NCBI RefSeq assembly: GCF_000758705.1
Contig: NZ_CP009287.1
Location: forward strand, 2,108,001 to 2,172,000
Reading direction: 5' to 3'
Origin: Paenibacillus graminis
GTDB taxonomy: Bacteria > Bacillota > Bacilli > Paenibacillales > Paenibacillaceae
DNA length: 64,000 nt
Shown here: positions 1 to 64,000 of the stretch, piece after piece
How the letters are laid out: each line of letters opens with the position of its first letter
Position numbering within the stretch: the stretch's first letter is position 1
Program-made: the position numbers and the translations under genes
The notes under the pieces: generated by a model
Seen by the model: the letters and a program-made list of their open reading frames with translations, nothing else
Database searches by the model: none
Told to the model about the DNA's origin: nothing

Positions 1-1
1 T

Positions 2-646
2 GAGCTGCGCGGACAGCGCGATGTGTATGTGGTCGGCGCAACCAATGTCGGCAAATCCACGCTGATTAACCGGCTGATCTCCGATTACAGTGATCTGGAG
101 CAGGAGCTGACTACCTCCCGTTATCCGGGAACCACGCTCGATACCGTCAAGATTCCTCTGGATGACGGACACTATATCATCGACACTCCCGGGATAGTAT
201 ACCCTTGGCGTTACAGTGAACTGGTGGAACGCAAGGATCTGGGAGCAGTCATGCCCGAGAATCCGCTGAAGCCGGCGGTGTATCAGCTGAACGAGGGACA
301 GTCCCTGTTCTTCGGCGGCCTGGGCCGCTTTGATTTCGTGAAGGGGGAACGCCAATCCTTCACCTGCTACATCAGCGGAACGCTGAAGATTCACCGCACG
401 AAGCTGGAACGCGCGGATTCCCTCTATCAGGAGCACCGGGGAGAACTGTTGTCTCCGCCGGGAACCGCAGACATGGACAAGCTGCCGCAGTGGCAGCGCC
501 ACGAGTTCCGCATCGGCCGGAACAGCCAGACGGATCTGTTCATCTCCGGCCTGGGCTGGATCAAGGTGAACGGAACAGGCGGAGCAGTTGTGGCTGTTCA
601 CGTCCCGAGGGGCATTAAGGTTCTGACCCGCCCATCGCTGATCTGA
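2..646 (+). CDS. yqeH: GTPase YqeH, 5'-truncated by the window edge
   Basis: This is the C-terminal part of a circularly permuted GTPase that acts in assembly of the 30S ribosomal subunit. The frame is open from base 2, so the N-terminal zinc-finger part lies outside the window. The P-loop GATNVGKST is at bases 38-64, followed by a switch-like PGTT and the DTPG motif near base 184. The C-terminal half is the long RNA-binding region typical of YqeH. It sits 22 bp before aroE, as in Bacillus subtilis. Family and context agree, so the assignment is firm; only the N-terminus is missing. Confidence 0.93.
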   Translation, partial: ELRGQRDVYVVGATNVGKSTLINRLISDYSDLEQELTTSRYPGTTLDTVKIPLDDGHYIIDTPGIVYPWRYSELVERKDLGAVMPENPLKPAVYQLNEGQSLFFGGLGRFDFVKGERQSFTCYISGTLKIHRTKLERADSLYQEHRGELLSPPGTADMDKLPQWQRHEFRIGRNSQTDLFISGLGWIKVNGTGGAVVAVHVPRGIKVLTRPSLI

Positions 647-668
647 TCTATAGGAGGGCGAGTACGCT

Positions 669-1538
669 GTGACAAGTGCTAACGGCCAGTACTGGAACAA
701 GGATATACTGCTGGGGGTAATGGGCGACCCGATCGCCCATTCCAAATCCCCGCTTATGCATACAGCGGCCTTGAAGGCGCTCGGCATTCCGGGAGCCTAT
801 GTGCCGCTGCATATTGCCCCCGGCCACTTGGGCGAAGCCATTCAGGCGATCCGTACATTGGGATTCCGCGGGGTGAATGTGACGATTCCGCATAAGGTAG
901 CGGTGATGGAATATATGGACCGGCTGGATGACAGCGCGGTGGCTGTCGGAGCGGTCAATACGGTGGTCAACGACAATGGGGTTCTGACCGGATACAATAC
1001 GGACGGAATCGGATATGTCCGCTCGCTCAAAGCGGAAGCTGCGCCGGATTTGGCAGGCTCCCGGATTCTAGTCATTGGGGCCGGCGGGGCGGCTCGGGGG
1101 ATTATTGCCGCGCTGCTGCTGGAACATCCGGCGGCAGTGGTGATAGCCAACCGGACCGAGGATAAGTCGAAGCAGCTGGCGGAGGCTTTTCAGGCCAAAG
1201 GTACGGTTAACGGCATCGGAAACCATAAGATCGCGGCCTATATTGCCGATATGGATATCGTCATCAATACTACCTCCGTAGGCATGTACCCCCATATAGA
1301 CGTTATGCCAATCGACCCCGGCTTGCTGCGTCAAGGCATGATCGTCAGTGATTTGATCTACAATCCGCTGCAGACCAGGCTGCTCAAGGAGAGCCTGGAG
1401 CGGGGCTGCCGGATTCACGGCGGCCTTGGCATGTTCGTCTACCAGGGAGCTTATTCGCTTGAGTACTGGACCGGCCGGAGCGCTCCGGTGGATATCATGC
1501 GGCAGACGATTATGGATTGTCTCGGCGGCGGCGACTGA
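669..1538 (+). CDS. aroE: Shikimate dehydrogenase AroE
   Basis: NADP-dependent cytosolic enzyme that reduces 3-dehydroshikimate to shikimate in aromatic amino acid synthesis. The 289-residue length is normal. The N-terminus has the substrate-binding HSKSPLMH and NVTIPHK segments, the middle has VGAVNTV and GYNTDGIG, and the dinucleotide site GAGGAARG follows. I took the GTG at 669 because TAGGAGGGCG lies about 8 bases upstream and the protein begins correctly just before GVMGDPIAHS. It is in the yqe operon between yqeH and yhbY. No anomalies seen. Confidence 0.95.
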   Translation: MTSANGQYWNKDILLGVMGDPIAHSKSPLMHTAALKALGIPGAYVPLHIAPGHLGEAIQAIRTLGFRGVNVTIPHKVAVMEYMDRLDDSAVAVGAVNTVVNDNGVLTGYNTDGIGYVRSLKAEAAPDLAGSRILVIGAGGAARGIIAALLLEHPAAVVIANRTEDKSKQLAEAFQAKGTVNGIGNHKIAAYIADMDIVINTTSVGMYPHIDVMPIDPGLLRQGMIVSDLIYNPLQTRLLKESLERGCRIHGGLGMFVYQGAYSLEYWTGRSAPVDIMRQTIMDCLGGGD

Positions 1539-1692
1539 AGCAGAAACAGCTTATATATAAGATGGACCAAAAAAATCATAAAAGGGTAGAAGTCCGGAAC
1601 GGTCATACCCCACCATGTAAAACTAGGTTCAACTTATATAGATCGTTGAAGTAAGGGTAATAATATTTGTTAATTAAGGAGTTTGTTCATTT

Positions 1693-1986
1693 ATGTTAAC
1701 TGGAAAACAAAAACGCTATCTCCGTTCGCTGGCGCATCATCTGGATGCCGTATTTCAAGTCGGCAAAGGCGGCGTCAACGATCATCTGATCCGCCATATT
1801 GAAGAGGCGATTGAAAAACGGGAGCTGATGAAGATCAGCGTGCTGAACAACAATGCGGATGATCCGAAGGAAATCGGTGCCGCTCTTGCGGAGCAGTCAG
1901 GCTCCGAGCTGGTGCAGGTCATCGGCAAGACGATCATTCTGTACAAGGAATCACGCGACAACAAAACCATCGAGCTGCCCCGCTAA
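1693..1986 (+). CDS. yhbY: Ribosome assembly RNA-binding protein YhbY
   Basis: Small single-domain CRM (chloroplast RNA splicing and ribosome maturation) protein of 97 residues that binds pre-50S particles. It starts LTGKQKRYLRSLAHHLDAVFQVGKGG, with the family GxxG-type loop at VGKGG, and continues with the characteristic ALREREL-like helix and a conserved hydrophobic core. A clean AAGGAG ends about 11 bases before the ATG. A 154-bp gap separates it from aroE and may hold an internal promoter; it is 57 bp before nadD. Length and position in the operon match the Bacillus gene. Confidence 0.93.
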   Translation: MLTGKQKRYLRSLAHHLDAVFQVGKGGVNDHLIRHIEEAIEKRELMKISVLNNNADDPKEIGAALAEQSGSELVQVIGKTIILYKESRDNKTIELPR

Positions 1987-2043
1987 AAGCGGCCCCCAGC
2001 GGGAGCGCGCAGTTAACCCTGTTAATAAGAGGAGGTAGACCTC

Positions 2044-2646
2044 TTGAGAGTTGGAATTATGGGAGGGACCTTTGATCCTCTTCATATCGGCCATATGATG
2101 GCAGCAGAGACTGCCAGGGAGTCCTACGCACTGGAAGAGGTATGGTTCATGCCTTCGCATATCCCGCCGCATAAGCATGAGGCCGGTGCGTCGGGCGAGG
2201 AACGGCTGGCCATGGTGGAGGGGGCTGTCAGGGATCATGCAGCTTTTGGCATTCTGGACCTCGAAATCGCCAGGGGCGGCGTATCCTATACCTTTGAAAC
2301 GATTACCGTGCTGCAGGAGGAATACCCGGAGCATGAATTTTTTTTCATCGTGGGTGCGGACATGGTCCAGTATCTGCCAAAGTGGCACGGAATTGAAGAG
2401 CTGGTACGGCGTCTGACCTTTATTGGGGTAGGACGTCCAGGCACTCCGCTGGATCTTGCGGCATTGCCCGGCTTTATTGCCGAGAAGGTGCTGCTGGCCG
2501 ACATGCCGCTCGTAGATATCTCTTCAACGATGCTGAGGGCCAGGGCGGCTGAAGGCAAGTCTATTCGCTATATGGTGCCGGATGCTGTATATGATTATGT
2601 TCAAAGGAGTGGATTGTATGGCACTCAGCCGCGAAGCGCTGATTGA
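2044..2646 (+). CDS. nadD: Nicotinate-nucleotide adenylyltransferase NadD
   Basis: Transfers AMP to nicotinate mononucleotide in NAD synthesis. The 200-residue protein opens with the nucleotidyltransferase signature GGTFDPLHIGH and ends with the ISSTMLR motif that contacts ATP. TTG at 2044 is the start because GAGGAGG lies at a proper distance and the protein then begins MRVGIMGGTFDP, exactly where the family begins. Its 3' end overlaps yqeK by 29 bp, which suggests translational coupling; in some relatives the two are fused. Confidence 0.95.
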   Translation: MRVGIMGGTFDPLHIGHMMAAETARESYALEEVWFMPSHIPPHKHEAGASGEERLAMVEGAVRDHAAFGILDLEIARGGVSYTFETITVLQEEYPEHEFFFIVGADMVQYLPKWHGIEELVRRLTFIGVGRPGTPLDLAALPGFIAEKVLLADMPLVDISSTMLRARAAEGKSIRYMVPDAVYDYVQRSGLYGTQPRSAD

Positions 2647-3196
2647 AGCCGTCTCCGCACAGATGCCCGACAAACGCTGGAAGCACACACTGGGCGTGAT
2701 GGAGACATCGGTGAAGCTCGCAGAACGTTACGGCGGTGATCCCGCCCGTGCCGAAACGGCGGCGATTCTGCATGATGTGGCCAAATACTGGCCTGTCGAA
2801 CGAATGAAGGAGATTATTGTGGAAAACGGGCTGTCCACCGAGCTGCTGAACTATGACAAGCAGCTGTGGCATGCGGAGGTGGGCGCTTTTGTAGCCGGGA
2901 ATGAATATGGGATTACCGATCCTGAGGTGTTGGATGCTATAAGGTACCATACCTCCGGGCGCGAGAACATGGGCCTGCTGGAGAAGATCGTATGTCTCGC
3001 TGATTATATTGAACCGGGGCGGGATTTTCCGGGAGTAGATAATATCCGCAAGCTGTCCAAGGCAAGTCTCGAAGAAGGACTGGTGGCTGGATTCGACTCC
3101 ACGATCAGTCTTCTGCTGCAGAAGCGGCAGATTGTATTCCCGCTGACCGTATTGGCACGCAATGACTTAGTAAGAATAATGGAGGATAAAATATGA
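2618..3196 (+). CDS. yqeK: HD-domain nucleotide hydrolase YqeK
   Basis: HD-superfamily metal phosphohydrolase; family members hydrolyse symmetrical diadenosine tetraphosphate. The HD pair is in ILHDVAKYW (residues about 47-55), an earlier H lies in KHTLGVMET, and later metal ligands are in HAEVGA and HTSGR. I chose the ATG at 2618 because AAAGGAG ends 9 bases before it; an upstream in-frame ATG at 2582 lies inside nadD without such a site. It is 192 residues, and its stop overlaps the start of rsfS as ATGA. Confidence 0.93.
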   Translation: MALSREALIEAVSAQMPDKRWKHTLGVMETSVKLAERYGGDPARAETAAILHDVAKYWPVERMKEIIVENGLSTELLNYDKQLWHAEVGAFVAGNEYGITDPEVLDAIRYHTSGRENMGLLEKIVCLADYIEPGRDFPGVDNIRKLSKASLEEGLVAGFDSTISLLLQKRQIVFPLTVLARNDLVRIMEDKI

Positions 3197-3540
3197 GTGT
3201 TGAATCAAGCAAGCTTCTGCAGTTGGCCCTTAAGGCCGCTGATGATAAAAAAGCAATGAATGTGGTCGCGCTTGACCTGCGCAGCGTTTCACCGATCAGT
3301 GACTATTTCGTCATCTGCCACGGGAATTCCGATACACAGGTGCAGGCTATTGCCACAGAAGTACGCAAGGTAGTTCATGAAGCCGGCGGCGTCATCCGCG
3401 GCATTGAAGGCATGGATGCAGCCCGCTGGGTCCTGATGGATCTGGGAGATGTGATTGTGCATGTCTTCCACCGCGATGAGCGGGAATATTACAACATCGA
3501 GCGTCTGTGGTCCGACGCCAAGGTTGTGGAAACCGTATGA
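3193..3540 (+). CDS. rsfS: Ribosome silencing factor RsfS
   Basis: Binds ribosomal protein L14 and blocks subunit joining when nutrients are short. The 115-residue protein has the family core DLRSVSPISDYFVICHGNS near residue 28 and the terminal VHVFHREREYYNIERLW-like region. It overlaps yqeK by four bases (ATGA) and the next gene by another ATGA, so three genes are translationally coupled. Also known as YqeL or YbeB. Length and context are standard. Confidence 0.95.
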   Translation: MSVESSKLLQLALKAADDKKAMNVVALDLRSVSPISDYFVICHGNSDTQVQAIATEVRKVVHEAGGVIRGIEGMDAARWVLMDLGDVIVHVFHRDEREYYNIERLWSDAKVVETV

Positions 3541-4472
3541 GCCTGATTGCCGGAACTACAGTTACATTGGAAGTCTTGCGTGAGGTGTCCCCTTACGGAT
3601 ACTTCCTTGGCGCCGGTGACCAGGACGTCATGCTGCATTATACGGAACTTGTTGGCAGCAAGCCTAAGATTGGAGACAAGGTGGAAGTATTCATCTTCTT
3701 CGATACGGAAGACCGCCTGGCGGCGACAATGAAGAAGCCGTTCCTGACCCTGGGTGAGATGGCCCTCTTAGAGGTGGCGGATATTCACCCCCGTCTGGGC
3801 TGCTTCCTGGAGATGGGCCTGGGACGGCAGCTGCTGCTGCCGATCCGTGAGCTGCCGGAGCTGATTGAGCTGCGTCCGCAGGTAGGCGACAAGGTATATG
3901 TGCTCATGGAGCATGACAAGCAGGGACGCCTGCGCGCCAAGCTGGCCGGGGAGCAGGAGCTAGCTCCGCTTGCCCTCCCTGCGCCTGCTTCCTGGATGGG
4001 GCAGACGGTGAAGGCCCGGGTATACAAGCCGCTGCAGATGGGTACCTTTGTGCTTGTGGACGGCGGTGTGCTGGGCTTCGGAATCATCGGCATGGTCCAC
4101 TCCTCCGAACGCAGCCGCCTGCTGCGGCTCGGCGAGGAGTTCGAGGCCCGTGTCTCCCATATCCGTGAAGACGGACGGGTGAATCTGTCCATGTCCCAGC
4201 GTAAGGAAATCGGCATGGATGTTGACTCCGCAGCGCTGCTGGACTTCCTGAATGAACGTCCGGGCGGAGCGATGCCGTATTCGGATGCTACACCGCCGGA
4301 GATTATCAAGCAGCGGTTTGGCATCAGCAAGTCGGCATTCAAGCGTGCCCTTGGCAAGCTGATGAAGGAAGGCCTAGTTACCCAAAAGGAGAATTGGACC
4401 TATCTGGCCCGCAGCGAAGAGGCTGAAGCGGATCAGGGACCGTCCAAGGACAATGGAGGGTCTGAATCATAA
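3537..4472 (+). CDS. cvfB: CvfB-family S1 RNA-binding protein
   Basis: Predicted cytosolic RNA-binding regulator of the CvfB/YitL family (311 residues), which carries successive S1-like beta-barrels and a C-terminal winged helix. Seen here: an N-terminal barrel around GYFLGAGDQDVMLH, a second around LGCFLEMGLGRQLLLP, a third S1 fold around HSSERSRLLRLGEEFEARV with VNLSMSQR, and a final helix-turn-helix around FGISKSAFKRALGKLMKEG. The ATG at 3537 overlaps the rsfS stop as ATGA, which makes it a better start than an in-frame one at 3507. In B. subtilis this gene is elsewhere, so its place inside the yqe operon is a local arrangement. Confidence 0.85.
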   Translation: MSLIAGTTVTLEVLREVSPYGYFLGAGDQDVMLHYTELVGSKPKIGDKVEVFIFFDTEDRLAATMKKPFLTLGEMALLEVADIHPRLGCFLEMGLGRQLLLPIRELPELIELRPQVGDKVYVLMEHDKQGRLRAKLAGEQELAPLALPAPASWMGQTVKARVYKPLQMGTFVLVDGGVLGFGIIGMVHSSERSRLLRLGEEFEARVSHIREDGRVNLSMSQRKEIGMDVDSAALLDFLNERPGGAMPYSDATPPEIIKQRFGISKSAFKRALGKLMKEGLVTQKENWTYLARSEEAEADQGPSKDNGGSES

Positions 4473-4610
4473 CGGGCCGCAAGCGGATTGCCTGCTTGAA
4501 ATAAGGTGACCGGGGGGGAAGCTTGGATGCTTAAGGAGCGTTAGCAGCCGGAAGCCCAAACATTCTCTCCGGGTCACGATCAATGATTTACAGAAAGCCG
4601 GTGTAAGCCA

Positions 4611-5381
4611 GTGTCTTCCTATGGGAAATTTGCATATGTGTACGATGAGCTGATGGCGGATATGCCGTATCCGGATTGGCTGGCCTTTGCGGAGGCGGCG
4701 TGGAGCAAATACGGCAAGCCCCTGACGGTAGCAGAGCTGGGATGCGGAACCGGTAGCATCACCATTCCGCTCGCGGCCTCCGGCTATCACATGACGGGGA
4801 TTGACCTGTCTTCGGATATGCTCTCCGTGGCACAGATGAAGATGGAGCGCCATCCGCAGGGGCGGCGTTTTCTGCGTGAGGGCAGTGTGCGCTGGGTTCG
4901 GCAGAACATGAAGGAATGGGAGCTGCCGGAACCGGTCGATTCGGTCATCTCCTTTTGCGATTGCCTGAATTATGTGCTGGAAGAGCAGGATATCCGCTCT
5001 GTATTTGAATGCACCTTTGCCGGGCTTAAGACCGGAGGCACCTTCCTGTTCGATGTGCATCATCCGAATACACTCATCCGTTATGAGGAAGAGCAGCCGT
5101 TTGTGCTGGATGAGCCTGCGGTATCGTATATCTGGACTTGTGAAATGGATGTTCCGCGCCGGGAGATTGAGCATCATCTGTCAATCTTCGCCCGTGAAGA
5201 GGGAGAGGGCGGCCTGTACCGCCGTTTTGAGGAAACGCATATCCAGCGGGCCTATGACCCGGAATGGATGACAGAAGAGCTGCGGAAGGCAGGCTTCAGC
5301 GAAGTGAAGGTCTATGCCGATTTTGAGTGGGTGGAGGCCGACGACAGCGCCGGACGGCTGTTCTATGTAGCGGTGAAATAA
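4611..5381 (+). CDS. yqeM: Class I SAM-dependent methyltransferase YqeM
   Basis: Putative small-molecule or RNA methyltransferase of unknown substrate. The 256-residue protein has the family start YGKFAYVYDELMADMPYPDW, SAM motif I VAELGCGTGSITIPLA (residues about 41-56), an acidic motif II at GIDLSSDML, and motif IV SFCDCLNYV. The GTG start at 4611 is chosen from protein alignment; the ribosome site is weak. It follows the cvfB-like gene after 138 bp that carry no visible gene. In Bacillus yqeM is followed by comER; here a terminator follows instead. Confidence 0.85.
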   Translation: MSSYGKFAYVYDELMADMPYPDWLAFAEAAWSKYGKPLTVAELGCGTGSITIPLAASGYHMTGIDLSSDMLSVAQMKMERHPQGRRFLREGSVRWVRQNMKEWELPEPVDSVISFCDCLNYVLEEQDIRSVFECTFAGLKTGGTFLFDVHHPNTLIRYEEEQPFVLDEPAVSYIWTCEMDVPRREIEHHLSIFAREEGEGGLYRRFEETHIQRAYDPEWMTEELRKAGFSEVKVYADFEWVEADDSAGRLFYVAVK

Positions 5382-5395
5382 ACAATAGATGATGA

Positions 5396-5424
5396 AGGTC
5401 CTGCCGTTCAGGGAGGGCCTTTTT
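5396..5424 (+). terminator. Rho-independent terminator of the yqe operon
   Basis: The stem AGGTCCTGCC pairs with GGGAGGGCCT across a five-base loop with one mismatch and one G-U pair, and is followed by TTTT. It lies 15 bp after yqeM and closes the operon. Confidence 0.8.
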
Positions 5425-5749
5425 GCTGTTTATATTTCTAGTCCAGCATCCGTTCTAAATCTGTGATTAAGGTCAAACCCTCTAGGGTTCGGTGAAGAGA
5501 AACAACATCAAGCGAGTCTGCTCCTTACGGACCGTAAAACCTTTATTCTTAAAGAGAGCTACTTTTAGCTGTCTAACGAACCGTGCTTTAATACGCCGGA
5601 TCGGCGATAATTTTGCACGTAATACATCTTGCCTATTGTACAACAATCAATGCCCGCATGCTTTGAGTTCTTGTTCAGCGGCCAGTGGTGATTTGTGCTG
5701 TTCAAACATAAGAACCGGCCCAGTACGGGCCGGCATCTTTCAACCTTTT
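5425..5749. other. Non-coding gap with a possible gene remnant
   Basis: No convincing gene is seen. On the minus strand, bases about 5643-5482 read as a short open frame rich in Arg, Lys and Phe (it includes RRIKARFVRQLKVALFKNKG) that ends in TAG; it has no ribosome site and I do not recognise it, so it may be a decayed gene end. A plus-strand open frame at 5492-5845 has no ribosome site and runs antisense over the real small gene at 5750-5908. Confidence 0.4.
5715..5733 (-). terminator. Hairpin after the small membrane protein gene
   Basis: A perfect 7-bp stem CCGGCCC/GGGCCGG with a five-base loop lies 16 bp beyond the stop of the leftward gene at 5750-5908. The following bases on that strand are T-rich (TTCTTATGTTT) but not a clean T-run, so termination is likely but not certain. 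Confidence 0.5.
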
Positions 5750-5908
5750 TCAGCGGTGCTCGAACAGATCAATGGCTCCCAGCACGATGTGGGCGAGGCC
5801 AAATCCAAGAATACCTGTAGCGGCCATCTTATACCTGCTGCCTAAAAAAGCTGCGCTTGAAGCGGTGACTACAGTTCCAAGAACGGTGGGAATCATACCT
5901 TCACGCAT
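5750..5908 (-). CDS. Small hydrophobic protein, 52 residues
   Basis: A short gene with coding character: ATG at 5908, a GAGGGAG ribosome site about 9 bases upstream, a TGA at 5750, and a hairpin downstream. The peptide starts MREGMIPTVLGTVVTASSAA and ends GAIDLFEHR. It has two short hydrophobic stretches (about residues 7-21 and 29-46) separated by GSRYKM, which suggests a two-pass membrane or membrane-associated protein. Function unknown. I recall similar short proteins of unknown function in Paenibacillus genomes, but cannot check that here. Confidence 0.7.
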   Translation of the reverse strand: MREGMIPTVLGTVVTASSAAFLGSRYKMAATGILGFGLAHIVLGAIDLFEHR

Positions 5909-5995
5909 TCGAAACACTCCCTCTTAAGCTGGTTTGAAAGACATGTTTAGTGTGGGTTAAGGGGGGAGACTTTATACGGTGGAGATGGCTTCCAT

Positions 5996-6046
5996 AAAAG
6001 CGCAAAGGCCATGTACGGGCAGCTTGCCTTGCACATGGCCTTTGCG
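5996..6046 (-). terminator. Strong terminator of the ArsR-type regulator gene
   Basis: A perfect 14-bp stem (6001-6014 with 6033-6046) encloses an 18-base loop. On the minus strand it follows the stop of the regulator by 10 bp and leads into CTTTTATG. Confidence 0.85.
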
Positions 6047-6055
6047 GTGCGCGGC

Positions 6056-7009
6056 TTAGTCCGCGCGGGTTGAAGTGAGACCGGCGGCTTCTTCGACCTC
6101 GTGCACATCGTAGAGCACACGGGCCAGCAGGTCCTGGCTGTAATTGCCGAAATGCTTGCCGTAAATGGTCAGTCCGCGTTTGTTGACCGGTTTGTCGGTG
6201 ACGGCAATGCGGAAGGTCAGCTCGCTTTTGTAATCCAGCTTGATATCGTCGAGGGTAATATCCGAGATGCGGCAGCCATCGATGAAGCTTCCTTCATTAT
6301 TGATGCGGATAAGCTTGAGCATGCCGTACTGGTTAAGGTGAGGAGGCCACCAGTCAGGGTTGAAGGTGCCGCGGGCAGCGCCGAAATCACCGGGACTGGT
6401 CCAAAAGCCAATCTCGATGCCGTTCACATAAAAATACAAATCTGAAGGATAGTTGTCGCTGAATCCGGGAGCCTCCGAACCAATCTCCATGGAGAACTGA
6501 ATTTCGCGGAAGCTCTGATTCGCCTTCAGGTAGTTCGGGATCCGGTATTCCAGAAAGCCTTCAGCCATCCAGATGATTTCGGAATCAATCCGCTGGGGGT
6601 CGGCGAAATAGCGCGGTTCATCAAAGTCGCCAATGATACTGTCCTTAGTAGCCAGGCCGCAGGTGGGAACTGCGTGGTAGTTGCTGTAATGTCCGACCTG
6701 GATTTCGACCTCATAGAGATTGTCAGTCTCCTTGCTCCGCAGATCCACCATTAGCTTATCCTTATTCAAATAGCACACCTTCTGGATACCATGCTTGCCT
6801 ACGGAGGTATTAATCTCGATCAGGCCGCTTTCCTCCAGCTTCTTGATGTGCATAGTGATGGCTCCGTTGCTGAGATTCAGCTTCTTGGCAATTTCATTGA
6901 GATTGAGGGCCTGATTGGTGGCGAGCAGCTCCAGAATTTGAATCCGGATCTCCGAGCTGAGTGCTTTGAAGATATCAATCCCGCTCATTAGATCTTTAAT
7001 ATAAATCAT
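6056..7009 (-). CDS. ArsR-type winged-helix regulator of the arabinoside operon
   Basis: Cytosolic transcription regulator, 317 residues. The N-terminal 75 residues form a winged helix-turn-helix (DIFKALSSEIRIQILELL, then LNEIAKKLNLSNGAITMHIKKLEESGLI) of ArsR type. The long C-terminal part, about 240 residues, is not a normal ArsR feature; it is rich in beta strands and aromatic residues (YFYVNGIEIGFWTSPGDFG), so it may bind a sugar ligand. I chose ATG 7009 because AGAAGG lies 9 bases upstream; TTG at 7015 is too close. It is divergent from the arabinoside ABC/GH51/GH43 operon and probably controls it. Confidence 0.8.
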   Translation of the reverse strand: MIYIKDLMSGIDIFKALSSEIRIQILELLATNQALNLNEIAKKLNLSNGAITMHIKKLEESGLIEINTSVGKHGIQKVCYLNKDKLMVDLRSKETDNLYEVEIQVGHYSNYHAVPTCGLATKDSIIGDFDEPRYFADPQRIDSEIIWMAEGFLEYRIPNYLKANQSFREIQFSMEIGSEAPGFSDNYPSDLYFYVNGIEIGFWTSPGDFGAARGTFNPDWWPPHLNQYGMLKLIRINNEGSFIDGCRISDITLDDIKLDYKSELTFRIAVTDKPVNKRGLTIYGKHFGNYSQDLLARVLYDVHEVEEAAGLTSTRAD

Positions 7010-7434
7010 GGTCAAGTACCTTCTTCCGCTAACGTCATTATCAAAACTGTTTTATAAAATTATAAACTAATCGGGTCAAAAAGGGAAGTATTCTCTATTT
7101 ATTTGTCTGATGATTTAAAAATTAATTATATTTCAAACAAAATTTCGCTTTATATTCATAATATACTAAATATAAATATGTGTATTCGCGTAAAAAAGCG
7201 GTTTATTTCCTGAGTAAGCTTTACATTATCTTTTTATTTTGAATACATATGAATAGATTTAGATTTAATTATTTACAAGGTGCCTTCTGTATGTTATTTT
7301 ATATCTGTAAGCGAATACATTCAAATGTTTTTTAATTATTTAATGAATATGTGAAGGAAGATGTCTGAGTTAATTGTTTGCAAAAACATTTTTGTAGATG
7401 ATTCACTAAAATTATTTCATTAGGAGGAGAAAGT
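7010..7434. promoter_or_regulatory. Divergent control region with repeated GAATAC sites
   Basis: This 425-bp AT-rich stretch has no gene. It separates the leftward regulator from the rightward arabinoside operon. GTATTC or GAATAC occurs at 7088, 7182, 7241 and 7313. TGTATTCGC (7181-7189) and GCGAATACA (7311-7319) form a perfect 9-bp inverted pair 121 bases apart. A possible promoter for the rightward operon is TTTACA at 7272 with an AT-rich -10 about 17 bases on. These are good candidates for regulator binding, but this is inferred from sequence only. Confidence 0.55.
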
Positions 7435-8679
7435 GTGAAGAAAAAATGGGGGTTTTCAGTATTAGTACTTGTTCTAATGTTATCAACGTTATTGGCGGGT
7501 TGCGGGGAAGACAACTCCAAGACGATTACATTCTGGACTCCGCTAACCGGTGATGACGGCGCTTATATGGATCAGCTTGTAAAGGATTACAATGCCACTA
7601 ATCCGGAGATTAAAGTAAAGCATGTAATCACCTCTGATATGTACACTAAGCTCTCCACCGTACTTAACTCGGGCAAAGGTGTTCCGGACTTGACTATTAT
7701 TCATGCTGACCGTGTCCCGGGGTATGTCAAGCAGGGGGCGCTTGAGCCCATGACAGCGGTAACAGCCGCCCAGCCTGAGATCAAACAGGAGAATTATCTG
7801 CCGCAGGCCTGGTCAACAGGCACAATTGACGGCACTCAATATACGGTACCTCTTGATATCCACAGTAATGTTATGTACTACAATAAGGATTTGCTTAAGA
7901 AATACAATGCCGAATCTTTTCTAGACGATAATGTGGTGACGATTGATGAAATGCTCTCTCTGCAAGGGAAATTGGCTGAAGGGGATTATGTCGTTAATGA
8001 TGCGCTTCTGGGCTGGGTCATTCTTGGGCAGATTCAGGACCTCGGCGGAGATATTCAGGAGAATGGCAAACCTGCCGTCAACACTCCGGTGATGAAGCAG
8101 GCCTTTGAGAATGTGAAAAAGATTAACGATGCGGGCTTGATGACGCCATTTGGCGAAGACGGATACCTGATGTTCCAATCCGGGAACGTATTGTTCTCCA
8201 CGGACGGGACCTGGAGCTCTACGGCACATGCCGGGGTGGAAGGGTTGAATTTCGGCGTAACTAATGTATATTCGCCAACAGCAGACAAATTCACCAACAG
8301 ATCGTCCTCCCACCTGTTCTCGATGATGAAGAATAAAGACAGATCTGAAGAAAAGGTAGCGGGCATCGGCAATTTCCTGGAGTTCATCCGTGAGAATTCA
8401 ATCGAGTGGGCTAAAGCGGGACAGATCGTAGCCAGTAAGCAAGTCAATGAAAGTCCTGATTTCAAAAACTATATGCAATCCTTCTTCACCTCCAGTGAAA
8501 AAGAAATTGAATCCCTTTACATTTACACTTATGAATATTATCCGTATATTGCGGAAGCCGTAGATACGTATTGCGGGGATATTGTGCGCGGCAACGTGGA
8601 TATTGATGAAACCCTCCAGACGATGCAGAAATTTGTGGAGGATAAAATCGCCGAAGGAACGGGCGGAGCAGCGAAGTAA
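7435..8679 (+). CDS. Sugar ABC importer, substrate-binding lipoprotein
   Basis: Extracellular solute-binding protein (family 1 type, 414 residues) that captures an oligosaccharide and hands it to the two permeases downstream. A signal peptide with lipobox LLAGC ends at Cys23, giving a lipid-anchored protein. The mature part begins with the typical TITFWTPLTGDDGAYMDQLVKDYN and contains YNKDLLKKY and the C-terminal helical lobe. GTG 7435 is supported by AGGAGGAG 8 bases upstream. The neighbouring GH51 and GH43 enzymes suggest arabino-oligosaccharides. Confidence 0.9.
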   Translation: MKKKWGFSVLVLVLMLSTLLAGCGEDNSKTITFWTPLTGDDGAYMDQLVKDYNATNPEIKVKHVITSDMYTKLSTVLNSGKGVPDLTIIHADRVPGYVKQGALEPMTAVTAAQPEIKQENYLPQAWSTGTIDGTQYTVPLDIHSNVMYYNKDLLKKYNAESFLDDNVVTIDEMLSLQGKLAEGDYVVNDALLGWVILGQIQDLGGDIQENGKPAVNTPVMKQAFENVKKINDAGLMTPFGEDGYLMFQSGNVLFSTDGTWSSTAHAGVEGLNFGVTNVYSPTADKFTNRSSSHLFSMMKNKDRSEEKVAGIGNFLEFIRENSIEWAKAGQIVASKQVNESPDFKNYMQSFFTSSEKEIESLYIYTYEYYPYIAEAVDTYCGDIVRGNVDIDETLQTMQKFVEDKIAEGTGGAAK

Positions 8680-8753
8680 AAGAAAAGCGGAAATGATTGC
8701 ATGAAGCAGTGGACTGTCATCCGGAACATTGCTTCATGCCAAAGGAGAAAAGA

Positions 8754-9638
8754 ATGCCTATGAAAAAGAAACTGAATCTCGCGCCTGCTTTCTTTGTAGG
8801 TCCACATGTCATCTTATTTGCCGTTTTCATCTTGCTGCCAACCTTCTACGGGATTTATGCTTCCTTCACCAAATGGAATTTGATGAATGAGCCGGTCTGG
8901 GTCGGCCTCGACAACTATAAAACTATTCTTTTTGACAACGGGTCCACCTTCCACACGCAATTCAACAACGGGCTTAAGAACACATTTATTTTTGTTCTGC
9001 TGAGTGTCCCGCTGTTAATCGTGATTCCGCTGCTTGTTGCCGTTGCGCTTGAACATAAAAAAGTCAAAGGGAAAAGCCTGATCCAGTCTATTATTTACGT
9101 TCCGGGCCTGATTTCCATATCCGCGGGAGCGCTGATCTGGCTGCTGCTGTTCAACAAGCAGCTTGGGATGGCCGGCAATGTTTTTGGATCAGATGTCTCC
9201 TGGCCGGCTAACCAGCCGTATGCCTGGATACTCATTATTATCATCACGATCTGGGGGGGAGTCGGCGGCAACATGATTATTTACCGCGCCTCCATAAGCG
9301 GTGTATCGCAGGATTTGTATGAATCGGCAGAGATGGACGGAGCGGGAACAATACGCAGGTTCACGAGTATTACGCTGCCCTCCATCCGCTTCCCGCTGAT
9401 TTACACCTTTGTCATGACCACTGCCGGGGCCTTCAATGTGTTCGGCCAGCCGCTGATGATGACAGACGGGGGACCGCGCCAGAGCACGCATGTGCTCATG
9501 ATGTATATCCGCCAGCTGGCGTTCGGCAATGGAGAGTCTATTGCGGGTATGGCTTCCGCTATGGCCGTATTGCTGGGTCTGGTCATACTGGTCATCTCAG
9601 CTCTGCAGTATTATGTCATGAACCGGAATGCGGCTTGA
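8754..9638 (+). CDS. Sugar ABC importer permease, MalF type
   Basis: Inner-membrane permease of 294 residues with about six transmembrane segments. The EAA loop that contacts the ATPase is at YESAEMDGAGTIRRFTSITLPSI-like residues near 204-226. I start at ATG 8754, which follows AAAGGAG, rather than at an earlier in-frame codon; the protein then begins MPMKKKLNLAPAFF. It forms a heterodimer with the next permease. No ATPase gene is present in the operon, so a shared MsmX-type ATPase elsewhere is expected. Confidence 0.9.
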   Translation: MPMKKKLNLAPAFFVGPHVILFAVFILLPTFYGIYASFTKWNLMNEPVWVGLDNYKTILFDNGSTFHTQFNNGLKNTFIFVLLSVPLLIVIPLLVAVALEHKKVKGKSLIQSIIYVPGLISISAGALIWLLLFNKQLGMAGNVFGSDVSWPANQPYAWILIIIITIWGGVGGNMIIYRASISGVSQDLYESAEMDGAGTIRRFTSITLPSIRFPLIYTFVMTTAGAFNVFGQPLMMTDGGPRQSTHVLMMYIRQLAFGNGESIAGMASAMAVLLGLVILVISALQYYVMNRNAA

Positions 9639-9692
9639 TTTTCGATAGGGCAAGGAACCAGTAATGGAAATTGAAAAGGCAGGTGTACCCGT

Positions 9693-10607
9693 ATGTCCAA
9701 TCAGGTGGCGCAGCAATACGATAAACGTCCCCGCATGAAAGAGCACGGCGCAGTAAAAAGAAAAAACCCGGGAACCAACATCTCAAAGTATATCTCTTAT
9801 CTGTTTTTGATCGTGCTTTGCATCATTTGGATCATTCCGGTGATCTTTGGCATCACAACTTCTTTCCGTTCACAGTCTGAGGTGGTCTCCTCCGGGTTCA
9901 GATTATTCCCAAAGGAATGGATCTTTGACAACTATGTCTCGATTCTGGAGAATACCTCAACCGCACCTATTCTGCGGTGGCTCATGAACTCCTTGTTTAT
10001 TGCGACCATGCATACCCTTTTGGTGGTTGTGGTCATTTCCATTACCGGCTATGGCTACTCGCGGATGAAATTTAAAGGCAGAGATACGCTCTTTTTCACC
10101 TTGCTGGGCATCTCATTTTTTCCTGGCGTGGTGAATCTGATTCCCTCCTACAAAATTATTGATGCATTGGGCTGGGTCAACACCGCCTGGGCAATGATTA
10201 TCCCGGGACTGGCAGGCATGGGCAATATCTTCCTTGTCAGGCAGTTTATGAACGGCATTCCGAAGGACCTTGATGAATCGGCGCACGTGGACGGTGCGGG
10301 GCATTTCCGGATTTATTTCTCGATTATTATGCCGCTCATCAAGCCGGTACTGATTGTATGCGCCTTATTTTCCTTCACAGGATCATGGAATGACTTCCTC
10401 TGGCCTGTAATCGTCTTTACCGATGTGGACAAAATGCCGGTTACAGCGGGGTTATTACTTCTTCAAGATATCTATGGGAATTACCGTATGATTGGTCAGC
10501 TGATGGGTTCAGCGGTTCTGGCGATTATTCCAACCCTGCTGTTGTTCCTGTTCGCGCAGAAATACTTTGTCCAATCCATCAATCTGAATTCAGGCATTAA
10601 GGGTTAA
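9693..10607 (+). CDS. Sugar ABC importer permease, MalG type
   Basis: Second inner-membrane permease, 304 residues, with a 35-residue basic N-terminus, about six membrane segments, and the EAA loop [23 protein letters not shown] near residue 191. The C-terminus ends in the usual [13 protein letters not shown] pattern. It lies 54 bp after its partner and 31 bp before the GH51 gene, so all five genes are likely one transcript. Confidence 0.9.
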
Positions 10608-10638
10608 AAAAATAGAGACAGCCAAGGAGAGAGAAACG

Positions 10639-12117
10639 ATGACTGCAAAACTTAGAATCCTATCGGATGCGCCAAAGAGTAAAATTAATAAAAATATTTA
10701 CGGGCATTTCGCCGAGCATCTCGGCAGATGTATCTATGAAGGCATTTGGGTGGGCGAGGATTCGCCTATTCCTAATACAGACGGTATCCGCAATGATGTG
10801 ATTGCTGCGCTGCGCAAGCTCGATATTCCCGTGCTGCGCTGGCCGGGCGGCTGCTTCGCCGATGAATATCACTGGAAGGACGGCATCGGTAAGCCTGAAA
10901 CCCGCAAGCGGATGATCAACACCCACTGGGGCGGCGTAGTGGAGAACAACCACTTTGGCACACATGAGTTTTTCCGGCTCTGCGAGCTGCTTGAATGTGA
11001 GCCGTATATCTGTGGAAATGTAGGCAGCGGAACGGTGCAGGAGATGTCCGAATGGGTGGAATATATGACCTTTGACGGTGAGTCTCCAATGGCCGGACTG
11101 CGGGCCGGGAATGGGCGCGAGCAGCCTTGGACGCTGAAATATTTTGGCGTCGGGAACGAGAACTGGGGCTGCGGAGGCAACATGCGTCCGGAATATTATG
11201 CGGACCTGTACCGCCGTTACCAGACTTATGCGCGCAATTACGGGGACAACAAGCTCTACAAAATTGCCGGAGGCGCCAATGTGGATGACTACAACTGGAC
11301 GGAAGTGCTGATGCGGGAAGCCGGACAGTTCATGGATGGGCTGAGCCTGCACTCCTATACGATCCCAGGAAGCTGGGAAGAGAAGCGTTTCGCGCTTGGC
11401 TTCGACAACGGCGAATGGTTCGAGACCATGAAGAAATCCCTCCATATGAATGAGCTGATTACCCGTCATTCGAACATAATGGACAAGTATGATCCGGAGC
11501 GGCGGGTAGGATTGATAATAGATGAATGGGGAACCTGGTTCCTCAGTGAGCCGGGCACAAATCCGGGCTTCCTGTACCAGCAGAATACTCTGCGTGATGC
11601 ATTGGTGGCAGGGATTCACCTGAATATTTTCCAGAATCACAGCAAACGGGTACAAATGGCCAATATCGCGCAAATGGTTAATGTATTGCAGGCGCTTATC
11701 TTAACCGAAGGCGACAAGCTGCTGCTTACCCCTACTTACCATGTCTTTGACATGTATAAGGTGCATCAGGATAACGAGCTGCTTGAGGTGTCTTTTGAGA
11801 GTCCGGTGTACAGCATGGGAGAGGAGTCTATTCCTCAGCTTAGCGTATCTGCATCCCGGGATGCGTCAGGCAAGGTATACGTTTCCATCTGTAATATCAG
11901 CCATGCAGACAATGCCGCCCTCAGCATCGAGCTGGTCGGCACTTCGGCAAGAACCATAAACGGTCAAATCCTGACCCATTCAGATCTGAATGCCCACAAT
12001 ACCTTTGAGACCCCGGCAACCGTTGCTCCGGCCGTTTTTGAGGGTGCTTCATTGAAGAACGGGGTGCTGGACTGTCAGCTTCCTCCGGCATCCGTAGTTG
12101 TCCTGACCCTGGAATAA
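10639..12117 (+). CDS. abfA: Alpha-L-arabinofuranosidase, GH51
   Basis: Intracellular retaining glycosidase (492 residues) that removes arabinofuranosyl units from arabino-oligosaccharides. A TIM barrel is followed by a C-terminal beta-sandwich. The acid/base is Glu174 in [10 protein letters not shown] and the nucleophile Glu296 in [26 protein letters not shown] is a further family hallmark. No signal peptide, so it works on imported substrate. AAGGAG lies just before the ATG. Confidence 0.95.
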
Positions 12118-12144
12118 CAGAACTAGATAAAAGGAGAAACCATT

Positions 12145-13107
12145 ATGAGCAGGAAAAAAGAATACAGCAATCCGCTTGTGGAGCAGCGTGCAGACCCGTG
12201 GGTCTATAAACATACGGATGGCTATTATTACTTCACAGCTTCGGTGCCCGAATATGACCGGATCGAAGTGCGAAGGGCTGCAACCATTGAAGGGTTGAGA
12301 GATGCCGAACCTGTCGTCGCTTGGCGCAAATATGAGACGGGACCGCTCAGCGCCAATATCTGGGCACCCGAAATCCATTATATTCACGGTAAATGGTACA
12401 TTTACTTCGCGGCGGCCCGGACGACAGAGACAAAGGAGGGGCTGTTCGATCACCGTATGTATGCACTGGAGAACGAATCGGCGAATCCGCTGGAGGGCCG
12501 CTGGGTGGAAAAAGGCCAGGTGAAGACAGCCTGGGAGTCATTTGCTCTCGACGCGACGGCCTTCCAGCACAAGGGTGTACTCTATTATGTATGGGCGCAG
12601 AAGGACCCGGATATTCCGGGGAACTCCAACCTGTACATATCAGAGATGGAGAACCCTTGGACTCTGACCGGCCCGCAGACGATGATAGCCAGACCGGAGC
12701 ATCCCTGGGAAGTCATCGGCTTCAGCGTCAACGAAGGCGCGGCAGTACTTAAGCGGAACGGCAAAATCTTCATGAGCTTCTCAGCCAGTGCAACCGATCA
12801 TCATTACTGCATGGGGCTGCTGACGGCGGATGAGGACAGCGATCTGCTGGATGCCGCTTCCTGGAGCAAACATCCTGAGCCAGTATTCCAAACCTGTGAA
12901 GAAAACGGGCAATTCGGTCCGGGACATAACAGCTTCACAGTCAATGAAAACGGAGAAGATGTGCTGATCTACCATGCCCGCAATTACAAGGAAATTACCG
13001 GTGATCCGCTGTACGATCCAAACCGCCACACCCGTGCCCAGGTGCTGCACTGGAATGAAGATGGCACGCCAAACTTCGGCCTGCCTGTTAAGGACAGCAG
13101 GAGGTAA
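12145..13107 (+). CDS. GH43-family arabinosidase or xylosidase
   Basis: Five-bladed beta-propeller glycosidase of 320 residues without signal peptide, hence cytosolic. The catalytic base is the Asp in NPLVEQRADPWVYKH, the pKa-modulating Asp is near LDATAF, and the acid Glu in FSVNEGAAV. GH43 enzymes cleave alpha-L-arabinofuranosides or beta-xylosides; with GH51 in the same operon, arabinan or arabinoxylan side chains are the likely substrate. AAAGGAG precedes the ATG by 9 bases. A terminator follows 58 bp after the stop. Confidence 0.88.
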   Translation: MSRKKEYSNPLVEQRADPWVYKHTDGYYYFTASVPEYDRIEVRRAATIEGLRDAEPVVAWRKYETGPLSANIWAPEIHYIHGKWYIYFAAARTTETKEGLFDHRMYALENESANPLEGRWVEKGQVKTAWESFALDATAFQHKGVLYYVWAQKDPDIPGNSNLYISEMENPWTLTGPQTMIARPEHPWEVIGFSVNEGAAVLKRNGKIFMSFSASATDHHYCMGLLTADEDSDLLDAASWSKHPEPVFQTCEENGQFGPGHNSFTVNENGEDVLIYHARNYKEITGDPLYDPNRHTRAQVLHWNEDGTPNFGLPVKDSRR

Positions 13108-13164
13108 GGTTAACGTTTGCGGCCTCATAACTTTGCTAAATGAATAGCTAAACCGCCCATGATT

Positions 13165-13206
13165 AAGTGTCCCGGATTCCCTGGTAAGGGAAGCGGGGCA
13201 CTTTTT
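13165..13206 (+). terminator. Terminator of the arabinoside operon
   Basis: AAGTGTCCCG and CGGGGCACTT pair around an inner ATTCCC/GGGAA stem, followed by TTTTT. It lies 58 bp after the GH43 stop. Confidence 0.85.
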
Positions 13207-13370
13207 GCTTTGTCCGGGGGCAACTCTATCCTTTCGGCGCATAGCTAAAGCAACTGAGAAGCGGCTCTAAACCTTTGGGCTTAAGCCTAAAGTGTCTGTT
13301 TTTTGTGCAATTAAAAAGAGCTGTACAAAGTGCAATTAAATGCCGGAAAGCAAAACAAAACAAAGCGAAA

Positions 13371-13407
13371 CCCAAAAGCACCGTCCGTTTGGGACGATGC
13401 TTTTGGG
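13371..13407 (-). terminator. Terminator of the secreted-protein gene
   Basis: CCCAAAAGCA (13371-13380) pairs with TGCTTTTGGG (13398-13407), with an inner GTCC/GGAC stem and a GTTT loop. On the minus strand it follows the stop at 13424 by 16 bp and leads into T-rich sequence. Confidence 0.8.
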
Positions 13408-13423
13408 TGTGCAGACTCTGAAG

Positions 13424-13951
13424 TTATGGAGTGTACTGCTGTACGATCGAAGTCACTTTGCCATCCTGAATTGTGATGTGGTAAGGGGATTGGCTCAGGT
13501 CGATAATGCTCTTTTTGTCGAATTCGCTAATGAACTTATGAAGAGGAATGCCCTCATTCCAGTTGATGTCCAGATCCTCCATGTGCCCGGTATGATCGTA
13601 AATCTGCATCGACACTGCAGCATTATCGGCAATAGGATAGGTAGTAAGGGAGTCACTGTCATTTACGATATAGTAACCATCCGGTGTGCCGCCAAGCTCA
13701 GCCGCTGCATCAGGCTCGCGTTCGGCGAAGATGCGGTCGGCTTCAGCGCCTTCATACCATCCGATCTGGTCGGCGGTCATGACCGTATGCCCGTCTTTGG
13801 ACTTCAGCGCGTGTATGTAAACCGTCAATTCCTGACTTTTATCACCGCTTTGCGCTTCTGCGCGTGTACCTACTGTACTTGCCGTAGTCACAAGGGAGAG
13901 GAGCAGCAGAACCAGAGCAGGAAAGAGATAAACCGATTTTCTTTTGAACAT
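13424..13951 (-). CDS. Secreted protein of unknown function
   Basis: A 175-residue protein with a Sec signal peptide: basic MFKRK, a hydrophobic core to about residue 27, and a probable cleavage after TRAEA near residue 33. The mature part is acidic and contains IGWYEGAEADRIFAERE, GYYIVNDSD and a C-terminal ITIQDGKVTSIVQQYTP. I do not recognise a named domain. AAGGGGGA lies upstream of the ATG, and a good terminator follows. It is transcribed divergently from the YhgE-like gene, with no sign of an operon partner. Confidence 0.8.
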   Translation of the reverse strand: MFKRKSVYLFPALVLLLLSLVTTASTVGTRAEAQSGDKSQELTVYIHALKSKDGHTVMTADQIGWYEGAEADRIFAEREPDAAAELGGTPDGYYIVNDSDSLTTYPIADNAAVSMQIYDHTGHMEDLDINWNEGIPLHKFISEFDKKSIIDLSQSPYHITIQDGKVTSIVQQYTP

Positions 13952-14229
13952 GTAGAATTCCCCCTTATTCTAAATATGACACGGTATACGTCTATATACC
14001 TAATTACCCTTCACTGTATTTCTCAAACGGGTATTATACCTTTATAAACGTAGATCGGGAAAAAATGTTGCAAAAAGTTTCAGGCTTGGGACATGGGAAA
14101 ATCAGACAGGCCGGCAGTGTGAAATATCCGGCTGGCTGACGGGTGAAACTTGTACCTCCTTCTCATTTAAAAAGGAGCGTTCGAGGGCATATTAAACTAT
14201 TCAGATTTCAGCATAGAGGTGTGGTAAAC

Positions 14230-16908
14230 ATGGCGGCAGTATGGCGGATTTATAAAAAAGATTGGCTGGGCCTGTTCAAAGCGCCGGTAGCCCTGTTGTT
14301 GATAGCAGCACTTGCGCTCCTTCCCTCAGTCTACGATTGGGTGAATGTGGCTGCGGTATGGGACCCCTACAGCAATACATCCGGCATTCAAATTGCCGTG
14401 GCCAGTGTGGATCAGGGAGCTGCTGTCGATGGCAAGAGCTTCAACATCGGAGATGAGGTGCTGGAGAGTCTGCGGAGCAACAAGTCGCTGGGCTGGAGGT
14501 TCACGGATGCCGAATCGGCAGCGCGGGGGGTGCAGCGCGGGGATTATTATGCCAGCATCGTCATTCCGGCAGAATTCTCACAGCGGATGGCGGGGGTTCT
14601 CGAAGGGGAACTTGTGAAGCCTCAGGTGGATTATACCGTTAATGAAAAAATCAACGCGATTGCACCCAAAATTACGGCGAAAGGGGCTTCTACGATTACT
14701 GCGCAAATCAGTGAGCGGTTCACGGAAACCCTTAGCAGGACGGTGCTGACGGCCCTCAGCGCCATCGACCGCGAATTCCAGGCGGAGCTGCCGGTTATCC
14801 GCAAGGTGGAGCAGGGGCTGTTCCAGCTGGAGGCAAGCCTGCCGGAGATTGAAAAGGCAGGGAGACTGGTGCTCAAGCTGCAGCAGGACTGGCCGCAGAT
14901 TGCGGATTCGGCCGGAAGGATTGCTGCGCTTACGGATAAGCTGCCGGAAGTGGAGCAGGCGGGCAAGGCGGCCGGGCTGCTGGATGAGCACTGGGGGCAG
15001 ATCAGCGATGCCGCGGGCAGGCTGCAGGAGCTGCAGGGCAGGCTCCCGGATCTGGCCCGTGCGGCGGAGCTGCTGTCCGGCCTGGATACTGATTTCAGCC
15101 GGGTGGGGGAGGTCCTGGACCGGGCCTCGGACAGATTGGAGGAGGCCGGAAAGGTTGTTGCTGCGGCTGCCCAGGCCCTGCCGCAGACCGACCGGATCGC
15201 TGCAGCGGGGCCTGCCTTTGGGCAGGAGCTGCAGCAGTATCTGGCGCAGAACCGCGCGGCCTTCACCGCGGTTCCGCAGGTGCTGCAGCAGAATCTCTAT
15301 CTGCTGCAGCAGAATGCCGACAGCGCAGCGCTGCTGGCCAGCCAGCTCGCGGAAGGCACCGCGCCGCCGGACGCAGCGGCGGCTTCCCGGCTGCAGCTGG
15401 CCGCTGACCGGCTGACCGCCGGAAGCGGCCAGCTGCAGCACACGGCGGCTCTCTTCGCCGCCGTGAACACCCTCGCGCCCGGCGCCGTGCCGGGCAGCGA
15501 GCTCCGCGCCCTGGCCGGGGCGCGGGCCTCTTGGGCCGCCGGCGCTGCACAGGCGGCCCGCCTTGCCTCCGCGCTGCGGGGCGGCGGCGGGCTGGACCCC
15601 GCCGCACTGGCGCAGCTTGGCAGGGATTCCGCCAAGGGCGCAGCGGCGCTGGGCGGAATCCTCGCGCGCTACAGCGCGGAGGGGCAGTCTGCGCTGCAGG
15701 GCACGCTGCAGCAGCTGACATCCGCGGCGGGGACCGCCGCCACGGCCTTGCAGCAGGCGCCGCAGCGGCTGGCTGCGCTGGGTGCGGTGCTGGATGAAGC
15801 GGGTACCGCCATCCAGTACGGGCAGACCGGCCTGGCCGCCTTGCGGGACAATCTGCCTGCAGTAGCGGGCGAGGTCAGCGCGGCGGCATCCGGCATGAGC
15901 AGCAGGCTGGCAGCGTTCAGCGGCTTCGTGACGAATGTGCTGCCGCGCATTCAGAATGGGCTGCCTGCTGCCGGAGAAGACATTCATGCGGCGGCAGAAT
16001 TCGCCCGGAATGATCTGCCGGGGGCGGAGGAGAAGTTCCGCCGCGCGTCGGAGTGGATTACCGCCGGCCTTCCCCGGGCAGACGAAGGGGTGAACCGGGC
16101 GGCCGGGCTGGTGCGGAATGATCTTCCCGCCCTGGAGCATGCCGTCCGCCGCGCCGCGGATACGGTCCGCGAAATCAAGCGGGAGGTCAATCTGGAGGAA
16201 ATCGCCCAACTGCTGGGCGGGGATATCAAGGGGACCAGCGATTTTCTGGCCAGCCCCGTAGTTCTGAAGGAAAAGGCACTGTATCCCATCCCCAATTACG
16301 GATCGGCGATGACACCGTTTTACGTAGTGCTGTCCTTGTGGGTAGGCGGCACCCTGCTGATTTCCCTGCTGCGGACCGCCGTTGATACCGCTGGAATCCC
16401 ATACCGGCGGTACCAGCTTTATTTTGGCCGCCTGCTGACTTTTCTTACCGTAGGCATATTTCAGGCTCTGATTGCGGTATTGGGCAATATATATTTGCTG
16501 AACTGCTATGTTGCCGACAAGCTGTGGTTCGTGCTGTTTGCCGTCCTGATCAGCATTGTTTTTGTGACGATTGTATTTACACTGGTCTACGTCTTCGGCA
16601 ACATCGGCAAAGGCATAGCCATCGTGTTCATGGTGCTCCAGTTCTCCAGTTCGGGCGGGACTTTTCCAATCAGTACCACAGGGCGCTTTTTTCAAATCCT
16701 GAACCCGTTTATGCCCTTTACCTATGCCATCAGTCTGCTGAGAGAAGCCGTTGGCGGCATTCTGCCGGAGGTTGCTGTCCGTGACGCCCTGTATCTGGTT
16801 CTGTTCGGTATACTCGCCCTGGTGCTGGCGCTTACCCTCCAGAAGCCGCTGGAGCGGTTCATCCGGCGTGCGGCAGAACAGGCAGAGGCGTCCAAGCTGA
16901 TCTCCTAA
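14230..16908 (+). CDS. yhgE: YhgE/Pip-family large membrane protein
   Basis: 892-residue protein of the YhgE/phage-infection-protein family. It has an N-terminal membrane segment (about residues 18-40), a long extracytoplasmic Ala/Leu/Gln-rich region of about 600 residues that should be helical or coiled coil, and a C-terminal block of about five membrane segments like ABC-2 permeases (GTLLISLLRT through LALTLQKPLERF). Family members serve as phage receptors or export-linked proteins; the role here is unknown. ATG 14230 has AGAGGTG upstream and gives the family start; an earlier in-frame GTG at 14143 is unlikely. Bases 15340-15800 are much more GC-rich than the surroundings. Confidence 0.8.
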   Translation: MAAVWRIYKKDWLGLFKAPVALLLIAALALLPSVYDWVNVAAVWDPYSNTSGIQIAVASVDQGAAVDGKSFNIGDEVLESLRSNKSLGWRFTDAESAARGVQRGDYYASIVIPAEFSQRMAGVLEGELVKPQVDYTVNEKINAIAPKITAKGASTITAQISERFTETLSRTVLTALSAIDREFQAELPVIRKVEQGLFQLEASLPEIEKAGRLVLKLQQDWPQIADSAGRIAALTDKLPEVEQAGKAAGLLDEHWGQISDAAGRLQELQGRLPDLARAAELLSGLDTDFSRVGEVLDRASDRLEEAGKVVAAAAQALPQTDRIAAAGPAFGQELQQYLAQNRAAFTAVPQVLQQNLYLLQQNADSAALLASQLAEGTAPPDAAAASRLQLAADRLTAGSGQLQHTAALFAAVNTLAPGAVPGSELRALAGARASWAAGAAQAARLASALRGGGGLDPAALAQLGRDSAKGAAALGGILARYSAEGQSALQGTLQQLTSAAGTAATALQQAPQRLAALGAVLDEAGTAIQYGQTGLAALRDNLPAVAGEVSAAASGMSSRLAAFSGFVTNVLPRIQNGLPAAGEDIHAAAEFARNDLPGAEEKFRRASEWITAGLPRADEGVNRAAGLVRNDLPALEHAVRRAADTVREIKREVNLEEIAQLLGGDIKGTSDFLASPVVLKEKALYPIPNYGSAMTPFYVVLSLWVGGTLLISLLRTAVDTAGIPYRRYQLYFGRLLTFLTVGIFQALIAVLGNIYLLNCYVADKLWFVLFAVLISIVFVTIVFTLVYVFGNIGKGIAIVFMVLQFSSSGGTFPISTTGRFFQILNPFMPFTYAISLLREAVGGILPEVAVRDALYLVLFGILALVLALTLQKPLERFIRRAAEQAEASKLIS

Positions 16909-16992
16909 CACCATTGTCTGGTACTGGAACACCTAATTCTTTCCTGTCAACCTGTGTTCAACCTGCCAATGAACATTGACCTGTGCCATACG

Positions 16993-17046
16993 AGAACCTA
17001 AGATATAGGAATATCTGGATTATCGTTCAAATTTATGGTTCTTAGG
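16993..17046. promoter_or_regulatory. Inverted repeats before the receptor gene
   Basis: CCTAAGA (16997-17003) and TCTTAGG (17040-17046) form an inverted pair 36 bases apart just before the start at 17058. AGATAT-AGGA-ATATCT (17001-17016) is a perfect local palindrome, and AGAACC/GGTTCT overlaps the outer pair. AimR-type receptors bind long inverted sites, so this may be an autoregulatory operator; function is inferred. Confidence 0.4.
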
Positions 17047-17057
17047 ACGGTGTTTAT

Positions 17058-18455
17058 TTGCAATTGAAAAATACTATACAGGCAAAACTTGACGCATACT
17101 TGAAGATAGAAGGCATTACCATCAATCAGTTTGCCGGAATATCGGGTGTGAACTCCGGTACGCTCAGCAGTATTATTAATGGAAACCGTCCCGTCGCCGT
17201 GAAGCAGCTGGACCGGATTACAACGGGTATGGGACTTCCCGAAGGCGAATTGTATGAATTATATATAGATGAATATGTTGTCCGTTCTACCCCTGACTGG
17301 CGGCGGATGGGACCTTTTCTGCAGCGCTGTGCAGAGCTGGACAAGCTGGAATGCATCCGGCAGGTCGTCCGGACCATTATGGATAATATATCCTATGCCC
17401 AGGCGGTATTTGAAATGGGAGAGGAATGGTTCGCACAAGGCAAACGCCAGGCGGCTGCGCTGCTGTACGAAGGTGTGGCGGAAAGTGAAAAATATCAGCA
17501 CTCAGAACGGCTGGCCTTATGCCAATACCGTTTGTTCAAGATTGCACTGGGAAAAGATCAGGAAGCCAACCTGCGTGCGGCGATGCATTTTGAATATTTT
17601 GTGGAACGTCTGGATGAGGTGGACCAGTTGAATGCGCTGAAGGATTTGGCAAACATTTACGCTTCCCTGCACCGCTGGAACAACGTTGATGTCATAGCGG
17701 AGGCGATGGGGCGCAAGGCCTCCATTCAGTATCAGAATAGATACCATAAAGTCAGCCGCCGTGCGGTCTCTAAAGAAACCGGCAGGCCTCTGTGTTTCTA
17801 TATCCTCTATTCCCATCTGCTTCGTTCGGCTGTCTGTGCTGAACGCGGGGACTACGGACAGGCCCTCCAGTATGTCTCGCGTTATTCCGATTTCAGCTGG
17901 GTCCAGGAGAGAACGGAGGAGGCCCGGCAGATCATGGAACAGTTTGGGGAATGGGCCGGGGCCAATACATATCTGTACCGCCTGATGTCAGGAGAGACGG
18001 CTGTGCTTGCGGACTATGTTGAATTCATCAGCACCAGAGAGGGCGAAATTATTACGGGCCTGACCAAAATCATACAAGCGGCCAACCGCTTTGGCTTGAA
18101 CGTGGATCCTATTATTGAATGCTTCGAGTCCCGTGTGGAATTCAAAGAGCAGCGGACCCGGATGGGGAAACGGAATGTGCAGGTCACCGAAGACCAGTCT
18201 GCGGTTCTGTTATATGAGCTGTCTGTGTATTATTTAAAAACCCAGAGAGTCCACAGGGGCCTCGTTTATTTATTCCAGAATCTGGACCTCTCTGTTAGAA
18301 TGAACAGTGACAGCGGTATTGTTGGGTGTGTAGCATTATTTGAGCAGTACAGACATCTCAGCTCCGTCGAAGACCAGGAAAGATATAAAATTCTAATTGG
18401 CGAGGTGCAAAAGAGTAATGAAAAGAAAATTGGCTCTGCTGCTGGCAATAGGTAG
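17058..18455 (+). CDS. AimR/AloR-like peptide receptor regulator
   Basis: Predicted DNA-binding peptide receptor of 465 residues. The N-terminus is a Cro-like helix-turn-helix (INQFAGISGVNSGTLSSIIN, about residues 17-36), closely resembling the HTH of AimR/AloR receptors. The remainder is all-helical in pairs, fitting tetratricopeptide-like repeats that bind a signalling peptide (for example AVFEMGEEWFAQGKRQAAALLYEG, then ERLALCQYRLFKIALG). Start TTG 17058 is taken because it directly precedes the HTH; the ribosome site is weak. Its last 38 bases overlap the small exported-peptide gene at 18418, the hallmark arrangement of receptor and signal pairs. What it controls is unknown; the gene just upstream is YhgE-like. 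Confidence 0.75.
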   Translation: MQLKNTIQAKLDAYLKIEGITINQFAGISGVNSGTLSSIINGNRPVAVKQLDRITTGMGLPEGELYELYIDEYVVRSTPDWRRMGPFLQRCAELDKLECIRQVVRTIMDNISYAQAVFEMGEEWFAQGKRQAAALLYEGVAESEKYQHSERLALCQYRLFKIALGKDQEANLRAAMHFEYFVERLDEVDQLNALKDLANIYASLHRWNNVDVIAEAMGRKASIQYQNRYHKVSRRAVSKETGRPLCFYILYSHLLRSAVCAERGDYGQALQYVSRYSDFSWVQERTEEARQIMEQFGEWAGANTYLYRLMSGETAVLADYVEFISTREGEIITGLTKIIQAANRFGLNVDPIIECFESRVEFKEQRTRMGKRNVQVTEDQSAVLLYELSVYYLKTQRVHRGLVYLFQNLDLSVRMNSDSGIVGCVALFEQYRHLSSVEDQERYKILIGEVQKSNEKKIGSAAGNR

Positions 18456-18552
18456 CATTTTTTTGGCTATAGAAGCCCGGGCTTTGGTGATGCAATCCGC
18501 TTCAGCCCATTCGAGCATTGAACCTTTGACGCATGGAATCGGTGCCGAATAG
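18418..18552 (+). CDS. Candidate signalling pre-pro-peptide, 44 residues
   Basis: A tiny gene that overlaps the end of the receptor gene in another frame. ATG 18418 has GAGGTG about 10 bases upstream and the frame ends at TAG 18550-18552. The peptide has a typical Sec signal: MKRK, then LALLLAIGSIFLAIEARA, with possible cleavage after ARA or SASA. The tail is HSSIEPLTHGIGAE. By analogy with Phr, AimP and the Paenibacillus AloP peptides, the active form would be a 5- to 10-residue piece from this tail; THGIGA, with the last Glu trimmed, is my best guess. No similar tool-based evidence is available, so the function is inferred from architecture. Confidence 0.65.
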   Translation: MKRKLALLLAIGSIFLAIEARALVMQSASAHSSIEPLTHGIGAE

Positions 18553-18990
18553 GTCCAAGACTGATGCAGCATGAATTTTTTTCTACAGCTTGTCGGGCGG
18601 TTAATTGTTCAAAAAAAGCCACCCAAACCTCTCTTTCACAAGCATTTGGGGCATTGCTGTACACCCACGTGTGTTTGAGGATTTGTTTTAGACTGAAAAA
18701 TAAAGTGTTAGACCGGGAGAATAAAGTTGTAGACTGAGAAAATAAAGTACTTGAAATAATTTAGAGATAAGTTAATGACAGGGGCTGGGAATTGTGGAAA
18801 ATGGGAGAATCTTAGGAATCGCATATAATGTAATTCCCTTTTAAGAAAGCAATCTAAGCTAACGGGAATTAGTTCAATAAACCAAAGGGCAGCTTGCGAT
18901 CTGGCAGCTGCTCTATTTTTATTAAGCTAAGGGCAGGATAGTGTGACACTTTTATTATAGGCTACAGTTTTATTGCAGCGTCGACCGGAC
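18553..18990. other. Gene-free stretch after the peptide gene
   Basis: About 440 bp with no convincing gene. A 65-residue leftward open frame (18467-18664) lacks a ribosome site and overlaps the peptide gene. The only structured element is the threefold 21-bp repeat at 18689-18750. Confidence 0.5.
18689..18750. repeat. Three tandem copies of a 20-21 bp unit
   Basis: Units start at 18689, 18709 and 18730 and read TAGACTG-A-rich-ATAAAGT with few changes. Closely spaced repeats of this kind occur at the ends of transposons that use multi-site transposase binding (for example IS21 family), so this may be an orphan end. No transposase is found nearby. Confidence 0.55.
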
Positions 18991-19062
18991 AAAAAACGCA
19001 AGCCGAAAGGGAGTATGCCTGCTCCTCAACCACTCGGAGTGATGGGCATCTCTCTTTCGGCT
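18991..19062 (-). terminator. Terminator of the detoxification operon
   Basis: AAGCCGAAAG (19000-19009) pairs with CTTTCGGCTT (19054-19063) with further imperfect pairing inside. On the minus strand it overlaps the stop of the TetR gene and runs into TTTTTT. Confidence 0.8.
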
Positions 19063-19064
19063 TG

Positions 19065-19754
19065 TTATTCCATTCCATGATCCAGCTTTAACGTTCCCTG
19101 CAAGATAACTTCCAAGCCCCAAAGAAAACGTTCGTCCTTCGGAAGATCACCGGAAAACAACTCGCTTTTATGCGAATGGATGAACGGGAACCGTGAAGCG
19201 TCGGCGGATAAATAAGCTTCCTTCATCAATGTAAACGATCGCTTCTCGTTTTTGGACCACGAGACATGTTCAAAAGCCGAGGAAGCGGCGTACATCAATA
19301 ACAAATCCATCGCCCATGCTGCCGATGCGGGCTGGATGCCGCTGGCCGCCAACTGCTTCAGCAAATATTCGGAGAGATCCAGGGAATGGGGACCCAGGGG
19401 TGTCGTGGTCAAGGCAAGCTCGGCTATGCCGGGGTCCTTATAGAGCACTTGCTGATAAGAGAGCAGTGCTGCAAACAGGTTGCTCTTCCACGATCCATCG
19501 TCCGTATCGGGCAATTCGACATGGGTCAGGCCATAGTCCAGCACATAGGAGCTTAATTCCTGCAAATCCTTGACATAGACGTAAAGTGACGAAGCTCCGG
19601 TATCCAGAGCTTTGGCCACCTTTCGCATGGAAAGACCCGAGATTCCCTCCTCTCTCAACAAAAGAAATGCTTGTTTGACAATGACTTCCCGACTGAGCGG
19701 CTCCTTAGCGGGTCGGGCACGGCGGCTGACAATAGTTCGATTGGCATTATTCAT
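19065..19754 (-). CDS. TetR-family repressor of the detoxification operon
   Basis: 229-residue one-component regulator. The N-terminal HTH is at SREVIVKQAFLLLREEGISGLSMRKVAKALDTGASSLYVYVKD (about residues 21-63), which is TetR-like. The C-terminal part is helical and fits a tetracycline-repressor-type ligand domain, the substrate being unknown. It is the last gene of the leftward operon MFS-FMO-MBL-TetR, 54 bp after the MBL gene, so it probably represses its own operon through the palindromes at 23308-23343. Confidence 0.85.
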   Translation of the reverse strand: MNNANRTIVSRRARPAKEPLSREVIVKQAFLLLREEGISGLSMRKVAKALDTGASSLYVYVKDLQELSSYVLDYGLTHVELPDTDDGSWKSNLFAALLSYQQVLYKDPGIAELALTTTPLGPHSLDLSEYLLKQLAASGIQPASAAWAMDLLLMYAASSAFEHVSWSKNEKRSFTLMKEAYLSADASRFPFIHSHKSELFSGDLPKDERFLWGLEVILQGTLKLDHGME

Positions 19755-19808
19755 ACTTTTTTTATATCATGATTGCAGTTAATAGTAAAATCACCGGCGG
19801 CAATCATT

Positions 19809-20567
19809 CTAGTCTTTCTCCCCACGCGAAGCGAGCGTGGTAATCGATTGATTGACATCCGTCTCCACTATGCCTCCGTGGTAACAGATGATCTTCCGGA
19901 TATCGAATGCGGTCAATTTTTTCAGCGAACGGTAGGCTTCCGGCAAATCGGGCGTTTGCGCTGCATTCGGTCCTTGCAACTGACCGCCCCGAACGACCAT
20001 CGCATCGCCGGCGATCAGCGTCTTGCTGTCCGGATGATAAAGGCTGATGTGACCGGGAGTATGCCCCGGCGTATGGATCACGATAAATGCTCCTGCGGCA
20101 TGCAAGGGTTCACCTTCAGCAATCGAATGATCGATGCGAATGCCGTTTCTTGAAAAGTTGGCCCCGAACGATTCGAGAATCTGCGGCAGAGGCTTGAGAA
20201 GCGGAAGTTCCCCGACAATATAAGGAGTATCGTCGGAATGAGCAAAAACTTCGATTCCCGGATTGATTTCCAGTATCTGCGGGAGATTGCCGATATGATC
20301 GATGTCTTGATGGGTGATAATAACACCGCTCAACATCTCCAGCGAAACGTCCGCAGACGCCAACTGTGCTGTCAAATCTTCCATCATCCCCGGCATCCCC
20401 GTATCAACCAAGTAATGGGTATCTCCCGATGAGATCAAGGTTGGCGTAATGGTCCATACGCCTCCGCCGGGCATCCCGGGCACATTCAGACTCAAGTCGA
20501 GCGTCGTCAATTTTGTTTTCATGGTCATTTTTTTCGCTGGCGGCAACATCGCGATCCCGCAGGACAT
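19809..20567 (-). CDS. Metallo-beta-lactamase-fold hydrolase
   Basis: 252-residue enzyme of the MBL superfamily. Metal ligands are visible: a variant first motif THQDIDHIG (HxDxDH in place of HxHxDH), then HTPGHTPGH and GDAMV, and a late H in CYHGG. The Asp in place of the second His is seen in some family members that act on lactones or thioesters; the substrate is unknown. Start is uncertain: ATG 20567 has AAGGAG 14 bases upstream, while an internal MTMKTKLTTL start gives a more family-like N-terminus. It lies 42 bp after the monooxygenase gene. Confidence 0.8.
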   Translation of the reverse strand: MSCGIAMLPPAKKMTMKTKLTTLDLSLNVPGMPGGGVWTITPTLISSGDTHYLVDTGMPGMMEDLTAQLASADVSLEMLSGVIITHQDIDHIGNLPQILEINPGIEVFAHSDDTPYIVGELPLLKPLPQILESFGANFSRNGIRIDHSIAEGEPLHAAGAFIVIHTPGHTPGHISLYHPDSKTLIAGDAMVVRGGQLQGPNAAQTPDLPEAYRSLKKLTAFDIRKIICYHGGIVETDVNQSITTLASRGEKD

Positions 20568-20609
20568 GCTGCCAGCTTCGCTCCTTTTCGTATAAAGGCA
20601 ATAAATCGA

Positions 20610-21770
20610 TTATGGGTTTATAAAGGATTTCATCAGGTCGCCCAGCTTAGCCGCGGCGTTATCGGAAAAAAAGAGTTCCATGTTCGCCTTGGTTTCCGCT
20701 GCGACGGCACCGGCGTAGTCGAACATCTTCTGTTCATACTGCCGCACAGCCGTATCCAGCTCGTCGTGGTTTATAAGGGAAAGCGCAAGCTCCGCGCCGT
20801 CCAGCATCGCCAAGTTCGCGCCAGCCCCGGCAAACGGCGACATGAGATGCGCGGCGTCCCCGATCAGTGTAACGCCCGCTCTGCTCTCCCAGGTATGCGG
20901 TACGGGTAACATATAAATCCGCCGTGGCGTGATGGCTCCATTAGCGCAAGAGATGTATGGTTTCAACTCATCCGCCCAGTCTGCAAACAGGGCTAACAGT
21001 TTAGGCTTTGCTTTCTCTGGCTCGTCGTAGGGGATATCCACGCTCTCCAAAAAATCGCGTTCCGCTTGAAATCCCAAATACACGCGAATCCGTCCGTCCC
21101 CGTTCATTTGCGCAATCATTCCTTTTCGGTCATCCAACGCATAAACGGTACCCGGGCCGTTAAAAGCGGCAAGCCCGGGAGAATGATTCGCTGCATCCAA
21201 AATGTTCAGTTCGATCATACTGACCCCGGAATACTCGGCCTTTGCCTCGCTCACCAATGGTCGAATACGGGAGAACGCCCCGTCTGCCGCCACGACCAGG
21301 TCCACGACATCCTTCTGTCCGTTTTCGAAATGAAGGGCATATTGACGATCACCGACAGGGACCGCCTCCAAACATTTGTATCCCCATTGAATCGTATCGG
21401 GTCGCAGCGAGTCGAGCAATAAGTCGCGGAGGACGGTGCGGTCGATCTCGGGCCGTGAATATTGAACTGAATCCGGGGCTTGATCGGCCGTATCTTCTTG
21501 ATAAACCTTGCCGTTCTTGTCAACGATTTTGCTGCTTTGCCCCTCAAACCGGCATATTTCGTAAAACGATTCGAGCAGACCGGCCGCTTGCAACGCTTTT
21601 TGACCGGAATCCGTTTCGAGATCGAGCGTTCCTCCCTGCTGACGTTCGTAACGGGAAGCTTCGCCTTCATACACGACAGGGCTGTAACCAGCCATTTGCA
21701 ACACGCGGGCAAGCGTAAGCCCGCCGGGTCCTGCGCCGACAATAGCAATTCGTTTCGATGAATGGTTCAT
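20610..21770 (-). CDS. TetX-like FAD-dependent monooxygenase
   Basis: Flavoprotein hydroxylase of 386 residues. The FAD-binding GxGxxG is at VGAGPGGLTLARVLQ (residues 11-25), the DG-type motif is VVAADGAFSRIR, and the second FAD motif is LIGDAAHLMSPFAGAGANLAMLDG. Residues GGTLDLETDSGQKAL and the C-terminal QMFDYAGA resemble the tetracycline-inactivating TetX group, so it may oxidise an aromatic antibiotic or toxin. Similarity is from memory, and resistance is not shown. It sits between a DHA2 exporter and an MBL hydrolase under TetR control. Confidence 0.82.
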   Translation of the reverse strand: MNHSSKRIAIVGAGPGGLTLARVLQMAGYSPVVYEGEASRYERQQGGTLDLETDSGQKALQAAGLLESFYEICRFEGQSSKIVDKNGKVYQEDTADQAPDSVQYSRPEIDRTVLRDLLLDSLRPDTIQWGYKCLEAVPVGDRQYALHFENGQKDVVDLVVAADGAFSRIRPLVSEAKAEYSGVSMIELNILDAANHSPGLAAFNGPGTVYALDDRKGMIAQMNGDGRIRVYLGFQAERDFLESVDIPYDEPEKAKPKLLALFADWADELKPYISCANGAITPRRIYMLPVPHTWESRAGVTLIGDAAHLMSPFAGAGANLAMLDGAELALSLINHDELDTAVRQYEQKMFDYAGAVAAETKANMELFFSDNAAAKLGDLMKSFINP

Positions 21771-21834
21771 TTGTCATCACTCCCAAAGTCAGTTTGCTCT
21801 TATTTTCTCTACAATGGATTGAAGCATGAGGAAT

Positions 21835-23244
21835 TCAAAGCTGTTTTTCTTTTTGGAGGAACAGACTGACCAGCAAAGCCAGTCCGGCTACTCCGGCCGT
21901 AATCCAGAACGTATGGCCGAATGCGATGCCCAGGTCAGCCGATGCATCGGCTGACAAGTGCTTCAACTTCCGCGACAAGTACGCCGTCGTAATCGTTATG
22001 CCAAAGGAGGACATAATCTGCTGGGCCGAAGTCGTGATCGGCGTCACCCGGCTGACCAGTTCCCGCGGTGCCAGCTTCAGAATATGGGAGTTGATTTGCA
22101 TCAGCGTCAAACCTTGACCAAGTCCGACAAAAGCAAAGCTGATCAACAGATAAACGGATCCGGTCTGGGCCGAAATCTGTGTCAGGGCGAGCAAGGCTCC
22201 CGACAATGAGCTAATTCCCACGATAACTACCGGACGGGTGCCATATTTATCAAACAATTTGCCGCCTATATTAATTCCTATGGTGGACATAACGGCTTGT
22301 GGAATAACGTACAAGCCAGCTTCAAATGGCGATAGTCCTTTAATCTGCTGAAGATACAACGGGAAGAGAAGCAGGCTGCCGAACAAGGCGATTTGATTCA
22401 GCCAGGCAAGAATCGCTCCGTGAAAAAACGGAAGCGAACGGAAAACTCGCAGTTCCAGCAGCGGCTGCTTTTGCCTGAGTTCAACAACGATAAAAAGGAG
22501 CAGCGCCGCGGAGCCTAGCGCCAGCGAAGCCAAAGCCGGCCCGTCCGACCAGCCTTTATCGCCTCCTTGATGAATACTGAATACAAGCGAGGCAAAGGCT
22601 ATAGGAGCAAGGAGCGCTCCTTTCGCATCCAATTTCATTTCCTTGCTCGGGTTTGTTGCCGGAAGAAACTTGAACGCCATGAAGAAGGCAAGCATGCCGA
22701 CCGGCACATTGATAATGAAGATCCAATGCCAGTTGACGTATTCAATCAAGGAGCCGGATAAAATGGGGCCCAAGATGGGGGCCAGTAGCATCGGAATGCC
22801 CAATATCCCCATAATCGATCCCCGCTTTTCGGGTGGAGCTATTCGGAACGTTGTCGCGATCCCGATGGGAGCAACCATCCCTCCGCCTAACCCTTGAATG
22901 ATCCGATAAACAATCAGTTGCTCGGGTGTTTGGGCAAGCGTACATAATACCGAACTAATCACAAACAACACGATGCTTGATAAAAATACTTTTTTCGCCC
23001 CGAATCGGTCAGAAAACCATCCGGCCAAAGGAATGACGGCAGCAAGGGCGAGGGTGTAAGCGGTAATGACCCATTGAATGGTTCCAAGTGTGGTGCCGAA
23101 ATGGTCGACGAGCTTGGGAATGGCAACATTCATGACCGTGCTGTCCAAGATGACCAGAAACATGCCGCTGGCAATAGCCAACAATGTCGGAAGAATTTGT
23201 CCGATCGAAAACTCCGATGGAACGGGACGCGCATGATTGGTCAA
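21835..23244 (-). CDS. DHA2-type (EmrB/QacA) drug exporter
   Basis: Major facilitator transporter with about 14 membrane segments and 469 residues. It contains the N-terminal LDSTVMNVAIPKL segment, motif A-like GWFSDRFGAKK and motif C-like GIPMLLAPILGPILSG. I start at TTG 23244 because AAAGGAG lies 10 bases upstream; an ATG at 23265 would put this site inside the coding region. It is the first gene of the operon and probably exports the compound that the flavin enzyme acts on. Confidence 0.85.
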   Translation of the reverse strand: MTNHARPVPSEFSIGQILPTLLAIASGMFLVILDSTVMNVAIPKLVDHFGTTLGTIQWVITAYTLALAAVIPLAGWFSDRFGAKKVFLSSIVLFVISSVLCTLAQTPEQLIVYRIIQGLGGGMVAPIGIATTFRIAPPEKRGSIMGILGIPMLLAPILGPILSGSLIEYVNWHWIFIINVPVGMLAFFMAFKFLPATNPSKEMKLDAKGALLAPIAFASLVFSIHQGGDKGWSDGPALASLALGSAALLLFIVVELRQKQPLLELRVFRSLPFFHGAILAWLNQIALFGSLLLFPLYLQQIKGLSPFEAGLYVIPQAVMSTIGINIGGKLFDKYGTRPVVIVGISSLSGALLALTQISAQTGSVYLLISFAFVGLGQGLTLMQINSHILKLAPRELVSRVTPITTSAQQIMSSFGITITTAYLSRKLKHLSADASADLGIAFGHTFWITAGVAGLALLVSLFLQKEKQL

Positions 23245-23307
23245 AAAGGTCACTCTCCTTTCCATGTTAGTATCGATCTGCTTCCTTGAGACACATTAGT
23301 TATATCA

Positions 23308-23343
23308 TAACGAACAGTGTTCGTAAAGAACGGTGTTCGTTAT
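23308..23343 (-). promoter_or_regulatory. TetR-type operator and promoter of the MFS operon
   Basis: ATAACGAACA (23308-23317) and TGTTCGTTAT (23334-23343) form a perfect 10-bp inverted pair. Inside, ACGAACAGTGTTCGT (23310-23324) is also palindromic, and a second imperfect copy covers 23327-23341. On the minus strand TTTACG and TATAAC with 17-base spacing give a plausible promoter inside these sites, so binding would block transcription. Confidence 0.7.
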
Positions 23344-23351
23344 GAGCATGG

Positions 23352-23386
23352 AAGCACGGATGAATGTTCTTCATCAGTGCTTTTTT
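23352..23386 (+). terminator. Rightward-oriented hairpin with T-run
   Basis: AAGCAC-GGATGAA pairs with TTCATC-A-GTGCTT and is followed by TTTTTT on the plus strand. No rightward gene ends here, so it may shield the operon promoter from read-through. Confidence 0.5.
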
Positions 23387-23744
23387 CTGTCAAACATAAT
23401 TCCCGGCGGGCTTATCCTTGAAGCAGATCCATTCCCTTGCACCTCAAGGGATCGAGCCTTCTCAAATACACTGGATTAGCTTTGAATTTGTACTAGTTGC
23501 AGTAAAACATCAAATACGGACTTTACCTTGCAAGCAACTACTTATCCCGTATGCTGGTAATCAATTGAGCTTGAAAGAACTCAATAGGTTAGCCATGAAG
23601 AGGTTTCCGTCAGCCGCAAAGATGGTGGCCATTACGCTGCTCATGCAACGATCTACAGGGAGTTTGACGTCAGTTTTGATCCTAAACAATATTATTATTG
23701 TGGCGATATGAATTGGGATTCCGATGAGATTATGCACTAAAGGC

Positions 23745-24077
23745 ATGTCAGGTCGATACGTGGTGGTGCGGCAGACTGGGAAGTTGGCGAGACAATCTGT
23801 GTTCGGGTTTCATCAGTCTGATGCATGTGATCAATGGAGATTTACCGCAAACATTGACGCCTATCGCCGTCTTTTGGACAAACAATAATGTCTGCATGCG
23901 GCAATTCCGCAACCGTCCGAAAGAATCAAAAAAGCTGCCACGAAATTGGATCAAGCTGTTTATCAAGTGAAACTCGATGGAAAACCAAATCATGCGCATA
24001 AATTGTGCGTTACTGGTCACAGAATTGCATGGCATTTCTACAATCATGTTCATGAATCAAAGCTAGCTTCAAAATAA
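23745..24077 (+). pseudogene. Decayed gene with one in-frame stop
   Basis: From ATG 23745 one frame reads through 110 codons to TAA 24075-24077, interrupted only by TAA at 23886-23888. The first part includes GKLARQSVFGFHQSDACDQW and the second part KKAATKLDQAVYQVKLDG and HRIAWHFYNHVHESK, which look like real protein. No ribosome site is visible. A further fragment in another frame (around 23620-23739, ending EIMH) precedes it. I do not recognise either. These could be eroded toxin or immunity-type genes, which is only a guess. Confidence 0.4.
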
Positions 24078-24097
24078 TCACAAGAAAACGAAATATT

Positions 24098-24433
24098 TTG
24101 TTAAAGTTATCAGGAAAAGATGAAAGTTTTATAAATGGTTACGAAGATATTCATTATCATTATATATACCCAAGAGACTTAGAAGATGTTTCTCGTCAAG
24201 TTCCTCATTCTGCTCCGACGAATATAGATGGGTATAAACCTGTCTATATCGATATGTGGTCAAAATTATCCAATTATTGGGACGTCGATGAGATTAAGAA
24301 AAGCATAAGAATAATTGCAAAAGATTTTTTAGGATTGTATACAGAAAATGTAGAATTTATAGATATTCCAACGTTTGAGGAAACAAAATTATCGTACGAA
24401 CAAGATTATAAGCCTTTCGTAAACGAAAATTGA
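24098..24433 (+). CDS. Hypothetical protein, possibly a gene fragment
   Basis: Acidic, Tyr-rich reading frame of 111 residues with protein-like composition (INGYEDIHYHYIYPRDLED, then DGYKPVYIDMWSKLSNYWDV). The TTG start has no ribosome site, so it may be the C-terminal remainder of a longer gene. AT-richer than the surroundings. No recognised domain. Confidence 0.45.
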   Translation: MLKLSGKDESFINGYEDIHYHYIYPRDLEDVSRQVPHSAPTNIDGYKPVYIDMWSKLSNYWDVDEIKKSIRIIAKDFLGLYTENVEFIDIPTFEETKLSYEQDYKPFVNEN

Positions 24434-24488
24434 TTCAACTCCCACGGAAGACTATAGCTCAAATAAAACCTAATATAGGAGATTGTCC

Positions 24489-24893
24489 ATGTGCTTTTCG
24501 AAGCGTTATGTATGGATTGAAGCTGAAATATGGCCCGAAGGCTTATCGGATTGTAAGGATGATAATACCGATGTTATTGTTGTCTTTCCGGATCGCTCCA
24601 AATGGATTGCCACCGTTTTCACTTACCAAAATATCGAGACGGTGAGGCAAAAAAATATACAAACCGGTGAATGCATGAACGGTGCTTATTTTGCTTTAAG
24701 CAATATGGTGTTGGTTGATATTATAAGTAGGGAAAGAATTGAACAACTAATCGACCATTTGATTAAACACGACAATTTCCAATCAGTCTTTAATCGATAC
24801 CCCGATGTAGATGCAGAAGACGACGAGAACTATCCTGGTGGATTTTTTATAACCGAAGAATCGTTGAGCTCCCTCGAAACGTTAGCTCAATAA
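24489..24893 (+). CDS. Hypothetical acidic protein, immunity-protein-like size
   Basis: 134-residue cytosolic protein. ATG 24489 follows TAGGAGATT at good spacing, and a terminator lies 8 bp after the stop, so it looks expressed. It begins MCFSKRYVWIEAEIWPEG and continues with ITVFTYQNIET-like strands and a helical C-terminus (RERIEQLIDHLIKHDNF). The small acidic fold and orphan setting resemble immunity proteins of polymorphic toxin systems, but no toxin gene is in the window and the family is not identified. Confidence 0.65.
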   Translation: MCFSKRYVWIEAEIWPEGLSDCKDDNTDVIVVFPDRSKWIATVFTYQNIETVRQKNIQTGECMNGAYFALSNMVLVDIISRERIEQLIDHLIKHDNFQSVFNRYPDVDAEDDENYPGGFFITEESLSSLETLAQ

Positions 24894-24900
24894 AAACAAG

Positions 24901-24933
24901 AAGGCAGCTGATCGACGTGATCGGCTGCTTTTG
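24901..24933 (+). terminator. Terminator after the acidic orphan gene
   Basis: GCAGC-T-GATC and GATC-G-GCTGC pair around a GACGT loop, followed by TTTTG. Confidence 0.75.
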
Positions 24934-25020
24934 TTCAACTAACTGGCAGTTAAGTTCCACTATGGATGATTTTGCCAAACGGCGTTAAAATGATAATAAA
25001 CCTACAAGAGGAGGCACCCC

Positions 25021-25449
25021 ATGCTTGATATTGAAAGAATAAAAAAGGTTATTCCTCATAGATACCCATTTCTATTGGTTGATAAAATCTTAGAAATAGA
25101 TGAGGGCAAGAAAGCTGTTGGAATTAAAAATGTGACAATCAATGAACCTTATTTCCTTGGTCATTTTTCCGGCTATCCAGTTATGCCTGGAGTCTTGATT
25201 GTAGAAGCCTTGGCGCAAATCGGTGGTATAGTTATGTCTCAAGAAGATAACAGTAATCACAAAATAGGCTTATTAACTGGTATAGATAATTGTCGATTCA
25301 GACAGCAAGTGAAACCTGGAGACCAACTCCTCCTTACGTTTGAGGTAACTCGAGTCAAGGGACAGATAGTCAAAGGAAAAGGCGTTGCCATGGTTAACAA
25401 TGAAATGGTTTGTGAAACTGAAATAATGTTTGCATTCAGTTCGATTTAG
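25021..25449 (+). CDS. fabZ: (3R)-hydroxyacyl-ACP dehydratase, FabZ type
   Basis: Hot-dog-fold dehydratase (142 residues) of fatty-acid synthesis, or a paralogue dedicated to a special acyl chain. It begins [20 protein letters not shown]. The catalytic His48 is in [11 protein letters not shown], where the usual Pro after GHF is Ser, and Glu62 is in VEALAQ. GAGGAGG precedes the ATG. The gene stands alone, is AT-rich relative to its surroundings and has its own terminator, so it was probably acquired. A housekeeping copy elsewhere is likely but not visible here. Confidence 0.88.
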
Positions 25450-25517
25450 GTTTTAAGCTGCTTCTTTTAATTGATCAGTCTAAACTAATATTTTATCTTC
25501 TCAATCTTTTCGCTTTT

Positions 25518-25548
25518 CCCCTCAACTAACAGTTGGAGGGGTTTCTTG
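25518..25548 (+). terminator. Terminator downstream of fabZ
   Basis: CCCCTCAACT pairs with AGTTGGAGGGG across AAC (one unpaired base), followed by TTTCTTGTTTTG. Confidence 0.8.
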
Positions 25549-25848
25549 TTTTGTTGTCCTTTAGTTGATGGTTATCTATACGTCTGCATTCTATAATTAA
25601 GTTAACGACGTCCTAATCAGAATAGGGGATAAAAATATGATCTGCACTCCTTCAGATCATGAGAACCTGCTTACTTCCCTAAAGATCAAAGTAGAGATCA
25701 TGAGTATATTCGAATCTCGAGGGTAATGGAAGGGAGCTCCTAAAAGAAATGACTACTCTATATGAGCAGATACAGCTCCGAAAATTCATCCTGAAAAAAT
25801 CTGAATAGCTTTAAAATAAGCGTTCAAAACGTAAACCCCCGCTATAAT
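25549..25848. other. Gene-free AT-rich gap
   Basis: About 300 bp with no gene above noise level; only a 28-codon frame from ATG 25637 was seen, with no ribosome site. Confidence 0.4.
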
Positions 25849-26184
25849 ATGTATGGCGTTAAAGGAGGAAATTTAGAAACGTTTACGTATTCGTATAAGG
25901 AGAAGATTATTTTCTCTTTATATTACGGAATACCTGAACCAACGGATTATTCCGGAAGCATCCGTGTTTCTGTTGATGGACGTGAGGTATTGACCAGTTC
26001 TGGAGAAGTTCAACGTAGTGATCCGGAACTGTTCCCGGCAATGTTTGAGATTCCTATCGAGGCTGGGAGCAAACTCACGATAATCATTGAGGGGAACGAA
26101 GAAATATGGGATGTTGGGTATAGGAAAATGAAATATTTTCATCTTCAGTCTGTCTGTTATTTCACATGTAAATTGGAGGTATGA
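25849..26184 (+). CDS. Hypothetical beta-strand-rich protein, possibly truncated
   Basis: 111-residue frame. The sequence SGSIRVSVDGREVLTSSGEVQ and SKLTIIIEGNEEIWDVGY looks like a beta-sandwich similar in style to NPCBM-type carbohydrate modules. The ATG at 25849 lies upstream of an AAAGGAGG that sits inside the frame, and no good start follows that site, so the annotated start is doubtful and the gene may have lost its 5' end. It ends 3 bp before the next gene, with which it may be co-transcribed. Confidence 0.5.
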   Translation: MYGVKGGNLETFTYSYKEKIIFSLYYGIPEPTDYSGSIRVSVDGREVLTSSGEVQRSDPELFPAMFEIPIEAGSKLTIIIEGNEEIWDVGYRKMKYFHLQSVCYFTCKLEV

Positions 26185-26187
26185 ATA

Positions 26188-26469
26188 ATGAAACTAATTC
26201 GTTTAATGAAATCATTTCGATTTTGGTTAGTTTTAATTTCATTTGTTGCTATTGCTGTAAATATTTCAGGAAATGACGACTATAACATCCTGTTGGCAAT
26301 AACTAGTCCGTTGGTCTGGATATACGAATCATCTCATTTTGTGCGAAAAACAGACATTCCAATAGCAGTAGTTTATCTCACAACATTAGCCTTCTGGTAT
26401 CTTGTTGGTTTCATTTTGGATCGACTATTACAAATACAGGTTAAACACAAAAAAAACATCCCTTGGTAA
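26188..26469 (+). CDS. Small membrane protein
   Basis: 93-residue protein with three hydrophobic segments (about residues 10-26, 32-46 and 57-79). GGAGGT lies 8 bases before the ATG and overlaps the end of the upstream gene, which suggests translational coupling. Ends in a basic tail, KHKKNIPW. No family recognised. Confidence 0.65.
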   Translation: MKLIRLMKSFRFWLVLISFVAIAVNISGNDDYNILLAITSPLVWIYESSHFVRKTDIPIAVVYLTTLAFWYLVGFILDRLLQIQVKHKKNIPW

Positions 26470-26655
26470 AATGGATTGTCGAACAACCATTAAAAGATGC
26501 AATAAAGCCGCAAATAAAGGCGATGCTTCATTAAGCTAACAGACAGGATAGTTTAATCGTTTCTCGAATATTTTGTCTGTTGGATAATTTAATGAAATTA
26601 ATTAGAATAAGGTTTTCTGAATGAAACGCAAATCTTATAGATAAGGGTGATTCAT

Positions 26656-27249
26656 GTGAAGCGAGGACTCATTGTGTTTTTGAACGGAACGTCAAGTTCT
26701 GGAAAGACCTCCATATCGACTGAACTGATCAATCAGAAAGAGATTCCTTTTTATCATTTATCAATTGATGAATTTTTTAATAATTACAATGATTTTGTGA
26801 ATAATAAGTTTCCAGATGAACCTCCAAGAGGAATAGATCATCAAGTTGTCTCGCAAATAATTGATCATTCCATATTGTCAGTGTACCATTCGACAATTAA
26901 ATTGTTATCAGAACTGGGTTTTAATGTAATAGTAGATACCATAATCGCAAATGACAAGTACTTTAATGATTTTTATGATGTACTTATTGATCACCCTATA
27001 TTGTTTGTAGGCGTATTATGCTCGAAAGAAGAACTCACAAGAAGAGAGCAAAGCAGGGGAGATCGCGCGATTGGTCTTGCCCATTCCCAGTTCGACTACA
27101 TATATTCCTATGATGAATATGATCTTGAAGTAAACACGGAAGAACTCAGCCCAGTTGAATGTACCGATAAAATATTAAGTTATATTAAGTCCGATCTGGA
27201 TTACTCTGCATTTAAGAAATTAAGAAAAAGAGAGATTAGTGTTTCATAG
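26656..27249 (+). CDS. Chloramphenicol phosphotransferase-like kinase
   Basis: P-loop kinase of 197 residues. The Walker A motif is FLNGTSSSGKTS, a catalytic Asp is in SIDEFF, and the family signature RGDRAIGLAHSQFDYIY follows near residue 137. The CPT family phosphorylates chloramphenicol or other small hydroxylated substrates. I chose GTG 26656, 6 bases after AAGGGTG; GTG at 26647 lies within the ribosome site. Isolated and AT-rich, so possibly acquired. Resistance is not proven by sequence. Confidence 0.75.
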   Translation: MKRGLIVFLNGTSSSGKTSISTELINQKEIPFYHLSIDEFFNNYNDFVNNKFPDEPPRGIDHQVVSQIIDHSILSVYHSTIKLLSELGFNVIVDTIIANDKYFNDFYDVLIDHPILFVGVLCSKEELTRREQSRGDRAIGLAHSQFDYIYSYDEYDLEVNTEELSPVECTDKILSYIKSDLDYSAFKKLRKREISVS

Positions 27250-27499
27250 AGGCGAATCATCAGAGAACACCATATTCAGCATTGGGGCTATTGCCCCTCG
27301 GGCTGCCGAGGGATTTCAGGATTAAGCTAACTACTTATTATATGAAGTCTACGGAATGACAATTCGAATACCGCGCTGTCCCAGCTTCTCCAGCGGATTG
27401 CGATGCAGATCATTGAAGAGAAGGCCGGGATCACGGTAGAATATGAATGGGTAACCGCAGGCGAATAACCACTAAATCGTAATCAAAGGATGAGTATTG
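27250..27499. other. Intergenic region with a gene-end remnant
   Basis: Bases about 27350-27469 read as the end of a protein (NTALSQLLQRIAMQIIEEK then VEYEWVTAGE, stop TAA) without a start. Its base use is GC-richer than the genes to its left and resembles that of those to its right, so it may mark the edge of the inserted AT-rich block. The parent gene is not recognised. Confidence 0.4.
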
Positions 27500-28165
27500 A
27501 TGTCTACTTTTTCTGGCAAAAGCAAGGTTTTTCTATTTCAGGGCGATTCGATTACTGACGGCAACCGGGGCCGCGACGAGGACCCTAATCATATTCTTGG
27601 CCACAGCTACGCGTATATCATCGGCGCCAGGCTTGGCAATGAGCTGGCTGAACAGAAGCCGGTGTTTTATAACCGGGGCATAAGCGGGAACCGGATTTCA
27701 GATCTCTATGCCCGCTGGAATGAGGATGCGATCTATCTGCAGCCGGATGTGCTCAGCATTCTGATCGGGGTCAATGATCTCTGGAGAATGATGAAGGGGG
27801 AGCCCAGCGGGGTAACCGACCGTTTTGAGCGGGCTTACCGCCATGTGCTGGAGGAAACCCGGGAAGTGCTGCCGCAGACGAAGCTGGTGCTGTGCGAGCC
27901 GTTTATCCTGAAGACGGGAGCTCCGGCGGAAGCCTGGGACGAATGGTCGAAGCATTTGACCCATTATCAGCAGGTGGTCCGTGCGTTGGCAGAAGAGTTC
28001 GGCACAGTGCATGTTCCGCTGCAGGCCGCTTTCGATGCGGCGGCGTCAAGAGCGGATGCCGCCTACTGGCTGTGGGACGGCGTTCATCCGACGCATGCCG
28101 GCCATGACCTGATTGCCAACGAATGGCTGAGTGTTGCCGGGAAGGCTGGCTTGTTGAACGGCTGA
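27500..28165 (+). CDS. SGNH/GDSL-type hydrolase or esterase
   Basis: 221-residue cytosolic esterase of the SGNH superfamily. Block I FQGDSITDG gives the nucleophile Ser, block II has GISGNR, block III GVND, and block V DGVHPTHAGH holds the Asp-His pair. Relatives deacetylate acetyl-xylan or other acetylated sugars. ATG 27500 follows AAAGGA by 9 bases. It lies upstream of the YesM/YesN-type pair, so it may serve the same carbohydrate-use unit. Confidence 0.88.
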   Translation: MSTFSGKSKVFLFQGDSITDGNRGRDEDPNHILGHSYAYIIGARLGNELAEQKPVFYNRGISGNRISDLYARWNEDAIYLQPDVLSILIGVNDLWRMMKGEPSGVTDRFERAYRHVLEETREVLPQTKLVLCEPFILKTGAPAEAWDEWSKHLTHYQQVVRALAEEFGTVHVPLQAAFDAAASRADAAYWLWDGVHPTHAGHDLIANEWLSVAGKAGLLNG

Positions 28166-28191
28166 GCATTCGGAGAAGCAGTCTATTGCAC

Positions 28192-28262
28192 TTTATACAG
28201 CAGTTAACTCCCAAATCAGCCTGATATCAGATTCTATTGCATTCTGTGCAGCAGAATTTCGG
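28192..28262. repeat. Degenerate 41-bp tandem repeat, two copies
   Basis: TCTATTGCACTTTATACAGCAG at 28192 recurs, with changes, as TCTATTGCATTCTGTGCAGCAG at 28233. Related units appear at 53483-53630. The rest of 28166-28678 has no gene; a GGTGCCTC-type short repeat follows to about 28310. Confidence 0.5.
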
Positions 28263-28678
28263 TAGGTGCCTCATAGGTGCCTCACGGGCACCTCGCAGGA
28301 ACCCGGTAGGTGACACTCTAGCCGGTAACCATAGCTATGGATGCGCCTTCATTTTGGCGGCGGGGTAACGGGCTGGGGCCTTGGCTGGTTTTGCAGAGGG
28401 CACGGACAAATAAGCTTACCGGAATAGCAAGGTAAACAAGAGCAGCCCTTAATATTGGTGGGGGGCTCTTTTGATGTGCCGTCACACCGGATACCAATCT
28501 TTGGAATAAAGATGAAACAACATCGATATTCTTTTTTTGTTGACACCAGCCCGGGATCGGTCGTATGGTACAGGGGATGAAAGCTGGTTGCCCATGTGGA
28601 TCATCCGAATGCACGGGGCATGCGCTGGTTGCCGGGGAGCTGGCGAAATTTCTGCTGTGGGAAGGAGAGAAGGCATCC

Positions 28679-30508
28679 ATGAAGTTTCTGAGAAAATGGG
28701 GCGGCCTGATCTGGAGCAAGTGGAGTGAACGTTTTTACCAGGTGTCCATCAAGCAGCGGGTGCTGTTCTCTTTTATTGTATTGATAACGCTGTCAATCAG
28801 TGCCATGGGCGTGCTGACCTACCGGATAGCCGGGAAGGAAATTCAGAACAATGCGTTTGATGCGAGCAAGGAGACGGTGGACAAAACCCTGCAGCTGCTG
28901 GACTACCGGCTGAACGATGTGGCAATGTCTGTCCAGTCCCTGATGCTCAGCGATGCCTACAGGCAGATGATGATTGATGTGCAGGCCCACGATGTGACGA
29001 AATATTATGTTCATTTATCGGAAATGCAATACGTCCTCTCGCAGACCACTTTCAATGAGCCGATGATTGAGAACGTTCTCATAGCGACGCCGATCGGGGA
29101 TTTTTATTCCACCACCCAGGTCCGTGCGCAGGATAATTCGTTCTACGGCTCGGAGCTGTACGACAACAGCAAAAAAAGCCCAGGCGGCTACTGGGCCAAA
29201 GGCCATTATGACCGGCTGTTCACCGGCAGCCAGCGGGTAGTGTCTTTTGTTGTGCGGGGAATTTATGAGCGTACGCCGATCACCAACGTTTTCATAGTAG
29301 TCAATCTCAGGGAGAATAAGATCGCTTCATTGCTTGGCCAGGGCACCTCCTCGAATGACCGGAAATACCTGCTCCTGAATACTGAAGGGGAGACGGTAGT
29401 ACAGACAGGCTGGCCTGCCAAGGGCGAGCCTGCAAAGGACCCGGAATTTCTGCAGGACAGTACGTCGGACAGCGAGGGCAATTTCTTTTATCCTTTTGCC
29501 GGTGAGAATTACCTGGTCAACTATAAGCAGTCGGCGGTTGCACCGAACTGGATTCTCGCCGGGATGCAGTCCAAGGATCAGCTGCTGGGACAGCTCAAGG
29601 GCGTACAGCGGACGGTTCTGGTGGTGATTCTGGTATTTCTGCTGACGACCTGGTTTTTCTCCAATAAGCTGACAGCTGCGCTGCTCCGGCCCTTGTTCAA
29701 GCTGAGCAGGCTGATGCGCCGGGTGGAGGAGAACCAGCTCAGCGTATCTTTTGAGAGTAAATATAACGACGAGATCGCCCAGGTCGGGTTTCAGTTCAAC
29801 CGGATGATGACGGAGATCAAAACACTGATCGAAGATGTGCGGCAGAAGGAAAAGGGCAAACGCCATGCGGAGATCCGGGCGCTGACCGCGCAGATGGAGC
29901 CTCATTTTCTGTACAACACGCTGAATACAATCTATTGCAAATCTGTGATGGGCGAAAATGATGATGTCAACGAGATGATCCTCGCATTGTCGCAAATGTT
30001 TCAGCTGGGGCTTGGCGGCGGCAGGGATCTGATTACGCTGGAGGACGAGCTGTCCCATGTGCAGCAGTATTGCGCCATCCAGCAGAAATGCTATGAGAAT
30101 CTGTTCGAGTATCATGCCGAAGCCGAGGAGGAGGAGCTTTTGTCATGCCTCATTCCCAAAATCCTGCTGCAGCCGCTTGTGGAGAACAGCATCCAGCACG
30201 GGTTCTCAGACCGGCGGAGCGGTGGCTGTATTCAGGTACGGATCTCGCTGGAGCAGTCCATGCTGCATATCGTTGTAGAGGATAACGGCAAAGGCCTGGA
30301 TGCCGCCGCAGTCGAGCAGGGAATGGCCAAACGGGAGATTTCAAAAAAAGGCTACGCCCTGGTCAACATCAGGCACCGGCTGCAGCTGTACTACGGCGAT
30401 GAGGCGCGGATGGAGCTGTCCGGCCAGGCGGGCGCGGGCTCGCGCACAGATTTGTGGATACCGCTCAGTCCACTGCGGGAAGAGGGAGGAAACTATGGAA
30501 TATCCTGA
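28679..30508 (+). CDS. Sensor histidine kinase, YesM family
   Basis: Membrane sensor kinase of 609 residues. Two membrane segments (about residues 25-45 and 315-335) bracket an extracellular sensing domain of Cache type. Then come a HAMP linker (RPLFKLSRLMRRVEE), a His_kinase-type helix with His409 in QMEPHFLYNTLN, and a HATPase domain with LLQPLVENSIQHG and VEDNGKGL. ATG 28679 follows AAGGAG. It overlaps the response regulator by 14 bp. YesM/YesN pairs usually switch on the adjacent carbohydrate importer, here 32.8-40.5 kb. Confidence 0.92.
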   Translation: MKFLRKWGGLIWSKWSERFYQVSIKQRVLFSFIVLITLSISAMGVLTYRIAGKEIQNNAFDASKETVDKTLQLLDYRLNDVAMSVQSLMLSDAYRQMMIDVQAHDVTKYYVHLSEMQYVLSQTTFNEPMIENVLIATPIGDFYSTTQVRAQDNSFYGSELYDNSKKSPGGYWAKGHYDRLFTGSQRVVSFVVRGIYERTPITNVFIVVNLRENKIASLLGQGTSSNDRKYLLLNTEGETVVQTGWPAKGEPAKDPEFLQDSTSDSEGNFFYPFAGENYLVNYKQSAVAPNWILAGMQSKDQLLGQLKGVQRTVLVVILVFLLTTWFFSNKLTAALLRPLFKLSRLMRRVEENQLSVSFESKYNDEIAQVGFQFNRMMTEIKTLIEDVRQKEKGKRHAEIRALTAQMEPHFLYNTLNTIYCKSVMGENDDVNEMILALSQMFQLGLGGGRDLITLEDELSHVQQYCAIQQKCYENLFEYHAEAEEEELLSCLIPKILLQPLVENSIQHGFSDRRSGGCIQVRISLEQSMLHIVVEDNGKGLDAAAVEQGMAKREISKKGYALVNIRHRLQLYYGDEARMELSGQAGAGSRTDLWIPLSPLREEGGNYGIS

Positions 30509-32120
30509 AGATCGAACGGTTAAAATTTGCGTGATCGACGATATCAAAAGCGTGGTGGACATGATCGCCCGCAAGCCCCAGTGGCAGGAGTATGGCATTG
30601 AGGTGGCCGGCACTGCGCTCGACGGTGAAGAAGGACTGCAGATGGTCCGCGGGCAGAAGCCCGATATTGTGCTTACAGACATCCGCATGCCGCGTATGGA
30701 CGGCCTGGAAATGACCAAGGCGATTCTCGAATTTGCCCCCCACTGCAAAATTATTATTCTCAGCGCGTATTCGGAGTTCTCTTATGCCCAGCAGGCGATC
30801 CGGCTTGGGGCGATGGATTTTGTCAAAAAGCCCTTTTCGCTGGAGGAGATTGTGACCGTGGTGCTGAAGGCCAGGGAGCTGTGTCTGCAGGAACGCGAGG
30901 AGCAGGAAAAGATCATGGCTATGAAAGCCCAGATCAAAGAGAGCCTGCCGATTCTGCGTCAGGAGTATTTAACCTTCCTGATGCAGCACCGGGCGACGGA
31001 GCCGGGGGCGAAAGCCCGCTGGGAGTATCTTGGCATTCCGCTGGCGCAGGAGAATTTCACGGTATTTATCGTGGAGATCGACCATTTTGCCGGAAAATAC
31101 GGCATGCAGCCGGTGCAGGAGATCGAGCTGATCCGCTTCAGCCTGCAAAATATCCTGGAGGAGACGATCCTCGCCTGGACGCAGGGAGTCCTCTTCCGTG
31201 AGGCGACGAACCGCTATGTCTGCATCATCAACGGGGATGACCCCCAGGCCGCCGGGCAGATCAGCGAAGCCTGCTGTGCGAATGTCAGCCGTTATTCCCG
31301 CTGCACAGTCTCGATCGGGGTGGGACTCTGCGTGGCTGCCATCCATGAGCTGGCCGATTCCTACGCCCAGGCGCTCAGCGCGCTGGCGTATCATTTCTAT
31401 ACCGGTGGAAACGCTGTATACAGCTACGCGAGTATCGTGCATAAACCCCGGGCCGCGAGCCATTATTCCGTTGCTGCCGAACAGGAATTTCTCTTCGCCC
31501 TGCGTTCAGGCAACCGTGAGAAAAGCCAGCTGGTGCTGCAGCAGATTTTTGATGAGCTGCTGCAGCTCGATCCGCTGCCTGCCCCGCAGTATGTGGAGAA
31601 CATCGGCTATGAGCTGTCCTTCAAAATCTGCCGGGTCATGCTGGAGCTGTTCCCCTATGAGAAGGTGCAGCCGCTGGAGCAGCAAGTGAACCTGCTGAAG
31701 AACCGCCTGCATCCTTCACTGCAGGAAATCCGCTCTTTGCTCGAAGAGTTGTGCGCCGAGAGCTGCCGCTGGATTGAAGAAGAACGTTCGGTCGAATCCA
31801 CGCGGATCATCCAGCAGGCCAAAGCCTATATCTGCGCCAATCTGCACACCAGCCTGACGCTGGAGCAGGTGGCGAAGCAGATCAACCTTAGCCAGGGCTA
31901 TTTTTCGAACCTGTTCAAGAAGGTGGCGGGCATCTCGTTTCAACAGTTCGTCATGCACGAGAAGATGGAGAAGGCCAAAACCATGCTGATTGAAGGACTG
32001 CAGGTGCAGGAAATCGCCATGGAGCTCGGTTATGAGCACCGCCGCTACTTCAGCGAGGTGTTCAAGAAATACACCGACATGACCCCGTCAGAGTTCAAGA
32101 TTTCATATCTCGGCAGGTAA
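30495..32120 (+). CDS. Response regulator, YesN/AraC type
   Basis: 541-residue regulator. The receiver domain (residues 8-128) has the phosphoacceptor Asp62 in LTDIRMPRMDG and the Lys in FVKKPFS. The middle 300 residues are a typical linker domain of the family. The C-terminal two-helix-turn-helix AraC module lies at about residues 435-541 (TLEQVAKQINLSQGYFSNLFKKV and ELGYEHRRYFSEVFKKY). ATG 30495 follows GGAGG by 5-7 bases and overlaps the kinase stop. Likely activates the lipoprotein gene at 32826. Confidence 0.92.
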   Translation: MEYPEDRTVKICVIDDIKSVVDMIARKPQWQEYGIEVAGTALDGEEGLQMVRGQKPDIVLTDIRMPRMDGLEMTKAILEFAPHCKIIILSAYSEFSYAQQAIRLGAMDFVKKPFSLEEIVTVVLKARELCLQEREEQEKIMAMKAQIKESLPILRQEYLTFLMQHRATEPGAKARWEYLGIPLAQENFTVFIVEIDHFAGKYGMQPVQEIELIRFSLQNILEETILAWTQGVLFREATNRYVCIINGDDPQAAGQISEACCANVSRYSRCTVSIGVGLCVAAIHELADSYAQALSALAYHFYTGGNAVYSYASIVHKPRAASHYSVAAEQEFLFALRSGNREKSQLVLQQIFDELLQLDPLPAPQYVENIGYELSFKICRVMLELFPYEKVQPLEQQVNLLKNRLHPSLQEIRSLLEELCAESCRWIEEERSVESTRIIQQAKAYICANLHTSLTLEQVAKQINLSQGYFSNLFKKVAGISFQQFVMHEKMEKAKTMLIEGLQVQEIAMELGYEHRRYFSEVFKKYTDMTPSEFKISYLGR

Positions 32121-32159
32121 AATAAGGAGCAGCCATGTGGTCTGCTTGTCTGCTTGTGC

Positions 32160-32184
32160 GGAAACAACGGCAGAAATGCCGTTG
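32160..32184. repeat. First copy of a duplicated hairpin sequence
   Basis: A 25-base sequence starting GGAAACAACGGCAG forms an 8-bp stem CAACGGCA/TGCCGTTG with a GAAA loop. It is repeated exactly at 32479-32503. The first copy follows the regulator gene but lacks a T-run. Confidence 0.6.
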
Positions 32185-32267
32185 CGTTGTTGGGTGCGCC
32201 GCCGGGCAGTGCCAGGAAGTTTGTGTAAGGTGAGTATGTACCTCTTCTGAGCGCTTCGTTAGCTGGT

Positions 32268-32452
32268 TAGGTGGAAAAAGTATCACTAATTTGCTTAAGC
32301 ATCGAGCAACCCGGCAGGCTAAGTGGAAAAAGGTGCACTAATTCAGCCCTTTTTCGCTCCTGATAAGGAATATTGCTGGAATAGGTTCCCTTTTTCCACC
32401 TAAACCTCGCGATTGTTGATTTTTGTGGAATTTAAGTTCCCTTTTTCCACTT
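32268..32452. repeat. Four-armed inverted element, copy A
   Basis: Two forward arms (near 32268 and 32320; TGGAAAAAG with a CACTAAT tail) face two reverse arms (32381-32402 and 32431-32452; TTCCCTTTTTCCAC) at about 50-60 base spacing. The same layout recurs at 59334-59519. No reading frame lies inside. Probably a dispersed, foldable intergenic element. Confidence 0.6.
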
Positions 32453-32478
32453 GGCTTGCCAGCAGGGGATGAAAAGGT

Positions 32479-32604
32479 GGAAACAACGGCAGAAATGCCG
32501 TTGTGGGCCGCGCAGCCGCCAAGAGTACCGCCGCCGCGCAGCCGCCAAGAGTGCCGGGCCGCGCAGCCGTCAAGAGTGCCGCCGCCGCGCAGCCGCCAGC
32601 GCCA
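32479..32604. repeat. Second hairpin copy and GC-rich 25-bp tandem repeat
   Basis: The second exact copy of the 25-base hairpin at 32479-32503 leads into four units of about 25 bp (from 32505) with core CCGCGCAGCCGCCAAGAGT. The rest of 32121-32825 has no gene. The repeats end about 220 bp before the lipoprotein gene. Confidence 0.6.
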
Positions 32605-32825
32605 ATGCCGCCGGGCGCAGCCCCGGCCGCCCGGCGTATTTCAATGTGCGAATCCACGGGGATGGATGATCCGCTGATGCAGCGGGGGTTCAGCCCCGTT
32701 TGGCATGAGTTCAACAGATTTCTGCCCTTAATGTGGGTTTACCCGCATTATGCAGCGGGATGGACTGCCCTATAATCAGGGTGTAAGGCAAACACAGCTT
32801 TGAACATTTAAGGGGGCTAACAGAA

Positions 32826-34223
32826 ATGAAGAAACAACTGCTTCTGGCTTCACTAAGCACGGTGCTGGCATTCGGCCTGGCTGCTTGCGGCAACTCCAAT
32901 ACCGCTGAAAATTCCGGAGAGGCATCAAATGCGGGGAAAGCGTCAGACTCGGGAGCGGCATCGGGGGAAAAGACCAAAATCACCTACTGGACAGGTGACC
33001 GCCATGACGCCGAATTTGTGAAAGAGAAGGTAGCCGAGTTCAACGAAACGAATACCGACGGCATTGAGGTTGAGCTGGTCGTCAAAGGTGACGATTTCGA
33101 TACTGCCTTGGATCTGTCCTTTCAGACTGCCGATTCTCCGGACGTGATCCGGGTGAAAGAGAACACCATCGGCACTTTTTATAAAAAAGAGTATCTTGCT
33201 CCAATTGACGAGTATCTGTCAGATGAGATGAAGGCGAAATTTCCCGAAATGGTTGATTTGAATACTTTTGACGGTAAACGCTACAGCCTGCCCAACTACG
33301 GAACGACGATGCGCCTGATCTATAACAAGGATCTGTTCGCCAAAGCGGGGATTGCCAAACCGCCTACTACCTTGAAGGAACTGGTGGATACCGCCAAAAA
33401 GCTGACAGAAGCAGGAAAAGCGGATGGCGCCTATGGCTTCGCCCAGAATTTCAAAAGTCCAAACAGTGCCCTTGGACGCTCGGCCCGGGTTATTGCTGAA
33501 TTGAGCGGCTTCGGCGGCTTTGGTTATGACTTTGCAACAGCGCGTTATGACTTCAGCGGCTTCAAGCCGATTATCGAGGCCTTCAAGCAGATCAAGGACG
33601 ACGGCAGCATGCTGCCGGGCGTGGAATCGCTGGACATTGATCCGCTGCGGGCGCAGTTCGCCGAAGGCAAGATCGGGATGTACCTCAGCTACTCCTCAGA
33701 GCCGGGAGTTTACAGCACACAGTTCCCGGCCAAAATTGACTGGGCTGCGGCACCCGCTCCGACGATTGACGGCAATGTCAAGGGCGCTTCCGGCTTCCTC
33801 GGCGGACAATGGCTGGCACTGAGCTCCAAGTCTAAGCATAAAGATGCTGCCTGGAAGTTCATGGAGTTCATGTACAGTGATCAAGTGCTGACATCCTATC
33901 AGGAAAAAGGCTTTGGCATCTCGATGGTTCCTTCCATCAGCGCTACAGCCAAAACCCCGGAAGTTAACGGTATTGAAGGTTTCCTGCCGAACCGGAATGA
34001 CGGCGTTTGGCCGGTGTATCCGTCCGTAGCGCCGGAAGGCATGAAATCGGATGATGCTTTCTTCAAATACATGCTGAACGGCGGAGATTTGGATGCTGCC
34101 ATCTCCGATCTGAATAAGCGCTACAACGCTGCGCTGGATGACGCGATCAAGAATGACGGCCTGAAAGCTGAACCGGACCCAAGCTTTGATCCGGCGGCGC
34201 TTGCCGGTAAATTTGCCAAATAA
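32826..34223 (+). CDS. Sugar ABC importer, substrate-binding lipoprotein
   Basis: Solute-binding protein of 465 residues. Lipobox FGLAAC ends the signal peptide at Cys21, and a Ser/Glu/Asn-rich tether follows. The mature domain begins TKITYWTGDRHDAEFVKEKVAEFN and contains YNKDLFAKAGIAKPPTTLKELVDTAKKL and QWLALSSKSKHKDAAWKFMEFM, all typical of family 1 binding proteins. AAGGGGGC lies before the ATG. Likely brings in the substrate of the GH130 and large glycosidase; the exact sugar is unknown. Confidence 0.9.
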   Translation: MKKQLLLASLSTVLAFGLAACGNSNTAENSGEASNAGKASDSGAASGEKTKITYWTGDRHDAEFVKEKVAEFNETNTDGIEVELVVKGDDFDTALDLSFQTADSPDVIRVKENTIGTFYKKEYLAPIDEYLSDEMKAKFPEMVDLNTFDGKRYSLPNYGTTMRLIYNKDLFAKAGIAKPPTTLKELVDTAKKLTEAGKADGAYGFAQNFKSPNSALGRSARVIAELSGFGGFGYDFATARYDFSGFKPIIEAFKQIKDDGSMLPGVESLDIDPLRAQFAEGKIGMYLSYSSEPGVYSTQFPAKIDWAAAPAPTIDGNVKGASGFLGGQWLALSSKSKHKDAAWKFMEFMYSDQVLTSYQEKGFGISMVPSISATAKTPEVNGIEGFLPNRNDGVWPVYPSVAPEGMKSDDAFFKYMLNGGDLDAAISDLNKRYNAALDDAIKNDGLKAEPDPSFDPAALAGKFAK

Positions 34224-34263
34224 GTTAGAACAAGCTAATCCGGGCATTCATAGAGATGACCCA

Positions 34264-34290
34264 AGGATGGGGGGTCCCCCCCCCCATCCT
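34264..34290 (+). promoter_or_regulatory. Intercistronic hairpin with a C10 tract
   Basis: An 11-bp perfect stem (34264-34274 with 34280-34290) contains a run of ten C, 40 bp after the lipoprotein stop. There is no T-run. Such hairpins often stabilise the binding-protein mRNA and keep its level above that of the permeases. Confidence 0.6.
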
Positions 34291-34332
34291 CACCGGTCTA
34301 ATGTAAGAGAGGAAAGGAGTCTGGAAGAAGCC

Positions 34333-35235
34333 ATGAACAAAACCAAGAATGCCGCTTTTGCCTACAGCTTTCTGCTGCCGAGCGCACTGCTCACGCTGGT
34401 GCTGGGAATTTACCCGATTGCCTGGGCATTCCGCTACATGTTCTACAATTACAAGGGTTATGGAACCGCCCGGTTTATCGGCCTCGATAATTTCAGCCGG
34501 ATTTTGCGCGACGCAGAGTTTTGGGACTCGGTCGTGAATACATTTGTGTATGCGGGAGGCAAGCTGCTGCTCTCGATCCCGCTGTCCCTGCTGCTGGCGG
34601 CGATTCTAAACCGCAAGATCAGGGGGAGACAGCTGCTGCGGGCAGTCTTTTTCATGCCAACAGTAATCAGTACAGCCGTCATGGCTGTGGTCTTTTTCAC
34701 CATTTTCAATTCATACAACGGAATTCTGAACCAGTTCCTGATCAAATTTAACATTTCATCCTCGGGCATTGACTGGCTGGGACCCAAACATGCCATGCTT
34801 ACGGTCATTCTGGTGGCGGTGTGGGGTGCGGTCGGCAACTACATGCTGCTGTTCCTGGCCGGTTTGCAGAATATTCCCGAGGATGTTTATGAGAGCTCTT
34901 CGTTGGATGGAGCCAATAAAATACAGCAGTTCCGCTTCATCACCCTGCCGATGCTGGGACCTGTGCTGCAGATGGTCATCATGCTGGCGATCATCAACGC
35001 GCTGAAGGGCTATGAGAGCATAATGGTACTCACCGAAGGCGGCCCTGCCGGTAAAACGGAAGTAATGTTCCTTTACCTGTATAAGCTGTTCTTTCCGGTC
35101 GGCGGCAGCTCAGCCTCTACCCAGGTGCAGGAGTTTGGATATGGCAGTGCAGTCGCGTTCGTTTCTGCAGTTATCGTGGGAATGATTTCGTTGATCTATT
35201 TCTACGCCTCCAGACGAATGAATCGGATCGATTGA
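34333..35235 (+). CDS. Sugar ABC importer permease, MalF type
   Basis: 300-residue inner-membrane permease with about six membrane segments; EAA loop YESSSLDGANKIQQFRFITLPML near residue 190. ATG 34333 gives the family-like start MNKTKNAAFAYSFLLPS; an upstream in-frame frame to 34186 overlaps the lipoprotein gene and is rejected. GGAG lies 13 bases upstream, which is rather far. No ATPase in the operon. Confidence 0.88.
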   Translation: MNKTKNAAFAYSFLLPSALLTLVLGIYPIAWAFRYMFYNYKGYGTARFIGLDNFSRILRDAEFWDSVVNTFVYAGGKLLLSIPLSLLLAAILNRKIRGRQLLRAVFFMPTVISTAVMAVVFFTIFNSYNGILNQFLIKFNISSSGIDWLGPKHAMLTVILVAVWGAVGNYMLLFLAGLQNIPEDVYESSSLDGANKIQQFRFITLPMLGPVLQMVIMLAIINALKGYESIMVLTEGGPAGKTEVMFLYLYKLFFPVGGSSASTQVQEFGYGSAVAFVSAVIVGMISLIYFYASRRMNRID

Positions 35236-35248
35236 GGAGAGATGTGAC

Positions 35249-36085
35249 ATGAGAACAAAAGAGATAACGGGAAAGACGGTTTTATGGATCTTTTTGCTGG
35301 CACTCGCCTTTGTAACCTTGATCCCTGTTGTGATTACCATACTCGGTTCTTTCAAAACAAATATTGAACTGACCACAGGCGCCACCGTTCTGCCAAGCAA
35401 GTGGCATTTCTCCAACTACGCCAATGCCTGGGACAAAGCCAATTTCTCGACCTATACAATGAACAGTCTGATTGTGTCGCTGACCACGGTGGCCGGTACG
35501 CTGCTGGTAGCGTCCATGGCGGCTTATGTGGTAGACCGGATGGATTTTTTCGGCAAAAAAATCTATATCGGCATGCAGTCATTCACCATGTTTGTCGCCG
35601 TAGGTGCGGTGGTGCTGCGTCCGCAGTTCGATCTGATGGTCAAGCTGCATCTGCACAGCTCACTGTGGGGCGTCATTCTGATTCTGATCTCCGCGCATGC
35701 TTCGATCTTTTTTATCCTGCTAAGCTTCATGAAAGGCATTCCGCGTGAGCTGGACGAAGCCGCACGGATCGACGGCAGTTCGCTGGGCCGCACCTTTTGG
35801 ACTATTATCCTGCCGCTGCTGGGTCCCGGCCTGGGTGTTGGTGCGCTGTTCACCTTCCGCGGCGCGTGGAATGAATACCTGCTGCCGCTCGTGTTCACGA
35901 TGACGAAGCCGGAGCTGCAGACGCTCACGGTTGGCCTGGCGAACCTGAAATACGGCATTTCCGCAGCCTCGCAGACCCACTATATGATGGCCGGTGCCTG
36001 CCTGTCGATTTTGCCGATTCTGGTAGCTTATGTGTTTGCCAATAAATCCTTTATGCAGATGACGGCAGGCTCCCTGAAGGGATAG
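35249..36085 (+). CDS. Sugar ABC importer permease, MalG type
   Basis: 278-residue partner permease; membrane segments start at residue 11, and the EAA loop is LDEAARIDGSSLGRTFWTIILPL near residue 168. GAGGAGAG lies 8 bases before the ATG and only 13 bp separate it from its partner. A 119-bp gap then leads to the GH130 gene. Confidence 0.88.
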   Translation: MRTKEITGKTVLWIFLLALAFVTLIPVVITILGSFKTNIELTTGATVLPSKWHFSNYANAWDKANFSTYTMNSLIVSLTTVAGTLLVASMAAYVVDRMDFFGKKIYIGMQSFTMFVAVGAVVLRPQFDLMVKLHLHSSLWGVILILISAHASIFFILLSFMKGIPRELDEAARIDGSSLGRTFWTIILPLLGPGLGVGALFTFRGAWNEYLLPLVFTMTKPELQTLTVGLANLKYGISAASQTHYMMAGACLSILPILVAYVFANKSFMQMTAGSLKG

Positions 36086-36204
36086 GAACGCCCCGGGTAT
36101 CCGCTGACATTACTATCAACCATCAATACTACATCTAACAAGGATAATAGAACTATTAATTAGACTCTGACGATATTACAAGTACTAATCAGGAGGTTTA
36201 CAAC

Positions 36205-37206
36205 ATGACCGTTCAGGTTCCCTCAATCCTTACATCCAGTCCGCTGATTCAGCGCTATCCTGGCAATCCTGTTCTGGATGCGTCCAAGGTCCCCTATCCT
36301 ACAGCGCTAGTGTTCAATGCTGGCGTGACCAAATTTAAAGGCAAGTATGTCATGGTGTTCCGTAACGATTACGGCTCGCTTGCCGATCAGACCATTGAGC
36401 CGCATCACACCACCGACCTCGGGATCGCCTTCAGCGATGACGGAATCCACTGGGAGGCCAGTCCTAAGAAATGCTTCAAGCTGCATGACGAAGAGATTAT
36501 CCGCGCCTATGACCCGCGCCTGACGGTGATCGGGGACCGCTGCTATATGTGTTTTGCCGTGGATACCCATCATGGCATCCGGGGCGGGATTGCGGTGACG
36601 GATGATTTTGAGGAGTTTGAGATCCTCAGCCTGTCGTCGCCTGATCTGCGCAACATGGTGCTGTTCCCGGAGAAAATCGGCGGTAATTACGTCCGCCTGG
36701 AACGCCCGTTCACCGTGTACAGCCGGGGCGGGCAGGACCGCTTTGATACCTGGATTTCGGAATCCCCGGATTTGAAATATTGGGGCAATTCCGACCTGCT
36801 GTTCGCTGTGGAGCATGTGCCGTTCGCCAATGACAAGGTGGGACCTGCCGCGCCTCCGGTGAAGACGGACAAGGGCTGGCTGACGACTTTCCATGCGGTG
36901 GATATTGACCCGTCACGCGGCAAGCACGGCTGGGAGCCTGCCTGGAAGAAGCGGTATACCGCAGGCATCATGCTGCTGGATCTGGAGAATCCCAAAAAGA
37001 TTCTCGGCATGTATAAACAGCCGTTGCTCGCACCAGAGACCAGCTATGAAATTGACGGCGGCTTCCGCAACAACGTTATTTTTCCGGGCGGAATGATTCT
37101 GGAGGATAACGGCGAGGTCAAAATCTACTACGGCTCTGCGGATACGATTGAATGCCTTGCTACCGCGCATGTAGATGATCTGATCTCCCTATGCCTGAAA
37201 GGCTGA
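36205..37206 (+). CDS. GH130 beta-mannoside phosphorylase or mannosidase
   Basis: Five-bladed propeller enzyme of 333 residues, no signal peptide. The family pattern is clear: NPVLDASKVPYPTALVFNAGVTKFKGKYVMVFRND-like N-terminus, YDPRLTVIGDRCYMCFAVDT around residue 97, and the catalytic Asp there. GH130 members phosphorolyse or hydrolyse beta-mannosides inside the cell. Which of the two this one does cannot be decided by eye. AGGAGG precedes the ATG. It is coupled by TGATG to the next gene. Confidence 0.88.
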   Translation: MTVQVPSILTSSPLIQRYPGNPVLDASKVPYPTALVFNAGVTKFKGKYVMVFRNDYGSLADQTIEPHHTTDLGIAFSDDGIHWEASPKKCFKLHDEEIIRAYDPRLTVIGDRCYMCFAVDTHHGIRGGIAVTDDFEEFEILSLSSPDLRNMVLFPEKIGGNYVRLERPFTVYSRGGQDRFDTWISESPDLKYWGNSDLLFAVEHVPFANDKVGPAAPPVKTDKGWLTTFHAVDIDPSRGKHGWEPAWKKRYTAGIMLLDLENPKKILGMYKQPLLAPETSYEIDGGFRNNVIFPGGMILEDNGEVKIYYGSADTIECLATAHVDDLISLCLKG

Positions 37207-40200
37207 TGAACAGCATGACTAACGGGGAAACGAACGGCCGGTCGAACCGGATAACGAACAGGCTGACGAATCTGTGGGATGAACTGAAGAACCCGCCTGC
37301 CGCATACCGCTCCGTTCCGCTCTGGTCCTGGAATGACCGGCTGGAAAAAAAGGAGCTGGAGCGGCAGATTGAAGAGATGCACCTGGCGGGAATCGGCGGC
37401 TTCTTCATGCATGCCCGGGGCGGGCTGCAAACGCCGTACATGGGCGAAGAATGGATGGAGGCCATCCGCACTTCGATTGAGAAAAGCCGCGAGCTGGGGA
37501 TGAATGCCTGGTTCTATGACGAGAACGGTTGGCCCAGCGGTTTTGCAGACGGGAAGGTTCCCGCCAAAGGGCTGGACTATCAGCAGAAACGGCTGGTTTG
37601 TGAACAGGCTCCCTTTCAGGATGTTCCAGCGGAACGGATCATCGGCTGGTACGCCGCTGGAGCGGAGGGAGAAGCGGGCTACCGGCTGCTGCCCCCGGGT
37701 GAAGAAGCCCATGCTGATCTTCGAATCTGCTATGATGTGAATCCTTACTATACGGATACGCTCAGTGCTATGGCTGTAAAAGAATTTATCGACACCACTT
37801 ATGAGCGCTACTGGAGGCAATTTGGAGAAGAATACGGCAGGGAGCTGAGCGGTGTATTCACGGATGAGCCCCAGTTCGGCCGGGGCGGGCTGCCTTGGTC
37901 TTTTGAGCTGGAGGAGGTGTTCAGTACAAGACATGGCGGCAACTTGAAGGAGGTTCTGCCATCCCTCTTCTTGGAAACGGAGAACTGCAGTGCGGCCAGA
38001 TATGCTTACTGGGAGACCGTAACCTTTATGTTCACGCAGGCCTACGCCAAGCAAATCGGGGACTGGTGCGCAGACAAGGGCTGGTCGGCGACCGGACATG
38101 TCGTTGATGAGCAGGAGCTGATGCACCAGGTGACCTCTGTCGGCGATCCGATGGCCTTCTATGAGCATCTGCAGATTCCCGGCTGCGACTGGCTGGGCCG
38201 GTTCGTCGGAACCGATGCCATGGTGCCGAAGCAGGTCAGCTCGGTGGCCCGCCAGCTCGGCAAAAAGCGGACGGTCACCGAGAGCTTCGGCTGCTCCGGC
38301 TGGAACGTCAGCTTCGCGGACCTCAAGCGAATTGGCGAGTGGCAGTTTGTGCACGGCATCAATCTGATGTGCCAGCATTTGCAGGGGTACTCCTTAAGAG
38401 GGCTGCGCAAGCGGGATTACCCGCCGTCCCTGTTCTATCAGCAGCCGTGGTGGAGTGACTATAAAGGCTTCAACGACTATTTTGCCCGGCTGTCCCTGCT
38501 GCTGTCCGAAGGCACCGGCCAGGCGGAGGTGCTTCTGCTGCATCCGGTGCGCACAGCCTGGACGCTGCAGCGCGGCGCAGATTATTCCGCTGTGATCCCT
38601 TATCATGACGCATTCGCCCGGCTCGCCAGATGGCTGTGCCAAAGCCTGATTGAGCACGACTATGGCAGCGAGGGCATTATCGCCGGACATGGCCGGGTCA
38701 GCGGCGGCAGCTTCATAGTCGGCGAAGCGGCATACCGCGTAGTGATAGTGCCGCCAAGTGTGACGGTGGGCCGGCATACGGCAGAGCTGCTTCGGGAATT
38801 TTCTGCGCAGGGCGGGACGCTGATTGCTTTTGAGCCTTATCCGGTACTGGTTGACGGGCAGGAGGATGCAGAGTTCGCACGCTTCATGCAGGCAGCTGTC
38901 CTGCCGGAATGGAGCGGCGAAGCATTGTGCCGGGCGGTGTCTGCCGGGGTTGGACCATTCCTCCGTATTTCCGGCGGGAACGGGGAACGTGTTGCTGCGG
39001 ATACACTCAATGTGCGGACGCTGGAGCTTGCAGGTTCGATTCTGCATTATGTGGTGAACTCCGGCACGGAGTTCTACCCGCTGCTGAATATACAGCTGAC
39101 CCGCCAGGGCATAGTTTCACTGGTTGATCTGGAAACCGGAGAGATCCGTCCGCTGGAGCAGGAGCAGGTGCAGGTGGTGCAGAAGCAGAGGGGGCAGGAA
39201 CTACAGCCACAGGGCGTGCGCCTGCAGCTCCCGCTGCATCCCGGCCAATCCTATATGCTGAAGGTTGATCCGCTCCCGGATTCAGCTTCGTTTGCCGAGG
39301 ACAACAAGGCGGTTGCATCTGAGGGGCCCGGAGAGGACTCGGCAAACCAAGATGTTGTAGCAGTGAGACCGGCGGATATTAGGGAGCATGCAGATATGCG
39401 GGCAGCAGCGGCAGTGAAGCTGGGGCATGCCGGGGAAGAGCGAAGTGTGCGGGAACAAACGGTCCATCAAGAACGTTCGCAGATAGTGCTTGCCGCAGAT
39501 TGGGAAATTGTACATGCCGGTCTCAACAGCCTGACGCTGGACAACGCACGCCTTCGTGTAGATGGCGGCGAATGGTCGGAGCCGCAGCCTGTGATTTTTA
39601 TCCAGGAACAGCTGCTGGCTTATGGCCGGACGGTGACGGCGGAACTGGAATTTGCATTTGCAGTCAGCTTCGATACCACGAGGCAGCGGGAGATGTATCT
39701 CGTAATCGAACGGCCGGACGAGCTGGAGATTGAGCTGAACGGGGCCAGGGTAGAGACGGCCGGCAGCGGCTGGTGGCAGGATATCTCGTTCAGAACGATC
39801 GACATTAGCGGCCTGGCGGCTACAGGCCGGAACACGCTGGTTCTGCGAATGGAATTCCGCAGCTCGCAGGAAATTTCGGAGCGGCTGGCGCGGGCCAGGG
39901 CGTTTGAAGCAGAAGGCAACAAGCTGACGATTGATCAAGAGCTGGAAAGCATCTATCTGCTCGGCGATTTTGGAGTCCATTCCAGCTCAGGGTTCACGGA
40001 CGGGGAGCGGAGCGCTGTATGTACAGAAGGGCCTTTTCAATTGACGGAACCGGCCCGGCGGGTACAGACGGGGGATTTGACCCGTCAGGGTTTTCCGTTC
40101 TTCTCCGGCAGCCTCCGTATACGGCAGACGCTGGCACTTGATGCAGCGCAAGCTTCGGATGCGCAATGGTTTTTTCAAGCCCCCCCTGACGCAATAGTAA

Positions 40201-40535
40201 CCAAGCTGTTCATCAACGGATTGGAGGTGCGCAGCTTCCTGTGGGAGCCGTATCACGCAGACATTTCTTCTTTTTTGCACAGCGGGAGCAACGTCATTGA
40301 ACTGGAGATGACGGGCAGCTGCCGTAATCTGCTGGGACCGCATCATCATATCAAAGGTGAAGTTTACAAGGTTGGGCCGGACAGCTATAAGGATAAGCCG
40401 GGCTGGACCGACAAGGACCTGGATAAGGATACGCATGTGTATCAGACGCGGTACGCTTTTGTGAAGTTTGGACTGGCTGCTTCTCCGCTCATCGATGTAG
40501 AGCAGCCTCCCTTTGCCGATTTTTCAATTCTTTAG
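37206..40535 (+). CDS. Very large glycoside hydrolase, GH106-like
   Basis: Intracellular 1109-residue protein. The N-terminal third is a probable TIM barrel: RSVPLWSWNDRLEKKELERQ, IGGFFMHARGGLQTPYMG, WFYDENGWPSGFADG, GVFTDEPQFGRGG. Later parts contain beta-sandwich modules (IERPDELEIELNGARVE and LFINGLEVRSFLW look like jelly-roll carbohydrate-binding segments). The layout resembles GH106 alpha-L-rhamnosidases and related large enzymes, but the activity is inferred. ATG 37206 overlaps the GH130 stop as TGATG, a better start than 37191. Glu or Asp residues in DEPQFG are candidate catalytic residues. Its 3' end overlaps a convergent gene by 47 bp. Confidence 0.7.
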   Translation: MNSMTNGETNGRSNRITNRLTNLWDELKNPPAAYRSVPLWSWNDRLEKKELERQIEEMHLAGIGGFFMHARGGLQTPYMGEEWMEAIRTSIEKSRELGMNAWFYDENGWPSGFADGKVPAKGLDYQQKRLVCEQAPFQDVPAERIIGWYAAGAEGEAGYRLLPPGEEAHADLRICYDVNPYYTDTLSAMAVKEFIDTTYERYWRQFGEEYGRELSGVFTDEPQFGRGGLPWSFELEEVFSTRHGGNLKEVLPSLFLETENCSAARYAYWETVTFMFTQAYAKQIGDWCADKGWSATGHVVDEQELMHQVTSVGDPMAFYEHLQIPGCDWLGRFVGTDAMVPKQVSSVARQLGKKRTVTESFGCSGWNVSFADLKRIGEWQFVHGINLMCQHLQGYSLRGLRKRDYPPSLFYQQPWWSDYKGFNDYFARLSLLLSEGTGQAEVLLLHPVRTAWTLQRGADYSAVIPYHDAFARLARWLCQSLIEHDYGSEGIIAGHGRVSGGSFIVGEAAYRVVIVPPSVTVGRHTAELLREFSAQGGTLIAFEPYPVLVDGQEDAEFARFMQAAVLPEWSGEALCRAVSAGVGPFLRISGGNGERVAADTLNVRTLELAGSILHYVVNSGTEFYPLLNIQLTRQGIVSLVDLETGEIRPLEQEQVQVVQKQRGQELQPQGVRLQLPLHPGQSYMLKVDPLPDSASFAEDNKAVASEGPGEDSANQDVVAVRPADIREHADMRAAAAVKLGHAGEERSVREQTVHQERSQIVLAADWEIVHAGLNSLTLDNARLRVDGGEWSEPQPVIFIQEQLLAYGRTVTAELEFAFAVSFDTTRQREMYLVIERPDELEIELNGARVETAGSGWWQDISFRTIDISGLAATGRNTLVLRMEFRSSQEISERLARARAFEAEGNKLTIDQELESIYLLGDFGVHSSSGFTDGERSAVCTEGPFQLTEPARRVQTGDLTRQGFPFFSGSLRIRQTLALDAAQASDAQWFFQAPPDAIVTKLFINGLEVRSFLWEPYHADISSFLHSGSNVIELEMTGSCRNLLGPHHHIKGEVYKVGPDSYKDKPGWTDKDLDKDTHVYQTRYAFVKFGLAASPLIDVEQPPFADFSIL

Positions 40536-41019
40536 CCAGCTTGGAGCTGCGGAATCCCTTTTGACGGATAAATTCTTTAATTTCACTAATGCTCATAAAA
40601 GACAGCCGGACATGATAATAGTTGATATACTCCACCAGCGCAAAAAGATACAGGAACAAGCACCAATACCGCTCCACCGAACGTGATACCATCAGATCTA
40701 GCTGAATCAGGAGTGCAATGGCAAGGAAGGCCAGATTGCATTTCCGGAACCGGCTGAACCATCGCAGCTGCCGGGCAGGCAGAGCCGAATAATCCTTGCG
40801 CCGGACCTGTTTCCACTTGAAGAACCAGTAATAGCTGCCTTGGAGCAGAATGAACTCCAGCACAACAAAGATGAAAACAGACGATAAAGAAGCTAAGTAG
40901 GCCGCTGCCCAGTCAAACATTAGCAGATATAATACCCAGAGCACGGCAAACATAATGACAGCAAACAGTTCGCCGGTAAATAGACTGTACAATTTTTGGG
41001 CGATGTGTTTTTTTCGCAT
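40489..41019 (-). CDS. Membrane protein of unknown function
   Basis: 176-residue protein with four hydrophobic segments (around FAVIMFAVLWVLYLLMF, SVFIFVVLEFILLQ, CNLAFLAIALLIQL and CLFLYLFALVEYIN) and a basic C-terminal tail. GGGGA lies just upstream of ATG 41019; a start at 41055 has no site. It is convergent with, and overlaps by 47 bp, the large glycosidase gene. I do not recognise the family. Confidence 0.75.
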   Translation of the reverse strand: MRKKHIAQKLYSLFTGELFAVIMFAVLWVLYLLMFDWAAAYLASLSSVFIFVVLEFILLQGSYYWFFKWKQVRRKDYSALPARQLRWFSRFRKCNLAFLAIALLIQLDLMVSRSVERYWCLFLYLFALVEYINYYHVRLSFMSISEIKEFIRQKGFRSSKLAKELKNRQREAALHR

Positions 41020-41213
41020 ATTGTCCCCGTTTCCATAATGAACTATAATTCTCATTCTAAGACAATTAGCAGCCTGATGCCACCTGGAAATCGCAGGGGA
41101 GGACGAACTGGAGATGAATGTGGAAGTGTACGGAGAAGCATCGTAATCTGAGTAGATTAACCCATATCAGCTTTCTGTCATATCCTATGGAAAAAGCCAA
41201 AAGGGTGAATGGA

Positions 41214-42239
41214 ATGACGGAAATACAAATAGCTGCTGTGGGAGACCTTATGGTCAAACGGTATATTATTTCGGAGGCCAGACAGTCTGACGGCACCTAT
41301 TCGTTCGACCCCTTGTTTGCGAAGGTGGCTCCATATCTGAAACAGGCAGATCTGACGATCGGAAATCTTGAAACCACCTTTGCCGGAAACGGGCCAAACT
41401 CCCGGAGAACGCTACGGTCTTCCGGCCCGATATTCAAGTGCCCGGATGAACTGGCCCCGGCGCTAAAAAAAGCCGGGTTTGATGTCTTAGTAACGGCAAA
41501 CAATCACTGTATGGATTATGGGGTCCCGGGTCTGATCCGGACGCTGCATGTACTGGACCGCCATGGCCTCAGCCATACCGGTACCTCCAGGTCATTGGAA
41601 GAATCCAGGCAAGTTCTGATCCAGAACGTAAAAGGGATTAAGATCGGAATCCTCTCCTATACGGCAGGAACCAACAGGATTCCCGTACCGGCGGGCCGGC
41701 CATGGCTCGTCAACCGGATTGATACCGCCAAAATCAGCCGGGAAATCCGGGAATTAAAAAAGAAGGCCGATCTGGTTTTGCTGTATATGCATTTTGGAAA
41801 CGAATATCACTATACGCCCAACAAGAGGCAAAAACAGCTGGTAAACCTCTTCTTTAAAAATGGCGCCAACATCATTCTGGGATCTCATCCGCATGTTCTC
41901 CAGCCCATGGAATCCCGGGGAAAGAAAAAATTTGTGATTTATTCGCTGGGTAACTTTGTGTCTACTAAACTTATGAATATTCCTTATACACAAAGCGGAA
42001 TCATTCTTAATCTCACCATTCAAAAGGATCCAAAAGGACACACGAATATCACCAGCGTCAATTACATCCCGACCGGCGTGGACCGGAGAATGACAAGCGG
42101 CGGCAGAAGTACTGAGATTGTCCCTCTCCGCGATGTATTGAAGCCGGGCGTTTCAGATCGGACGGGCCGGCGGAATAATCTGAATCGGATGTTGAACCAT
42201 ACCGAGTCCATTCTGAAGAGGGAAAAGAGCCGTCATTAA
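41214..42239 (+). CDS. CapA-family phosphoesterase-like protein
   Basis: 341-residue member of the CapA/PgsA group (calcineurin-like metallophosphoesterase fold). It has VGDLMVKR, NLETTFAGNG, TANNHCMDYG, YMHFGNEYHYTPNKRQKQL and ILGSHPHVLQPME, which match the metal-binding motifs of the family. Family members take part in poly-gamma-glutamate export or in unrelated hydrolase roles. No signal peptide or membrane anchor is seen from this start, unlike PgsA. ATG 41214 follows AAGGGTGA. Monocistronic; a hairpin follows at 42281. Confidence 0.82.
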   Translation: MTEIQIAAVGDLMVKRYIISEARQSDGTYSFDPLFAKVAPYLKQADLTIGNLETTFAGNGPNSRRTLRSSGPIFKCPDELAPALKKAGFDVLVTANNHCMDYGVPGLIRTLHVLDRHGLSHTGTSRSLEESRQVLIQNVKGIKIGILSYTAGTNRIPVPAGRPWLVNRIDTAKISREIRELKKKADLVLLYMHFGNEYHYTPNKRQKQLVNLFFKNGANIILGSHPHVLQPMESRGKKKFVIYSLGNFVSTKLMNIPYTQSGIILNLTIQKDPKGHTNITSVNYIPTGVDRRMTSGGRSTEIVPLRDVLKPGVSDRTGRRNNLNRMLNHTESILKREKSRH

Positions 42240-42280
42240 CATCCACCGGTCTGCTCACCGGAACATCATTGTTTGATAAA

Positions 42281-42322
42281 ACAGCGGTAGTCCAGGACGT
42301 TATTGTCCGTGGCTGCCGCTGT
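42281..42322 (+). terminator. Long hairpin after the CapA-like gene
   Basis: ACAGCGG pairs with CCGCTGT, with further pairing inside (GTCCAGGAC region). The tail is TCCTGTT, not a clean T-run, so it is a probable rather than certain terminator. Confidence 0.5.
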
Positions 42323-42458
42323 TCCTGTTAAGGGTGGAGAATAACGGTCTGTCCGCCTAATTGTCCTGTCTGCCGGAACAGGCTATGATAATAGGTAACC
42401 CGCGGCTAGCCGTATGGGAGCGCAAAAAAAATCTTACCTCTGCATAAAGGAGCTTTGG

Positions 42459-44120
42459 ATGAATATGGATCACACACTGGAAGCGCTTTTAGACGAAATG
42501 AAACAGGAGATTGACCAATGGGTAGCCTATATTAGCAATATCGACGCGGAAAAAATCGTGAAACGCACCCCGCTGCAGGTGGGGATTCACGGTCATGCTC
42601 TGCTCGAATATGCCAGGGGCAGGGTGGACGTGACGGATGGGGAGCTCGATTTAACGATGCCGGAAGGCAAGGGCGGCCCCAACGAGTGGCTGACCGGGGA
42701 ACAAGTGCGGGAGCAGATCGTCCCTGAGCTTGCTTCCTACATGCAGCATAAATTGAACGGGATGCCGCCGGCAATAATCGATTATCAATTTACTTTTAAC
42801 GGCAAGTTCCGGGTGCGGGAAGGCGGGGTCAACGTCCGTATTCTTGAATACGTCGACGAGACGAAGAAGAAACTGCTGCTGGACCGAATCTCCGCCTATA
42901 TCGGGAATAAGCTCGAAGCGGGACAATATCCGACCAAACCCTTGGAGACGTTTTTCCTGTCCAGGCATCTGTTGGATGAGGGACTGTTTCCGGAGGCGGA
43001 CCCTGGCCGGATCATTTCTGTTTTCGAGAACATTCAACAATTGAATAAAGGAAACAAACATCTAGCCGAGCACCGGAATCATCTGAGCGGGGCTTTGCGG
43101 AATTGGGTGGAGAACCATTGGTTGCCCCGTTATTTCGATAATACAGGAACAGAGTGGCAGAAAGTATACAAGAAAAAAAGCGATGCCCGGCTGGACAATA
43201 CCGAGCAAGGTCTAGTCGAACTGGTCCTTTATTCCGCAATCCTGATTCTGAAATATGATCCTTCCTATAGCAGAAGTGCGGGGCTGGCGATGTTGAATTG
43301 CGCTGTCGAGTTGGGAAGCGCCCGGGCCAAACGTCTGACTGTGGAAGGCAGCGGAACGTTCGCCCGGGAAGATATCAGCCTTCGTGATGAATTTGCGGAA
43401 TGCACAGCCAACGATGTGTTTGCCGAAGTGACCATAGCCATTAAGCAAGAAACGGAGGAGAGCTACGCACGTGCGCTCCGGTTTCTTACCCGCTTGCTAA
43501 GCTTGGGTTTCCCTAAGAGCTATCAAATCAAGCTGAAGTCCTCCGTCAAACAATGGCTGCCGGTCAAAGGATTGGCCAAGTCGGGCACGCACCGTTTCTT
43601 TGCCAACGCTTTGGAGTATCCGAAACTGCATCCTTTGCTGGAGGAGTACGCCGGGGTGGCGATGGAAACCTTCGAATGGTATACGGATACGGAAGGGGAA
43701 AAAAGCTGCATGCCGGGCAGTTATGCGGTCTTCGGCCTTGGACTCGCGGATCGGGCTTATTTTCCATTAGTAGAACAATATATGGAGAAGGTCGACGAAG
43801 AACACCAGTCCGTTCAGAACGGCTTCACGGTAGCTTTGGCCGGACGGCATGGCGTTAACGCGGAGACCATTTCTACGCTGGTGAAGTGCATGCTGCATAG
43901 CGGCGATTCGATGAAGCTGAAGATCGGTGCCGAGCTGGCAGACGACAGGCATCTCAGGCTGCTGATAGATCAAGTTCGCGGTCTTAAACGCCATGAAGTG
44001 GAGCATATCGTATACTTGGTCTGGGGCGGAACGGACAAGCTGAAAAGAATCGCCGGAAAAGCCGAAGGGGAGCGGGGGAAATGGCTCTCCGAGCTGGCGC
44101 AGGCCGCCAGCCGCGGCTAA
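42459..44120 (+). CDS. DUF6138-like cytosolic protein
   Basis: 553-residue helical protein without signal peptide. It begins MNMDHTLEALLDEMKQEID and shows a conserved-looking block (KIVKRTPLQVGIHGHALLEY, then ARGRVDVTDGELDL). I place it in DUF6138 from memory, with moderate certainty; its function is unknown. AAAGGAG lies 6 bases before ATG 42459. The gene stands alone between a hairpin and a convergent ROK regulator gene. Confidence 0.6.
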   Translation: MNMDHTLEALLDEMKQEIDQWVAYISNIDAEKIVKRTPLQVGIHGHALLEYARGRVDVTDGELDLTMPEGKGGPNEWLTGEQVREQIVPELASYMQHKLNGMPPAIIDYQFTFNGKFRVREGGVNVRILEYVDETKKKLLLDRISAYIGNKLEAGQYPTKPLETFFLSRHLLDEGLFPEADPGRIISVFENIQQLNKGNKHLAEHRNHLSGALRNWVENHWLPRYFDNTGTEWQKVYKKKSDARLDNTEQGLVELVLYSAILILKYDPSYSRSAGLAMLNCAVELGSARAKRLTVEGSGTFAREDISLRDEFAECTANDVFAEVTIAIKQETEESYARALRFLTRLLSLGFPKSYQIKLKSSVKQWLPVKGLAKSGTHRFFANALEYPKLHPLLEEYAGVAMETFEWYTDTEGEKSCMPGSYAVFGLGLADRAYFPLVEQYMEKVDEEHQSVQNGFTVALAGRHGVNAETISTLVKCMLHSGDSMKLKIGAELADDRHLRLLIDQVRGLKRHEVEHIVYLVWGGTDKLKRIAGKAEGERGKWLSELAQAASRG

Positions 44121-44162
44121 CCTTGGTGATGTTCGTACGGATTTGGGGGGATCACACCATCC

Positions 44163-45368
44163 TCAACCGGTAAGCTGATTCAGTATGAGGGCGGCCGCCC
44201 CGGCGGCGACGGCTGTGTCGCTTAAGCTGCCCTGAGTGAAGCGGACCTTGTATTGCTCCCGGTAATAGGTCCTTTCGAGGGCTGTCCTTGTGGCTTCCTG
44301 AAAGAAAAAATCCGCAGCCGAGAACAGGGGGCCGCCCAGAATGACTTCCTCCGGATGGAGAACATTAATCAGATTGGCCAGACCAATGCCGCAATAGGCC
44401 GCAGCCTGCCCGAATATGCCATTTACCACGGAATCCCCGGCCTGCAACGCTTCAATTAAATGTGCAAATTCAATGTCCTCCGGGCGGTCGGCCAGCTCAC
44501 GGAGCAAGGTGGGTCTGCCGCGTTTCCATTCCTCCCGGGCCTGCATTTCCAGGGTGCGGATAGAAACATAGGATTCCCATGCGCCGGAATTGCCCCCCGG
44601 CACGCTGGAAGGAACGCCGGAGCTCTCAATGATCATCTGGCCGACAGCCCCTTCCGTGTCGATGACACCATAAAGAATCCGGCCTTCGTTCATAATCGCA
44701 GAGCGCAGCCCGATCCCGGCATGGAGATAGAGCAGCTGATGCTGCCGCCGGTCGCCGCTGGCCCAATATTCGCCAAGCAGTGCGGTATTGGCTCCATTAT
44801 CCAGACACACCGGCACATCAAGAAGCTGCTCCAGCCGTTCTCTGACCGGCACCTGCGACCAGCCCGGAGCTGCAAAGCCGGCTGGCTGCAGAATCGTTCC
44901 TTCCTTGCGGTCCAAGGGGCCGACGGCTCCGATACCAAGCCCGATAACTTGGCTGATGTCAATGGAGGTTTGCTCCAGCATGTGCAGCACCTGGGCATGA
45001 ACCGATTCGATCAGGCGTTCCGGCGTGGCATGTTCATCCATAGTCCATGAATATTCATCCAGGAGATTTAGATGGAGATCAGCAAGCACAAGCTTGGAAA
45101 ACGTCCGGGAGATTTCCAGGCCGAAGACATAGCCATAGGTTGGATTAGTTTCATACAGGGTGGGCCGTCTGCCGCCCGTAGATTCCCCGAAGCCTACCTC
45201 CAGCAGCAGGTTCTGGGCAAGCAGCTCGTCAAGAATCCGGGTCAAGGTGCTGACAGTCAGGCCGCTTTCCTCCAGCAGTGTTTGTTTGGATACGGTCCCT
45301 TTTTTTCGGACAGATAAGTACATATCTTTGGTTCTGGAATTAGGAATAAGTTCATGAATAGGCAGCAC
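44163..45368 (-). CDS. ROK-family regulator lacking the zinc motif
   Basis: 401-residue NagC/XylR-type regulator. The N-terminal winged helix (TKDMYLSVRKKGTVSKQTLLEESGLTVSTLTRILDELL) precedes the ROK sugar-kinase fold (FGLEISRTFSKLVLADLH, GLGIGAVGPLD, LDNGANTALLGEYW). The usual zinc site with CxCGxxGCxE is replaced by SSVPGGNSGAWESY: all cysteines are absent. Sugar sensing may thus differ from standard ROK repressors. GTG 45368 follows AAGGAG by 8 bases. It is convergent with the DUF6138-like gene; its targets are not evident. Confidence 0.85.
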   Translation of the reverse strand: MLPIHELIPNSRTKDMYLSVRKKGTVSKQTLLEESGLTVSTLTRILDELLAQNLLLEVGFGESTGGRRPTLYETNPTYGYVFGLEISRTFSKLVLADLHLNLLDEYSWTMDEHATPERLIESVHAQVLHMLEQTSIDISQVIGLGIGAVGPLDRKEGTILQPAGFAAPGWSQVPVRERLEQLLDVPVCLDNGANTALLGEYWASGDRRQHQLLYLHAGIGLRSAIMNEGRILYGVIDTEGAVGQMIIESSGVPSSVPGGNSGAWESYVSIRTLEMQAREEWKRGRPTLLRELADRPEDIEFAHLIEALQAGDSVVNGIFGQAAAYCGIGLANLINVLHPEEVILGGPLFSAADFFFQEATRTALERTYYREQYKVRFTQGSLSDTAVAAGAAALILNQLTG

Positions 45369-45478
45369 AAGGGTCTCTCCTTATTAATAAGTATCCCGAT
45401 CAGGTAAAGAGGTCAATTCTAAACCTGATCTTACAATGACACAAAAAGGAGGGGGCCGCAACTGAACGTTACATTTCA

Positions 45479-45516
45479 GCAAAAGAAGCGCCCCTCCGGC
45501 CATGGCCGGAGGGGCG
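45479..45516 (-). terminator. Terminator of the ABC exporter operon
   Basis: A perfect 28-base palindrome (45489-45516, GC-rich) lies 45 bp after the permease stop on the minus strand and is followed by CTTCTTTTGC. Confidence 0.85.
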
Positions 45517-45561
45517 TGCTGCCCGGTGCAGACGCTGCTTAAGCAGCGCCATCTGATTCAC

Positions 45562-46374
45562 TTACAGCGGCAGGTCCCGCCGCCGGAAGATCTGGATGCC
45601 TGCGGCAAAAGCCGCAAGGCCGATCAGCAGCAGCCAGAGACAAATCTGCGTAACTTCGGCTGTGCCCTGCACAATATGGGCGGGGCGGTAGAAGCTGAAC
45701 AGGGTGAAGTAGCGCAGCACGTCGAGCTTGCCGCTGATTTTGCCTAGCAGGTCGAGTGTGAAGAAGCCGAAAGTGACCACGCCGGAGATTCCAAGTGCCT
45801 TCTTCTCGTCATTGCAGGCGCAGGAGATCAGAAAGCACAGTCCGCCAATAGCAAAAAACAACAGAAAGGCCACTGTATTCAGCTGGGTGAAGCGGCCCAT
45901 GTCGAATTCATATTTGGTGCCGAGAAACCAGCTTTTTCCGGCAAACCCCGACAGCAGGGTAACCGCCAATATAATGAAGAGAGAGGTGACCAGCACCATG
46001 CCTTGCGTGAAGGCCACCTTGCGGCGCGTGGTCGGAGTGGCCAGCAGATAGGCCATGGACCCCCGGTCCACAAGCCGGGCGATTAGCTGGGTGGAGAGCT
46101 GTACGGAGACGATGGACAGGATCAGAACCAGAATAAGCCCGTAATATTCCCCGGAGATAAAAGCCTCGGCGCTTGCGAAGCCGCTGTTCAGCCCGAACGC
46201 ATTGCCTACGCCTTCCGGCATTGCCTTGACCAGTTCATCTATGGCTGCTGTACTGCCGCCCAGACCGGGATACAGCCAGATCATGAACAGCATATAAAAG
46301 GCTGAACCCATGGCGTAATTCAAAATCCCCTTCAAATTGACCCGCATCATTTCTTTATAGAGTGAAAAGTTCAT
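45562..46374 (-). CDS. ABC-2 type exporter permease
   Basis: 270-residue membrane protein with about six segments (for example ISGEYYGLILVLILSIVSVQL, VLVTSLFIILAVTLLSGF, LCFLISCACNDEKKALG, and a C-terminal LLLIGLAAFAAGIQIF). It overlaps the ATPase stop as ATGA, so the two form one exporter. Substrate unknown; such pairs often export peptides or drugs. Likely repressed by the divergent TetR gene. Confidence 0.87.
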   Translation of the reverse strand: MNFSLYKEMMRVNLKGILNYAMGSAFYMLFMIWLYPGLGGSTAAIDELVKAMPEGVGNAFGLNSGFASAEAFISGEYYGLILVLILSIVSVQLSTQLIARLVDRGSMAYLLATPTTRRKVAFTQGMVLVTSLFIILAVTLLSGFAGKSWFLGTKYEFDMGRFTQLNTVAFLLFFAIGGLCFLISCACNDEKKALGISGVVTFGFFTLDLLGKISGKLDVLRYFTLFSFYRPAHIVQGTAEVTQICLWLLLIGLAAFAAGIQIFRRRDLPL

Positions 46375-47264
46375 TCTGCATTCACCTCGCGGTCCCGGTC
46401 ATAATAGTTCATGAAAATGTCCTCCAGATTCTGCGTAGAGATGTCGATGCTGCGTACGGCATATCGGGCCAGCTCCTGTGTAAATGCCGCATAATCGCCC
46501 TGAATGGCGATCCGTACCCGGTTGCCCTCATGCGATTCGACCTGCAGTCCCGAAGCGGCAAACTGCGCGGCATCCTCCTGTGCTGCAAAGACTACTTCAA
46601 ACAGCTTGCGCTGCATGGACTGCAGCTCGTGGATATTTTTGACGGTGACAATCCGGCCGTCCTTGATAATCGCCGCCCGGTCGCAGGTGCGTTCAATCTC
46701 CTGAAAGCTGTGCGAGGACATCAGAAAGGTGGTTCCCGCTGCTTTTTCCTCCAATACCAGCTCAATAAATACCCGCTGCATCAGCGGGTCCAGACCGGAG
46801 GTCGGCTCATCCAGAATAATGAGCTTCGGGCTGTGCATGAAGGCGGCCACAATGCCGACCTTCTGTTTCATGCCTTTGGACATTTTGCGGATCGGTGTGG
46901 CGGCATCGAATTGCAGGCGCTGGATCAGGCGGTCACGCTTGGAGGTGTCCTTCACTCCCTGCATCGAGGTCATGAAATTAAGAAAGCTTGTGCCGGTCAT
47001 ACCGTCGATAAAGTTAATCTCTCCCGGCAGATACCCGGTCAGCTTCTGCACCGTTCCCTGTCCCTTCCAGGCATCGAGCCCGCCGATGGTTACTGAACCA
47101 CGATCCGGCTGCATGAACCCCATAATATGCCGGATGGTTGTGGATTTCCCTGCCCCGTTCGGTCCCAGGAATCCGAACACCTCGCCTTGATGAACTGTGA
47201 ATGATACATTGTCAATGCCTCTGCCATTTGAAAACCGCTTGCTGAGCCCTTCAACCTTCAGCAT
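46371..47264 (-). CDS. ABC exporter ATP-binding protein
   Basis: 297-residue ATPase. Walker A is GPNGAGKST, the Q-loop is near GFMQPD, the signature is KMSKGMKQKVG (a variant of LSGGQ), Walker B is LIILDEPTSGLDP, and the H-loop is SSHSFQEIE. The C-terminal 80 residues are the usual accessory part of CcmA-like ATPases. It drives the overlapping ABC-2 permease. Confidence 0.93.
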   Translation of the reverse strand: MLKVEGLSKRFSNGRGIDNVSFTVHQGEVFGFLGPNGAGKSTTIRHIMGFMQPDRGSVTIGGLDAWKGQGTVQKLTGYLPGEINFIDGMTGTSFLNFMTSMQGVKDTSKRDRLIQRLQFDAATPIRKMSKGMKQKVGIVAAFMHSPKLIILDEPTSGLDPLMQRVFIELVLEEKAAGTTFLMSSHSFQEIERTCDRAAIIKDGRIVTVKNIHELQSMQRKLFEVVFAAQEDAAQFAASGLQVESHEGNRVRIAIQGDYAAFTQELARYAVRSIDISTQNLEDIFMNYYDRDREVNAE

Positions 47265-47286
47265 GACGCCACCTCCGCAACAAATG

Positions 47287-47383
47287 ATGAAATATTATCG
47301 CTTGATTATTTCATATGTTATAATAGTCCCGGGATTACGCGAAGTCAATATAATTATGAAATTATTTATATTTTATATTTCAT
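47287..47383. promoter_or_regulatory. Two matched operators between exporter and TetR genes
   Basis: ATGAAAT-N14-ATTTCAT occurs at 47287-47314 and again at 47356-47383, 69 bases apart, with the same 28-base span. They lie in the divergent promoter region of the ABC exporter and the TetR gene, so they are the probable TetR binding sites. Confidence 0.7.
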
Positions 47384-47432
47384 TATTTTTGGAATAGCAT
47401 ATTTTCTATACAAGCCGCTTAGGAGGACGAAG

Positions 47433-48035
47433 ATGAACGGTTTTGAGAAGAGAGCAGCCCTGATCAAAAATAAAATCATGAAGTCAACGATGGAGCTGCT
47501 GAAGACATGGGAGCTGAAACGTCTGCGAATCGCCGATATTGCCAAGGCGGCAGGGGTGTCCCAGGTGACGATTTATAATTATTTTGGCAGCAAGGAGGCG
47601 CTGATCAGCGAGTCCTTCAAGGATTTTGTGGAGGAATCCCTTCTGGAGTTCGAAGAAGAGATGCGGCAGCAGAAAACCTTGAAGGAGCGGATTACTTATT
47701 TTATTTTTAAGGATAAGGAAACCTACTCTACCCTGGATCCTGCGCTTGTCAAAGAGATCATGTTCGACGATCAGGCCATGTACCAGTATATCCAGCAGCA
47801 GTATGATGACAGGGTCATGCCACTGATGGTCCAAATGGTGGAGGAAGGCAAGGCCAGCGGAGAAATTTCGCAAAAGGTGTCCGTGGAAGCGGTGATGGTG
47901 ATGATCCAGATGTATATCAAGAGCTCCGGGGAAATGCTGGAGAGTGTGGCGAATCATAAGGACAAGGAGAGTTTCCTGGATGAGCTGTTCCATATCTTTT
48001 TCTATGGGCTGTGCGGCCGGGAGCCGGAGGAATAA
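47433..48035 (+). CDS. TetR-family regulator of the ABC exporter
   Basis: 200-residue regulator. HTH at LRIADIAKAAGVSQVTIYNYFGSKEALI (about residues 28-55); helical ligand domain after residue 60. AGGAGG lies before the ATG. It is divergent from the exporter genes across a 168-bp region holding two matched palindromes. Confidence 0.88.
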   Translation: MNGFEKRAALIKNKIMKSTMELLKTWELKRLRIADIAKAAGVSQVTIYNYFGSKEALISESFKDFVEESLLEFEEEMRQQKTLKERITYFIFKDKETYSTLDPALVKEIMFDDQAMYQYIQQQYDDRVMPLMVQMVEEGKASGEISQKVSVEAVMVMIQMYIKSSGEMLESVANHKDKESFLDELFHIFFYGLCGREPEE

Positions 48036-48164
48036 GGAAGAGGCCTCTAGCGTGTGGAGTGCGGGGTTAACATGAAACAGGAAAAGCTGAAGCGGCTCCG
48101 GCTGAACAGGTACATCTGTTGACAGGCAGCCGGAGACCGCACCGGCCGGAAGGCCCGATCCGGG

Positions 48165-48620
48165 TTAGAGCAGGGTTTTAAAGCTATGGCGGATGACATC
48201 GCCGCGGCTGATAATGCCGACAAGGACCCGGTTCCGCTCGACCGGGACTTTTTTGATCTGTTTTTTGCCGAGAATGGTTGCAATTCTTTCAATATCTTCG
48301 TCCCAGGGAACGGTGATGACCTTCTTCTTGGCGATTGCCATTACATTCAGGTCCAGCAGTCTGCGGGTACGCTCCTCGAACTCCTCATTATCACCCACGA
48401 ATACATTGATCTGAAAAAAAGAATCGACGATCAGATCTTCATGTCTGCCGATATAACGCATGATATCCCCATCGCTTAAATAGGCGACAATTTCATTTCT
48501 ATCATTGACCACAGGCATGCCGCTGATCCGGAACTGAATACAGCGTTCGATAAAGGTCCGCACCGTATCGGCTTCCTTGACTTTGTATACTTGCCTGATC
48601 ATAAATTCATGAGCTTTCAT
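48165..48620 (-). CDS. Two-CBS-domain protein
   Basis: 151-residue protein made of two tandem CBS domains: residues about 1-65 (FRISGMPVVNDRNEIVAYLSDGDI) and 80-145 (KKVPVERNRVLVGIISRGDVIR). CBS pairs bind adenosyl nucleotides and sense energy state. GGAGGG before ATG 48620 decides the start; an upstream in-frame start at 48731 has none. Divergent from a MarR gene across a palindromic operator. Confidence 0.85.
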   Translation of the reverse strand: MKAHEFMIRQVYKVKEADTVRTFIERCIQFRISGMPVVNDRNEIVAYLSDGDIMRYIGRHEDLIVDSFFQINVFVGDNEEFEERTRRLLDLNVMAIAKKKVITVPWDEDIERIATILGKKQIKKVPVERNRVLVGIISRGDVIRHSFKTLL

Positions 48621-48655
48621 AATGTCCCTCCACAGCTTATCATTCCGGAAAATAA

Positions 48656-48691
48656 CTTGTATAATGAAAGTATATACTTGTATTATACAAG
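48656..48691. promoter_or_regulatory. MarR-type operator between CBS and MarR genes
   Basis: CTTGTATTATACAAG (48677-48691) is a perfect 15-base palindrome. An imperfect copy, CTTGTATAATGAAAG, starts 21 bases upstream at 48656, which is two helical turns. Both overlap likely promoter positions of the two divergent genes. Confidence 0.72.
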
Positions 48692-48755
48692 CGGGGATGG
48701 TAATGTCAATGATCATAATATATAGATTCAACTTGAGAAGAAAGGATACAACTTC

Positions 48756-49190
48756 ATGAACAATACAGTTGACGTCATTGAACTGGAAATGGCGATTCTG
48801 GTGCGCCGCCTGGTTTCAATGACCACTTATAAAAAAATCGGCAACCTGGACCGCTCCGCCTATCTGCTGCTGTATCAAATCGACTCCCACGGCTCGGCCG
48901 GGGTGAAGGCGCTGTCCGATGAATTCCACTTGGATATTTCCACGGTCAGCAGACAGGCGGCAGCGCTTGAGCAAAAAGGGTATGTAAGGCGTATCCCTGA
49001 CCCGGTTGACGGGCGGGCTTATTCGCTGGAGATGACGGAAGCGGGCCTCGAAGTGCTGAACGAGAACAAGAAGGCGCGGCAGGACAGCATCGGCAAAATG
49101 CTCAGCAGCTGGAGCGAGGGGGAACGTGTGATTTTTGGAGAATTATTGCGGAAATTTAATGCGGCCATTCTTGAAGAAGCATCAGAATAA
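48756..49190 (+). CDS. MarR-family regulator (first of three)
   Basis: 144-residue winged-helix regulator: VKALSDEFHLDISTVSRQAAALEQKGYVRRIPDPVDGRAYSLEMT is the HTH and wing, with the DxRxxxL-type wing as DGRAYSLEMT. AAAGGA precedes the ATG. Probable repressor of itself and of the CBS gene via the palindrome at 48656-48691. Confidence 0.88.
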   Translation: MNNTVDVIELEMAILVRRLVSMTTYKKIGNLDRSAYLLLYQIDSHGSAGVKALSDEFHLDISTVSRQAAALEQKGYVRRIPDPVDGRAYSLEMTEAGLEVLNENKKARQDSIGKMLSSWSEGERVIFGELLRKFNAAILEEASE

Positions 49191-49278
49191 GACGAGCCTG
49201 CCCCTGTGCGCGGCGATTTTTTTTACGAAGCGTTTAGGCTATAATTACTAATGATAATTGAGCATATGAGGTGTACCG

Positions 49279-49752
49279 ATGACAGACGAAATGGACAGCT
49301 ATGAGAATATTGATGCTTTAATTGAAGCGTTCCAGCAATTTTCCCGGTTGAACTGGCGCAGGAACTCCATATCCAGTCTGAAGCCAAGCGAGCTCCGGAT
49401 GCTGGTATCGATCAGACAGGGAAATGAACGGGAGGGCAGAAAAGGACAGACCGTCTCCGACCTCAGCAAGCAGCTTAAGGTTACTTCTCCCACGGTTACC
49501 CAAATGGTCAATAGTCTGATTTCCCAAGGATACGCCCTCCGCACTACAGATGCCCAGGACCGCCGGATCAGCGAGATTACGCTGACGGACCGGGGGGAGC
49601 GCCTGGCAGAGCTGGTGATGGTGAGAACTCATGAAACCTTTAAAGGAATGATTGATTATCTGGGCAAGGAGCCGAGCGACACCCTTAGGCAGCTGTTGAA
49701 CGGCGTCTATGAATATTTTGAACAGTTGAACAACCGGCAGGACGAATTTTAA
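49279..49752 (+). CDS. MarR-family regulator (second of three)
   Basis: 157-residue winged-helix protein with HTH VSDLSKQLKVTSPTVTQMVNSLISQGY and wing DAQDRRISEITLTDRGE. GAGGTG before the ATG. It is convergent with the DHA2 exporter gene that follows; its effector and targets are unknown. Confidence 0.87.
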   Translation: MTDEMDSYENIDALIEAFQQFSRLNWRRNSISSLKPSELRMLVSIRQGNEREGRKGQTVSDLSKQLKVTSPTVTQMVNSLISQGYALRTTDAQDRRISEITLTDRGERLAELVMVRTHETFKGMIDYLGKEPSDTLRQLLNGVYEYFEQLNNRQDEF

Positions 49753-49764
49753 CCCCCGCATATA

Positions 49765-49809
49765 TGAAAAAGAGATGTCCCGCAGCTTACGCTGTTGAGG
49801 GACATCTCT
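49765..49809 (-). terminator. Terminator of the DHA2 exporter gene
   Basis: AGAGATGTCCC (49771-49781) pairs with GGGACATCTCT (49799-49809); on the minus strand it is followed by TTTTT and lies 22 bp after the stop. Inner GCAGC/GCTGT also pair. Confidence 0.85.
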
Positions 49810-49831
49810 CCCGAAAGACTGCCATCCTTGC

Positions 49832-51463
49832 TTATTGCACAGCAGGCGCCTGTTCCTTCAGCTTGCTGTCTGCCGCTTTTTCCCCGGCTTTGATCTCTGT
49901 TCTCGCTTCGCCCGACCGCAGCGGAATCTCTTTGAGGAATACTACCAGAAGTGCCGCAATAACCAGAAGCGCTGTACCGCTAAGGAATACAACTGTCAAG
50001 GAATCGCTCAGAGCGGACCGCAGCATCTCAATCAGCTGGTTGAACAGAGGCTGGATCTGTTCAGGCAGTGTAGCATGCAGCTCCTTCAGCTTGGGCTGAT
50101 CCAGCAGCATTTGCGGATTCATAAATGCCGACAGCTGCCGGGCGGATTCCGCATCAAGTTTGGACATATCGGGACCCTGTCCGGAGCTGACCGCGTTCTC
50201 CAGCTTATGCGACAAGGTTGTGTTCATGACCGTGCCCATAATAGTAATGCCGATCGTGCCGCCCAGGTTGCGGAACAGCGTGGAGGTTGCAGTAGCGACA
50301 CCCAGCATGGCTGGTGCAACTGCATTTTGCACGGTCAATGTAAATACCGGCATGGCAAGCCCCAGACCAATCCCGAAGATGATCATGCTGGCCACGGCCA
50401 TTGCAATACTGTTCATAAAGGCCATGATAAGCATCGCCGCGACCATAAACGGCATGCCGATCAGGGCATAACGCTTGTATTTTCCCGATTTGGAAATCCA
50501 GCGGCCGACCAGTGTGCTCAGCACAATCATCATCAGGGACATCGGCATATTGATGAAGCCGGAATTGGTAGGCGATACACCTTCCACGCCCTGCACGAAA
50601 AACGGCAGATAGATCATAGCGCCCATCATGCCGGCGTTCATCAGGAAGCCGATAATCATCGACAGGGAAATAATCGAATTTTTGAACAGCGAGAGCGGCA
50701 GCACCGGGCTTTTGGCTTTTCGCTCAACCAGAATAAGAATGACCGCGAAGACCACCGCTGCTGCGAACAGGCTGAGAATTTGCGGCGACCCCCAGTCATA
50801 TTGTGTGCCTGCCCAGGAGAATCCGAGCAGCAGGGCCACAATGCTCAGCGAGAGGAAGACCGATCCCAGATAGTCGATAGACTCGGAAGCGGCGCGTGTT
50901 GTTTTGGGAAACATTCTCCAGATCATAACAAAGGCCACGATGCCCAGCGGCAGGAAGATCCAGAAGATCCATTTCCAGGCCATATGGTCAATCATGAAGC
51001 CCCCGAGGGTAGGCCCGATGACGCTGGAGAATCCGAACATTGCCATCATAATTCCCGTCCACTTGGCTCTTTCCCTTGGAGCAAACAAATCCCCTACGGC
51101 AGTTACAGTCGCGGACATCAGAATCCCGCCGCCGATCCCCTGAATTCCGCGGTAAGTGATCATTTGAAAGATGTCGGCCGACAGTCCCGACAGGAAAGCC
51201 CCGATTACGAAAATAATAATCCCGGCAAGCAGGAACGGTTTTCGTCCATAAATGTCGGACAGCTTGCCGACAAGCACGGTGGCGATCGTGGAGGTGAGCA
51301 TGTAGATGGTGATGACCCAGGTGTAATGCTCAATTCCTCCGAGCATCGCAATAATGCGCGGCATCGCGGTGCCCACAATCGTCTGATTGATTGCCGCGAA
51401 AAACATGGCTGCCATTAATGCGATCATGATGGTAACTTTTTTCTTTTGCGTGAGATGCTCCAC
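49832..51463 (-). CDS. DHA2-type multidrug exporter
   Basis: 543-residue major facilitator protein with about 14 membrane segments. Motifs include FFAAINQTIVGTAMPRI, motif A GKLSDIYGRKPFLLAG and motif C-like GFSSVIGPTLGGFM. GTG 51463 follows AGAGGAA. The gene is divergent from a MarR gene (51680) across a region with a 21-base palindrome, so MarR control is likely. Confidence 0.9.
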   Translation of the reverse strand: MEHLTQKKKVTIMIALMAAMFFAAINQTIVGTAMPRIIAMLGGIEHYTWVITIYMLTSTIATVLVGKLSDIYGRKPFLLAGIIIFVIGAFLSGLSADIFQMITYRGIQGIGGGILMSATVTAVGDLFAPRERAKWTGIMMAMFGFSSVIGPTLGGFMIDHMAWKWIFWIFLPLGIVAFVMIWRMFPKTTRAASESIDYLGSVFLSLSIVALLLGFSWAGTQYDWGSPQILSLFAAAVVFAVILILVERKAKSPVLPLSLFKNSIISLSMIIGFLMNAGMMGAMIYLPFFVQGVEGVSPTNSGFINMPMSLMMIVLSTLVGRWISKSGKYKRYALIGMPFMVAAMLIMAFMNSIAMAVASMIIFGIGLGLAMPVFTLTVQNAVAPAMLGVATATSTLFRNLGGTIGITIMGTVMNTTLSHKLENAVSSGQGPDMSKLDAESARQLSAFMNPQMLLDQPKLKELHATLPEQIQPLFNQLIEMLRSALSDSLTVVFLSGTALLVIAALLVVFLKEIPLRSGEARTEIKAGEKAADSKLKEQAPAVQ

Positions 51464-51513
51464 AATGATTCCTCTCCTTAATTCTAATTAGGTAGCCAAA
51501 CTATCTTTTATTC

Positions 51514-51534
51514 TTTTATGTATCATACATAAAA
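51514..51534. promoter_or_regulatory. Perfect 21-base palindrome between exporter and MarR genes
   Basis: TTTTATGTAT-C-ATACATAAAA covers 51514-51534, centred about 60 bp before the exporter start and 155 bp before the MarR start. It is a probable operator for the MarR protein encoded at 51680. TAGGTAG also occurs at about 51489 and 51609. Confidence 0.65.
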
Positions 51535-51679
51535 TAAAAGCATAGTACAACTAAATATTTTATTAAATTTAATGAATTCCGGGCGGGTTTTTCTTGATTT
51601 TTATAAAATAGGTAGGTAATCTAAATAAAATGAGGTTGTTTTCCGTCCTCTGCTCCCAACCATTAACCGGAGGTGCCCT

Positions 51680-52198
51680 ATGGATACCCAGGACAGTCAA
51701 GAGAGAAAGCTGCTCATTGCACTGGAAAATATAAAACGTCTGACTATGCGTCCCCAACTGTTTGCCTCCATTCCGCGTGCGGAATTTTTGACAATGTTCG
51801 TGATTAATGCCAGCATGCAAAAAGCGGAGCAGGAGAAGCAATCCTGCCCAGGGGTGATGATCTCCAAATTAAGCGAGCTGCTCCAGATCAGCAGGCCTAC
51901 CGCTTCGCAAATGATCAGCAGCATGGAAGAGAAAGGATATACCCGGCGGGTGATGTCCACCTCGGACCGCAGAGTGATCTATATTTGTCTAACGGAGAAA
52001 GGCCAGGCCGTTCTGCAGATGAATTTGGCCCGTTATTCCGGTGTTCTAAATGAGATCATCGAGAAAGTGGGCCGGAAGGAAATCGATCAGCTGATTTTTC
52101 TGTGCGACCGGTTCCAGGAAGTGGTGAACGAAGTGAAGCCCCGGCTGCTCGATAATCTTCAGTCCGTTGAGGAGCAGCCTGTCGAAGAGCCGGTGTAG
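51680..52198 (+). CDS. MarR-family regulator (third of three)
   Basis: 172-residue winged-helix protein: HTH ISKLSELLQISRPTASQMISSMEEKGYTRR and wing STSDRRVIYICLTEKG. CCGGAGG precedes the ATG. Divergent from the DHA2 exporter, and the most likely repressor of it. Confidence 0.88.
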   Translation: MDTQDSQERKLLIALENIKRLTMRPQLFASIPRAEFLTMFVINASMQKAEQEKQSCPGVMISKLSELLQISRPTASQMISSMEEKGYTRRVMSTSDRRVIYICLTEKGQAVLQMNLARYSGVLNEIIEKVGRKEIDQLIFLCDRFQEVVNEVKPRLLDNLQSVEEQPVEEPV

Positions 52199-52229
52199 CT
52201 GTACAGTTGCTTTGATTTGCGAGAGCTTG

Positions 52230-52325
52230 AGGGAGATTGGTAGAGATTAGGTGGATTAGGTGGTGGGATTAGGTGAGCTTGGGTGAGCCTAAGTGAGCTT
52301 GGACGAGCTTAAGAAAGCTTGAGAG
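52230..52325. repeat. Degenerate short tandem repeats
   Basis: GATTAGGTG-like units pass into GTGAGCTTGG-like units of about 11 bp, all between the third MarR gene and its terminator. Probably slippage-generated filler. Confidence 0.5.
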
Positions 52326-52334
52326 AAGTTCGGA

Positions 52335-52367
52335 ACCCTGAGAGGGTTATATCCCCTCGGGGTTTTT
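52335..52367 (+). terminator. Terminator of the third MarR gene
   Basis: ACCCTGAGAGGG pairs with CCCCTCGGGGT with one bulged base, followed by TTTTTG. Confidence 0.8.
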
Positions 52368-52959
52368 GTATAGAAAGTGAAAGACCCCAGCCCCTCTAAT
52401 CATTTATATCCTAAACCGTCCCGCCTTCATGGAAGTCATTGGTGCCGGCTTGGCAAGTAGGTAATTGGTAATCCTGTGGTGAGCATTTTTTCTTGATTTT
52501 TTGAAGAGGGCAGGGTGAGGACGCTGCGGAACATAGAGGGGGCGGCCGCTTTCAGTTTGTCGTCTTCTCTATACAGAAGATTGATTGAGACAAACGGCGG
52601 CGGGCAGAAATTTAATGGAGGGTAAGCACGTAGCCCCACTGAACGGTGAAACCCTTGATAGAGAGTTTCTGGGCTACGGAGTGAAATGAGAGGTATAAAT
52701 ACCTCTGAATTCGGGGTTTTTGGCTATCGCGGATTCAGCTGGTGCAGCTGATTTAAGTGTCCTTTTTTACAACTAAGGACAATCAATTGAAAGAGCTGTT
52801 GGTCTGCAGCAGCAATCCCTCAGGCTGTGGCAGTCCAGCCCCCGGGGTCTTCCCACAATGTAACCGGGCGGGGTGCCTGCATCCTGCACCTCCCAAAAGT
52901 CACAGTGAAAAGGCTGAACATCCCTTATCATAGGAGAAACCCAATTAGCATGGGAAGGG
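52368..52959. other. Gene-free region with several hairpins
   Basis: No convincing gene over about 590 bp. GTAGCCC and GGGCTAC (52631-52677) form a long-range stem, then AGAGGTAT-AA-ATACCTCT (52690-52707) forms a tight hairpin followed by GGGGTTTTTGG. A leftward frame at 52773-53351 runs antisense to the GNAT gene and lacks a ribosome site. Confidence 0.45.
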
Positions 52960-53439
52960 ATGGATGAAACTATGCTGACAATAGGCTCAGCCGGAATAGA
53001 GGATTTGGAAGCCATGAGCGCGCTGCTTAGCGAGCTGTTCGCCCTGGAAGCGGATTTTGCCGGTGCCTGCGATATGGATAAGCAGAAGGCCGGGCTGGAG
53101 CTGATTCTGAACCATCCGGACCGGGGCGTACTGCTGCTGCTGAAGAGAGATGGAAAAGTAGTGGGGATGGTGAACCTGGCTTTTGGCTTCAGCACCTTTG
53201 AAGGCGGGCCGGTCATCATGCTGGAGGATTTTATTGTATCTGCGGCTGAGCGCGGAAGAGGGAGCGGACGGTTTTTTATGGAACGGATTGTGGAGTATGC
53301 GAAGGCGAACGGTTTTTTGCGGATCACGCTGCTTGCTGACGCCGGTAACACACGGGCGCTGCATTTTTACGAGGCTGCGGGTTACAGGTACTCCAAGATG
53401 AAATGCCTGCGGCTGGGACTAAATGAGTCTTCCGGGTAA
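52960..53439 (+). CDS. GNAT-family N-acetyltransferase
   Basis: 159-residue acetyltransferase; the acetyl-CoA site is RGRGSGRFFMERIVEYAKANG (about residues 90-110), followed by LLADAGNTRALHFYEAAGYRY, a strong GNAT signature. Substrate unknown. The start may be ATG 52960 or, more family-like, ATG 52972 (MLTIGSAGIEDLEAM); GGGAAGG sits close to the first. Confidence 0.87.
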   Translation: MDETMLTIGSAGIEDLEAMSALLSELFALEADFAGACDMDKQKAGLELILNHPDRGVLLLLKRDGKVVGMVNLAFGFSTFEGGPVIMLEDFIVSAAERGRGSGRFFMERIVEYAKANGFLRITLLADAGNTRALHFYEAAGYRYSKMKCLRLGLNESSG

Positions 53440-53482
53440 AGGGGCGGCTGCCCGTCAGTGAAGTAATGGAGGGGATAAACGG

Positions 53483-53630
53483 CTGCACATTCAGCAACAG
53501 AACGTTCCCCCAGTCAGCCGGAGAAGAGAATCTGCCGCACATTCAGCAACAGATTGATCCCACATCAGCCGGAAAAAGTATCTGCTGCATTCTGTACAGT
53601 AGATTCCTGAGAAAAGGCCCTTTGGAGGCG
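53483..53630. repeat. Three degenerate units of 49-50 bp
   Basis: Units start at 53483, 53532 and 53582. Each begins CTGC-GCACATTC or CTGCTGCATTC and ends around CAGCCGGA-AAG. They resemble the repeats at 28192-28262, and more distant copies continue to about 53710. Confidence 0.55.
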
Positions 53631-53721
53631 AAATCACAGAAACCAATTGCACAAAATGCAGCAGATTGAGATTTACCGCAGAAATATATACTTTCTGCTG
53701 CAGAAAATGCATTCATGTGAG

Positions 53722-55221
53722 TTAAGGAAACAGCGGGTTCCCCTTCATCCCCACCCATAGCTCCGATTGTTCCAACTGGGCGGCCATCTGCAGCAGCAGA
53801 TCCTCGCGGCCTTTGGAGGCTATCACTTGAACCCCGATCGGCAGGCCTGCCGGTGTAAGGTGCAGAGGGACGCTCATTGCGGGCTGACCCGTCAGATTGG
53901 CGAGCTGGGTAAAAGGTGTATATGTCAGACTAGGCTCGAACATCTCGTAGATCATCCGCCGCTGTGCTTCCTTCGGCAGCTCACTTACATGCAGCAAAGC
54001 CTCAATCTCCTCCTGCTGATGGGTAAGCTCACCGATTTCAGGCGCAGAATCCGCATTGGCAGGTGTGATGTACAGGTCATAGCGGCTTAGCAGGCCCGCC
54101 ATCTGGGCAGCAGCCACATCCCATTCGTTCAGGCTGTGCACGAACTCGGCGGCCGAGACTTTTTTACCGGCTTCGCCAAGCACCCAGGTCACGATGTCCA
54201 CTTCATGAGCCGCAATGCTGCGTCCCATATCATTTTCCAGAGACAGGAACATCGCTGCTACCTCTCCGGCGTTCATCGTATAGTAGTTCTCCATCAGCCA
54301 CACGCCATTTACCGGACTCAGCTTTTCTTCAACCTCATGGCCTTCGGCCTGCAGCCATTTTACGGTTTTTAGCACCGCCGCCGCGGCCTCCCCGGAGACC
54401 GGCGTTCCGACAGGGGAGGCGGTTGTATAAGCAACCCGCAGCTTGCGCTGCAGGGGCTTCATAAGGTCGTCCCGGAAGACGCCCGGATACAGCGGCGTCT
54501 GAAACGCGGCCTCCGGCTGCAGGGTCTGCAGCAGGTCAAGCATGGCCGCACTGTCGCGCACGGAGCGCGTCAGCGCAAAGTCAATCGAGGCCCCCTGCCA
54601 CTGGCGGCCGACTCCCGGCCCTACCGGCGTGCGCCCGCGCGTCGGCTTCAGCCCGAACAGGCCGGTGAAGGAGGCCGGGATGCGGATCGAACCGCCGCCG
54701 TCGCTGGCACCCGCCGCCGGTACGATACCGGAGGCTACCGCTGCGGCGGCCCCGCCGCTGGAGCCTCCGGGCGAGCGGTCCGTATTCCATGGATTCCGGG
54801 CAGGCCCGTGCAGGAGCGGCTCGGTGATGTTTTTTAGCCCGAACTCGGGGGTATTCGTGTGCCCCAGAGGAATAAAGCCCCCGGCTCTGATGCGGGCGAC
54901 ATAATTGGAATCCCGCTTGGCGATATTGTCCTTCAGCAGCAGGGCGCCTGAGGTCAGCGGTTCGCCGCCGATCGCCTGGGAGATATCCTTCAGCAGAAAC
55001 GGGACGCCGGCAAACGGCCGGGACGGATCATCCGGCGGCATCGCATCGGCTTCCTTCAGAGCCGCTTCACGGCGGGTGCGGACAACGGCGTTCAGGAGCG
55101 GATTCACCTCGTCCAGTCTGGCGAATGCGGCCTCTACAAGCTCGCGCGGCGAGACTTCGCGGGCCCGGACCAGCGCGGCAAGTCCCAGCGCATCATAAGT
55201 GGAATAAGCAGATAATGTCAT
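53722..55221 (-). CDS. Amidase-signature enzyme
   Basis: 499-residue hydrolase of the amidase-signature family, cytosolic. The Ser-cisSer-Lys triad can be placed in VPFLLKDIS (Lys), SPGGSSGGAAAAVASG (cis-Ser) and GASDGGGSIRIPASFTGLFG (Ser nucleophile). Substrate unknown; not the GatA of the tRNA pathway, since gatC and gatB are absent. ATG 55221 with GAGGT upstream is chosen over a 69-residue longer frame. Confidence 0.87.
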   Translation of the reverse strand: MTLSAYSTYDALGLAALVRAREVSPRELVEAAFARLDEVNPLLNAVVRTRREAALKEADAMPPDDPSRPFAGVPFLLKDISQAIGGEPLTSGALLLKDNIAKRDSNYVARIRAGGFIPLGHTNTPEFGLKNITEPLLHGPARNPWNTDRSPGGSSGGAAAAVASGIVPAAGASDGGGSIRIPASFTGLFGLKPTRGRTPVGPGVGRQWQGASIDFALTRSVRDSAAMLDLLQTLQPEAAFQTPLYPGVFRDDLMKPLQRKLRVAYTTASPVGTPVSGEAAAAVLKTVKWLQAEGHEVEEKLSPVNGVWLMENYYTMNAGEVAAMFLSLENDMGRSIAAHEVDIVTWVLGEAGKKVSAAEFVHSLNEWDVAAAQMAGLLSRYDLYITPANADSAPEIGELTHQQEEIEALLHVSELPKEAQRRMIYEMFEPSLTYTPFTQLANLTGQPAMSVPLHLTPAGLPIGVQVIASKGREDLLLQMAAQLEQSELWVGMKGNPLFP

Positions 55222-55509
55222 GATGATAACCTCTTTTCTGCAGGGACGCTTAAGCACGGGTCCGCTGATCTTATAGTATTGGAGAAAGTGTCTTGTATGT
55301 ACCGTAATCTGGTGGATAAGCAATGATGCTTCTTGCATTATACACCAGACGGTCTTGTTTTGAAGAATCGGAGGCGGACTCTTGTTCCGGCGGAAGTCAG
55401 CAGAGCTGCAAAAAGGGAAGCACCGCAAACCGCAAGCGGCTGCCGGTACTCCCCTTTTTTCACGCTTGTGGGGGGATTTTACACAGACTCAGATTGTATA
55501 CGCACGTGC

Positions 55510-57120
55510 TTAGGGCTGTACACCCGAAACCAGAGTGCCGTTTTGGTACAGTGTAACATGGTCCCAGAGGCTGTAGGCTGTTTTGGCCGCATCGAAGGAG
55601 TAGTCGTTGTTTTCGTTAAAATTACTCCAGTCGCTCTTGAACAAACGCAGCTGAATATCCCCGGTCTGTTCTCCGGCATGGAGACTTCCCGCCTCGGGGG
55701 TAAAGCCGACTTCCACGTAGGAATCCGCAGACGCCGCATTGGCCGTTCCAAAGGCAAGTGTAATATGGGCTGCACCCAGCTGTGCCCAATCTATTGCGCC
55801 GTTTAACGCCTGTGTTCCGTCTTTGGTGAAATAGTAACGGATCTTCAGCCCGCTTAGACTGACGGCGGAGCTGCTGTTGTTTGTGATATTGAAATGGGGT
55901 TTGATCTGGTTGTCGTTCACATTTGTATCCTCCGCCCGGTAGTACAGTGCAAGCGCTCCGGGTGCAGCTGTTGGAGTCGCGGAGGGCGTAACGGTCGCAG
56001 TAGGTGTTGGTGTAGCAGTAGGTGTCGGTGTAGCAGTAGGTGTAGCTGTAGCCGTTGACGAAGGTGTAGGTGTAGGTGTTGTCCCGTTGTCGGGTACAGG
56101 CACATAACCAGGGGTGGTATAGATTGTGTTGAGCACGGAAGTTGCCTTAGTGCCATAGGGGCCGTTCACAACGGATTTACCCCAATCCGACAGGCTGCCG
56201 GCAGGACCGCTGGCCATATCAAGATATTCAACTCCGCCGCCGTTTCCGTACCAGGACCACGCCAGCCAGCCGACCCCTTTTTCCTGCGAATAGCTCATAA
56301 TGGCTGCTTCATCGACGTCTCCGCCCGAATGCTTCCAGCCGAACTCTCCGATGATGACCGGCACGCCAATAGCCAGAGCACTGTCGATATTGCTTTTTAC
56401 CGTGGCGGCTGACCCGCCGGAATATTCGTACATATGAATGGAGAAGATCGTATTCGCAAGGGGATCAGAATTGAACACGGCATTCCCGCTTGTGAAAATA
56501 GAGGACGGGTACTGCCCCCAGCCGGCAGCATCAACGACCAGAGTGTTCTTGATGCCGGCAGCACGGAGGGCCGGAATGGCGGACTGATAGCCGCTGGCCC
56601 AGGCCGGCGTGCTCCAGGAGCCGAACCATTCGTTGGCGATATTGACGATGACCCGGTCTTCCCTGCCGATGAGGGCATCCTTGATGCTGATCCAATAATT
56701 GACGGCTGCGTTCAGCGCGGAAGCGTTGTCCGAACCCGTCGCGTCATGCACCTCAAGCATGGCGGTCAGCTTGTACTGGTCGCAGAGTGCGAGGATGTTC
56801 TGCACATCGGACAAGCTGTCGAGGGACCACTGGCCCCCATTCGAGAGTACAATACGGACCGTATTTGCGCCGGTAGCCGCGATCGCGGGAATGGCTGCAG
56901 CCAGGTCATTTTTATACCAGGTGTGCGCATGATTTACGCCCCGCATGACAAAAGGGCTGCCAGTGGCATCGATTAATTTGGTACCGCTTACATGAAAACC
57001 CTTAACTGAAGTTCCTGCTGCTGCCGCCTGCTTCTGTGGGATCGAGAGGGAGAGGATGAGGATAAACGTTAGGGCCAAAATACCAAGAATCCGGAATGAA
57101 AAATGCTTGCTCGCTTGCAT
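55510..57120 (-). CDS. Secreted endo-beta-1,4-mannanase, GH5 with CBM3-like module
   Basis: 536-residue secreted enzyme. Signal peptide to about residue 35 (ends QAAAA). Catalytic GH5 domain 38-335, matching the GH5_8 mannanases (GFHVSGTKLIDATGSPFVMRGVNHAHTWYK, GANTVRIVLSNGGQW, MLEVHDATG). The acid/base is Glu164 in NEWFGSW and the nucleophile Glu259 in IIGEFGW. A Thr/Pro-rich linker (about 345-390) leads to a CBM3-like beta-sandwich (ALYYRAEDTNVNDNQIKPHF onward), which binds cellulose. AAAGGAGG lies upstream of the ATG. Degrades mannan in plant cell walls; products may feed the GH130 unit at 36 kb. Confidence 0.92.
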   Translation of the reverse strand: MQASKHFSFRILGILALTFILILSLSIPQKQAAAAGTSVKGFHVSGTKLIDATGSPFVMRGVNHAHTWYKNDLAAAIPAIAATGANTVRIVLSNGGQWSLDSLSDVQNILALCDQYKLTAMLEVHDATGSDNASALNAAVNYWISIKDALIGREDRVIVNIANEWFGSWSTPAWASGYQSAIPALRAAGIKNTLVVDAAGWGQYPSSIFTSGNAVFNSDPLANTIFSIHMYEYSGGSAATVKSNIDSALAIGVPVIIGEFGWKHSGGDVDEAAIMSYSQEKGVGWLAWSWYGNGGGVEYLDMASGPAGSLSDWGKSVVNGPYGTKATSVLNTIYTTPGYVPVPDNGTTPTPTPSSTATATPTATPTPTATPTPTATVTPSATPTAAPGALALYYRAEDTNVNDNQIKPHFNITNNSSSAVSLSGLKIRYYFTKDGTQALNGAIDWAQLGAAHITLAFGTANAASADSYVEVGFTPEAGSLHAGEQTGDIQLRLFKSDWSNFNENNDYSFDAAKTAYSLWDHVTLYQNGTLVSGVQP

Positions 57121-57352
57121 GGATAGTTCCTCCTTTAACGGATTTGGATTTGCTATCTATATCTGCATACTCCCAGAAGTGTGTGCGGTACGCGGCCAGA
57201 CCACCTCCAATACCCATATATATCCAATATAACATATGAATATTTGTTTTGGAATCACTATAAAAAAATAATAACAAAATAAAAAAACATTCAAATTTAA
57301 AAAGGATTGTCATGTTACTCACAGCTTAAGAAAGAATAGAATATGCGGAACA

Positions 57353-57381
57353 TTGACAACAAATTTCGAATTGACTATACT
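57353..57381 (+). promoter_or_regulatory. Promoter of the tyrS leader
   Basis: TTGACA (57353-57358) and TATACT (57376-57381) with a 17-base spacer lie just upstream of the T-box leader. Confidence 0.75.
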
Positions 57382-57404
57382 TTCAGTAATCATATAGCTG
57401 ACAT

Positions 57405-57652
57405 ACGTTGAACGAGACAGTAGCAGCCTTTGTCCCTGTCACAGAAAGCCGGGGGGGATGGAACCCTGGCACACACATGGACTGCGAATTACACTCTGGA
57501 GTATCTTGGGTAATGCCAAGCGGAAATCAAGCGAACGATACCTCGCTTAAGAGTGGTGCGGACCCTGCCTGTCAGGCCGTTCGTACAATCTGGGTGGTAA
57601 CACGGTTAATTATAGTCGTCCCTGTGTCTGAATAGACAAGGGGCGATTTTTT
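57405..57652 (+). ncRNA. T-box leader (tyrosine type) of tyrS
   Basis: tRNA-sensing riboswitch. The T-box sequence GGGTGGTAACACGG is at 57592-57605; its TGGT would pair with the ACCA end of uncharged tRNA-Tyr. A UAC (tyrosine) triplet at 57490-57492 is a good specifier candidate. The terminator is TCGTCCCTGTGTCT with AGACAAGGGGCGA (57616-57646) and TTTTTT. Low tyrosine charging should give read-through into tyrS. Confidence 0.85.
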
Positions 57653-57843
57653 GTGCGGAAATATAAGGAGCGCTGTGTTTCATACCATTCGCGGCCCTTA
57701 TATTTCTTGCTGAAACAGAATGCGTCCCTCTAGGACGGATGAACCGTTTCTACCCGCTTGGGTCTACCGGACAAGGTTGCAGTGCTGCTTGGTTCAACGT
57801 ACAGCAGATGGATACGAAATATTGACAAAGGGGCTGGATTGGC

Positions 57844-59103
57844 TTGAACATTATTGATGAATTGGAATGGCGCGACGCGATTAACCAGCAGACGGATGCA
57901 GAAGGACTGCGGGAATTAACGAATACCAAGTCAGTTTCACTCTATTGCGGTGTTGACCCTACGGGCGACAGCATGCATATCGGCCATCTCATCCCCTTTA
58001 TGGTGCTGAAACGCTTCCAGCTTGCCGGACACCGTCCGGTGATCCTGATCGGCGGAGCTACAGGAACGATCGGCGATCCGAGCGGACGGCAGAGTGAGCG
58101 CTCCCTCCAGACGCTGGAGCAGGTGCAAGCCAATGTGGATGCGCTGACAGCGCAGATGAAGAAGCTGTTTGTGACCGAAAGCGACAATCAGGTGCGTATG
58201 GTCAACAACTATGACTGGACCCACAAGATGAACGTCATCGAATTCCTGAGAGATTATGGCAAAAACTTCAGCATCAACACCATGCTTGCCAAGGATGTTG
58301 TCTCCAGCCGCCTGGACAGCGGAATTTCGTTCACGGAATTCTCCTACCAGATTCTGCAGTCTCTGGACTACCTGCACCTGTACCAGCATGAGGATGTGCA
58401 GCTGCAGGTCGGCGGTTCTGACCAATGGGGCAATATCACAAGCGGCCTGGACCTGATCCGTAAAAAAGAAGGGGCCGACGCCAAAGTATTCGGCCTGACC
58501 ATTCCGCTGATGCTTAAATCGGACGGTACGAAGTTTGGCAAAAGCGCAGGCGGTGCGATCTGGCTTGATCCGAAAAAAACGACACCATACGAGTTCTACC
58601 AGTTCTGGGCCAACAGCGACGACCGCGATGTGGTGAAATACCTCAAATACTTCACCTTCCTGACCCGGGAGGAGATCGAAGCGCTGGCGGAAAAGGTGCA
58701 AACCGAGCCGCATAAGCGTGAAGCGCAGAAGGCGCTGGCCGAAGAAATGACCCGCTTCGTTCATGGCGAGGAGCTGCTGGAACAGGCGAAGCGTATTACT
58801 GCAGCCCTGTTCAGCGGAGACATCCGCTCCCTCACTGCGGAAGAAATCGAGGAAGGCTTCAAGGAAATGCCGACCTACACATCCGGCAAGGAATCGAAGA
58901 ATATCGTGGATTGGCTGGTCGATCTGGGCATTGAGCCGTCCAAACGCCAAGCGCGTGAAGATATCACCAAGGGGGCGATTTCACTCAATGGGGAGCGCGT
59001 CACTGAACTCGGAGTGGAAGTGACGGCTGAAGACGCCATCGGCGGGCGCTTCATTATCATCCGCAAGGGCAAGAAGAATTACAGCCTGGTCAAGCTGGCC
59101 TAA
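57844..59103 (+). CDS. tyrS: Tyrosyl-tRNA synthetase
   Basis: 419-residue class I synthetase that charges tRNA-Tyr. HIGH-type motif is MHIGHL, KMSKS-type motif is KFGKS, and the C-terminus carries an S4 RNA-binding domain (EPSKRQAREDITKGAISLNGERV). TTG 57844 is the start, with AAAGGGG upstream. The preceding T-box leader gives control by tRNA charging. Confidence 0.96.
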   Translation: MNIIDELEWRDAINQQTDAEGLRELTNTKSVSLYCGVDPTGDSMHIGHLIPFMVLKRFQLAGHRPVILIGGATGTIGDPSGRQSERSLQTLEQVQANVDALTAQMKKLFVTESDNQVRMVNNYDWTHKMNVIEFLRDYGKNFSINTMLAKDVVSSRLDSGISFTEFSYQILQSLDYLHLYQHEDVQLQVGGSDQWGNITSGLDLIRKKEGADAKVFGLTIPLMLKSDGTKFGKSAGGAIWLDPKKTTPYEFYQFWANSDDRDVVKYLKYFTFLTREEIEALAEKVQTEPHKREAQKALAEEMTRFVHGEELLEQAKRITAALFSGDIRSLTAEEIEEGFKEMPTYTSGKESKNIVDWLVDLGIEPSKRQAREDITKGAISLNGERVTELGVEVTAEDAIGGRFIIIRKGKKNYSLVKLA

Positions 59104-59126
59104 GGCACAATATAAGCAGCAGACAT

Positions 59127-59179
59127 AGGGCTGTCCCGTCCGCAGAGTTTTTTCTGCAGGGTGAGGACAGCCCTTTATA
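59127..59179 (+). terminator. Terminator of tyrS
   Basis: AGGGCTGTCC (59127-59136) pairs with GGACAGCCCT (59165-59174), with an inner CTGCAG-type stem; followed by TTATATTTC. Confidence 0.75.
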
Positions 59180-59333
59180 TTTCTTGCTGAAACGCCACTG
59201 ACCCTAAATAGATGCCGAAGCCGTTCCTGTTTGTAAGCGGAAATTATACAATGCACAAAGGGTGGATTGCGTTGCTTGGCAGGAAGGAACGGGGAACGCA
59301 GAATCTGGACAGGCGCGGAAAGCTTCAAGGAGT

Positions 59334-59519
59334 GAAGTGGAATTAGGGAACTTAAATGGACGGAAAAGCGTTCCTGCATAGGTGATAGTTGGAATTAGTA
59401 GACTTAATCTTAGCAATTTCACCTGAAAGGGGGTGAATAGGCGGGATTAAGTCTACTTTTTCCCACAAACGCGTCCGGGAGAGCGGACTGGGAAGACTTA
59501 AGTTCACTTTTTCCACTTG
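59334..59519. repeat. Four-armed inverted element, copy B
   Basis: Forward arms at 59334 (AAGTGGAATTAGGGAACTTAA) and 59387 face reverse arms at about 59443 and 59494 (TTAAGTTCACTTTTTCCACTT). The inner pair GTAGACTTAATC/GATTAAGTCTAC is perfect over 12 bp. Same layout as 32268-32452. The rest of 59180-59553 has no gene. Confidence 0.6.
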
Positions 59520-59553
59520 AACGAACTATAAGAACTTATGTGTTCTGCACTAA

Positions 59554-60135
59554 TCAGGTACGCTCATCCGTGAGGTACGTCTTCACCGGCGGCGGGGAAT
59601 AGTTCAGGAATTGCCGGACCATGCCCTCGGGAGAGACATCGGTAAGGACCATTGACCGGTGTATGTCCGTCATGAACTGTTCCCGGGCCATTTGGTCAAA
59701 CAGGGCAATCAGCGGATCGTAATAATGATGTACATTCAAAATGCCGCAAGGCTTCCGGTGCAGTCCCAATTGCGCCCACGTAAAAATCTCAAAGTACTCC
59801 TCCATCGTCCCCGGGCCGCCCGGTAAAGCGATAAAGCCTTCAGCCAGCTCCGACATTTTTAGTTTGCGTTCATGCATCGAATCCACCAGGATCAGTTCCG
59901 TGAGATGCTTGTGTTCGATTTCCCGGCTTTTGAGAAAATGGGGGATAACCCCGACCACGTCCCCTCCGGCTTCCAAAGCGGCGTCCGCCACCTCACCCAT
60001 GAGGCCGACGGTTGCCCCGCCGTAGATCAGGGTGATGCCGTGTTCTGCCAGCACTTTTCCCAGCGCATGGGCGCTTTCCTTATAGACGGGTGAAGCTCCA
60101 TCACGTGACCCGCAAAAAACAGCAATGCTTTTCAT
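59554..60135 (-). CDS. LOG-family nucleoside 5'-monophosphate phosphoribohydrolase
   Basis: 193-residue enzyme of the LOG (Lonely Guy) family, which releases the base from nucleoside monophosphates such as cytokinin riboside phosphates. Motifs are FCGSRDG, YGGATVGLMG, and the signature LPGGPGTMEEYFE. AAAGGAG precedes the ATG. In soil and plant-associated bacteria it may make free cytokinins; that role is inferred. Confidence 0.9.
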   Translation of the reverse strand: MKSIAVFCGSRDGASPVYKESAHALGKVLAEHGITLIYGGATVGLMGEVADAALEAGGDVVGVIPHFLKSREIEHKHLTELILVDSMHERKLKMSELAEGFIALPGGPGTMEEYFEIFTWAQLGLHRKPCGILNVHHYYDPLIALFDQMAREQFMTDIHRSMVLTDVSPEGMVRQFLNYSPPPVKTYLTDERT

Positions 60136-60336
60136 AGGTGAATAACTCTCCTTTGCTTGAGTAAGATCAACTCACCGGAAGCCGTCTCCAGGAGTACACT
60201 TCTTACGGTAGCATATTGATGAGCTGATTGCACTTCCTCTGGCTCAAGAATTAGAGGTGAAAAAGGGGAGGGATACGGGTAAACGGGCCAGTAAAGTAAT
60301 GATTGTACTTTTATCTGCTGTTGTGAGCGGCCGTTG

Positions 60337-61203
60337 CTAACCCTGCGGCTGCAGTGCCTTAACGTTGATTTGCTTCCACAGTTTATCCAGACCTTCCGCT
60401 ATCGGGGTTATGACGCTGCTGCTTTTAAGGTAACCATTGTGGCATAAAGGGGTCCAGCTTTTGATGAGCGTTCCAACATTGACGTCCCGGTCTTCAGTCA
60501 CAACCTTATCATATGCAGGGTGAATACTCTTAAGCGGATAGGCCAGCACATCATCTTTATCGTAAAAGTTAATCCATTCGCCTGGAACCTGCGGATGCTG
60601 AGCGGAGAACCCTTTGCTGGGAACCTGGATCGGCTTGTCTAACTGTGGGAAGCGCAAGCCCCACAATGGCAATGTGGTTCCACAGGAATAGAACAGCGAC
60701 AGGGTATCCCCCCGTTCCAGTGCAGAATCCGGATTCAGGACTGGAGGCTTCCGGTGGCCATACTGCAAATCGTAAAAGAAATTGCTTGCAATCACAGTCC
60801 CCAGACTATGTGAAATGACACAAAGCGGTGCATCCGGTCCGGCTTCAGCGCTTAGTATGTTTAATTGCGTGCTTATCGTTTTATGAATGGCCTCATAATT
60901 ATCGTCCCCGCCATCCAGGGGCTGGTAGGCCACGGCATCCGCCAGGTAGTGAATCATGAACTCTCTAAGTTCTCTATAGCGCAGATTGTAAGGAGGTCCC
61001 ACCAGTGTCTTCATTAATTTTTCTTCCCGGTTAGCAAAGACAGAAGCCCAATATACCGGCTTAATCACGATTCGCTGCCCGGGCTTTTTTTCTCCGCTTA
61101 CCGCCGAGAAGGTCCTGTGCATTTCCTCGATAAATGTATCTGCAAAATCCTCATGCTGTTTGCCTAAACCGTGAATCACAATCATAGCCAGCTTCTGTGG
61201 CAT
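60337..61203 (-). CDS. Alpha/beta-hydrolase-like protein
   Basis: 288-residue protein. The start MPQKLAMIVIHGLGKQ carries the HG oxyanion region; the nucleophile elbow is VISHSLGTVIA with Ser in GHSLG-like context. DYDDVLAYP-like and late His residues could complete the triad. ATG 61203 with GGGG upstream is chosen over an earlier in-frame start. Substrate unknown, possibly lipids. Confidence 0.78.
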   Translation of the reverse strand: MPQKLAMIVIHGLGKQHEDFADTFIEEMHRTFSAVSGEKKPGQRIVIKPVYWASVFANREEKLMKTLVGPPYNLRYRELREFMIHYLADAVAYQPLDGGDDNYEAIHKTISTQLNILSAEAGPDAPLCVISHSLGTVIASNFFYDLQYGHRKPPVLNPDSALERGDTLSLFYSCGTTLPLWGLRFPQLDKPIQVPSKGFSAQHPQVPGEWINFYDKDDVLAYPLKSIHPAYDKVVTEDRDVNVGTLIKSWTPLCHNGYLKSSSVITPIAEGLDKLWKQINVKALQPQG

Positions 61204-61382
61204 GTCAATCCCCGCTTTCTTCTGATTTGCTATTAATACAAGAGCCAACAGGAAGTGTCGGCTCCTTTTAGTTTGTCTTAACGGAATTGAAAACATCCAT
61301 TTCGTAAAATAGATGTTAAATTTTATAAAATAAGAGAATTTAGGTAAAACATCATTGACACAAAATCCCATTGCAAGGTAAA

Positions 61383-61398
61383 AATCTTATATAAGATT
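61383..61398 (+). promoter_or_regulatory. Perfect 16-base palindrome before the NRPS gene
   Basis: AATCTTAT-ATAAGATT lies about 40 bp upstream of the NRPS start. TTGACA occurs about 30 bp further upstream without a good -10 partner. Possible regulator site; function inferred. Confidence 0.4.
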
Positions 61399-61437
61399 AT
61401 TTGTAACAAAAATATTGATGTGAGGGGGAGTGGCTTA

Positions 61438-64000
61438 GTGGGTGAAATGTTTGTTCGTTCATCAAGTGTCTCAAGCGGCACTAGCCAAGCGGTCTATCAT
61501 CTGGTTTCAAATGTAACGGGTCATAGGATCGGAGATTTGAATCCGGATATGTATCTGGAAGATGATTTGGGGCTTGATTCCATCAAAATGATTACTTTAA
61601 TGAATGAATTAATCGGACTGGTCCCGGCAGAGCAAATGGATGATTTTACGGCCGCATACCCGGTGACTGCCTTGCTGGGTCTGCAAACCGTCGGGGAGCT
61701 TGTGCAGATTTTTGATGAATGGGAACATGCCCGGCGGGAAGGGACAGAGGTACAGGCTGCGGTGAGTACTGCGCTTCAAGCGCACGAGGATACCCGGTCG
61801 GAGGTTGCTGCAGTCCAGGTTCATTCCGCTGTGCCAAATTTGCGCGAACAGCTGGAAATAGAGGTTGGCAGGTTGATCTCCAGCATTACCGGACATAAGT
61901 CTGAAGATTTGCATTCGGATATGGAGCTAGAGAGGGATTTGGGCCTGGATTCTATTAAAATGATTTCATTAATGAGCGGGATGGTTTCATTGCTCCCTGC
62001 CGGTTCATCCGATGGACACAGCGAAAGCAGTATAATGACTTCGCTCCTGTCTTTGAATACGGTTGGAGATATCGTGGAAATGCTGGCCGTCCGCGGAGAG
62101 GGGAGCAGCGGTACCCGGACAGCTGCCGGTGACGAGAACACTATTGCAGTGGAGATTCCTGAAAATGAGCCTGAATTTCTTGAAATATTACATTCCCAAT
62201 ATTTGTTTCTGATCACCTATTTGTCGGTAGCCAACCTGACCATAACTTCAGGGGTGCGCCTGCGGGGGAGACTGGATGCCGACAGCCTGCGGAAGTCGTG
62301 GAGCGAGTTGATCCTCCGTCATCCTGTACTACGAGCCGTATTCATTACGGAGCCGGCGAACGCGAGCTTGAAGGGGTATCGTCTCCAATTGCTGAAGACT
62401 GCAGTGCCGCCTGAAATTCCTGTCCTGGATATCAGACATCTGGATGAACAAGCAAGGCGCCGGTGGATCTCGGAAAGGTTCGAAGCCTCGCTGAATGAGA
62501 AATTTGATATCACCCGCTGGCCGCTGCATTCTTTGTCAGTTATCCAAACGGCCGACCTGGAATACGAGCTGATTCTGGATATCAGCCATATGATCTCGGA
62601 CGGTCTGGGCAACCAGCAGATTCTGAGAGAAATTATGGAGATTTACGGGGCGGAATCGCACAACAAAGCAGCCAAGCTGAGGCCCGCGCTGCCAGCTGTG
62701 GAATATAACCGCATTGTATCTGAAATCAATGCCTGGAATGCTCCGGGAGAGATGGAGGCGCTGGACCGGTACTTGCAGCAGCAGGGCCGTGGAGCCTACT
62801 TCTTTAACCCCTTCGGGGCAAGCCGCAAGGCAAATGCGGCAGGTGCTGCCGGAGCTGTGATTCATTCCCGCAAATACTGGATCGGCGAGGACACAACAGC
62901 ACGGCTGATTGCCTCTACCAAGACCTGGCGGACCTCACTGTTCATTCTTCTGGTCAGCGCATATCTGAAGACGATCAAGCAGCAGGGGGAAGAACGGAAT
63001 CGGATTATTCTGAATCTTCCGACAAGCGGCAGGCTGTATCCCCACACGGATGCTTCAGAAGTGCTAAGCGCCTTTGCCCAAAATCTTGCACTCAGCTTCA
63101 CTTGCGAAGATGTAAATGAAGAATGGGAATCACTAATTAACAGAACACATGAAGAATTCACCAACAAATTATCCTCAGGCATAGACAGGGCGCAGACCTA
63201 CAGAGCTGCGCAGTATGCTAAAGACACGATCCATCTGCAGAACGGCGTTATGCCGGAAGCGGTGGCCTCCATGATCCGCTCCACATTGAAATCTAACCTA
63301 TATCTTTCATTCGTAGGCAATACATCCATACACACGCAATACGGGGATTACGAAGTTTATGATTATGAGGCTTTTACAGGAACCAACCCGGGAACGATTG
63401 ACTGCCTGGCTGAATTGTTTCAGGGTCGGCTGATGATTACGGCCAACTATGACAGCACCTTTTTTGATGATGATTATATCGGGGAGCATATGGACAGGTT
63501 CATGGACAACCTCAGTCAGCTTGCCGGTATGGAACCTGTGGTCAAGCCGGTGCTTGCCGCAGCAGACAGTGAAGAGCCGAATAACGCGGAAATAAGAGAA
63601 CGGCTGTACGGAATGGCCCAGGATATTTGCGGAACGGCGTTTGATGAGAATGCTCTGTTCAAGGATATGGAGGCAGAACTCGGGTTGGATTCCCTGCAGC
63701 GCATCCGGCTGATTACCAGGCTGGGCAAAGTATTCGGGCATGCCGACAAGGCGGCATTGCTGGAATGCAGGACCTTTAATGAAATTATTACCCATATTAC
63801 ACATGTAAATAATGCGGTTGAACTTGCAGGCCGGGACTCTGCTGCTGCAGAAATTCCCTATTTGCATATTTCCAGGCAGTGCAAGGCAACTCCCGATGCG
63901 GTTGCGATATTGGACGGCACCGGGGAGGTTACCTACCGCGAGCTGGACGAGCAGTCTAACCGGCTTGCGCATTATTTAATTTCACAAGGGGTGCGTTCCC
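61438..64000 (+). CDS. Nonribosomal peptide synthetase, ACP-ACP-C-ACP-A start, truncated at the window end
   Basis: GTG 61438 follows GAGGGGGAG and the frame stays open to base 64000 (854 codons). Domains: carrier protein 1 (Ser48 in DLGLDSIKM), carrier protein 2 (Ser172 in DLGLDSIKM), condensation domain (about 235-690; His384 in SHMISDG of the HxxxDG motif), carrier protein 3 (Ser752 in ELGLDSLQRI), and the start of an adenylation domain from about residue 800 (YLHISRQCKATPDAVAILDG, then LDEQSNRLAHYLISQGV). Two carriers before the first condensation domain suggest an unusual loading part that may accept an acyl starter. Product unknown; the rest lies beyond the window. Confidence 0.85.
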   Translation, partial: MGEMFVRSSSVSSGTSQAVYHLVSNVTGHRIGDLNPDMYLEDDLGLDSIKMITLMNELIGLVPAEQMDDFTAAYPVTALLGLQTVGELVQIFDEWEHARREGTEVQAAVSTALQAHEDTRSEVAAVQVHSAVPNLREQLEIEVGRLISSITGHKSEDLHSDMELERDLGLDSIKMISLMSGMVSLLPAGSSDGHSESSIMTSLLSLNTVGDIVEMLAVRGEGSSGTRTAAGDENTIAVEIPENEPEFLEILHSQYLFLITYLSVANLTITSGVRLRGRLDADSLRKSWSELILRHPVLRAVFITEPANASLKGYRLQLLKTAVPPEIPVLDIRHLDEQARRRWISERFEASLNEKFDITRWPLHSLSVIQTADLEYELILDISHMISDGLGNQQILREIMEIYGAESHNKAAKLRPALPAVEYNRIVSEINAWNAPGEMEALDRYLQQQGRGAYFFNPFGASRKANAAGAAGAVIHSRKYWIGEDTTARLIASTKTWRTSLFILLVSAYLKTIKQQGEERNRIILNLPTSGRLYPHTDASEVLSAFAQNLALSFTCEDVNEEWESLINRTHEEFTNKLSSGIDRAQTYRAAQYAKDTIHLQNGVMPEAVASMIRSTLKSNLYLSFVGNTSIHTQYGDYEVYDYEAFTGTNPGTIDCLAELFQGRLMITANYDSTFFDDDYIGEHMDRFMDNLSQLAGMEPVVKPVLAAADSEEPNNAEIRERLYGMAQDICGTAFDENALFKDMEAELGLDSLQRIRLITRLGKVFGHADKAALLECRTFNEIITHITHVNNAVELAGRDSAAAEIPYLHISRQCKATPDAVAILDGTGEVTYRELDEQSNRLAHYLISQGVRS

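Follow-up and report, generated by a model that had tools for sequence, protein, structure and literature searches.

The systems closest to the locus studied here are the AloR-AloP pairs of Paenibacillus polymyxa, a family that was defined in strain ATCC 842 and whose short open reading frames encode 32-50 amino acids, according to Voichek et al. 2020 (PMC7425212). The same paper gives the C-terminal six residues, SHGRGG, as the mature form of AloP13, and it calls a second cut conceivable for some other peptides (AloP4, 9, 15 and 16). A Spo0E-like gene lies directly downstream in six P. polymyxa Alo systems, an arrangement that is frequent, not defining. Two further papers also treat Alo terms (PMC10075063, PMC9765709). 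In the Rap subfamily the helix-turn-helix (HTH) domain has been lost, as PMC12700828 describes, which sets Rap-Phr pairs apart from the receptor presented below, where the HTH is present.

Our analysis concerns a window of 64,000 nucleotides, by which we mean the whole stretch of DNA analysed (G000:C1:2108001-2172000), in the genome (G000) of a Paenibacillus soil bacterium, which consists of one 7.17-Mb contig. The locus in this window is very probably a bicistronic AloR-AloP quorum-sensing unit, that is, a receptor-pheromone pair (Table 1). It resembles the P. polymyxa pairs, as described in PMC7425212, in the HTH and TPR-like build of the receptor, in the short downstream or overlapping pro-peptide with a hydrophobic N-terminus, in the HGxG motif of the tested SHGRGG peptide, in its occurrence in Paenibacillaceae, and in the presence of several systems per genome, with six full-length receptors in the window genome. 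It differs from them in having no adjoining Spo0E-like gene, in its synteny with either yhgE or sec175, in a conserved paired promoter element, and in a peptide gene that went undetected in 16 of 25 syntenic relatives. We regard the locus as a previously undescribed member of the known AloR-AloP family, unusual in how well its surroundings and promoter are conserved; the examined parts of the Alo literature do not describe it, and supplementary receptor lists may include it. A literature search for AloR together with YhgE gave no match, and a search for the peptide strings matched only the SHGRGG paper (PMC7425212).

Table 1. Positions of the features discussed, numbered from the first letter of the window
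Feature	Position	Strand	Description
sec175	13424..13951	-	175-aa putative secreted protein, beyond yhgE; adjoins aloR in 10 clade members without yhgE
yhgE-like gene	14230..16908	+	YhgE/Pip family membrane protein; TIGR03061 and TIGR03062 above cut-off
aloR promoter, sigma-A type	16976..17004	+	TTGACC, 17 bp, TAAGAT; consensus scan
Paired element	17010..17038	+	AATATCTGG-11-AATTTATGG; candidate AloR operator, between -10 box and ribosome site
aloR	17058..18455	+	TTG start, 465 aa; putative intracellular peptide receptor and transcription regulator
aloR domains			HTH at about residues 7-57; TPR-like helical repeats at about 66-464
aloP	18418..18552	+	44 aa, MKRKLALLLAIGSIFLAIEARALVMQSASAHSSIEPLTHGIGAE; signal-like N-terminus, tail LTHGIGAE
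Predicted mature peptide codons	18529..18549	+	THGIGAE (or THGIGA); from the sequence, with variants in relatives

The receptor and its relatives

The first-pass annotation had described a 465-residue regulator with HTH and helical repeats, overlapping a 44-residue frame that ends in LTHGIGAE, and both were recovered at the same coordinates. The closest species-named relative of the receptor is a P. jilunlii protein (94% identity), while another NCBI protein reaches 97%; relatives at E<=1e-3 numbered 1,040 among 8,000 scored candidates, and 83 of 120 listed homologs were aligned with the window protein. The AloR-type homology proposed in that annotation was borne out: over 99% of its length, the window receptor is 41.4% identical (E 6e-109) to a plasmid-encoded receptor of P. 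polymyxa ATCC 842, the relative used for this comparison. The gene of the plasmid receptor overlaps by 35 bp a gene for 43 amino acids with a hydrophobic start. By sequence comparison, the window receptor is an AloR homolog. A search for AloP13/AloR13 in 100 genomes of the genus returned four weak matches (E 0.23-0.80), of which two, L056 and L059, had no adjoining AloR and the other two fell within reading frames 333 and 370 aa long.

Profile searches matched the receptor to Pfam HTH_3 and HTH_26, both below cut-off (HTH_3 at 16.5 bits against 23), and to PHROG regulator families at E 9.5e-5 and 6.8e-4; a Pfam search of the receptor gave no TPR match. The structural model has HTH helices at residues 7-57, followed by a TPR-like superhelix at 66-464 (mean pLDDT 87.5). 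RRNPP receptors were among its structural matches without ranking above unrelated TPR proteins, and in Foldseek against the PDB the single match at E<=0.001 was MalT. As modelled, the C-terminal repeats are TPR-like and constitute the predicted peptide-binding domain. The only strong viral structural match was the BFVD model S5MC02 (Foldseek E 6.3e-14, TM 0.64 by query).

The loci are those that match the window receptor best, so the counts given here describe near relatives only. The 77 receptor hits were reduced to 60 by removal of duplicates; the tree and the tail counts use 59 of these, without a partial receptor of 349 aa. In the midpoint-rooted tree of these 59 receptors, the window belongs to a group of 25 with moderate support (92/79), referred to below as the clade.

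The receptor had also been called AimR/AloR-like. The AloR part of this label fits better than the AimR part: the relatives are receptors of Paenibacillaceae, no phage context was found for the window locus, unlike the AimR-AimP arbitrium systems of Bacillus phages, and one phage record matches it at 27%. Membership in arbitrium was rejected, since all 25 clade members have yhgE or sec175 as chromosomal neighbour and the tested flanking genes belong to metabolic, transport and regulator families. The phage record, KT151957.1 of Brevibacillus phage SecTim467, carries at 67468-68790 an AloR-like protein, 27% identical over 95% of the query and annotated as a putative DNA-binding protein. In a profile search of PDB chain sequences, NprR-NprX and PlcR-PapR were absent at E<=1, and the nine best matches were HTH proteins, aligned in the HTH part.

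The promoter and its paired element

The promoter scan is weak when taken alone, giving 5 sites in the region against 3.6 expected in shuffles. The arrangement TTGACC-17-TAAGAT is nevertheless common to seven aligned orthologs between yhgE and aloR (with TAATAT in one of them), and it is followed in them by AGGAATATCTGGAT...GTTCAAATATATGG, where conservation is strong, and then by the ribosome site. Here lies a paired element with the consensus AATATNTGG-11-AATATNTGG, its copies 20 bp apart, which begins 5 bp past the -10 box. With 1 and 2 substitutions allowed, a spacing of 10-12 and an equal span for the clade and the others, the pair was found in 23 of the 25 clade aloR promoters and in none of the 35 other aloR promoters, among which one belongs to the 349-aa partial receptor. 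A narrower first element scan gave 21/25, and the wider span 23/25 and 0/35; the combined promoter-plus-element pattern matched in 21 of the 25 clade members.

The 23-mer CTAAGATATAGGAATATCTGGAT, which overlaps the paired element, occurs with up to 3 mismatches exactly once per genome in all eight genomes searched, always before the syntenic aloR, and its reversed control had 0 matches in the same genomes. With up to 2 mismatches, the loose paired pattern was matched 70 times in the eight genomes and its reversed control 42 times; eight of the 70 matches are aloR sites. In the window genome, 1 mismatch separates the aloR site from the pattern, and the same holds for one other place, which falls inside a long open frame (665 codons), as does its counterpart in G033 (673 codons). 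Several further matches of the loose pattern recur across genomes, and a second real target may be present among those that remain.

Considering this position and distribution, we think it rather likely that AloR binds the AATATNTGG pair and regulates its own operon. The first-pass annotation had named two candidate targets, the regulator itself and the upstream YhgE-like gene, and the element, present in nearly all clade promoters and in none of the others, favours the former. It is also possible, though in our opinion doubtful, that another regulator binds the pair, or that the pair is a constant part of the core promoter, and that AloR acts elsewhere, at sites too diverged for these scans to recognise. 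Such a reading draws on the closeness of the element to the -10 box, where AloR is only a candidate for the bound protein, and on some excess of the loose pattern elsewhere over its control; at the same time, a single 23-mer site in each of eight genomes would be odd for a general regulator, and the pair is absent from all 35 other aloR promoters. The recognition helix bears on both readings. L017 and L047, which alone in the clade lack the element, have R instead of S at residue 38, which is S in the other 23, together with other changes in the helix, and three receptors outside the clade have S38 yet lack the element. Because element and HTH changed together in one evolutionary event only, their link gives modest support to autoregulation, and the same singularity leaves room for another binding protein.

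The 64-nt 5′ leader is no more prone to folding than shuffled sequences (z 0.80), which favours a DNA site over an RNA site. Nor did Rfam, when a folded RNA leader was considered, give any match at 16900-19100 at gathering scores. The upstream palindrome TTTTGAACCGTTCAAA was considered as a second operator: an exact copy is present once in each of five of the eight genomes (G037, G050, G072, G078 and G096), always before aloR, and there is none in the window genome or in the two others searched.

Neighbouring genes and the output of the locus

All 25 clade members hold aloR at the same locus, with yhgE as the upstream neighbour in 15 and sec175 in 10. Control of the yhgE-like membrane protein in cis, as the output of a genuine AloR-AloP pair, would suit the 15 members where yhgE precedes aloR with a gap of about 150-170 bp. 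However, aloR is kept in the 10 relatives where sec175 takes the place of yhgE (absence being scored beside aloR only), which weakens the first-pass suggestion of YhgE as a target. Moreover, yhgE lies upstream in the same direction, so that the aloR promoter cannot drive it, and no paired element was seen by eye in the aligned upstream regions of yhgE at eight loci. We consider this output improbable.

The yhgE frame of the mechanical list starts at 14143, and similarity to relatives begins near the ATG at 14230; an extra stretch before this likely start, at about 14105-14170 of the window, is absent in most aligned relatives. The sec175 gene is divergent from yhgE, has no NCBIfam match and is 62-80% identical in the 10 relatives where aloR adjoins it. 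In the mechanical list it is hidden by a longer antisense frame (13340-14047, + strand). On the other side of the locus, genes of TetR, metallo-beta-lactamase-fold, FAD-binding and MFS type occupy 19065-23265 (- strand), between aloP and the gene of a GDSL lipase at 27497. The stretches examined in ten relatives contain none of these four genes, and the block is perhaps a strain-specific insertion.

The tested Alo13 system has an adjacent Spo0E-like gene as its output (PMC7425212), whereas the window locus has none. A Spo0E-like gene as adjacent output was rejected here, since none lies within 160 kb. Such genes are present in the genome, where tblastn returned nine receptor hits: six correspond to full-length receptors, two to the pieces of a remnant (5577341-5578097) and one to a copy with stops at 433522. 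Four of the seven Spo0E-like genes lie beside other Alo receptors or a remnant: those at 6676670, 857930 and 434099 are 3′ of the receptor or remnant on the same strand, and that at 6738079 is about 255 bp upstream of a receptor. At the remnant G000:C1:433522-434206, the Spo0E-like gene still stands beside the broken receptor.

The output gene of the window locus is not an adjacent Spo0E-like gene, and yhgE is unlikely. A best candidate site in its own promoter would not by itself account for an output. Since the tested Alo13 acts via a gene type that is missing next to this locus, the locus can show what else Alo systems control.

The peptide gene

The aloP gene is read in a different frame from aloR and shares with it 38 bp (18418-18455). 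The mechanical list of open reading frames puts the start at TTG 18397 (51 aa), seven codons upstream of the ATG. The first-pass annotation had supposed that so short a gene could be missed in annotation; the gene is indeed easily missed, but real. We prefer the ATG at 18418 because an ATG sits 35 bases before the receptor stop in all seven orthologous loci, and starts at the same distance recur in further relatives. These seven loci are those of the window, P. jilunlii, two further species (89-90%), P. helianthi, Paenibacillus sp. HW567 and S150.

The predicted conservation of the small frame was confirmed, as the 44 codons are intact in all seven loci, with no stop and no frameshift. Taken over the whole frame, pooled pN/pS of the seven orthologs is 0.41; the overlap has 0.59, the part outside it 0.38 and the last 12 codons 0.27, while the two other frames of the same DNA, taken as controls, have 1.02 and 1.76. 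Judged from this substitution pattern, aloP is a genuine coding gene under purifying selection. The tails are THGIGAE in four orthologs, THGVGAE in two and SHGTGLD in one.

The product has a basic-hydrophobic start and the tail SSIEPLTHGIGAE, with a hydrophobic segment of about half its length; hydrophobicity was scored on a simple scale, and the N-terminus is described as signal-like. In principle, such a product could be a small membrane or leader protein with no signalling role, in keeping with its hydrophobic segment and with the 33% of shuffled downstream regions that also contain a small hydrophobic frame; hydrophobicity alone thus means little. With the HG tail the picture is different: small hydrophobic frames ending in this way were found at 29 of the 59 full-length receptor loci (28 with HGxG and one with HGG), against 0.27% of 5,900 shuffled downstream regions. 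Given this recurrence, the likeness of the tail to the functional AloP13 peptide, and the stronger constraint on the last 12 codons than on the entire stretch outside the overlap, we regard a non-signalling product as quite improbable, even more so than the cis control of yhgE. Not every member of the family has the HG tail, because the ATCC 842 plasmid peptide lacks it and ends in QGYIGGA. Although short frames are common, with 82 of at least 30 aa overlapping 14000-22000, a chance frame is hardly conceivable in view of its retention in seven of seven orthologs, its low pN/pS beside the control frames and the rarity of HG-tail frames in shuffles.

In the window genome, an HG-tail peptide frame stands beside five of the six full-length receptors, and none was found at the receptor at 6675294. 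Conservation among the seven orthologs ends soon beyond aloP, and a terminator-like stem and T-run can be recognised by eye 3′ of aloP in L041, L042, L043 and L044, weaker in L039 and broken in L045 and the window; for these reasons, the operon probably consists of aloR and aloP alone. Behind the broken stem, the window has near-repeats TAGACTG...AATAAAGT (18625-18760).

Proposed mode of action

In regard to the mode of action of the proposed receptor-pheromone pair, the analogy with Alo13 suggests that the pro-peptide would be exported by Sec and cleaved before the THGIGA(E) tail, so that secreted C-terminal fragments would derive from HSSIEPLTHGIGAE of AloP. We infer that THGIGAE or THGIGA would align with the published AloP13 peptide SHGRGG. 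The first-pass annotation had mentioned trimming of Alo peptides at both ends, which does not agree with the tested AloP13, since this yields the C-terminal six residues (PMC7425212); its THGIGA, with the Glu removed, is possible but not required, as THGIGAE needs one cut. By the same analogy, an oligopeptide permease would re-import the peptide, which would then bind the TPR-like domain and alter DNA binding by the HTH. AloR would bind the paired AATATNTGG element just 3′ of its own -10 box, and the peptide level would feed back on aloR-aloP. The peptide THGIGAE/THGIGA, the receptor, the candidate operator and the relatives in which a peptide gene is or is not detectable form a testable set.

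Receptors without a detectable peptide gene

An HG-tail aloP is present in nine of the 25 clade members and was not found in the other 16, the search extending from about 110 bases upstream of the receptor stop to 330 downstream of it, a span that a moved or very divergent gene would escape. All 16 members without a detectable aloP have the paired AATATNTGG element. In the 14-species peptide-less branch the median dN/dS of the receptor is 0.194 (91 pairs), compared to 0.163 (21 pairs) in the 7-member peptide-bearing branch, a comparison made without four of the 25 clade members (L017, L047, L046 and L019). By this measure, the receptor of the peptide-less branch is under purifying selection.

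In L046, which has no HG-tail aloP, an MKRK start lies 35 bases before the receptor stop and is followed by an early stop; we read this small frame as a relic of aloP. Peptides ending in HG[IMV]GAE were found ten times in 25 genomes, six of the matches being known aloP genes. The remaining four, in genomes without aloP, were dismissed, as they are open frames of 11-17 codons with no signal.

The locus thus offers a case of a receptor seemingly outliving its own signal gene. Tentatively, the conserved unit here may be the receptor rather than the receptor-peptide pair, in which case a peptide-less AloR might eavesdrop on the peptide of another species or locus, or act peptide-free, and its control might reach little further than its own promoter and some hidden output. 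In four of the loci without a detectable aloP (L023, L027, L030 and L033), tandem units bearing palindromes around TGTAATCGAAAAACCGATTACA lie directly 3′ of the receptor genes.
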